Source of the DNA: Geobacter sp. | GTDB taxonomy: Bacteria > Desulfobacterota > Desulfuromonadia > Geobacterales > Geobacteraceae | Length of the DNA: 35,085 nucleotides | Assembly (NCBI GenBank): GCA_027356255.1 | Contig: DAIEGL010000197.1 | Coordinates: 1 to 35,085 of the forward strand | Direction: 5' to 3' | In this document: positions 1-35,085 of the stretch, piece after piece | Layout of the letters: each line of letters starts with the position of its first letter | Numbering within the stretch: position 1 is the stretch's first letter | The notes under the pieces: model-generated | The model's database searches: none | Seen by the model: only the letters and a program-made list of their open reading frames with translations | Told to the model about the DNA's origin: nothing | Position numbers and translations under genes: made by a program

Positions 1-510
1 GAGTGGGTGGTGCAGAGCCTGACCGAGTACGACGGCAAAAAACTGCACGCGATAGACCGTGGAGACCTGGAACTGGACACGGAAGAAGAGAAGAAGGAGA
101 AGGAAGCGAAGCAGGAAGAGGCCAAGAAGCAGTATCAGGGGGTACTCGGCTTCATCAAGGAACAGTTGAAGGACAAGGTAAAGGAGGTGCGCTTCTCCAG
201 CCGCCTCACCGACAGCGCCTGCTGCCTTGTTGCCGACGAGTACGGGCTGAACGCGAACATGGAAAAGATCCTCAAGGCAATGAACCAGGACGTACCCGAG
301 TCCAAGCGGGTCTTGGAATTGAACCCCGACCACCCGTTGATGCAGGTCCTGAGCAGCATCTTCGAGAAGGACAAGGAAAATCCGCGGCTGGCAGATTACT
401 GCGGACTGCTCTACGACCAGGCGCTGTTGACCGAGGGGTCGCCGGTCCCCGATCCGCTCCGTTTCACCAGGCTCGTTGCCGAACTGATGGTGCAAGCCGC
501 GGAGAAGTAA
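1..510 (+). CDS. htpG: Chaperone HtpG (Hsp90 family), C-terminal part
   Basis: This is the last 169 residues of a bacterial Hsp90; the reading frame is open to the left edge, so the ATPase and most of the middle domain lie outside the window. The visible part starts with a middle-domain end ([10 protein letters not shown]), passes through a highly charged Glu/Lys stretch, and continues into the C-terminal dimerisation domain with [15 protein letters not shown], the [13 protein letters not shown] segment and a closing helix near [11 protein letters not shown]. These are characteristic HtpG features and length to the stop is normal. HtpG is an ATP-dependent cytosolic homodimeric chaperone that remodels client proteins with DnaK. 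The ATG at 247 and the GTG near 7 are internal; the true start is upstream. No clear intrinsic terminator follows the stop. Confidence 0.95.
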
Positions 511-603
511 GCTTTATTGGCAGAGCGTCCTCCGGGGTTTTAAAGCCTAGGGGGCTGATAAAAAAAGTTTACACGGTTGCAACATTCTAATGAGTCTACA
601 AAC

Positions 604-632
604 TTGACTTTTGCCGGTATCTGCATTATGGT
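604..632 (+). promoter_or_regulatory. Candidate sigma-70 promoter upstream of the riboswitch
   Basis: A TTGACT -35 element (604-609) is followed after exactly 17 bases by TATGGT (627-632), a 4/6 match to the -10 consensus. Transcription would start near 639, about 25-30 bases before the riboswitch aptamer, which fits a leader-RNA arrangement. This is a match by eye only; no start site is proven. Confidence 0.4.
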
Positions 633-660
633 TTGAGCAACTTACAGAGCAGGTCTGAAT

Positions 661-750
661 AGTAGATAAACGATAATACCAAACCATCCGCGAGGATGGG
701 ACGGAAAGCCTACAGGGTCTCAAGACAGACAGCCGGGTCGCCGAAATATC
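661..750 (+). promoter_or_regulatory. GEMM-I riboswitch, cGAMP-type (GEMM-Ib)
   Basis: The leader carries the GEMM-I aptamer hallmarks: AAACC (681-685), a hairpin ccatcc/ggatgg (684-689 and 694-699) capped by a GCGA GNRA tetraloop (690-693), the tract ggaaagcc (703-710) that follows it, and a second variable stem (gtct/agac) before GCCGGGT. GEMM-I RNAs bind cyclic dinucleotides. In c-di-GMP aptamers position 20 (Vc2 numbering) is G; aligning the eight bases before AAACC puts A678 at that position, the change known from Geobacter GEMM-Ib riboswitches that prefer 3',3'-cGAMP. The 3' part of the aptamer (731-750) is also the 5' arm of a terminator hairpin, so ligand binding is expected to prevent termination and turn the downstream gene on. 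Class assignment is strong; ligand preference is inferred from one key base and the lineage. Confidence 0.9.
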
Positions 751-778
751 TCCATGATATTCTGCACCCGGCTTTTTT
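731..778 (+). terminator. Riboswitch-controlled intrinsic terminator
   Basis: agccgggt (731-738) pairs with acccggct (766-773), with an inner stem aatatc (745-750)/gatatt (756-761), and six T residues follow (773-778). The 5' arm overlaps the 3' side of the GEMM aptamer, so aptamer folding and terminator folding exclude each other. This gives a transcriptional ON-switch layout for the gene starting at 821. Confidence 0.8.
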
Positions 779-820
779 GTGCCCCGAAATATCTTGTGTA
801 ATTACAGGAGGTTCTCAACC

Positions 821-1666
821 ATGAATAAAAAGATACACAACATAGCCGTATTGATCGAATTCCTCGCCGGTTCCGGCCTTGCCATCTTTTTCCACTGGGT
901 GCTCCACTACCCTGAGGCCGCTTATACCATCTTCGGTGTCGGGATACTCCTGTCGCTCGGCACCTACCTTGTGCGAGAAGAGATAGAAAAGACCCGTGAT
1001 GGGCTGCTCGACCGGTATCACCAGGCCCACGAGGTAACCTTCGCCATGGCCCAGATCAGTGACCCGGAATGTCAGACCAAGGCACACGAGCTGATGGCCT
1101 CGACAATGCGGACGATCTCGCTCCTGCAGCAGGGTTATATCCCGATGGATGAGACGGAATTCTACCTTGAAGGGGCAAAGCAGATGGAGCAGGCGGTCCA
1201 CCACGCGAAAGCGGTGGACCCGCTCACCACGGGATGGGATACCCGGGGGGCACTGCTCAATTTTTACCAGTCCAACCTGCGCGCCCTGGACCGAGGCGTG
1301 AAGATCACCCGCATCTTCGTCGCCAACCGCGAAGCGATCACCGACCCAGAGGTGCAGAAGATCCTCCTCGCCCAGCACCACGACAATGTCGACGTTCGGA
1401 TCGCCTTCCGCGACGAGCTGCCGTCGGCAAGCGACATCAGCAACCGGGACACCAACAGCTCCTTCGATTTCGCCATCTACGACGACCGGGTGGTGACCGA
1501 CGTCTTCAGCCAGCCGGGGAAATACTTCGGCAGGAAGACAAGCCAGCCGGCGGAAGTGGCCAAATATCTCCACCTCTACGACCTCATCGAGCACAGCGCC
1601 CACGCCGTAACCCTGGAAAATGACCGTATAATCCTCGCCGGCGAGGTCATACCGGTCGCATCTTAG
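821..1666 (+). CDS. Unrecognised two-helix membrane protein under cGAMP riboswitch
   Basis: The ATG at 821 is preceded by AGGAGG (806-811), so this start is preferred over in-frame codons upstream that fall near the terminator. The 281-residue product has two N-terminal hydrophobic helices (about residues 6-24 and 32-50) with only a short loop between them, followed by a soluble, probably cytosolic region. A helical stretch (about 55-135) leads to an alpha/beta part with the pattern GALLNFYQSNLRALDRGVKI, TRIFVANREAI, then SSFDFAIYDDRVV. That arrangement recalls catalytically degenerate phospholipase-D-like folds, but no HKD motif is present, so the comparison is only a guess. I do not recognise the family. 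The only regulatory clue is the GEMM-Ib riboswitch and terminator directly upstream, which place the gene in a cGAMP regulon. It is monocistronic: the next gene is convergent. Confidence 0.85.
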   Translation: MNKKIHNIAVLIEFLAGSGLAIFFHWVLHYPEAAYTIFGVGILLSLGTYLVREEIEKTRDGLLDRYHQAHEVTFAMAQISDPECQTKAHELMASTMRTISLLQQGYIPMDETEFYLEGAKQMEQAVHHAKAVDPLTTGWDTRGALLNFYQSNLRALDRGVKITRIFVANREAITDPEVQKILLAQHHDNVDVRIAFRDELPSASDISNRDTNSSFDFAIYDDRVVTDVFSQPGKYFGRKTSQPAEVAKYLHLYDLIEHSAHAVTLENDRIILAGEVIPVAS

Positions 1667-1689
1667 AATTGTTCCTGCATTAAACATAG

Positions 1690-1726
1690 AAAAAGCCGCC
1701 CTACCCGTGTCCGGGAGCGGGCGGCT
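1690..1726 (-). terminator. Intrinsic terminator of the recJ-CDF operon
   Basis: On the minus strand agccgccc and gggcggct (plus-strand 1694-1701 and 1719-1726) form an 8-bp GC-rich stem followed by a run of five T (plus-strand A run 1690-1694). It lies 30 bases beyond the stop of the CDF transporter gene. On the plus strand the stem has no T run, so it mainly serves the minus strand. Confidence 0.75.
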
Positions 1727-1755
1727 CATTCAACCGAAGCAAATCTCGCATCCCC

Positions 1756-2661
1756 CTACAAGCGTATCAGATCCTCGTGTTCCTCGTCATGGGGGTTGAT
1801 ATGAATCATCACGTCCCCCACGTTGGAAAACCGCTCGAAAATGAGCCGCTTCACCTCGGTGGCGATGGCGTGGGACTGTTTGACCGTCATTTCCGGGTCC
1901 ATATCCAGCTTCAGATCGACGATCACGTACTGGCCGGAGCGGCGCCCCTTGATTTCATGCACGTGTTCCACCCCGGCTATGCCTTCCGCCAGCATCGCGA
2001 TGGAGTTCAACAGCTCCTGCGGAGGCTGGCCGTCCATCAGGTCGTGGGCGGCGCTCCTGAAAGTCTCATAACCGATATGGAAGATGAAGAATGCGGTGAG
2101 TCCGGCTGCCAACGGGTCCATGATCTTTATCCCGAAGAAGGCGCCGGTTACGCCTATGAGGGTGGCGATCGAGGTAACGGCATCCTTGCGGTGGTCCTTG
2201 GCGATGGCCATTACCGCGGGGCTGCCGAGACTCCCACCCACCCTGAGCGAGAAGCGGCAGAGCCACTCCTTGACGAGAATCGTTGCAAACGCGGCCAGCA
2301 CGGCGATCAACTGGGGCTCTTCATAAACCCCGACCATGATGGTTTTCACCGTCTTGTACAATATCCCGGCGCCGGTGGCAAAAATAATCAGTGAGACCAG
2401 GATGGCGGAGAGGCTTTCCGCCTTGCCGTGGCCGTAAGGATGCTTATCGTCGAACGGCTTGCGCCCGATGTTGAGGGCGATGATGGTGGAAAGCAGGGCT
2501 ATGAAATCGCAGGCGCTCTCCACGCCGTCGGCAAAGACGGCCTCGGAACGGCCGAAATGACCGGCCAGGAGTTTCATGACCATCAGCAGGGCGTTCACCC
2601 AGAAACCTATCTTGATTACCCGGTCTGCCCGATTAAACCGCTCCGTCCTTTGCACGTTCAC
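1756..2661 (-). CDS. Cation diffusion facilitator family transporter
   Basis: The 301-residue protein has the CDF architecture: six predicted membrane helices in the first ~205 residues and a cytosolic C-terminal domain of about 90 residues with the ferredoxin-like metallochaperone fold (GVEHVHEIKGRRSGQYVIVD, then ending in a His/Glu-rich tail). CDF proteins export divalent metals (Zn, Cd, Fe, Mn, Co, Ni) by proton antiport as dimers. The TM2 site reads FADGVESACDF (D45, with E48 and D52 nearby) and the TM5 site is DHRKD (D156, D160) instead of the HxxxD of FieF; the intracellular-loop signature HPYGHGKAE is intact at about 74-82. Because the TM2 motif is not the classic DxxxD, the metal cannot be named. 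The ATG overlaps the recJ stop by 4 bases, implying translational coupling. Confidence 0.9.
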   Translation of the reverse strand: MNVQRTERFNRADRVIKIGFWVNALLMVMKLLAGHFGRSEAVFADGVESACDFIALLSTIIALNIGRKPFDDKHPYGHGKAESLSAILVSLIIFATGAGILYKTVKTIMVGVYEEPQLIAVLAAFATILVKEWLCRFSLRVGGSLGSPAVMAIAKDHRKDAVTSIATLIGVTGAFFGIKIMDPLAAGLTAFFIFHIGYETFRSAAHDLMDGQPPQELLNSIAMLAEGIAGVEHVHEIKGRRSGQYVIVDLKLDMDPEMTVKQSHAIATEVKRLIFERFSNVGDVMIHINPHDEEHEDLIRL

Positions 2662-4379
2662 CCTCCCGCCTTGCGTAAATCCTTGATGGTCAACTGGAGT
2701 GAGCTCCTCCCGTTCCAGACGTTCATGGCGGGGGAGAATACGACATCGAGCCGGTCTCCCAGCTCAGCCCTCCCCGCCATGGAAAAGCCGATGGCATCGA
2801 AAACGCGGCCGCCCGCATTGAGACGCATCTTCAGGTGCGTTTCCTTGAGGGTCCGGCAGTCGCATACCTCTGCATCCCGCAGCAGAAAAACCGGCTCGGG
2901 ATTCCCCATGCCGAAGGGCTTCATCGCCTCCAGCTCTTCCACCATGGCGCTGGTGATCTCTGTCGCCTCGATCTCTCCGTCGATCAAGAGCAGCGGGACG
3001 AGGTCCTCGGCGGTGAGGAGACCTGCGGCAACCTCGTCGAACCTCGCCACGAACGTCTCAAGGGTCTCCTCGGAAATACTCAGACCGGCGGCATGCTTAT
3101 GCCCGCCGAACTTGAGCAGTTCATCGGCGCATGCTGTGAGGGCATCGTGCAGGTGGAAGTTGGCGATGCTGCGCCCGGAGCCTTTGCCGTTGCCGTCCTT
3201 CAGGGCAATAAGGATGGTGGGGCGATGGAACATGTCCACCAGCCGCGAGGCAACGATGCCGATCACCCCCGGATGCCACGCCTCGGAAGCGAGGACTATG
3301 CTTTTCCTGCTGCTCAACGCCGGGGTTGACCGGACTATTGCCAGGGCATCGCTCAATATTTCCCGTTCCACAGCCTGGCGCTCGGCGTTGCTGTTGTCTA
3401 GGGCCGCCGCCATCGGCTCTGCCCCCTTTCTGTCGTTGCAGAGCAGAAGCTCTACCCCCATGGCCGCGTTCTCCAGGCGCCCCGCCGCGTTGAGCCTCGG
3501 CGCCAGACGAAAACCGACCGCGCCGCACCCCACCACGCCGTTTACCCCCGCCACGGCCTTGAGCGCCTGCATTCCGGGCCGTAGGGAGTTGGTCAGCTCC
3601 CGGAGGCCGTGCTTAACCAGTATCCGGTTTTCGTCGGCCAGCGGCACCACGTCGGCCACTGTCCCCATGGCAACCAGGTCAAGATATTCCCGGAGATTTG
3701 GCTCCTCCCGGCCGGCAAAATAACCATTCTTCCTCAGCCTGCTGCGCAGGGCGATCATGAGGTTGAACGCCACGCCTACTCCGGCAAGGGATTTGAACGG
3801 AAAGGGGCAGCCGGGCTGGAGCGGATTAATGACCGCACATGCATCAGGTATGACATCTCCCGGCATGTGATGATCGGTGATGATCAGGTCGATGCCGACC
3901 TCACGGCAGAGCGCTGCCTCGACCACCGCGGTAATGCCGCAGTCCACGGTCACCATGACCTGCGCGCCGAGGGCGGCAGCCCGCGCAACTCCGTCGGCGG
4001 AGAGACCGTAACCGTCGACCAGGCGGTCGGGGATGAAATATAAGGGGTCGAGACCGATGCTGCGAAAAAATGAAATGAGCAGCGCCACCGAGGTGATACC
4101 GTCCACATCGTAGTCGCCGTAAACGCAAATCTTTTCCCCGTTTTTGACCGCAGCTGCCAGCCTCTCCACCGCCCGGTCCATACCGAGCAGCAAAAACGGA
4201 TCATGCAACTGGCCAAGGGCAGAGGAAAGAAAGCGGGAAGCGTCGGCTGGGTCGCAGACTGCCCGATTGACGAGCAACCGGGCCAGGAGCGGTGATGCCA
4301 CCCCACCCTGCACCAAACAATCCACGTTGAGCGGATCGCAATCCCTGACTTTCCAGCGTTTTTCCCGTACCTGTTGCAT
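2658..4379 (-). CDS. recJ: Single-stranded-DNA-specific exonuclease RecJ
   Basis: RecJ degrades single-stranded DNA 5'->3' in recombinational and mismatch repair, using two Mn ions. The 573-residue product carries the DHH-superfamily motifs in order: VYGDYDVDG (about 86-94), VTVDCGITA (about 145), and DHH (169-171), then the DHHA1 region with GSGRSIANFHLHDAL and FGGHKHAAGLSI, and an OB-fold C-terminus (LKMRLNAGGRVFDAIGF). Length is normal for the family. I chose the ATG at 4379, because GAGG sits five bases before it; an in-frame GTG at 4385 would place that GAGG directly against the start. The gene leads a two-gene operon with the CDF transporter. No convincing promoter was found in the preceding ~100 bases. 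Confidence 0.95.
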   Translation of the reverse strand: MQQVREKRWKVRDCDPLNVDCLVQGGVASPLLARLLVNRAVCDPADASRFLSSALGQLHDPFLLLGMDRAVERLAAAVKNGEKICVYGDYDVDGITSVALLISFFRSIGLDPLYFIPDRLVDGYGLSADGVARAAALGAQVMVTVDCGITAVVEAALCREVGIDLIITDHHMPGDVIPDACAVINPLQPGCPFPFKSLAGVGVAFNLMIALRSRLRKNGYFAGREEPNLREYLDLVAMGTVADVVPLADENRILVKHGLRELTNSLRPGMQALKAVAGVNGVVGCGAVGFRLAPRLNAAGRLENAAMGVELLLCNDRKGAEPMAAALDNSNAERQAVEREILSDALAIVRSTPALSSRKSIVLASEAWHPGVIGIVASRLVDMFHRPTILIALKDGNGKGSGRSIANFHLHDALTACADELLKFGGHKHAAGLSISEETLETFVARFDEVAAGLLTAEDLVPLLLIDGEIEATEITSAMVEELEAMKPFGMGNPEPVFLLRDAEVCDCRTLKETHLKMRLNAGGRVFDAIGFSMAGRAELGDRLDVVFSPAMNVWNGRSSLQLTIKDLRKAGG

Positions 4380-4477
4380 CCGCACCTCGTAAAAAATCGG
4401 TTCTACATTCCAATATATTCTAAGACAGTATCACGCAATGTCCGCCACGCCTTACGCATGCAAAAGAACCTGAACAC

Positions 4478-4506
4478 AAAAAAACCCCGCCTGAGCGGGG
4501 TTTTTT
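4478..4506 (-). terminator. Strong bidirectional terminator after the sec operon
   Basis: ccccgc (4485-4490) and gcgggg (4495-4500) form a perfect six-pair stem with a CTGA loop. It is flanked by seven A on one side and six T on the other, so it works on both strands. It ends the minus-strand operon whose last gene stops at 4523, and insulates recJ, which starts at 4379. Confidence 0.9.
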
Positions 4507-4522
4507 CAAGCAATCGGTTAAT

Positions 4523-5086
4523 TTACTTGGAACTCGCCTTAAGTTGATCCATTTGCATCTTTATCTGCTGGGCGGTCGGGCTCGTGGAGTCAAGCTCCAG
4601 GTAACGGCTCCAGGCCTTCAGCGCCTTGTCCGGCTGTTTCAGATCCGCGGCGTATACGACACCGAGATTGTAAAGGCTTTGCAGGTGCTTAGGATCGATC
4701 TGCTGCGCCTTCTCGAAATTTGCAATCGCCTTGTCGAACCAGCCGATTTTCCGGTACATGATACCCTGATCGGTCAGAACGTTGGTGTTGTTAGGATCAA
4801 GCTCCAGCGCCTTGGAGTATGCATCTACGGCTTTTTTTGACTGATCCGTATCAAAATAATCGTTCCCCAGCTGGATCCATGCCTGGAGATTTTTCGTGTC
4901 GGCTGCGACAATTTTTTCCTCTTCAGCTATGCGCTGCTGATAGTCGGTCGGCGTCCCGCTCCCAGGCGGCACTGCACCGCTGAACTGTGCGGATTCCTTT
5001 TTCGTGCCGACACTGAAAATCAGGTAGCCTCCCAAGAGGCCGACAATAAGAGCTACAACTACTCCAAGAATGCTTTCCTTTCTCAC
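4523..5086 (-). CDS. Membrane-anchored TPR protein
   Basis: The 187-residue protein starts with a GTG (5086) preceded by AAGGAGG at six-base spacing. Residues 6-26 form one uncleaved-looking signal anchor (hydrophobic, with positively charged RK before it), followed by a linker and about three tetratricopeptide repeats (roughly residues 68-170; for example NDYFDTDQSKKAVDAYSKAL and YNLGVVYAADLKQPDKALKA). TPR domains mediate protein-protein contacts; here they would face the periplasm, possibly to assist assembly or a secretion partner. Related membrane-TPR proteins occur in cytochrome c biogenesis (NrfG/CcmH-like), but nothing else here supports that role. It is the last gene of the yajC-secDF transcription unit, 11 bases after secF. 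Confidence 0.8.
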   Translation of the reverse strand: MRKESILGVVVALIVGLLGGYLIFSVGTKKESAQFSGAVPPGSGTPTDYQQRIAEEEKIVAADTKNLQAWIQLGNDYFDTDQSKKAVDAYSKALELDPNNTNVLTDQGIMYRKIGWFDKAIANFEKAQQIDPKHLQSLYNLGVVYAADLKQPDKALKAWSRYLELDSTSPTAQQIKMQMDQLKASSK

Positions 5087-5097
5087 GTACAGCCTCC

Positions 5098-6006
5098 TTA
5101 AGCTTTGGTTTGGCCGGGCGCCTTTTCCCAGAGTGCGACGATCGGGCTGGCGACAAAGATTGATGAATAGGTGCCGACAACTACACCGACCACGAGGGCA
5201 AATGCAAAGTCATGAATCACTTCTCCGCCGAACAGAAAGAGGGAGGTGGCGGCCAGGAACGTCGTCAGCGAAGTGATGATGGTACGAGAAAGGACCTCGT
5301 TGATGCTCTTGTTGAATATGTTGGGAATCGATTCCTTCATGTTCTTGTGCAGGTTTTCCCTGATCCTGTCGAAAACCACGACGGTATCGGTAAGAGAATA
5401 ACCGGCAATGGTCAGTACCGCCGTGATCAGGAGGAGGTTTACCTCTTTGTTCAGCACGAAGAATACGGCAAAGATCGCCAGGACGTCATGCATGGTTGCG
5501 ACCACCGCACCCACGCCGAATTTGAAATCAAACCGCCAGGCGATGTAGATGACGATCCCAAGCATGGAAATGGCCACGGCGATGAGGGTATCCTTGCGCA
5601 GCTTGTCACCGATCGATGGCCCGATTTCCGTCGAGCTATCGACGGTGAAGGGGTTGGAGGGGAACTCCTTTTTGAGGATCGCCTGAACATTGTCGGCGAC
5701 ACTGCCGGTTGCCGTGGTGGTTTTACGCATCTTGATCAGAAGCTTGTTGCCCTCCTTGATCTCCTGCAGGTCCACGTCTTTGACCCCGTTTTTGGCCAGA
5801 CTGCTACGCGCCTCTTCGGTTGTGATCGGCGCTTTGAACTTGAGCTGCATGGCGGTGCCGCCGGAGAAATCAATCCCCATGTTGGCAGCACCCCTGGCTA
5901 TCTGAATGATACCGATGATGCCGATTATGGCGATAACGGCGGAAACGGCGAACGATATCTTTTTCAAGCCTATAAAATCTATTTTGGTTTTGCTGATCAG
6001 TTCCAT
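5098..6006 (-). CDS. secF: Protein translocase subunit SecF
   Basis: SecF pairs with SecD in the inner membrane and uses the proton motive force to help SecYEG release translocated proteins on the periplasmic side. The 302-residue protein has an N-terminal membrane helix (about 17-36), a periplasmic domain starting with GIDFSGGTAMQLKF (the conserved DFxGG element), and five further helices including the conserved TVVVFDRIRENL loop (about 210-220). The ATG at 6006 is preceded by GGGGAGAG. It lies 12 bases after secD, as in most bacteria. Confidence 0.97.
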   Translation of the reverse strand: MELISKTKIDFIGLKKISFAVSAVIAIIGIIGIIQIARGAANMGIDFSGGTAMQLKFKAPITTEEARSSLAKNGVKDVDLQEIKEGNKLLIKMRKTTTATGSVADNVQAILKKEFPSNPFTVDSSTEIGPSIGDKLRKDTLIAVAISMLGIVIYIAWRFDFKFGVGAVVATMHDVLAIFAVFFVLNKEVNLLLITAVLTIAGYSLTDTVVVFDRIRENLHKNMKESIPNIFNKSINEVLSRTIITSLTTFLAATSLFLFGGEVIHDFAFALVVGVVVGTYSSIFVASPIVALWEKAPGQTKA

Positions 6007-6018
6007 TGGTCTCTCCCC

Positions 6019-7620
6019 TTATATACTCAGTCTCTTCACCCTGACGCGATCGAGGAAGAGGTCGAACACCACCCTGGTGGCCAGAAGCGAGGTGAATAGA
6101 TTGATGATGATACCCAGACTCAACGACACGGCAAACCCCTTTACCGGCCCGGTGCCGAACTGGAAGAGCACCGCGGCGGTTATCAGCGTGGTCACATGAG
6201 AGTCCATGATGGTGAGGAACGCCTTATCGTATCCGGCGGCGATGGAAGCCAACGGTGTCTTGCCGAGTCGCAGCTCCTCCCTGATCCTCTCGAAGATAAG
6301 GACGTTGGAGTCAACCGACATGCCGATCAGAAGGACGATAGCCGCAATGCCCGGAAGGGTCAGGGTGGCCCCGAGGGCGGAAAGCGACCCCATGAGGAAA
6401 ATGATGTTAAGCACCATGCCGAAATTCGCGACAAGACCGGAGAGTTTGTAGTAGATCGTCATGAATACTACCACCAGCGCGACCCCGATCAGGCCGGCTA
6501 TGAGCCCCTTGTTGATGGAATCCTGACCGAGGGAAGGACCGACGGTAACGTTCTGGATTATCTTCACCGGCGCAGGAAGCGAGCCGGCGCGCAGCACGAT
6601 CCCCAGATCGGACGCCTCTTTCTCGGTGAACGAACCTGATATCTGGGCGCTTCCACCGGAGATCCGCTCGCGAATCACCGGCGCCGAATAGATGTTGTTA
6701 TCCAGGACGATGGCAAACCGTTTGCCCACATTGGCGGCCGTCACTTGGTCGAACAGCCTGGCGCCGGTGGAATTGAACTCGATGGCGACATAAGGCTGGT
6801 TATACTGGGAATCGATGCGGACCTGGGCATCGGTCAACAGGTCACCGGTAATCATCGCCTTCCTTTTCACCACAAGAGGGTTCTCAGAAACCGCGCCGGT
6901 AGTCGGATCGGTTCTCTTTTCCATGAGGATTTCGTCGTCCTCCGGAATGGTAGAAGGAGTGGCGGTAGCGGCGTTCACATTCTCGTCCACCAGTTTGAAT
7001 TCAAGCCTGGCGGTTTTACCGATCAGCTCGATGGCACGTTTCGGGTCCTTGATACCGGGGAGTTGGACCACTATGTTGTTGATCCCTTCCCGCTGGATGA
7101 TCGGCTCCGAAACGCCAAACTGGTCGATCCTGTTGCGGATGGTTTCAAGCGCCTGCTGGACAGCCTTATCTTTCCTCACCTGCGCCTCTTTCTCGTTGAT
7201 CCGCAGCTGCAGGTTGACAAATCCTCCCTCATCGAAAAGCGGCAGCATTTCCAGATCAGGGTATTTTTTCTTCACCAGCTTCTGTACGGTGTCGGCAGAC
7301 CCCCTGTCGTAAAGCACCAGTTGGACCCGGTCCCCGCCAACTTTGGAAACGCTTTTGAAACGGATGTTCTGGGAATTGAGGGTGTCTTCCAGGTCGGTGG
7401 ATATCAGATCCAGCGACCCCTCGACCGCCTTCTGGGTCTCGACTTCCATAACCAGATGGGTGCCGCCCTGCAAATCAAGCCCTAAATGGATCTTGTCCTT
7501 GGGTAGAAGACCTTTCCACCAGGAAGGGAGGGGAGAAACCAGGGTCGGTGTCAAGTACAGGAATGAAATGAAAAGGAACAGTACAATCAGGCTGATACGC
7601 CAGGTAAACCCCTTGGTCAT
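6019..7620 (-). CDS. secD: Protein translocase subunit SecD
   Basis: The 533-residue protein has one N-terminal membrane helix (about 8-27), a large periplasmic region (P1 base and head domains, about 28-350) containing LGLDLQGGTHLVMEV and the SecD/F signature DQFGVSEPIIQREG, and five helices at the C-terminus with MSVDSNVLIFERIREEL. It works with SecF and YajC to complete Sec-dependent export. I chose ATG 7620 because AGGAG lies about eight bases ahead of it; an in-frame ATG at 7638 lies upstream of that ribosome binding site. Confidence 0.97.
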   Translation of the reverse strand: MTKGFTWRISLIVLFLFISFLYLTPTLVSPLPSWWKGLLPKDKIHLGLDLQGGTHLVMEVETQKAVEGSLDLISTDLEDTLNSQNIRFKSVSKVGGDRVQLVLYDRGSADTVQKLVKKKYPDLEMLPLFDEGGFVNLQLRINEKEAQVRKDKAVQQALETIRNRIDQFGVSEPIIQREGINNIVVQLPGIKDPKRAIELIGKTARLEFKLVDENVNAATATPSTIPEDDEILMEKRTDPTTGAVSENPLVVKRKAMITGDLLTDAQVRIDSQYNQPYVAIEFNSTGARLFDQVTAANVGKRFAIVLDNNIYSAPVIRERISGGSAQISGSFTEKEASDLGIVLRAGSLPAPVKIIQNVTVGPSLGQDSINKGLIAGLIGVALVVVFMTIYYKLSGLVANFGMVLNIIFLMGSLSALGATLTLPGIAAIVLLIGMSVDSNVLIFERIREELRLGKTPLASIAAGYDKAFLTIMDSHVTTLITAAVLFQFGTGPVKGFAVSLSLGIIINLFTSLLATRVVFDLFLDRVRVKRLSI

Positions 7621-7651
7621 GGAAGAAGCTCCTTTCATTGGTTATTGAATC

Positions 7652-7972
7652 TTAATCTTTTTTCACCAGATTGGCAATAAATCCCTTATTGATTTTGATG
7701 TTTACCCCTGTAGCCACCTCAAGGGTAATGACATTCTCATCAATCGCCGTCACCTTGCCGTGCATGCCGCCAGCGGTGACGACCAGGTCCCCTTTTTTCA
7801 GCGAATCAAGCAGTGCCCGATGCTCCTTGGCCTTTTTCTGCTGGGGACGGATCAGGAGAAAATAAAAGATAGCGAACATGAAGATCAGCGGCACCAGGTT
7901 CATCAAAGCGGACTGCCCACCGGCAGCCTGCCCCCCGGCAGGTGTACCCATTGCGAAAGCCAAACCTAACAT
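7652..7972 (-). CDS. yajC: Preprotein translocase subunit YajC
   Basis: The 106-residue single-span membrane protein has a short Gly/Ala-rich N-terminus, one helix (about residues 26-44) and the strongly conserved FYFLLIRPQQKKAKEH, followed by the cytosolic LKKGDLVVTAGGMHGKV segment. YajC associates with SecDF. The start is fixed by GGAGG eight bases before the ATG. It lies 31 bases upstream of secD. Confidence 0.95.
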   Translation of the reverse strand: MLGLAFAMGTPAGGQAAGGQSALMNLVPLIFMFAIFYFLLIRPQQKKAKEHRALLDSLKKGDLVVTAGGMHGKVTAIDENVITLEVATGVNIKINKGFIANLVKKD

Positions 7973-8000
7973 TTTGCAACCTCCAAGAACAGTATTTGTA

Positions 8001-8023
8001 CGGACACCCCTTGCGGGTGCCCG
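8001..8023. other. Hairpin in the tgt-yajC spacer
   Basis: The 79-base spacer between tgt and yajC holds an imperfect inverted repeat (8001-8009 with 8015-8023, 8 of 9 pairs, five-base loop). No T run follows on the minus strand, so it is not an ordinary terminator. It could serve as an RNA-stability or processing element separating the tRNA-modification genes from the secretion genes. Confidence 0.35.
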
Positions 8024-8051
8024 GAATCATGGCGATCATCAAGGACCGCCC

Positions 8052-10207
<2,156 letters not shown>

Positions 10208-10210
10208 GCA

Positions 10211-11320
10211 TTAATCAGTCGATATCTTTTCCAGCTTGGTACCCGGATAGTAATATGAAAGTATCTCCCGATAATCGAAACCGTCGCTGGCGCGCTGTTT
10301 AGCTCCCCACTGGCAAAGCCCTACACCGTGACCGTATCCTGCTCCCGTAAAATGCGCTTCATCACCGGAAATACGCACATCAAAGTTTGTACTCTTTATG
10401 ACGCTGTATCCTATCGCCTTGCGGAAGTTGACGGCGCTGATGACAGTGCGCCCTTTTGCAGAAACGATCGTCAGGTCCTGCAACCGACCGCTTCTGTTCC
10501 TGATGCCGGGCTTGATATCCTTCACCCCGAAAACATGATAACCGCTGCTCCTCAGCTGCGACTCCAGTTTTTTCAGCGGAATCGACAGCTGCCATTTGAC
10601 GGAAGGCGAGGTGAGGCAATACTTGCACTCAACACCGGACAGATAGGGCAATGCAAATCCCCAGACATTTTCCGATGCTTCCGTATGACCGCCGCAGTTA
10701 GAGTGGTAGAATGCCTGAATGACGGCACCATTATAGGTAAGCACTTCACCGGCAGTTTCCCTGACCCCTCTGACTGCACGGCTGTCTTCAATGTCGCACC
10801 CATCGTAAACCTGGTCCATGACACTCGACTCCAGGTGATACAATGCATTTTTCCGGGCCGCTTTCTGATAAACCGCATAGGACCTGGCAATCACGGCCTG
10901 GGCCTTTACCGCCTCGATCGGCCACTGGGAAGATATCTCGCAATTTATCAGGCCCACCAGATAATCTTCCAGAGGAAGTTCATCCACCACCAATATGCCT
11001 TTGTCCGCAGGCAATACCTCTATGATGCCCCGATACCCCTTACCATTAATGAGAAGGAATGCCGGAGCCGTTGCCCTCAGGCTACGGACTCTCCTGTTGT
11101 TGACCGACAGCCCGTCTTTATATTTCCTGATCTGCAGAGGAAGGTTGACCCTAAGCGGCTCACCGTTGCCATCCGTCAGCAGAAGTCCATTTCCTTCGAG
11201 CGTTACACTCTCTGCCCCCTTCAGCACTGCCACCCTTATCGTTTCTGGCTGCATGTCGATGCCCGAAACAGTTGCAGGAATCAGGAGACTCCACAGCACT
11301 ATGAAGCTGAGCAATTTCAA
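10211..11320 (-). CDS. SpoIID/LytB domain protein
   Basis: The 369-residue protein has a short hydrophobic N-terminus typical of a Sec signal peptide (about residues 3-19) and a SpoIID domain: EDYLVGLINCEISSQWPIEA, KAQAVIARSYA, FYHSNCGGHTE and the closing GAGYGHGVGLCQWGA. SpoIID of spore formers is a lytic transglycosylase that acts on denuded peptidoglycan glycan strands; in Gram-negative non-sporulators the function is less clear but is likely periplasmic wall remodelling. The start is a TTG at 11320, needed to include the signal peptide; GAGG lies about 11 bases upstream. A tiny ATG-TAC-TAA sits immediately before the TTG. It is the first gene of the queA-tgt-yajC-secDF run. Confidence 0.88.
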   Translation of the reverse strand: MKLLSFIVLWSLLIPATVSGIDMQPETIRVAVLKGAESVTLEGNGLLLTDGNGEPLRVNLPLQIRKYKDGLSVNNRRVRSLRATAPAFLLINGKGYRGIIEVLPADKGILVVDELPLEDYLVGLINCEISSQWPIEAVKAQAVIARSYAVYQKAARKNALYHLESSVMDQVYDGCDIEDSRAVRGVRETAGEVLTYNGAVIQAFYHSNCGGHTEASENVWGFALPYLSGVECKYCLTSPSVKWQLSIPLKKLESQLRSSGYHVFGVKDIKPGIRNRSGRLQDLTIVSAKGRTVISAVNFRKAIGYSVIKSTNFDVRISGDEAHFTGAGYGHGVGLCQWGAKQRASDGFDYREILSYYYPGTKLEKISTD

Positions 11321-11359
11321 TTAGTACATTTCCTCTATACAAGCCGTCAAAACCTGACG

Positions 11360-11389
11360 ATAAAATCATAGAACACGGGGCAAAGTCAA
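11360..11389 (-). promoter_or_regulatory. Candidate promoter of the spoIID-like/queA/sec operon
   Basis: Reading the minus strand, TTGACT (plus-strand 11384-11389) is followed after 18 bases by TTTTAT (11360-11365). Transcription would begin near 11353, giving a leader of about 30 bases before the TTG start. Match judged by eye. Confidence 0.4.
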
Positions 11390-11692
11390 TAATTTTATAT
11401 ATCCAATAAATGGCTTTCCCCCCCGCCATTGGCAAGCGAATTGCTTAACCAGTTTAATGAGAAAAACACGGCCACCCAAAGACGATGGAATCATATGTGT
11501 GGTCGTTGCCCTTGTCAACTTTTTCAGGCAATGGATAAACTTCTACTGAACCTGATTCAGAGCCGAAATTTCAAAAGGGTGAAGAAATTATATGGTGAAA
11601 AACCGGCCACTGCCGGGAACATAAATTAATACTTACCAATAATTTCACTTAAATAGAAGCACTGGATTAGACAAGTCCAACCGCCAAATAAC

Positions 11693-11721
11693 TTGAAAAT
11701 ATGAGTTATATTGAGTATATT
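11693..11721 (+). promoter_or_regulatory. Candidate sigma-70 promoter of the HD-GYP gene
   Basis: TTGAAA (11693-11698) and TATATT (11716-11721) are separated by exactly 17 bases; both hexamers match the consensus at five of six positions. Predicted transcription start is near 11728, giving a leader of about 25 bases before ATG 11754. Confidence 0.55.
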
Positions 11722-11753
11722 TTTTCACTTCAAAGCTAAATGATCGGCACTAA

Positions 11754-13832
11754 ATGATTAATTCACTGAAGATAAAAATCATAGGGCTTATTACAATCAC
11801 CCTGGTGGCTGTCGTTACGCTCGCAGCATTCCTGAATTACAGACATCAGACCGAGATGCTCTATGATATGGCCAGCCACAACGCCAATGTGCTGACCGAA
11901 ACCGTAAAGAGCAGCATCAACGACGCCATGCGTTCCGGCCATTCGGAAGAAATCAGTGCCATATTCAGCCGCATAAGGTCAAAAGAGCTGATTTCTTCCC
12001 TGCGCATACTGGATGCATCGGGCAAGATACTAAACTCTGCGGAGCGGGGTGAGATCGGCCAGATCAGGCCAGAAAACGAACGACACGATCTTAAAAAGGC
12101 TGTTCTGCCCACCTTCCGGCGGGAAACGAACGGTAAGTCATACGATTCTTACAGCCGCATTCTGAACTCACCAGCCTGTCACCAGTGCCACAATCCGGCC
12201 CAGAAAGTACTGGGAATTCTTGAAATAGAACTGTCGATGAACTACATGGACAGATTCATCTCAAAAGAAAAAAATACCACCATAATAGCGACTACACTCA
12301 TCATCATCCTGATCATCTTCATCGTTTCTATTTTCCTGATCTTCTATGTGGACAAACCGATACGAAAACTCATTTTAACCATGGAAGAGGTGGAAAAGGG
12401 GAATTTTGGAAGGAGGACCTCAATAACCAGCAGCAACGAGATGAGCATCCTTGCCGACAGTTTCAACCGCATGGTGGAAAAATTCAAGAGCATGATGGAC
12501 ACGAGCATCAACCACGAACGCGAGCTTGCCCGGGCACAGGAAAAGCTGTCACACCATCGGGAAACGCACCTGATGAATCAGAAACTCGAAGAACAGATCA
12601 AAGAAATCGAGAACCTGAACGTTACCCTCGAAGAACGGATAGAAGAGATAGAAGAGGCAAACTACAAGATTGCCGATCTGGCCGGTGAACTGGAAGACAA
12701 GAACACCACCCTGGAAAGGGCCGTGTCGAAACTCTCAACGCTTTACAAGGTGGGACTGGCGATCAATTCCACCATGGAGATAGACAACCTCTTCAGCCTG
12801 ATCGTCAAGACAACCATGGAAACCCTCCATGCACAGATCGGCTACATCATACTTTACAATCAGGAGCGCCAGGAACTCGTAATAACCACCCTAATAGGAA
12901 ATGAAAATATTTCACCGTCAGGCACCACACTCCCCATGAAACCTTCCAGCGTCTCCACCTGGGTTGTTGAAAACTGCAAGCCGCTCCTGATCGCAGATAT
13001 CAACCAGACCCCGGAATTCGACAAGTTCAGCGCCCTCGGTTACGAGCGGAAGACCTTGATTTGCGCCCCCTTGATAACAAAAGACGAAATCATCGGCACG
13101 ATTACCGTGGTGAACAAGCTGGATAACACCACTTACAACCATGAAGAACTGGAGCTTCTGACCACCATAGCGGCCCAGGCCAGCATCGCCATCAAAAACG
13201 CCAAGCTTTACGACGAGCAGCAGAAAACCTACCTGAACACCATACAGGCCCTCGTTTCGGCCATCGAGGCTAGTGACAGCTATACCCGCGGGCATTCGGA
13301 ACGGGTTACCCGTTACAGCCTGGAACTGGCCAAGAAGCTGGACCTTCCCCAGGAAAGGCTGAAAGTCATCGAAAGGGCGGCCATACTCCACGACATCGGC
13401 AAGATAGGCATTGACCTGACCCTCCTTCATAAAGAAGGGAGGCTCACGACGGATGATATCAATGACCTCCAGCAGCACCCGACTATAGGCATGAAAATCC
13501 TGGAGCCGATTGAATTCCTCCAGGATGTCAGGCTCTGTATCGGTCAGCACCACGAGCGTTACGACGGCCAAGGCTACCCCAACAGCGTTCCGGCCTCCGA
13601 GCTATTACTGGAGTCACGCATCCTCGCCATTGCCGACGCCTTCGACGCCATGACTTCCGACCGCCCCTACCGCAAGGCGCTGTCACTCGAAGTTGCGATC
13701 AAGGAACTTTGCGACAACGCGGGAAGCCAATTCGATCCGGAACTGGTCCCTCATTTTGTCGAGCTCCTCAACACCTCCATCACCCCTCCTGCCAAGCCCC
13801 ACAGGGTCGCGGCATCATACGCCAGGGCATAG
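11754..13832 (+). CDS. Haem-sensor HAMP-GAF-HD-GYP phosphodiesterase
   Basis: The 692-residue protein has, in order: TM1 (about 5-26); a periplasmic domain of ~150 residues with one c-type haem motif CHQCH (C142, C145, H146) just before the membrane; TM2 (about 175-200); HAMP (about 200-250); a coiled coil (about 255-335); a GAF domain (about 340-485); and an HD-GYP domain (about 495-680) with HDIGKIGID (H546, D547) and HHERYDGQGYP (599-609). HD-GYP enzymes hydrolyse c-di-GMP, and some hydrolyse 3',3'-cGAMP; the metal and GYP residues appear intact, so activity is expected. The periplasmic haem suggests that redox state or a gaseous ligand controls it, as in Geobacter haem-PAS chemoreceptors. 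The start has a poor ribosome binding site; a five-codon ORF (11740-11757) overlaps it. Monocistronic by appearance. Confidence 0.92.
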   Translation: MINSLKIKIIGLITITLVAVVTLAAFLNYRHQTEMLYDMASHNANVLTETVKSSINDAMRSGHSEEISAIFSRIRSKELISSLRILDASGKILNSAERGEIGQIRPENERHDLKKAVLPTFRRETNGKSYDSYSRILNSPACHQCHNPAQKVLGILEIELSMNYMDRFISKEKNTTIIATTLIIILIIFIVSIFLIFYVDKPIRKLILTMEEVEKGNFGRRTSITSSNEMSILADSFNRMVEKFKSMMDTSINHERELARAQEKLSHHRETHLMNQKLEEQIKEIENLNVTLEERIEEIEEANYKIADLAGELEDKNTTLERAVSKLSTLYKVGLAINSTMEIDNLFSLIVKTTMETLHAQIGYIILYNQERQELVITTLIGNENISPSGTTLPMKPSSVSTWVVENCKPLLIADINQTPEFDKFSALGYERKTLICAPLITKDEIIGTITVVNKLDNTTYNHEELELLTTIAAQASIAIKNAKLYDEQQKTYLNTIQALVSAIEASDSYTRGHSERVTRYSLELAKKLDLPQERLKVIERAAILHDIGKIGIDLTLLHKEGRLTTDDINDLQQHPTIGMKILEPIEFLQDVRLCIGQHHERYDGQGYPNSVPASELLLESRILAIADAFDAMTSDRPYRKALSLEVAIKELCDNAGSQFDPELVPHFVELLNTSITPPAKPHRVAASYARA

Positions 13833-13859
13833 GTCACGCCCCCGCATGCAGTAAAGGAT

Positions 13860-13888
13860 TTGCCGCCCCCGTCAAATCATGGTATAAG
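13860..13888 (+). promoter_or_regulatory. Candidate promoter of the ABC ATPase pair
   Basis: TTGCCG (13860-13865, 4/6) and TATAAG (13883-13888, 5/6) are separated by 17 bases. It would start transcription about 75 bases before the TTG at 13970. Confidence 0.4.
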
Positions 13889-13969
13889 ATTTCCACAACA
13901 GGCCAGGCGCAAGATCGATAACTCCATTGGCCGGGCCGCCTGGGTCCTACATTTGCCGGGGTAAGCGCA

Positions 13970-14932
13970 TTGTCTGCACTGCTTCAAGTCAAAAACCTCA
14001 CCACCCATTTCCAGCTCCCGCAAGGAACGTTGAAAGCCGTGAACGGCATCGATTTTTCCCTGGATGAGGGTGAAACCCGTGCCATCGTCGGCGAATCTGG
14101 CTGCGGAAAAAGCGTGACCGCGTACTCGATCATGCGACTGATCGCCTCTCCGGGTGAAATAGTCGGCGGTGAAATCATATTCGCCGGCACGGACCTGCTA
14201 CGTCTCACGGAAGAAGAGATGCGCCGGATGCGTGGCAACCGGATTTCCATGATTTTTCAGGAACCGATGACCTCCCTAAACCCCGTGCTTTCCGTCGGCA
14301 ATCAGGTTGCCGAAGGTCTCCGCCTCCACCGCCGGCTTTCTCGCGGTGAGGCACGGGCAGCTGCCGTCGAAATTCTCGGGCAGGTGGGCATAGCCTCACC
14401 GGAAAGAAGGTTCGACGATTACCCGCACCAGATGAGCGGCGGCATGCGGCAGCGTGTGATGATAGCCATGTCGCTTGCCTGCCGGCCGCAGATGTTGATC
14501 GCCGATGAACCGACAACAGCCCTCGATGTAACCATCCAGGCGCAGATACTGGAGCTCATCGATCGCCTCAAAGAGGAGAACAGGATGGGGCTGATCCTGA
14601 TCACCCACGACCTGGGAGTGGTGGCGGAGCGGTCACACAAGACCGCCATCATGTATGCGGGGAAAATCGTGGAATACGCCCCGACTCTTGAGCTGTTCAA
14701 TAACCCGCTCCACCCTTATACAGAAGGGCTTCTCAACTCCCTTCCCCAGAATTCCAGACCAGGCGAGCCGCTGAAGACCATCCCCGGCTTTGTTCCCAAT
14801 CTCATTGAACAGCTGCCAGGGTGCGGTTTCTGTGATCGATGCCCGGTAAAGTGCTGGGAATGCAGGGAAAGCCTGCCGGAAATGAAAGAGGTCGGCACCG
14901 GGCACATGGTCCGTTGCTGGAAGTTCCGATGA
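13970..14932 (+). CDS. Oligopeptide/dipeptide-type ABC transporter ATPase (DppD/OppD-like)
   Basis: The 320-residue ATP-binding subunit has Walker A GESGCGKS (about residues 43-50), Q-loop [11 protein letters not shown], signature MSGGMRQRV, Walker B MLIADEP and the switch His ([11 protein letters not shown]). The C-terminal extension typical of peptide/nickel transporters is present and unusually cysteine-rich ([18 protein letters not shown], then a final C near the end); related DppD proteins bind a 4Fe-4S cluster there. It would power uptake of peptides or similar solutes together with the next gene, but no permease or binding-protein gene lies on either side. The start is a TTG (13970) with GGGG upstream, required to keep the N-terminal [12 protein letters not shown] strand. 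Confidence 0.92.
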
Positions 14933-15906
14933 ACGATGTGATCATCGAAACCAGCGCGTTGCGCAAATATTTTCCGGTCAAATCCGGCCCCTTCGGCAAG
15001 AAGCTCCTCCTGAAGGCGGTGGACGGGGTGGATTTGCACATCAAACGGGGAGAAACCCTTGGGCTGGCGGGCGAATCGGGTTGCGGCAAGTCGACCGTGG
15101 GCAAGCTCCTAATGGGGCTTATCCCCCCTTCCGCCGGCGTAGTCAATTTTCGCGGCAGAGCGCTGTATGGGATGGGCAAGGAAGAGCGCAGCGCTTTCAG
15201 AAAAGACGTGCAGATGATCTTTCAGGACCCGTTCTCATCCCTCAACCCACGCATGCGGGTCGGAGAGATCATCGGCGAACCGTTCGCCATCCACGGTCTC
15301 GCCGCAGGCGCACGGAGGCGGGAAAAGGTCATCGAGCTCATGGCAAAGATCGGCCTGGCGGAAGAGCATTATTACCGCTATCCCCACGAGTTCTCCGGTG
15401 GACAAAGGCAAAGGATCGGCATCGCCCGGGCACTTGCCGTGTCGCCGCAGCTGCTCATCGCCGACGAACCCGTTTCCGCCCTTGATCTCTCCATTCAGGC
15501 TCAGATAATCAACCTGCTCATGGAGCTGAAACAGGAATACCGTCTTTCGTTCCTTTTCATCACCCACGACATGTCGGTGATCCGCCATCTGAGCGACCGG
15601 ATTGCCATCATGTACCTGGGGAAAATCGTCGAGACCGGCTCACGGGCGGACGTACTGGACCGCTTCCTTCACCCTTACACGGAGGCACTCCTGTCGGCTG
15701 TGCCCCATCCGGCCCCCTATGCGTCGAAACAACGGATCATCCTGCGGGGGGACCTCCCCTCACCGCTTAATCCGCCGTCCGGCTGCCCTTTCCATACCCG
15801 CTGTCCGTACGCGGAACAGATCTGCCGCAGCGAGCCGCCGCCGCTCAAGGAACATGAGCCGGACCACCTGGCCGCCTGCCACTTCAGCACTAAACTGTTC
15901 CGCTGA
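14929..15906 (+). CDS. Oligopeptide/dipeptide-type ABC transporter ATPase (DppF/OppF-like)
   Basis: The 325-residue partner ATPase has Walker [11 protein letters not shown]-loop MIFQDPFSSLNPRMRVG, signature FSGGQRQRIGIARAL, Walker B LLIADEPVSALD and LFITHDMSVI. The C-terminal peptide-transporter motif is the usual form (GCPFHTRCPYAEQIC). I chose ATG 14929, which overlaps the stop of the previous gene (ATGA); an in-frame ATG 30 codons upstream would run deep into that gene. The two ATPases should form a heterodimer. The transmembrane partners must be encoded elsewhere or shared. Confidence 0.92.
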   Translation: MNDVIIETSALRKYFPVKSGPFGKKLLLKAVDGVDLHIKRGETLGLAGESGCGKSTVGKLLMGLIPPSAGVVNFRGRALYGMGKEERSAFRKDVQMIFQDPFSSLNPRMRVGEIIGEPFAIHGLAAGARRREKVIELMAKIGLAEEHYYRYPHEFSGGQRQRIGIARALAVSPQLLIADEPVSALDLSIQAQIINLLMELKQEYRLSFLFITHDMSVIRHLSDRIAIMYLGKIVETGSRADVLDRFLHPYTEALLSAVPHPAPYASKQRIILRGDLPSPLNPPSGCPFHTRCPYAEQICRSEPPPLKEHEPDHLAACHFSTKLFR

Positions 15907-15920
15907 AATGCAGCTTTTTG

Positions 15921-15949
15921 TTGACAAAAGCTCAATTCAACCATATAGA
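15921..15949 (+). promoter_or_regulatory. Promoter of the ArsR-family gene
   Basis: A perfect TTGACA (15921-15926), a 17-base spacer and TATAGA (15944-15949) make the best promoter match in the window. Transcription would begin near 15957, about 30 bases before the GTG start. Since ArsR-family repressors usually autoregulate, an operator may overlap here, but I see no clear palindrome. Confidence 0.65.
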
Positions 15950-15988
15950 TTATGAATGTCTTATTAGTACAACCGTAAGGGGGAGACC

Positions 15989-16261
15989 GTGGAATTCGAT
16001 AAAAGCAAGAATTTTGACCAGGAAGCCGAGATATTAAAGGTACTCGGCCACCCCGTCAGACTGAAGATAGTAGCGGGCCTCTGCACAAAGGAATGCAACG
16101 TCAAGCATATATGGGAATGTCTGGGACTGCCGCAGGCAACCGTTTCCCAACATCTTGCGCTCCTGAAAAATAAGGGGATCATCGAAGGGAAACGGGATGG
16201 AGTAGAAGTCCATTACACGGTGGTTCATCCCTTCGCCAAGAAACTCATCGACATACTCTGA
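15989..16261 (+). CDS. ArsR-family winged-helix transcriptional regulator
   Basis: The 90-residue protein starts at GTG 15989 behind AGGGGGAG. It contains a compact ArsR/SmtB-type winged helix: KVLGHPVRLKIVAGL, a helix carrying CTKECNVKHIWECLG, the recognition helix LPQATVSQHLALLKNKG and the beta wing GIIEGKRDGVEVHYTVV. ArsR proteins are dimeric repressors released by metals or other signals. The ELCVCDL metal box of ArsR is not present; three cysteines (C-x3-C and one in WECLG) are near the corresponding helix and could bind a thiophilic ligand or respond to redox. No metal-resistance gene is adjacent; it stands alone between its own promoter and terminator, so its target is unknown. Confidence 0.9.
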   Translation: MEFDKSKNFDQEAEILKVLGHPVRLKIVAGLCTKECNVKHIWECLGLPQATVSQHLALLKNKGIIEGKRDGVEVHYTVVHPFAKKLIDIL

Positions 16262-16288
16262 CCGTATATCCCATTCCCAAGCTTACCC

Positions 16289-16317
16289 AATCCCCTCTTC
16301 GAAGGGGATTTTTTTTA
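16289..16317 (+). terminator. Intrinsic terminator of the ArsR-family gene
   Basis: aatcccc (16289-16295) pairs with ggggatt (16304-16310), closed by a ctcttcga loop region, and is followed by a run of T to 16316. The T run touches the stop codon of the convergent pmbA gene, so the two genes are packed tail to tail. Confidence 0.85.
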
Positions 16318-17652
16318 TTCCCCACTCACGTCCAGCGCCGCTATCCTCAAGGCGGGAGAACCGACCGCGCCGAAAAAGCGTAGATCGTCCGCAATCCTGT
16401 CCACGTTGCGGAAGAGTTCGAGAATATTGCCGGCAATGGCTATCCCCTTGACAGGGTATGCCACGACGCCGTTTTCAACGAAAAACCCTGCCGCCCCCAC
16501 TGAAAAATCGCCCGAAATGGGATTGGCGGTGTGCATGCCCATCACGGAGGTCACGAGTACCCCCCGGTCGATCCCTTTCAGCAGGTCGGCAAAGCGGGTG
16601 GCGCCGTTCTCGATGAAGAAATTGCTCACACCCATCTGCGGTGGGCTCTTGACCCCGCTCCGCGTCGCATTGCCCGTTGAGGCAACACCTTCCTTGCGGG
16701 CGCAGTAACCGTTGTAGAGCAGTCCCTGCAATACCCCACTCTCCACGAGGAGGGTGCGCTGCGTCGGCACCCCTTCCCCGTCAAACGGGGCAGTCGCCAT
16801 GCCGCCAGGAAGGAGCCCGTCGTCGACAATGCGCAATGAGTCGGCAAAGAGTCGCTCTCCCCTTTTCCCCGCCAAGAGGGACTTCCCCTTCTGAACGTTT
16901 TCGGCAAGAAAGGAAGGGGCGAGCACTTCGAGAATCTCCGTGGCCACATAGTTGTCGAGCACTGCCGGACACCTGAGGGTGGGGATGTTGCGCGCCCCGA
17001 GGAGGCCGGTCGCCTTGGCGGCAGCGGTTCTTGCAATCATCGCCACGTCTACGCCGCCGAAACGGTTGCTGAAGCCGAAATCCCACCCCATCTGGGAATC
17101 GCCGTTTTCCTCTGCCACGGCGGAAATGCTGCTGGAAACCGACGTGCCGCGGTAACTCCCTTCGACACCCAAGGAATTGCGGATGAAGACCTCATAACCA
17201 GACTCGCCGTAGGTGCTCTTCCGTACGCGTTTTATGCGGCTGTCCTCCGCCAGAGTCAGGCGCTCAAGCTCAACAGCGCGGGCTATCTTCTCCTCCTCTC
17301 CGACCGACCCAAGCCCCTCATCGAACATCCCGGGCAGCTCCCGGTACGAACCGGGAAGCGGGAAGCCGTTGAATTCATCGGGGGTCTGGTTTTCGGCACC
17401 GACGACCGCGTTATCGATCATCCTCACGAGATCGGCATCGTCCATGCTGGTGGAAAAGGAAAAGCCCATTCCGTGGTCCTTCAGTACCCGGACGCTCACA
17501 CCCACCGGCTGAGAACACTTGAAGGTGTCAACCTGCTGCTCCTTGACCTCTATTGAAAGGTTCCGGGAAGCGCCGAGCATGATCTCGTAGCCGTCCAGAA
17601 AGCGGGATTCCAGGAGTCGTTCGATTTTTCCGGCTATCTGCTGAAAGTCCAT
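16315..17652 (-). CDS. pmbA: PmbA/TldE-type metalloprotease subunit
   Basis: The 445-residue protein belongs to the PmbA/TldD family. TldD carries a HExxxH zinc motif and pairs with PmbA (TldE), which lacks it; this sequence has no HExxxH, so it is the PmbA type. Family features include RVLKDHGMGFSFSTSMDDAD, a long beta-rich middle part, GARNIPTLRCPAVLDNYVA, and the C-terminal SVMGMHTANPISGDFSVGAAG. The TldD/E complex degrades unfolded or modified peptides and helps mature some RiPPs. No tldD is in the window. ATG 17652 is preceded by GGGGG. It is the last gene of the nadK-recN-GNAT-pmbA run. Confidence 0.92.
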   Translation of the reverse strand: MDFQQIAGKIERLLESRFLDGYEIMLGASRNLSIEVKEQQVDTFKCSQPVGVSVRVLKDHGMGFSFSTSMDDADLVRMIDNAVVGAENQTPDEFNGFPLPGSYRELPGMFDEGLGSVGEEEKIARAVELERLTLAEDSRIKRVRKSTYGESGYEVFIRNSLGVEGSYRGTSVSSSISAVAEENGDSQMGWDFGFSNRFGGVDVAMIARTAAAKATGLLGARNIPTLRCPAVLDNYVATEILEVLAPSFLAENVQKGKSLLAGKRGERLFADSLRIVDDGLLPGGMATAPFDGEGVPTQRTLLVESGVLQGLLYNGYCARKEGVASTGNATRSGVKSPPQMGVSNFFIENGATRFADLLKGIDRGVLVTSVMGMHTANPISGDFSVGAAGFFVENGVVAYPVKGIAIAGNILELFRNVDRIADDLRFFGAVGSPALRIAALDVSGE

Positions 17653-17667
17653 ATTATACCCCCAGTT

Positions 17668-18117
17668 TTACAGATCCAGTATCATGGCTATCTCGTCGCA
17701 GTCGGGAAACTTCACGCACTTCATGCAGTCTCCCCAGACCTTGTGTGGGAGCTCAGACTTGTCGACGACCCGAAAGCCGAACCTGGCAAAAAAATCCGGC
17801 TTGTAGGTGAGACAAAAGACCCGCTTCAACCCGAGCTCCTTTGCCTCGTCGATGCATGCCTGTACCACCTGGGTGCCGACACCCTTTCGCCCCGCGTCCT
17901 CGGCCACCGCCACTGAGCGGACTTCGGCCAGGTCGTCCCAGACGATGTGGAGCGCAGCCGTACCGATCAGCCGCCCCTCCTCCTCGCATATGTAGAAATC
18001 GCGGATCGACTCGTACAGCTCCGAGAGGGAGCGGGAGAGCATGTCCCCGCGTGAGGCGAAAAAGGTCAAGAGCTTCTGAATGTCCTTCACGTCGCTTATC
18101 TGGGCCTTGCGCAACAT
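17668..18117 (-). CDS. GNAT N-acetyltransferase, ArgA-like (N-acetylglutamate synthase type)
   Basis: The 149-residue protein is a single GNAT domain: LRKAQISDVKDIQKLL at the N-terminus, VRSVAVAEDAGRKGVGTQVV with the acetyl-CoA pyrophosphate loop (about 75-94), and a C-terminal FCLTYKPDFFARFGFRVVDK. The short stand-alone form with ELPHKVW...CMKCVKFPDCDE matches the class annotated as single-domain amino-acid N-acetyltransferase (ArgA) that makes N-acetylglutamate for arginine synthesis. I chose ATG 18117 because AAGGA lies six bases ahead; an ATG at 18123 abuts that site, and one at 18147 lies upstream of it. The arginine role is from family resemblance only. Confidence 0.85.
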   Translation of the reverse strand: MLRKAQISDVKDIQKLLTFFASRGDMLSRSLSELYESIRDFYICEEEGRLIGTAALHIVWDDLAEVRSVAVAEDAGRKGVGTQVVQACIDEAKELGLKRVFCLTYKPDFFARFGFRVVDKSELPHKVWGDCMKCVKFPDCDEIAMILDL

Positions 18118-18161
18118 ATTCATTCCTTTCAAGTAAAGCGTCTTCATCCCGAACCTGATGC

Positions 18162-19820
18162 CTACCCGGCTGCTTCGATCATCTCCCGGGCATGCTCCAG
18201 CGTCTTGTCCGTTATCTTCACACCGCCCAGCATCCGGGCCATCTCCGCCACCCGCTCATCGTCACCCAGAAGCGCAACGGCCGTGGTGGTCCTCCCGTCC
18301 GCGACCTGCTTTTCCACCTTGAAATGCCGGTCGGCATAGGCCGCCACCTGGGGAAGATGTGTGATACAGAGGACCTGCTGGCAGCGGGCGACCCTCTTCA
18401 GTTTTTCACCCACCAGCGCAGAGGTCGCCCCCCCGATGCCGCTGTCCACCTCGTCGAAGATCAGGGTCGGCACATCGCTTTCCGGGTGAATCTGCTTCAG
18501 CGCCAGCATCAGCCGGGACAGCTCCCCCCCCGACGCGATCTTCGCCAGCGACTTTGGGGTCTCCCCCGGATTGGGGGAGAAGAGAAACTCGATACGTTCC
18601 AGCCCGAACGGTTTCGGCTCGGGAAGGCGTTCAAAGGCCGCATGGAACTGGGCGTGCTTCATGGCCAGATCGGAGAGTTCCTTCTCCATAGCCGCCTTGA
18701 GTGACTGCGCCGCTTCGCTTCTCCTGCCGGAAAGCTCTTCCCCTTTGGCCCGCAGCGCCACTTCCAGTTCCGTAAGCCGCTTTTCCAGCCCCTCCCGGCT
18801 CTCCTCACGGTGGCGGAGAGATTCGATCTCCCGATCGATCTCGGCCTTGTAGGCGACGATCTCCGCAGTGTCGGAGGCATACTTTTTCTTCAGCCGCCGG
18901 ATTAACTCCAGCCGGTCCTCCACCGCCTGCAAGCGGCTGGGATCGGCTTCTATCCCGGCCGCATAATCCCTGAGCAAAAGCGCCGCATCCTCCAGCTGTA
19001 TGGAGGCGGTTTCGATGGAAGCGAGAAGGCTGCCGATCGACGGGTCGATGGCAGCCATTTCGGCGACCCGTCTCTTCACCTCGGCCAGCCGGTCGAGAAT
19101 GGCGCGGTCCGCGCCGTAGAGGTCGGCGAAGGCCTCCTGGCTGTGCAGGAGCAGCTTTTCCGTGTGGCTCAGGAGCTGTTGCTCCTTCAGAAGCTCCTCT
19201 TCTTCGCCGGCGACCAATTGCGCAGCACCGATCTCCTGTGACTGGAAGGAGAGGAGATCCATACGGCGCTCCGCTTCGCGCTCCCCCTCCTCGATTCCCC
19301 TGATTTCGGCGGCTACCCGCCGGTATTCGTCGAATAAGGCCGCGTACTCGCGCCGCAGTTGAATAAGGCCGCCGTATCCGTCGAGAAGGAGCAGGTGGTT
19401 TTCCGGCCGGAGCAGGGTCTGGGCCTCATGCTGGCCGTAGATGTTGATCAGACGCCGGGAAAGTTCGGCCAGAATGGCGATGGTGGAGATCCCGCCGCCG
19501 ATGAAGACCCGGTTTTTGCCCGAGCGGGAGACGACCCGTTTCACCAGGAGTTCGCCGTCGCATTCGATCCCCATCTCGTCGAGCCCGGCCAGGATCGACG
19601 GCTGGCCGGAGAGATCGAAGATCGCCTCCACCACCCCTTCGTCGGCACCGGTGCGGATCAGGTCCGACGAAGCGCGGGAGCCCAGAATCAGATTGACGGC
19701 ATCGATGATGATCGATTTTCCCGCCCCCGTTTCGCCGGTGAGGATATTGAGCCCCGGCTGAAAGGAGACGTGGAGGGTATCGATGATGGCGATATTCTTT
19801 ATGGAAAGGTCGGTTAGCAT
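18162..19820 (-). CDS. recN: DNA repair protein RecN
   Basis: RecN is an SMC-like ATPase that acts early at DNA double-strand breaks. The 552-residue protein has the N-terminal Walker A (GETGAGKS, about 30-37) in LNILTGETGAGKSIIIDAVN, a coiled-coil middle region (about 150-390), and the C-terminal ABC signature ASGGELSRLMLALK with Walker B TLIFDEVDSGIGG and a CITHLPQVAAYAD switch. Length is normal. The ATG at 19820 has only a weak ribosome binding site, and a large heptad inverted repeat ends about nine bases upstream of it. It lies in the same direction as nadK, 79 bases downstream. Confidence 0.96.
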   Translation of the reverse strand: MLTDLSIKNIAIIDTLHVSFQPGLNILTGETGAGKSIIIDAVNLILGSRASSDLIRTGADEGVVEAIFDLSGQPSILAGLDEMGIECDGELLVKRVVSRSGKNRVFIGGGISTIAILAELSRRLINIYGQHEAQTLLRPENHLLLLDGYGGLIQLRREYAALFDEYRRVAAEIRGIEEGEREAERRMDLLSFQSQEIGAAQLVAGEEEELLKEQQLLSHTEKLLLHSQEAFADLYGADRAILDRLAEVKRRVAEMAAIDPSIGSLLASIETASIQLEDAALLLRDYAAGIEADPSRLQAVEDRLELIRRLKKKYASDTAEIVAYKAEIDREIESLRHREESREGLEKRLTELEVALRAKGEELSGRRSEAAQSLKAAMEKELSDLAMKHAQFHAAFERLPEPKPFGLERIEFLFSPNPGETPKSLAKIASGGELSRLMLALKQIHPESDVPTLIFDEVDSGIGGATSALVGEKLKRVARCQQVLCITHLPQVAAYADRHFKVEKQVADGRTTTAVALLGDDERVAEMARMLGGVKITDKTLEHAREMIEAAG

Positions 19821-19829
19821 TTGAAATCC

Positions 19830-19893
19830 GTTCTATGTTCTATGTTCCATGTTCTACGGTTCAACATAGAACGTAGAACGTAGAACTTAGAAC
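19830..19893. repeat. Heptad inverted repeat (4+4 units) between nadK and recN
   Basis: The left arm is four tandem heptads GTTCTAT, GTTCTAT, GTTCCAT, GTTCTAC (19830-19857). An eight-base centre GGTTCAAC (19858-19865) follows, then four heptads of the opposite sense ATAGAAC, GTAGAAC, GTAGAAC, TTAGAAC (19866-19893). Folded as RNA this gives a 28-bp stem in which nearly all imperfections fall on the last base of each heptad. It fills most of the 79-base nadK-recN spacer. It is not an ordinary terminator because no T run follows on the minus strand. Confidence 0.9.
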
Positions 19894-19899
19894 TGGGTT

Positions 19900-20754
19900 T
19901 TACCGTTCTCCCCACTTGAGTTTGGTCCGCAGCACCTCGAAATAATCCTTGCTCCGGGAGCGGACCAGTTTCGTCCGGTGCTCCGCCCGCCGGATGCAGA
20001 TCATGTCGCCGTATTTCAATTTAACGCCGACCTGTCCGTCCAGCGTGAGAAAGATGTCCTCGTTCTGGGACTTCATGGTTATGCTGACCTGGGCATCGCT
20101 GGCAACGACTATCGGCCGGTTGGTGAGGGTGTGCGGGCAGATAGGAGTTATCACCAGGCAGTCCAGTTCAGGGTGGATGATAGGGCCGTTAGCGGAAAGG
20201 GAGTAGCCGGTCGATCCGGTCGGGGTCGAGATTATAAGGCCGTCGGCCTTGAAGGTGGTCAGATAGCGGTCGTCGACCACCGTCTCCATATCGACGATCC
20301 TCGCCAGTGCCCCCTTGTTTATCACCACATCGTTCAGCACCTGGTGCACCTCGATCTCCTTGCCGTCGCGGAGTATCGAAGCGCGCAGCATCATGCGTTC
20401 GGAAACCTCGTAGTCCCCCACCAGACAGCATTCCAGCGTCGGGTACAGCTCCCCGAGGGTTATTTCGGTCAGGAATCCCAGGCTGCCGAGGTTCACCCCG
20501 AGGATCGGCACCTGCCTGTCGCCAACCAGCCGCGCCACCGATATGAGGGTGCCGTCTCCCCCGAGGACCACCACCAGATCGGCCTGATCGGGGATTTCAT
20601 GGCTCTCTACGGAGAACCGGCAGTTGAGATGCCTGGCCAGATGCGCCTCCACCAGCGGGCAAATCCCTTTCCCATCGAGCCAGCCGATCAGTTCTTCGGC
20701 CACCCCGAGGCAACGGGGGTCGTGAACCTTCGCAAAAATTGCGATTTTTTTCAT
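19900..20754 (-). CDS. nadK: NAD kinase
   Basis: NadK phosphorylates NAD to NADP with ATP or polyphosphate. The 284-residue protein has the diagnostic GGDGT (65-69) in VVVLGGDGTLISVA, then NLGSLGFLTE, the NDVVINKGALARI region, and TPTGSTGYSLSANGPI. Length is typical. I chose ATG 20754 (MKKIAIFAK) because it begins exactly at the family's first strand and has AAGG upstream; the open frame continues upstream to 21075 only by chance, overlapping glgP. It is the first gene of the nadK-recN-GNAT-pmbA run and is divergent from glgP. Confidence 0.96.
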   Translation of the reverse strand: MKKIAIFAKVHDPRCLGVAEELIGWLDGKGICPLVEAHLARHLNCRFSVESHEIPDQADLVVVLGGDGTLISVARLVGDRQVPILGVNLGSLGFLTEITLGELYPTLECCLVGDYEVSERMMLRASILRDGKEIEVHQVLNDVVINKGALARIVDMETVVDDRYLTTFKADGLIISTPTGSTGYSLSANGPIIHPELDCLVITPICPHTLTNRPIVVASDAQVSITMKSQNEDIFLTLDGQVGVKLKYGDMICIRRAEHRTKLVRSRSKDYFEVLRTKLKWGER

Positions 20755-20893
20755 GGTACAGGCCTTTAGATATGGTATATATAAGGCTTTACTAGCATAT
20801 CTGTCCATCCATGTCCAATGGAAACTCTGTAAAATTGTATTATACTTAGACGACGTGGCAACGTGAAAGATCAAATCTCCCCAAAGGTATCCC

Positions 20894-23398
20894 ATGGACG
20901 AAAACTCCGTTACCGGTGCACCCGAACTCGACAAGCTGATGCTCATCATCAAGTCATTCCTGGAACATATGGAATATACCCTGGGAAAGGACAAATACAC
21001 CGCAACCAGGTACGACGCATTCAACGCCCTGGCATACGCGGTGCGCGACAAGCTGGTAGAGCGGTGGCTGGACACCCAGCAGGCCTACTACAACAGCGAT
21101 AACAAACGGGTCTACTACCTCTCCATGGAATTTCTCATGGGGCGAGCCCTGGGCAACAGCCTGATAAACCTGGGAATAATGGAAGATTTCAGGGAGGCGA
21201 TGACCTCACTGGGGTACAACTTCGATGATATCATCGAAGAAGAGCAGGACGCAGGACTTGGGAACGGCGGACTGGGGCGGCTCGCCGCCTGCTTCCTCGA
21301 TTCCATGGCTACCATGTCCATACCCGCTTACGGCTACGGCATCCGCTACGAATACGGCATCTTTCGGCAGAAGATCGTCGACGGCGCACAGATGGAACTC
21401 CCTGACAACTGGCTGCGCTACCGCAACCCATGGGAACTGGACCGCCAGGAGCATCTCCATCCTGTCAAATTCTACGGCCGGGTGATCACCACCGTCAACA
21501 AACAGGGCAAGGTGGTCAAGGAGTGGGTGGATACGGAAGACGTCATGGCCATGGCCTATGACACGCCGATTCCAGGCTACCAGAACAACACCGTCAACAC
21601 CATGCGCCTCTGGAGCGCCAAATCGAGCCGTGATTTCGACCTCAAATTCTTCAACGAAGGGAACTACATCCGTGCCGTTGAAAAGAAGATGCAGACGGAG
21701 ACCATCTCCAAGGTGCTCTACCCGGCGGACAACGTCATCGAGGGGAAGGAGCTCCGCTTCAAGCAGGAATATTTTCTCGCCTCGGCCACCATCCACGACG
21801 TCCTCTACCGCTTCAAGAAAAAGCATACAGACCTGAAACTTCTGCCGGAAAAGGTCGCCATCCAGCTGAACGACACCCATCCGTCCCTCGCAATCCCCGA
21901 ACTGATGCGGGTGCTGCTAGACCTGGAGAACATAGAGTGGGACGACGCCTGGGAGATCACCAAGCAGACCTTTGCCTACACGAACCACACCATCCTCCCC
22001 GAAGCCCTGGAACTGTGGCCGATCTGGTTTTTCGAGCAGATACTCCCACGGCATCTGCAGATCATCTTCGACATCAACTCCCGCTTCATGGAAGAGGTGA
22101 AGGAGAGGTTTCCCGGCGACAGCGACCGGCTGGCACGGATGTCCATTGTCGAGGAGCACTGGGAAAGAAAGATCCGTATGGCGCATCTGGCCATTGTCGG
22201 GAGCCATTCCGTCAACGGCGTCGCCGCCCTGCACACGGAGATCATCAAGACCCAGCTGTTCCGCGATTTTTACGAGATGTATCCGGAGCGTTTCAACAAC
22301 AAAACCAACGGCATCACCCAGCGGCGCTGGCTGAAGATGGCCAACCCTCCCCTCGCCGAACTGATCAGCGAATATATCGGCGCCGGCTGGACCACCGACC
22401 TGTATGAACTGGAAAAACTGCGCGCCGCCACCAAGGAGCCGGAATTCGTTTCCCGCTGGCAGGCAGTGAAACGCGCCAACAAGGAGAGACTGGCCGCCTA
22501 CATCCTCAGGCACAACTGTGTCGAGGTCAACGTGGACTCCATGTTCGACTGCCAGGTCAAACGGATCCACGAATACAAACGGCAGCTTTTGAACGTGCTC
22601 CATATCGTCACCATGTACAACCGGATCAAGGAGAACCCAGGCGGCGCATTCGTACCGCGTACATTCATCTTCGGCGGCAAGGCCGCTCCCGCCTACTTCA
22701 CGGCCAAACTCATCATCAGGCTGATCAATGCCGTTGGAAACATCGTCAACAATGATCCTGATGTGGGGGACCGGATGAAGGTGGTCTTTCTCGCCAACTA
22801 CAGCGTCTCGCTCGCGGAGGACATCTTCCCGGCGGCAGATCTGTCCGAGCAGATTTCAACCGCCGGCACCGAGGCATCCGGCACCGGCAACATGAAGTTC
22901 GCCCTCAACGGGTCACTCACCATAGGCACCCTGGACGGCGCCAATATCGAGATCATGGAAGAGGTCGGGAAGGAAAACATCTTCATCTTCGGCCTGACCG
23001 CCGAAGAGGTCAACGATCTCAGAAAGAAGGGGTACAATCCCCGTGATTACTACAACCGCCAGCCGGAGCTGAAAAAAACCCTCGACATGATCGCCGGCGG
23101 GTTCTTCTCCCCCAACGCTCCCGATCTTTTCCGGCCGATAGTGGACATCCTCCTCAACCAGGGAGACTTCTACATGCTTCTGGCCGATTACGCCTCGTAC
23201 GTCGCCTGCCAGGAAGAGGTGGGCATGGTTTACCTGGATCAGGACGAATGGGCGCGGCGAGCCATCATCAATACCGCGGGCATGGGCAAGTTTTCCAGCG
23301 ACCGGACCATCGCCGAATACGCCCGGGAAATCTGGGGCATCAGTCCGATGGACATCACCCCCGGCGCAGGGATCCGGCAACCTGGCGAAAACTTCTGA
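20894..23398 (+). CDS. glgP: Glycogen/alpha-glucan phosphorylase
   Basis: The 834-residue GT35 enzyme releases glucose-1-phosphate from glycogen or maltodextrin using pyridoxal phosphate. It shows the typical [11 protein letters not shown] and [18 protein letters not shown] near the N-terminus, HPVKFYGRV, the long [27 protein letters not shown], and the cofactor region [16 protein letters not shown], with the Schiff-base lysine at about residue 668. Length is standard. ATG 20894 has AAAGG nearby. The following rarA gene starts two bases after the stop and pfk follows, so glucan breakdown and the upper glycolytic step may be co-transcribed. The 139-bp space to nadK holds both promoters; only a TATACT (20841-20846) stands out, without a good -35. 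Confidence 0.97.
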
Positions 23399-23400
23399 CC

Positions 23401-24717
23401 ATGGACCTCTTCGACCGGAAAGCCACAGCCGACACCCTGAAGGAAGCCCCCCTCGCCGAACGGATGCGTCCCCGGACCCTGGCCGAATACGTCGGGCAGG
23501 AGCACCTCCTGGGACCGGGAAAGCTGCTCCGGCAGCTGATCGAGACCGACCAGCTCGCCTCCCTCATCCTCTGGGGTCCGCCCGGTTCGGGAAAGACGAC
23601 CCTGGCCCGCATCATCGCCGGCGCCACCAAGTCGCACTTTATCTTCTTCTCCGCCATCCTCTCCGGCATCAAGGAGATCCGCGAGATCGTCAAGGAGGCG
23701 GATGATATCCGCAAATTCCACGGCAAGAGGACCATTCTCTTCGTCGATGAGATCCACCGTTTCAACAAGAGCCAGCAGGACGCCTTTCTCCCGTATGTGG
23801 AAAGAGGGGTCTTCACCATAATCGGCGCCACCACGGAAAACCCTTCCTTCGAGGTGATCGCCCCCCTCCTCTCCCGCTGCAAGGTACTCGTTCTCAATCC
23901 GCTGATGGAAGACGAGATCAAAGGCATCCTGCGCCAGGCCCTCGCCGACAAAGAGCGGGGGCTCGGCGCCATGGGGCTCGCAATCACGGACGACGCCCTC
24001 GACTTCATGGCCGAACAGGCGGGGGGAGATGCACGGGTCGCCCTCAACACCCTGGAAACTGCTGCGAGGCTGGCACGAAACGGCACCATCTCCCTGGATA
24101 CCGCCCGGGAGGCGGTGCAGAAGAAGCCGCTCCTCTACGACAAGGGGGGGGAGGAGCACTACAACGTCATCTCCGCCTTCATCAAGTCCATGCGCGGCAG
24201 CGACCCGGATGCGGCGCTCTACTGGCTGGCACGGATGATCGAGGCGGGCGAAGACCCCATCTTCATACTTCGACGTATGGTGATCCTCGCCTCAGAGGAT
24301 ATCGGCAACGCCGACCCCCGGGCACTCCAGGTGGCGGTGACCGCGCTCCAGGGGTTCCAGCTGGTGGGGATGCCGGAGGGAAGGATCATCCTCGGCCAGG
24401 CGGTCACCTATCTCGCCACCGCCCCCAAGTCCAACGCCTCCTACGCAGGGATCAATGCAGCACTCGCCGAGGTGCGCAAAAGCGGCGCACTGCCGGTTCC
24501 ACTACACATCCGCAATGCGCCGACTAAACTGATGAAGGAACTGGGATACCATGACGGCTACCGCTACGCCCACGACTACGCCGAGGGGTATGTGGCGCAG
24601 GACTACCTGCCGGACCGGCTCAAGGGGCAAAAATACTACGACCCGGCCGGGCACGGCTACGAGAAGAGCATCAAGGAACGGATGGAGTGGCTGAAAGGAA
24701 AACGGGAGAAGGAATAA
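23401..24717 (+). CDS. rarA: Replication-associated recombination protein RarA (MgsA)
   Basis: RarA is an AAA+ ATPase related to clamp loaders that works at stalled replication forks. The 438-residue protein shows the N-terminal LAERMRPRTLAEYVGQEHLL, Walker A GPPGSGKTT (about 59-67), Walker B ILFVDEIHRFNKSQQD, sensor 1 IGATTENPSFEV, and the C-terminal tetramerisation/MgsA part with DPDAALYWLARMIEAGEDP and ASEDIGNADP. I chose ATG 23401, two bases after the glgP stop and matching the family's usual N-terminus; the frame is open further upstream only inside glgP. Poor ribosome binding site suggests coupling to glgP. Confidence 0.95.
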   Translation: MDLFDRKATADTLKEAPLAERMRPRTLAEYVGQEHLLGPGKLLRQLIETDQLASLILWGPPGSGKTTLARIIAGATKSHFIFFSAILSGIKEIREIVKEADDIRKFHGKRTILFVDEIHRFNKSQQDAFLPYVERGVFTIIGATTENPSFEVIAPLLSRCKVLVLNPLMEDEIKGILRQALADKERGLGAMGLAITDDALDFMAEQAGGDARVALNTLETAARLARNGTISLDTAREAVQKKPLLYDKGGEEHYNVISAFIKSMRGSDPDAALYWLARMIEAGEDPIFILRRMVILASEDIGNADPRALQVAVTALQGFQLVGMPEGRIILGQAVTYLATAPKSNASYAGINAALAEVRKSGALPVPLHIRNAPTKLMKELGYHDGYRYAHDYAEGYVAQDYLPDRLKGQKYYDPAGHGYEKSIKERMEWLKGKREKE

Positions 24718-24743
24718 TTCCCAATAAATACTTCGGAGGCGGC

Positions 24744-25703
24744 ATGAAAAAGATCGGCATATTGACCAGCGGCGGCGATTGCTCCGGCATGAACGCCACC
24801 ATTCGCAGCGCGGTACGCACGGGACTGCGGATGAATCTCGAAATGGTCGGTTTTCGCAAGGGGTACCTGGGGCTAATGAAAGGTGACGCCATCACACTCG
24901 ACTCCAAGGCGGTTTCCGGCATCCTCCACCGGGGGGGCACATTCCTCCAGTCGGCCCGCTCGCAGGAGTTCCGCACCCCGGAAGGACAGCAGACGGCACT
25001 CGACAACCTGCACAGGCTCGGCGTTGAAGGGCTCGTCATCCTCGGCGGCGACGGCTCCCTGACCGGCGCACTTGCCCTCCACCGCCTCGGGTTCCCGGTC
25101 ATCGGCATCCCCGCAAGCATCGACAACGACATCCCCTTCACAGACATGGCCCTCGGGGTCGATACCGCCCTCAACAACATCATCTACGCCGTGGACTGCA
25201 TCAAGGACACCGCAAGCTCCCATGCCCGCGCCTTCGTAATCGAGGTGATGGGGCGGAATTCCGGCTATCTGGCGAGCGTCAGCGCCATCGCCACCGGCGC
25301 CGAATTCGCCCTGGTGCCCGAACAGGAGTATGACCTTTCCGAGATCTGCCGGCAGCTGCGGGCCCGCTACGAAGAAGGACGGGACAACGCCATCATCATC
25401 CTTGCCGAAGGTATCGGCAACGCCCAGCAAATCGCCGACAGCATCAAGGACGCCATCGGTTTCGAGACAAGGGTCACGGTACTCGGCCATTACCAGCGCG
25501 GCGGAGCCCCCACCGTCTTCGACCGGCTGCTGGCAAGCCGCCTCGGCAAAAAAGCGGTAGAGCTCCTCGTATCGGGACAGAAAGGACTGATGGTCGGCCT
25601 CTCCTGCAACGCCATCATCGCTACGCCTCTCGAAGACGTGATTAAAGGGGAAAAACGCCCGCAGGACGAGATGCTGCGGCTGGCGGAGGTGTTGGGGATT
25701 TAG
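24744..25703 (+). CDS. 6-phosphofructokinase, ATP-dependent type
   Basis: The 319-residue PfkA-family enzyme phosphorylates fructose-6-phosphate. It begins MKKIGILTSGGDCSGMNA (nucleotide loop), has GGDGS (101-105), SIDNDI (125-130) with catalytic Asp, MGRNSGYLA and a C-terminal LGHYQRGGAPTVFDRLLA. A Gly at the GGDGS position favours ATP over pyrophosphate (PPi enzymes have GGDD). The residue before the SIDND motif is Ala rather than the usual Gly of ATP enzymes or Lys of PPi enzymes. ATG 24744 is preceded by CGGAGG; the frame open upstream overlaps rarA. Last gene of the glgP-rarA-pfk run. Confidence 0.93.
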   Translation: MKKIGILTSGGDCSGMNATIRSAVRTGLRMNLEMVGFRKGYLGLMKGDAITLDSKAVSGILHRGGTFLQSARSQEFRTPEGQQTALDNLHRLGVEGLVILGGDGSLTGALALHRLGFPVIGIPASIDNDIPFTDMALGVDTALNNIIYAVDCIKDTASSHARAFVIEVMGRNSGYLASVSAIATGAEFALVPEQEYDLSEICRQLRARYEEGRDNAIIILAEGIGNAQQIADSIKDAIGFETRVTVLGHYQRGGAPTVFDRLLASRLGKKAVELLVSGQKGLMVGLSCNAIIATPLEDVIKGEKRPQDEMLRLAEVLGI

Positions 25704-25740
25704 CTGCTCATTTGCGCAGGGAAACGGCATAAAACGGCAA

Positions 25741-25767
25741 CGGGCGGGAACATTCCCGCCCGTTTTT
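25741..25767 (+). terminator. Intrinsic terminator of the glgP-rarA-pfk run
   Basis: cgggcggga (25741-25749) and tcccgcccg (25754-25762) form a nine-pair stem with a four-base loop, followed by five T (25763-25767). It lies 37 bases after the pfk stop. Confidence 0.92.
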
Positions 25768-25876
25768 ATTGCCCCTTAAAACATTCCAACTTGACTTCTC
25801 GGGCCATGGATAATAAATACTCAAGGTCATCGACCGTATCGCCGAAAAGTAGTAAAAAGTCGAGAGGCGTTAAAGA

Positions 25877-26119
25877 ATGGCTTATGCAAGCAACTGTACC
25901 GATAGCAAGATTCACTCTCTGCATATCCGTGAGATTCTGGGGTGTACCGCGCTGACCTGCATCCTCGGATTCACACTCTTCCCCGCGACGCCGGTCTGGC
26001 GTATCTATGCCGCCTCGGGCGCGGCATTCCTCTCAAGCACCCTCCTGGACGTATTGCTCATCCATCTGCAGAATAAAAGGATCAGGAACCTGAAGGCGAT
26101 GCTCCTCACCGACCGGTGA
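25877..26119 (+). CDS. Small two-helix membrane protein, unknown
   Basis: This 80-residue frame is likely real because it sits alone between a terminator and a convergent gene and encodes a plausible membrane protein. Two hydrophobic stretches (about 18-34 and 41-62) are separated by a short loop containing a PVWRIY turn, and the C-terminus is basic (KRIRNLK). ATG 25877 has GAGAGG somewhat far upstream (about 10-11 bases). I do not recognise a family and no function can be given. It ends three bases before the stop of the convergent polysaccharide gene. Confidence 0.55.
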   Translation: MAYASNCTDSKIHSLHIREILGCTALTCILGFTLFPATPVWRIYAASGAAFLSSTLLDVLLIHLQNKRIRNLKAMLLTDR

Positions 26120-26122
26120 CGT

Positions 26123-28093
26123 TCACTGCACGTGAAAGTGCTGCACATGCTTCATCAGCAACGCCTTGACGTGCCGCATGTCGTTCAGCCCGGGCGCCAC
26201 CTCGGGCACCCCGGAGAATTCCCGCAACAGCTCATTCAACTGCTCCATGGTGAGGCAGGTCCCGTTGCGCGCGACAAATATCTTCTCATGCCTGGTGGCG
26301 TCGGTTCCCTCCTCAGCGGTAAGAATCTCTTCAAAAAGCTTTTCACCGGGCCTCAGGCCGACAAATTCGATGGCGATGTCATCGTACGGCTTCAGACCGT
26401 GCAGCCGGATCAGTTCCTCGGCAAGCTCCACTACCTTAACCGGTTCCCCCATATCGAGCACCATCACCTCGCCGTTGTTGCCGATGACAGCCGCCTGCAA
26501 AACCAGTGAGACCGCCTCCGGAATGGTCATGAAATAGCGCTGCATATCCCGGTCGGTAACGGTCAGAGGCCCGCCGTTTTTCAACTGCTCCATGAAAAGA
26601 GGCAGGACGCTGCCGCGGCTCCCCAGCACATTGCCGAACCGGACCGAGGTGAATTCCGTCACTTGGGCGCGGCTGAAGGCGGTGCAGACAAATTCCGCCA
26701 CCCTTTTCGTCGCCCCCATGATGCTGGTTGGACGCACCGCCTTATCGGTGGAGATCATGACGAACTTCTTCACCCCATGATCGACGGCCGCCTGGGCCAG
26801 ATTGAAGGTACCGAAGACGTTCACCTTCACCGCCTCCGAGGGGTTGTGCTCCATCATGGGCACATGCTTGTAGGCCGCGGCATGAAAGACGATCTCCGGC
26901 ACATGGGCCGCCATTACACTGCGCACCCGGGATCTGTCCCTCACATCGCCAACAACGTAGTGAATCCTGCCGGCAAGTGCGGGGAACTCCCTGGTCAACC
27001 GCAGCTGCATATTGTGCAGTTCGGTCTCGTCGATTTCGAACAGCACCAGCCGGGCCGGGTTGAAGCTGCAAACCTGGCGGACGATCTCCGACCCGATGGA
27101 ACCGCATGCGCCCGATACGAGTATGGACCTGCCGGCAAGCATCTGCTCGATGGCATCATAATCAACCTCCACAGACTGCCTGCCAATCAGCTCCTCTATG
27201 CTGATCTCGTGAATCCCCTTCAGGCTCACCTCGAAGCGCTCGTGGTTCTTGTAGATCTGCGGCACGATCTTGATCCGCTTCACCCCCGCTTCCTTCGCCA
27301 GATGGTAGATCTTGCGCAAAGCCTTGTAATGGGTGGAGGGTATGGCGATGACGACCACCTCCACACCATGCTGCCGCACCACCTCGCGCAGACGGTCCGT
27401 GGTATTCAGAACCCGCACGCCGTGGATATAGGTGCCAACCTTCATGCTGCAATCGTCATCCAGGATGCCGACCGGGTAAAACTCGGCAAAGTTGCGCCGC
27501 GCCATGTCCCTGAGCACCAGTTCCCCGGTCATGCCGGCGCCGATGACCAGCGCCCGCTTCCCTTTCGAGTTGCTGGTCTTTTTGAAAATAACCTCCCGGT
27601 AGACGCGGCGTGAGATGCGCACTCCGCAGGCAAACAGATAGGTGATGAGACCGTCGTTGAGGAAGATGCTGCGCGGAAAGGAGACCCCGTAATGGGGCAG
27701 ATGAAGCCATCCAGGCGATGGGGTGAGCAGAATTACCATCAACAAAGCTTCCGCAATCAGTATGGCAATCCCGATATTGTAAAGCTCGTCCAGGCCGACA
27801 AATCGCCAGGTGATATGGTAGACCCGGAAGACGACGAACATGGCGAGCTTGACTGCGATAAACAAGGGGAGCGCAGTGGTAATGAGGAAGAGGTAGTGCA
27901 CATCCACCGCAAAATCAAAGCGGAAGTACAAAGCGAGATAAAGAGAAGCCGCAATGATGAGCAGATCAGCGCTGAAAAAGAAGAGGAAACGCTTCAGCGC
28001 AGATGGAGTGAGCAGCTTTCCGAGCAGGGTGTTGTCGGTATATGGGAAATCTGATTTCAAGGGACCACCGGAATAGGGACAGCTACCGACCAA
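26123..28093 (-). CDS. CapD/WbpM-type NDP-sugar 4,6-dehydratase/epimerase
   Basis: This 656-residue inner-membrane protein has four N-terminal helices (about 35-58, 66-93, 103-123, 142-160), a first Rossmann-like domain with VIGAGMTGE (about 183-191), and a C-terminal short-chain dehydrogenase domain with GACGSIGSE (328-336) and STDKAVRPTSIMGATK (448-463). In this family the catalytic Tyr of YxxxK is replaced by Met (M459, K463), as in WbpM, which converts UDP-GlcNAc to a 4-keto-6-deoxy sugar for O-antigen. It would supply a precursor for the neighbouring glycosyltransferases. The start is uncertain: TTG 28093 has no ribosome binding site, while TTG 28060 has GGTGG a few bases ahead and leaves 645 residues. 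It has its own promoter and is separated by 247 bases from the sugar-transferase gene. Confidence 0.92.
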   Translation of the reverse strand: MVGSCPYSGGPLKSDFPYTDNTLLGKLLTPSALKRFLFFFSADLLIIAASLYLALYFRFDFAVDVHYLFLITTALPLFIAVKLAMFVVFRVYHITWRFVGLDELYNIGIAILIAEALLMVILLTPSPGWLHLPHYGVSFPRSIFLNDGLITYLFACGVRISRRVYREVIFKKTSNSKGKRALVIGAGMTGELVLRDMARRNFAEFYPVGILDDDCSMKVGTYIHGVRVLNTTDRLREVVRQHGVEVVVIAIPSTHYKALRKIYHLAKEAGVKRIKIVPQIYKNHERFEVSLKGIHEISIEELIGRQSVEVDYDAIEQMLAGRSILVSGACGSIGSEIVRQVCSFNPARLVLFEIDETELHNMQLRLTREFPALAGRIHYVVGDVRDRSRVRSVMAAHVPEIVFHAAAYKHVPMMEHNPSEAVKVNVFGTFNLAQAAVDHGVKKFVMISTDKAVRPTSIMGATKRVAEFVCTAFSRAQVTEFTSVRFGNVLGSRGSVLPLFMEQLKNGGPLTVTDRDMQRYFMTIPEAVSLVLQAAVIGNNGEVMVLDMGEPVKVVELAEELIRLHGLKPYDDIAIEFVGLRPGEKLFEEILTAEEGTDATRHEKIFVARNGTCLTMEQLNELLREFSGVPEVAPGLNDMRHVKALLMKHVQHFHVQ

Positions 28094-28166
28094 TAGCGGT
28101 CATAAAACATTAAACAGGCCGATTAGCAGACAATAAACGACACCGGATATCGACTGAACGATACAA

Positions 28167-28194
28167 ATTATATCCATGTGTTAAATTATTGCAA
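28167..28194 (-). promoter_or_regulatory. Promoter of the CapD/WbpM-type gene
   Basis: On the minus strand TTGCAA (plus-strand 28189-28194) and a perfect TATAAT (28167-28172) are separated by 16 bases. Transcription would begin near 28160, 70-100 bases before the possible start codons. The surrounding 247-bp spacer (28094-28340) is AT-rich in its right-to-left proximal half; I see no other gene in it. Confidence 0.55.
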
Positions 28195-28340
28195 TTAGAT
28201 TTTGCAAATTAATCTGAGGATTTTGCATGGGTTCTGAGGGAAAATGCAGAGAACGTAATGATATAGGCCTTGTCGGTGAGAGAAGAATGAACAGTCAGTC
28301 GCTAAGAGAATTTTGAGGTAAGAACGCCCGTTCCTGCCTT

Positions 28341-28910
28341 TCAGTGCGAAACCCCTTCGCTCTTTGCCACCTTGAGAAACGTGCGGAACATGATCTGCAC
28401 ATCCAGCATAAAAGAACAATTCTTCAGGTAGTACTCATCAAACTCAACTTTGACAGGAATCGGCAGTTCATCGCGACCGTTGATCTGTGCCCAGCCGGTG
28501 AGGCCGGGTGTAAGTGTGTGAATCCCTTTTTTAGTGCGCAATTCAACAAGGTCGTTCTGGTTGAACAGGGCGGGCCGGGGGCCGACAAAGCTCATATCAC
28601 CTTTCAGAATGCTGAAGAGCTGTGGGAGTTCATCAAGGCTTGATTTACGGAGGAATTTGCCGATGGGGGTAAGGAACCGGTCAGGGTCGGAGAGGAGGTG
28701 TGTCGCCACGGCCGGTGTATCCACTCGCATGGTGCGAAATTTTGGCATTTTGAAAATCGTGTTGTTGCGGCCTATCCGGTCAGACCAATACAGGACCGGC
28801 CCCGTAGAGGTCAACCGCACCAGGATGGCGACAAACATCATGGGGAGGACCAAGACCAGTAGGGCAAGGGAGGACAAGATTATGTCAAAAAGGCGCTTCA
28901 TGCGTGTCAT
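28341..28910 (-). CDS. Undecaprenyl-phosphate sugar-1-phosphate transferase (PglC-like)
   Basis: The 189-residue protein is a short monotopic phosphoglycosyl transferase that attaches the first sugar-1-phosphate to undecaprenyl phosphate and so starts a glycan repeat unit. It shows the N-terminal re-entrant helix (KRLFDIILSSLALLVLVLP), KMPKFRTMR, the catalytic Asp-Glu region RKSSLDELPQL (about 88-98), SFVGPRP, and LTPGLTGWAQINGRDELP. It has only the catalytic core, like PglC, and lacks the extra membrane domain of WcaJ/WbaP. The start is ATG 28910 or ATG 28901; neither has a clear ribosome binding site. It is the last gene of the polysaccharide run before the spacer to the CapD-type gene. Confidence 0.92.
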   Translation of the reverse strand: MTRMKRLFDIILSSLALLVLVLPMMFVAILVRLTSTGPVLYWSDRIGRNNTIFKMPKFRTMRVDTPAVATHLLSDPDRFLTPIGKFLRKSSLDELPQLFSILKGDMSFVGPRPALFNQNDLVELRTKKGIHTLTPGLTGWAQINGRDELPIPVKVEFDEYYLKNCSFMLDVQIMFRTFLKVAKSEGVSH

Positions 28911-28926
28911 GTGACTCTATATAGGC

Positions 28927-30066
28927 CTAAGTTCTATCAGTCATCAATTCTTTGTAAACTGCCAAAGTCTCAGCAACAACTTTTTCCACAGCAAACTCTT
29001 GGACGGCAATCTCTCTCCCCCGCAATCCCATTTTTTGACGTAATTCAGGATTTTCGATCAGACGTTGCAGTGCATCTGCAAGTTCAACGGTGCTACGCAG
29101 AGGAACCAAAAAGCCATTCTCGCCATGCCGCACGACCTCACGACAACCAATAGTATCGGTTGTCACAATGGGGCGCCCGCTGGAGGCAGCCTCCAGCAGA
29201 GCCTTGGGCAATCCTTCACGGTAGGAAGGCAAGCACACAATATGTGAATTTGCCAAAACCTCCGGCATATCATTTCGTCGGTCCCACCACTCTACACAAC
29301 CCTCTGTCACCCATTCAGCTAACTGTGCAACACTAAGTGCAGCATGATTATGTGAATCTGTATCTCCTACCAAGACAAAATTGGCAATTACGCCACGGTT
29401 TTTCAATATTCTAGTAGCAGCCACAAATTCAATCACACCTTTATCCTTCAACATGCGCGCAGGCAAAACAACTCTGGGCGGCACGGATAATGGTTCAAGA
29501 CTATAGAAAAATTCCTTAGTATCTACCCCAGCCCCTCTTATAAGTTTTGTACTGACACTGCTCACAATGCCCGCATTTACCAACATTGTACAATCATCCT
29601 GATTTTGCATTATAAGCCGTGTATTTTTTCCGTTGAGCAATACTTTGAGAGCAAAGTTAATAAAAGGCCGTATGAGTAGCGTCTTGGGATGATCAGAAGT
29701 GAACAGATACCCCATACCTGTAAGAGCATTTATAATATTGGTCACGCCAGCAAGTCGAGCAGCAATAGAACCATAGAGTATAGGTTTAATTGCTACATTG
29801 TGCACCACGTCAGGTTTTTCTTGGCGATAGATCGTAGTAAGGCGAGCCACGACCGACAACTCTTTGAGTGGGTTCATACTGCCGCGCTCAAGATTAAATG
29901 GAATGAGCTTAATTCCTGCCCTCTTAATTACCTCAGCGTGCGTGCTTATATTAGTCACCAGCGTAACATCAAAACCCGCTTCCAGGGCAGCCAGAGCAAG
30001 CGGCAGGCGATGCGTACAAAACACCCAGTCTTCCGTAATGAAGAATAGAAGCTTTGGCCGAATCAT
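28927..30066 (-). CDS. Glycosyltransferase family 4
   Basis: The 379-residue protein has a GT-B fold typical of GT4. The N-terminal half includes FITEDWVFCTHRLPLALAAL and DVVHNVAIKPILYGSIAA; the C-terminal half carries the donor-site motif PSYREGLPKALLEAASSG with the EX7E glutamates and PIVTTDTIGCREVV. It is expected to transfer a hexose or N-acetylhexosamine from a nucleotide donor onto the growing lipid-linked glycan; the sugar cannot be told. Its ATG overlaps the stop of the asparagine-synthase gene (ATGA). Codon use is more AT-rich than in the genes to the left. Confidence 0.93.
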   Translation of the reverse strand: MIRPKLLFFITEDWVFCTHRLPLALAALEAGFDVTLVTNISTHAEVIKRAGIKLIPFNLERGSMNPLKELSVVARLTTIYRQEKPDVVHNVAIKPILYGSIAARLAGVTNIINALTGMGYLFTSDHPKTLLIRPFINFALKVLLNGKNTRLIMQNQDDCTMLVNAGIVSSVSTKLIRGAGVDTKEFFYSLEPLSVPPRVVLPARMLKDKGVIEFVAATRILKNRGVIANFVLVGDTDSHNHAALSVAQLAEWVTEGCVEWWDRRNDMPEVLANSHIVCLPSYREGLPKALLEAASSGRPIVTTDTIGCREVVRHGENGFLVPLRSTVELADALQRLIENPELRQKMGLRGREIAVQEFAVEKVVAETLAVYKELMTDRT

Positions 30067-32012
30067 TTGTTATTATCCAACCATGACTGAAACATAAGTA
30101 CGTCCCAAAGGTGATACTGCCAATTTCGTTTACCAGAAAGATGTTCCTGCCATTTCAAGTGTATTGGCCCTGGATTGAAGAAACCTTCGCGCATTAATCG
30201 CTTTTCGTTTAGTAACTCTTCCGCCCAATCCCGTAACGGTCCGCGCAACCAAGAATCAATCGGCACGCCAAATCCCTGTTTAGGCCGTTCGATCAGTTCT
30301 TTTGGCACATATTTGTACAGCACTTGACGTAAAATCCACTTTCCCACACCGTCACGCAACTTGAACTCAAGTGGCAAGCGCCAGGCAAACTCAACTACCC
30401 GGTGATCCAGAAACGGAACTCGTGTCTCAAGACTCACTCCCATTGCAGCGCGGTCAACTTTAGTAAGAATGTCATCTGGCAAATAGCTGAGCATATCCAG
30501 CGCCATCATACGTTCAACATCGCTGTACGCATTTGGTTGTCGGGTGACATCCGTGAGCACGGTGGCAGGCTCAATAGCGTCCACGACCAATGGAGCAGGG
30601 TCAGACCAATGCGAAACGAAACCTAGATACAATTCTGAGACAGAACGGCTCGCCATAACGGCCGCCCCTTTATGCAGTTTATCGCCCCAATTCACCAACC
30701 CTGTTCCCTTGGGCAGCATAAACAACAAATTATTTACCAATGCATTCCATGTTTGAGGAGATACCCGGGTAATAGCACTGGCCAGAGCACGACGCGCATT
30801 AACAGGCAATTTCGATAGTCGTCCCCATAAATTTTTTGACAGCAAATAACGGTTATAGCCCCCAAATAGCTCATCCCCCGCATCGCCAGACAGTGATACG
30901 GTGACATGCTGTCTGGCCATGTTCGATACTAAAAATGTTGGGATTTGTGAAGAGTCGGAAAACGGCTCGTCATACAGGCTGGATAAACGAGGGATCACAT
31001 CGAGTGCATCCTGAACGGTAACGTACAACTCGGTATGTTCAGTGGCCAAATGCCTCGCCACAGCCTTGGCATACTGCGCTTCATTGTACATATCCTCGTG
31101 AAAACCGATAGAAAATGTGCGCACCGGGCGGGACGACTGAGCCTGCATCAACGCAACAACCGTGGACGAGTCCACCCCACCGGAAAGAAACGCTCCCAAT
31201 GGGACATCGGCCATCATCTGCTGACCAACAGCGTCAATTAGCAAGCTTTCAAGAACATCCACAGCCTCGCTGGCGTTACCCGTGAATGGATGTTCCTGGC
31301 CGGCTTCCACGACCCCCTTACCCGACCAATAGTGCTCTATACGTGGCGCGTGTTGAGTCAACGAAACGGTCAAAAGACATGCCGGTTGCAGCTTGGCAAT
31401 CCCCTGATAAATGGAATACGGAGCAGGGATGCAATTGTGTCTCATCAACAGCGCAAGCGCATTGCGGTCCACTTCAGCTTTGAACGCTGGATGTGCCCGC
31501 AACGCCTTCAGCTCCGAGCCAAACAGGAAGGTATCGCCCTGCCAGCCGTAATACAATGGTTTCTCACCCAGTCGGTCACGACCGAGGGTGAGTGCCCTGG
31601 CATGTCTGTCCCATACTGCAAAGGCAAACATGCCAATGGATCTTTCTATCGTAGCCTTGACTCCCCAGACATCAAAACCTGCCAGCAGGGTTTCGGTATC
31701 GGAGGACCCGCGCCAATGGAGCGTCGAGCCAGCAATCTCAAGTGACTTGCGCAGCAAAAGGTGATTATATATCTCGCCGTTAAAGACGAACACATAGCGT
31801 CCACTGGCTGACAACATGGGCTGATGACCAGCAGGAGAGATATCCATAATTGACAAACGGCGATGCCCGAAACAAATCCGCTGCTCTCTGTCACACCAAT
31901 ACCCGCCATCGTCCGGCCCACGATGAATAAGTGTATCAGCCATGCGGCATAGAAAAGCCTCATAATTGCCCGTACCAATTTCGCCACCCAAAAAACCTAA
32001 CAGGCCGCACAT
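30063..32012 (-). CDS. asnB: Asparagine synthase (glutamine-hydrolysing) family protein
   Basis: The 649-residue protein has an N-terminal class II glutamine amidotransferase domain with the nucleophile Cys2 (MCGLLGFLGG), RGPDDGGYW and HRRLSIMDISPAGHQPM, and a C-terminal synthetase domain with the pyrophosphate motif SGGVDSS and LSGDAGDELFGGYNRY, then the substrate-binding TKVDRAAMGVSLETRVPFLDH. It could make asparagine. Inside a polysaccharide locus, members of this family often amidate uronic acids or other carboxyl-bearing sugars instead, which is the more likely role here by context. It starts one base into the stop of the methyltransferase gene and overlaps the GT4 gene, so the three are co-translated. 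Confidence 0.93.
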   Translation of the reverse strand: MCGLLGFLGGEIGTGNYEAFLCRMADTLIHRGPDDGGYWCDREQRICFGHRRLSIMDISPAGHQPMLSASGRYVFVFNGEIYNHLLLRKSLEIAGSTLHWRGSSDTETLLAGFDVWGVKATIERSIGMFAFAVWDRHARALTLGRDRLGEKPLYYGWQGDTFLFGSELKALRAHPAFKAEVDRNALALLMRHNCIPAPYSIYQGIAKLQPACLLTVSLTQHAPRIEHYWSGKGVVEAGQEHPFTGNASEAVDVLESLLIDAVGQQMMADVPLGAFLSGGVDSSTVVALMQAQSSRPVRTFSIGFHEDMYNEAQYAKAVARHLATEHTELYVTVQDALDVIPRLSSLYDEPFSDSSQIPTFLVSNMARQHVTVSLSGDAGDELFGGYNRYLLSKNLWGRLSKLPVNARRALASAITRVSPQTWNALVNNLLFMLPKGTGLVNWGDKLHKGAAVMASRSVSELYLGFVSHWSDPAPLVVDAIEPATVLTDVTRQPNAYSDVERMMALDMLSYLPDDILTKVDRAAMGVSLETRVPFLDHRVVEFAWRLPLEFKLRDGVGKWILRQVLYKYVPKELIERPKQGFGVPIDSWLRGPLRDWAEELLNEKRLMREGFFNPGPIHLKWQEHLSGKRNWQYHLWDVLMFQSWLDNNK

Positions 32013-32872
32013 TAGTGAGTTAGCTCATCTACCGAAGCTCGATAACCGACAGAAGACCAGTATGGTAAATTGGGGGCGAATTCAATTCGCTCCAAACCCG
32101 CACATACCATCATTTTCTCAATTTGCTTGCGCGTAAATCGTTGCTCTAAACGTGTCCCGAATCGATCAAGAGCATCCGTTCGCATCGTATAAAAGCTACA
32201 ATCTCTGTATGGACTTAATGGCACATTTTTTACATCTATGCCAACCTTTTCGAGCCATAAAGATAATTTTGCCAAAGGATAATAAACCACCCCGGCAATT
32301 ATTTGGCTCACCAAATATCGCAAACCATAAGGAAGCCTTGAAATAACATATCTAAGAATATCGCTTAATTTCCATATTGCCCGAAACCACATCGGACGAT
32401 TATCAAACGCGTAATAGAGATAAACCAAAAACGGTGCTCCAGGCTTCAGTTTATTCACACAGGAAGCAATTGCAGACTGCGTATCTGGCACATGATGTAA
32501 CACACCCAGAGAATAACCAAAATCCATACTCCCGTCCGACAATGGAATAGAATCAACGCTTGCCAGATGAAATTCGCAGTTATTGTTTTCAACTAAATTT
32601 CGTTTGGCCACTTCCAATGCAGCGCTTGGATCAATGCAATGCAGACACCCAACTCTTGGTGCCACCAACTTCGCCCAACGCCCACTGCCACAACCTAAAT
32701 CAAACCCCACTGCATTCGGCGGCAAAGATTCCCAAGGGAAAATCGAGAAATACCTCTCAAATATCCGCCTGTGCTCTTCCAGCGGGAGAGATGATTGATC
32801 AAACCTCTCCCATTCGTCTCCGAAACCACTTACGGTTTCGGAATCAAGATTATAATTTTTGGACGCTGTCAT
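32012..32872 (-). CDS. Class I SAM-dependent methyltransferase
   Basis: The 286-residue protein contains a Rossmann methyltransferase core with motif I AVGFDLGCGSGRWAKLV (about 57-73), an acidic position in LHCIDPSAALEVAKR, and motif IV/post-I MDFGYSLGVLHHVPDT (about 115-130). The C-terminal 130 residues include an amphipathic or partly hydrophobic helical stretch (RAIWKLSDILRYVISRL, QIIAGVVYYPLAKLSLW) that may touch the membrane. The family spans many substrates; in this position it most likely methylates a sugar of the repeat unit or caps the chain. Its stop TAA overlaps the asnB-like ATG by one base. Confidence 0.88.
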   Translation of the reverse strand: MTASKNYNLDSETVSGFGDEWERFDQSSLPLEEHRRIFERYFSIFPWESLPPNAVGFDLGCGSGRWAKLVAPRVGCLHCIDPSAALEVAKRNLVENNNCEFHLASVDSIPLSDGSMDFGYSLGVLHHVPDTQSAIASCVNKLKPGAPFLVYLYYAFDNRPMWFRAIWKLSDILRYVISRLPYGLRYLVSQIIAGVVYYPLAKLSLWLEKVGIDVKNVPLSPYRDCSFYTMRTDALDRFGTRLEQRFTRKQIEKMMVCAGLERIEFAPNLPYWSSVGYRASVDELTH

Positions 32873-32906
32873 TTACCAATAGTCTCCTCACTATATAGTC
32901 ATAAAA

Positions 32907-33725
32907 CTACAAATCCATACATAAGGTTTTTTTGTCTTGATGTTTTCGATAAAAATTCAATAAAAAAACTGGCGTTAAACCGGTTACGATTTGCTTCAGA
33001 ATGTATACATAATACTTCAGTGGATAATGAAGCAGCCGATACCCAATGAACATTGTCTGTACGATATATAGTCGGCTTCGCAGAGTTCTGCGACTAAACG
33101 TAGTGGTGTTTTCTCGCACCTTGTAGAGAGGCTCCTGCATGTTATATCCTTTAAAACCGGCTGCAAAAAACCTGAACCAAAGCTCATAATCCTGGGCACG
33201 TTCCGTCCGTCTGGAAACAGTGTATCCGCCAAGTTTTTCAAACACCGTTTTCCTCATCATGATCGTCGCATGATCAAAACACGGATTAGCAGCGAGGGAA
33301 TATTTATCCGGATACTCATCTTTTCTCCGCACCCCCCTGTCCCCGTTTTCGTCGAACGAAATCATTGCAGTAGATACAACTGCAAAGTCCGGGTTTGCAT
33401 CCAAAAACTCCACTTGTTTTTGTAGACGTTGCGGCAGAGATATGTCATCGCCATCCATGCGAGCTATATATTCCCCTGTTGCATAACGTAAGCAATGATT
33501 CAGTGTATATGCTAACTTTGAGTTCTCAGCATTTCTGATTACCTTTATTTTCTGGGGAAACTGTTTCGCATACGCCTGCGCAATGTCCAATGAAGTATCC
33601 GTCGAACAATCGTCACAAAGTATTAATTCCCAGTCGCTAAAAGTCTGTGCGAGAACAGAGTCTAATGCCTCTGGAAGCGTCGCGGCACAGTTATAAATTC
33701 CCATAATGATTGAAACAAGTCTCAT
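32907..33725 (-). CDS. Glycosyltransferase family 2
   Basis: The 272-residue GT-A enzyme starts with VSIIMGIYNCAATLPEALDS, has the UDP-binding LILCDDCSTD, and the metal-binding ARMDGDDISLPQR (about 90-102), then a variable acceptor part with RRTERAQDYELWFRF (ED-Y-like catalytic region). It should add one sugar of the repeat unit. The C-terminus contains a weakly hydrophobic basic stretch. Composition is AT-rich like the rest of the cassette. Spacing to the methyltransferase gene is 34 bases. Confidence 0.93.
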   Translation of the reverse strand: MRLVSIIMGIYNCAATLPEALDSVLAQTFSDWELILCDDCSTDTSLDIAQAYAKQFPQKIKVIRNAENSKLAYTLNHCLRYATGEYIARMDGDDISLPQRLQKQVEFLDANPDFAVVSTAMISFDENGDRGVRRKDEYPDKYSLAANPCFDHATIMMRKTVFEKLGGYTVSRRTERAQDYELWFRFFAAGFKGYNMQEPLYKVRENTTTFSRRTLRSRLYIVQTMFIGYRLLHYPLKYYVYILKQIVTGLTPVFLLNFYRKHQDKKTLCMDL

Positions 33726-33752
33726 ATATGCACCAATTTCGCTAACCTTAAT

Positions 33753-34832
33753 TTACAAAAGCCATTGAAAAAAAGTATTTTTATTGATTTCATAAGGAAC
33801 AAGCCCGGCCATTTTAGTAGTAAAAATATAGAAATATCCAATATGCCCAAGTAAAAATGTAATCTCAAATAAAAATCTTATTTTAGATTCGCGAATATTT
33901 CTAAGCAAAATCGGCCAAAGGAAAATCAAAGCAATCTGGAAATAAATAGCAACTCTTGTTATTTCGGTGTATCCTCCAGAAAAAGTAACAACAATATAAA
34001 TTGTTGATCCAAAGATAAGCATATTCAGAAAATAATCATAAGCTATGCGGTCACAAGTTGAGATAGCAGACCTGTAATATATAAAAAAAACGCATAACAA
34101 AAGGTAAAAAAGGGTCAACAATCTGCCGCCAGTTGTTCCAATCTCCTTGTAAACCGAGTATTTATCAGAGAGGAGTGCACCGAAATCAAGAAATGAGCCA
34201 AAAAAGAAGACGGCTATTGTTGCACTAACAACCATTTGAATAACAAAGAGTAACGTGTTTTTTTGCCGGAACAGAAAATATAGTGGGAGCGCAATAATAA
34301 CAGATTTATGAAAGCAAAAAGCGATCATCACCCAAAAAGCATACTTCTTGAAATTGCCATTGATTAGAGATCCTAGGGCGAGGGTGTAGATAGCGCAAGC
34401 GATGCCTTGCCTGGCGCCGTTGAAAAAAAACGTATAATAGCCCATGGTGATAAAAACAAAGAACGCCACGGCAGGAATGACAGATAATTCATAAATCGAA
34501 CGCATGTAACAGAAAACAGCCACAACAGCAATCGCAGTCAGCAGCACCCAATAGTCATCAGAAACAGCACGAGCTGCAGTTTGTAGAGCCAAATACCCCA
34601 GTTCATTACTCGACTCTTTTATCGCATCGTAAAATGTTGCCTGTTGCCTAAATGCAATCGTATACGCCCTGGTATCCGTACCAACATATTCGTCTCGAAA
34701 TCCTGCCACCAGAACCATGGTGGTGAAGGCTAAGAAAATTAATAACCATGATACGTCACGGCCATTTCCTGGTTTTTGAGCCAAAGTAGCGGCACATGTG
34801 ACAATAAGAAGACAAGAAAAATATATCAGCAT
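33753..34832 (-). CDS. EpsG/Wzy-like polysaccharide polymerase
   Basis: The 359-residue protein is almost wholly hydrophobic, with about ten predicted membrane helices. It has the EpsG-family pattern: GFRDEYVGTDTRAY (about 45-58) in the first periplasmic loop, and FFFNGARQGIACAIYTLAL (about 135-153), followed by FCFHKSVIIALPLYF. EpsG/Wzy proteins polymerise lipid-linked repeat units in the outer leaflet of the inner membrane. The family call rests on the GTDT and NGxRQ motifs and topology, as sequence identity in this group is low. Its start overlaps the stop of the preceding gene by seven bases. Confidence 0.85.
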   Translation of the reverse strand: MLIYFSCLLIVTCAATLAQKPGNGRDVSWLLIFLAFTTMVLVAGFRDEYVGTDTRAYTIAFRQQATFYDAIKESSNELGYLALQTAARAVSDDYWVLLTAIAVVAVFCYMRSIYELSVIPAVAFFVFITMGYYTFFFNGARQGIACAIYTLALGSLINGNFKKYAFWVMIAFCFHKSVIIALPLYFLFRQKNTLLFVIQMVVSATIAVFFFGSFLDFGALLSDKYSVYKEIGTTGGRLLTLFYLLLCVFFIYYRSAISTCDRIAYDYFLNMLIFGSTIYIVVTFSGGYTEITRVAIYFQIALIFLWPILLRNIRESKIRFLFEITFLLGHIGYFYIFTTKMAGLVPYEINKNTFFQWLL

Positions 34833-35085
34833 TTATACCTTCTAGAACAACGTTTAGTTGTGCTGTGAAAGAGTATTTTCTTTGTTTTTGAACCAATTTT
34901 GTGTACAAGGCGTCTAAATTTAGTTATGTTTTTTTCTTTTGTACATTTTTCAACTAAACTATCAAAGGGAAGCTCATTTAAATGCTCAAAGAAATATTGT
35001 CGTTTCTCAGGCAAAGGAATTGACTGGGTAGCAGCTTTATTATATTTAGTGGCTTCCAAAATATCTACAGGTTTACATATCAGAG
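34826..35085 (-). CDS. C-terminal fragment, possibly F420 hydrogenase beta-subunit-like protein
   Basis: An open frame enters from the right edge without a start and ends in TGA at 34826; about 85 residues are visible. The visible part reads as a C-terminus: VDILEATKYNKAATQSI, PEKRQYFFEHLNELPFDSLV, then a very basic tail. The pattern of YN, then PxKRxxFF and PFDxLV resembles the end of the coenzyme F420 hydrogenase/dehydrogenase beta-subunit-like proteins that often occur in polysaccharide loci beside pyruvyl transferases. Too little is visible to be sure; it could be another polysaccharide enzyme. A TTG at 35059 is internal, since the frame stays open to the window end. It is translationally coupled to the polymerase gene. 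Confidence 0.5.
   Translation of the reverse strand, partial: LICKPVDILEATKYNKAATQSIPLPEKRQYFFEHLNELPFDSLVEKCTKEKNITKFRRLVHKIGSKTKKILFHSTTKRCSRRYKC

Follow-up and report, generated by a model that had tools for sequence, protein, structure and literature searches.

Signalling by cGAMP governs the use of extracellular metal oxides in Geobacter, and its known targets in this genus are mostly cytochrome, pilus and polysaccharide genes. The GEMM-I riboswitch of Gmet_0970, from a close relative, favours cGAMP about 1600-fold in its wild-type form (PMC8835794), and position 20 is decisive there, the substitution A20G switching its selectivity from cGAMP to c-di-GMP (PMC6456294). A20 is not necessarily an absolute predictor of the ligand, since in G. 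sulfurreducens both cGAMP and c-di-GMP elicit a response from the GEMM-I element of the omcST operon (PMC6456294). The residues of the cGAMP riboswitch which contact the ligand are G8, A9, A11, A12, A14, C15, G40, A41, A42 and C75 (PMC6274999), and the riboswitch of pilM is an ON switch in which the terminator and the aptamer are mutually exclusive (PMC9262584).

In the current work, a scan of the whole window (the complete 35,085-nucleotide stretch of Geobacter sp. DNA that was analysed) with Rfam cmscan returned a single match, to RF01051 (c-di-GMP-I, GEMM-I), at positions 668-745 of the + strand, with a score of 50.2 bits (E 4.3e-7) against a gathering score of 35, and spanning the full model (positions 1-87 of 87). 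The sequence hallmarks listed in a first-pass annotation of this DNA are all present, namely AAACC, the GCGA-capped stem at 684-699, GGAAAGCC at 703-710, GCCGGGT at 732-738 and six T at 773-778. That annotation had assigned a riboswitch to 661-820; the assignment holds, while the element proper is confined to 668-778 and a conserved promoter falls outside the interval originally given (Table 1). With a probability of about 0.88, this locus represents a GEMM-Ib riboswitch which acts at the level of transcription, is ON in the presence of 3',3'-cGAMP and lies upstream of a PLD-like gene. The riboswitch itself belongs to a known class and is ordinary for the Geobacter group, the less familiar part being the conserved, unstudied membrane-protein gene that follows it.

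Table 1 Coordinates of the riboswitch leader, its components and the adjoining genes
Feature	Position	Strand	Basis
htpG (HSP90), C-terminal part; upstream neighbour, outside the switch	1..510	+	Pfam HSP90, E 1.7e-38
Sigma-70-type promoter, TTGACT-17-TATGGT	604..632	+	9/12 consensus matches
A20-type GEMM-I aptamer, predicted to sense 3',3'-cGAMP (GEMM-Ib)	668..745	+	Rfam RF01051
Specificity base, equivalent of Vc2 position 20, A replacing G	678	+	Rfam alignment column 11
P2 stem, CCATCC-GCGA-GGATGG, with GCGA tetraloop cap	684..699	+	Direct reading; covaries in relatives
P3 helix, 708-710/736-738 and 715-719/728-734	708..738	+	Rfam structure line; 94-97% of cells paired
Intrinsic terminator hairpin, 731-745 common to aptamer	731..773	+	Folding, covariation
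Terminator U-tract, TTTTTT	773..778	+	Direct reading
Regulated gene, 281 aa (P0001)	821..1666	+	Two N-terminal membrane helices and predicted HKD-less phospholipase-D-like domain

Orthologs of the product of 821-1666 were gathered by protein alone, and 38 ortholog loci were compared, each with the gene start and about 400 nt upstream. A GEMM-I match is located just 5' of the ortholog and on the same strand at 22 of these loci, and was not found upstream at the other 16. Every one of the 22 linked leaders carries A at position 20, C adjoining it and a downstream terminator-like arm. The element is kept with or without htpG as neighbour, htpG being located upstream in only some of the element-bearing loci, and the linkage is therefore to the gene and not to a conserved block; given about 14 elements per 3.4 Mb genome, chance linkage is negligible. 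By chance, 0.7 promoter sites as good as that at 604-632 are expected in the region. A promoter-like site of the form TTGAC-N-TA...T is present 55-64 nt 5' of the aptamer in 15/22 orthologous leaders, and about 91 nt 5' of it in two further leaders. Some ortholog loci differ in their arrangement: a tandem GEMM-I is present in L052, while in L057, L059, L060, L081 and L082 a second GEMM-I element is located 3' of the ortholog and 5' of a lipoprotein-like gene (signal peptide, LAGCG), which suggests a larger cGAMP-controlled neighbourhood.

One mark of the proposed ligand specificity is A678, which the first-pass annotation had regarded as the equivalent of G20 in the c-di-GMP aptamer. In the Rfam alignment this base indeed occupies model column 11 (Vc2 G20), where a G would have contradicted the assignment, and A is found at position 20 in 27/29 aligned elements. 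The adjoining pair is C679-G704, the consensus being G-C. Furthermore, when the published ligand contacts were mapped by our own sequence comparison, with GA(C/U)AAUAC and the conserved GCC close to the 3' end as anchors, the equivalents G672, A673, A675, A676, A678, C679, G704, A705, A706 and C741 were identical in 10/10 cases. Judged from these sequence features, the aptamer at 668-745 is likely to be selective for cGAMP, the most likely ligand being 3',3'-cGAMP.

Across the 29 aligned elements, 97.6% of the cells in the aptamer helices are paired and four pairs are changed on both sides. Compensatory changes are scarce in P1, and 12 of the 29 sequences have lost its third pair, which counts against the proposed riboswitch, as does the lack of an upstream element at 16 of the 38 ortholog loci. 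Two further position pairs were noted in the same alignment. Positions 701 and 739 are A/C in 20 elements, G/U in seven and G/C in two, a pattern reminiscent of an isosteric exchange of wobble pairs by two bases on the junction side. Positions 676 and 746, of which 676 corresponds to the ligand-contacting A12 of the cGAMP aptamer, change in step: 23 elements have A at both and five have C at both. The observation takes in the same columns of L075, L088, L079, L081 and L015, the last being from the genome of the window; this non-standard pair may represent a pocket variant.

The assembly from which the window derives (3.4 Mb in 301 contigs, 85% complete) contains 15 GEMM-I matches, of which two identical ones at contig ends are probably one locus, leaving 14 distinct elements in this incomplete genome, ten with A20 and four with G20 as read from the aligned column. 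Judged by eye, the neighbours of other elements include a pilM-like gene, genes for a subtilisin-like protease and for a beta-barrel-like protein of the outer membrane and, following a tandem pair, a gene for a CxxCH protein. In the tandem pairs L010/L014 and L012/L013, located upstream of genes for c-type cytochrome-like or secreted proteins, each element possesses its own terminator. The element at 1501-1577 of L004 has A20 with an ordinary G-C adjoining pair, unlike the genome's remaining A20 elements, and its ligand is hard to predict. A candidate for the corresponding synthase is L044, which starts as a response regulator, ends as a GGDEF domain and carries GHLVGS in place of GHxxGD, thus with serine for the canonical aspartate; among PDB entries it matches GmGacA best (6d9m, E 1.3e-74). 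L044 is therefore a GacA-like Hypr GGDEF candidate by sequence, and the presence of its gene makes it likely that the genome encodes a source of cGAMP. A second possible non-canonical cyclase is the GGDEF protein L046, in which GHFAGT replaces GHxxGD.

Regarding the direction of switching, the 3' strand of the aptamer doubles as the 5' arm of the terminator, as previously noted: in the aptamer, the strand 731-745 (AGCCGGGUCGCCGAA) contributes the junction and the 3' side of P3, and in the terminator, whose helix comprises 731-738/766-773 plus inner pairs, it pairs with 756-773. The 731-779 segment folds at -22.6 kcal/mol with eight outer pairs. The tract of six T described in the first-pass annotation is present, with its first member base-paired to A731 and the other five left as unpaired U. 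In the terminator fold, G764 is the partner of C741, which corresponds to the ligand-pairing C75. A simple terminator scan misses 731-773, as its loop rule disallows an interrupted 43-nt hairpin, which is detected by folding. In the 29 elements the terminator helix is 90.3% paired with four pairs showing compensatory changes, a number reached by 0/500 shuffles, and sliding of the pairing partners abolishes the signal for the aptamer and terminator helices alike; the rows of this alignment are related, and the covariation counts are therefore to be read as support and not as probabilities. Because 731-745 is common to both structures, the two folds are mutually exclusive and the ligand should switch the gene ON, while an OFF-switch reading was rejected on account of the same common strand. 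The gene activation predicted earlier is supported by folding, by covariation and by the published ON mechanism of Geobacter pilM and pgcA (PMC9262584, PMC6456294), and transcriptional read-through should occur with ligand bound.

When the transcript was grown in silico, the aptamer-held fold remained within 0.3-1.8 kcal/mol of the optimum as far as position 767, with the terminator arm still unpaired, whereas at 773 the terminator fold was 11.7 kcal/mol better, with an arm pairing of 0.975. The decision is therefore made within a few nucleotides; the terminator would prevail without ligand, and bound ligand would have to act before about 769. In the mechanism we propose, RNA polymerase would initiate at the promoter 604-632 and transcribe the aptamer, and 3',3'-cGAMP would be made by the GacA-like Hypr GGDEF enzyme of the genome. 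If cGAMP is bound before the downstream arm emerges, the aptamer would retain strand 731-745 and the polymerase would continue into the gene that starts at 821; when no ligand is bound, this strand would pair with 756-773 and transcription would end at the U-tract 773-778.

An improbable alternative is that this GEMM-I ON switch is promiscuous, or senses chiefly c-di-GMP despite A20. In its favour, the element is scored by the c-di-GMP-I model, both ligands are sensed by the omcST element of G. sulfurreducens, and most GGDEF proteins of the genome retain the canonical GHxxGD and GG[DE]EF residues and can therefore make c-di-GMP. However, A20 and the adjoining C-G pair are retained in 22/22 orthologous leaders, the single A20G change in Gmet_0970 converts cGAMP selectivity into c-di-GMP selectivity, and the genome retains four G20 elements of its own besides, as though sorting had taken place between the two types. 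Far less credible still is that a decayed, inactive aptamer precedes an ordinary terminator, with no control by a ligand: the gene can do without the element, as the 16 loci lacking it illustrate, but the contact residues are all intact, the aptamer helices and the terminator covary, and promoter spacing and gene linkage are conserved.

The product of the regulated gene, P0001, matches no family above cut-off in Pfam or NCBIfam and nothing in the PDB by sequence; a Pfam match to Ribosomal_L1 (E 0.11) was rejected as chance. Hydrophobic stretches are present near residues 8-28 and 33-51. The AlphaFold2 model (pLDDT 76.8, pTM 0.61) resembles the PLD superfamily over residues of about 101-275, with Z values of 13-14 to Nuc, NucT, FAM83B and the effector domain of TrmB, the best structural matches reaching Z 14.5 and that to Nuc (1byr) having Z 14.1 and 3.0 A over 139 residues. 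A PLD-like fold is accordingly predicted from a model of moderate confidence. The HKD motif (HxKx4D; searched as H.K.{4,5}D) is missing from P0001 and 25 orthologs (26 in total), and PLD-type catalysis is therefore unlikely. We infer a binding role for this domain; as far as the predicted model indicates, the gene most likely encodes a protein that is anchored in the membrane and whose PLD-like domain binds without being catalytic.

Orthologs were found in 19/48 family genomes, with named carriers including Geobacter argillaceus, Geomonas silvestris, Geomonas limicola and Geomobilimonas luticola. The search, performed by short exact patterns which may miss some loci, returned none titled G. 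sulfurreducens or G. metallireducens. A literature search for GEMM-Ib with phospholipase D retrieved nothing relevant. It is conceivable, at slightly less than even odds, that the cGAMP regulon has in this protein a widespread member not described before, a sensor or scaffold of non-catalytic PLD-like type tethered to the membrane; it would be switched on by cGAMP in Geobacteraceae and is apparently absent from the two model species used to study the regulon. As a conserved, repeatedly riboswitch-linked and unstudied gene, it is a clear candidate for an unexplored part of the cGAMP response, and the conserved leaders are a ready-made set in which A20 aptamers can be compared.

Compared with non-catalytic domains of the PLD superfamily, the P0001 model aligns with FAM83B (5lzk; FAM83 DUF1669) at Z 13.2 and with the TrmB effector domain (2f5t) at Z 12.9, and Pfam DUF6879 gives a weak match in 2/26 orthologs. 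Unlike FAM83 DUF1669, TrmB and DUF6879, the domain of P0001 is joined to a pair of membrane helices at the N-terminus and belongs to no sequence family above cut-off. The c-di-GMP-I (GEMM-Ia) riboswitch Vc2 belongs to the same family, RF01051, and has the same fold, whereas here A replaces G at position 20 and the adjoining pair is C-G, that of Vc2 being G-C. The locus differs from the Geobacter GEMM-Ib riboswitches of Gmet_0970, pgcA (GSU1761) and pilM in that its ligand is predicted and its target gene is not named as a target in the literature examined, outside the founding 2015 PNAS papers. It shares with them the aptamer architecture, A20 and a terminator using the 3' strand of the aptamer, and, as with C741-G764 here, the C75-equivalent base of pilM is also taken up by the terminator. 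Finally, as in other Geobacter GEMM-Ib systems, the genome contains several copies of the element, including tandem pairs and one near pilM, together with a Hypr GGDEF gene.
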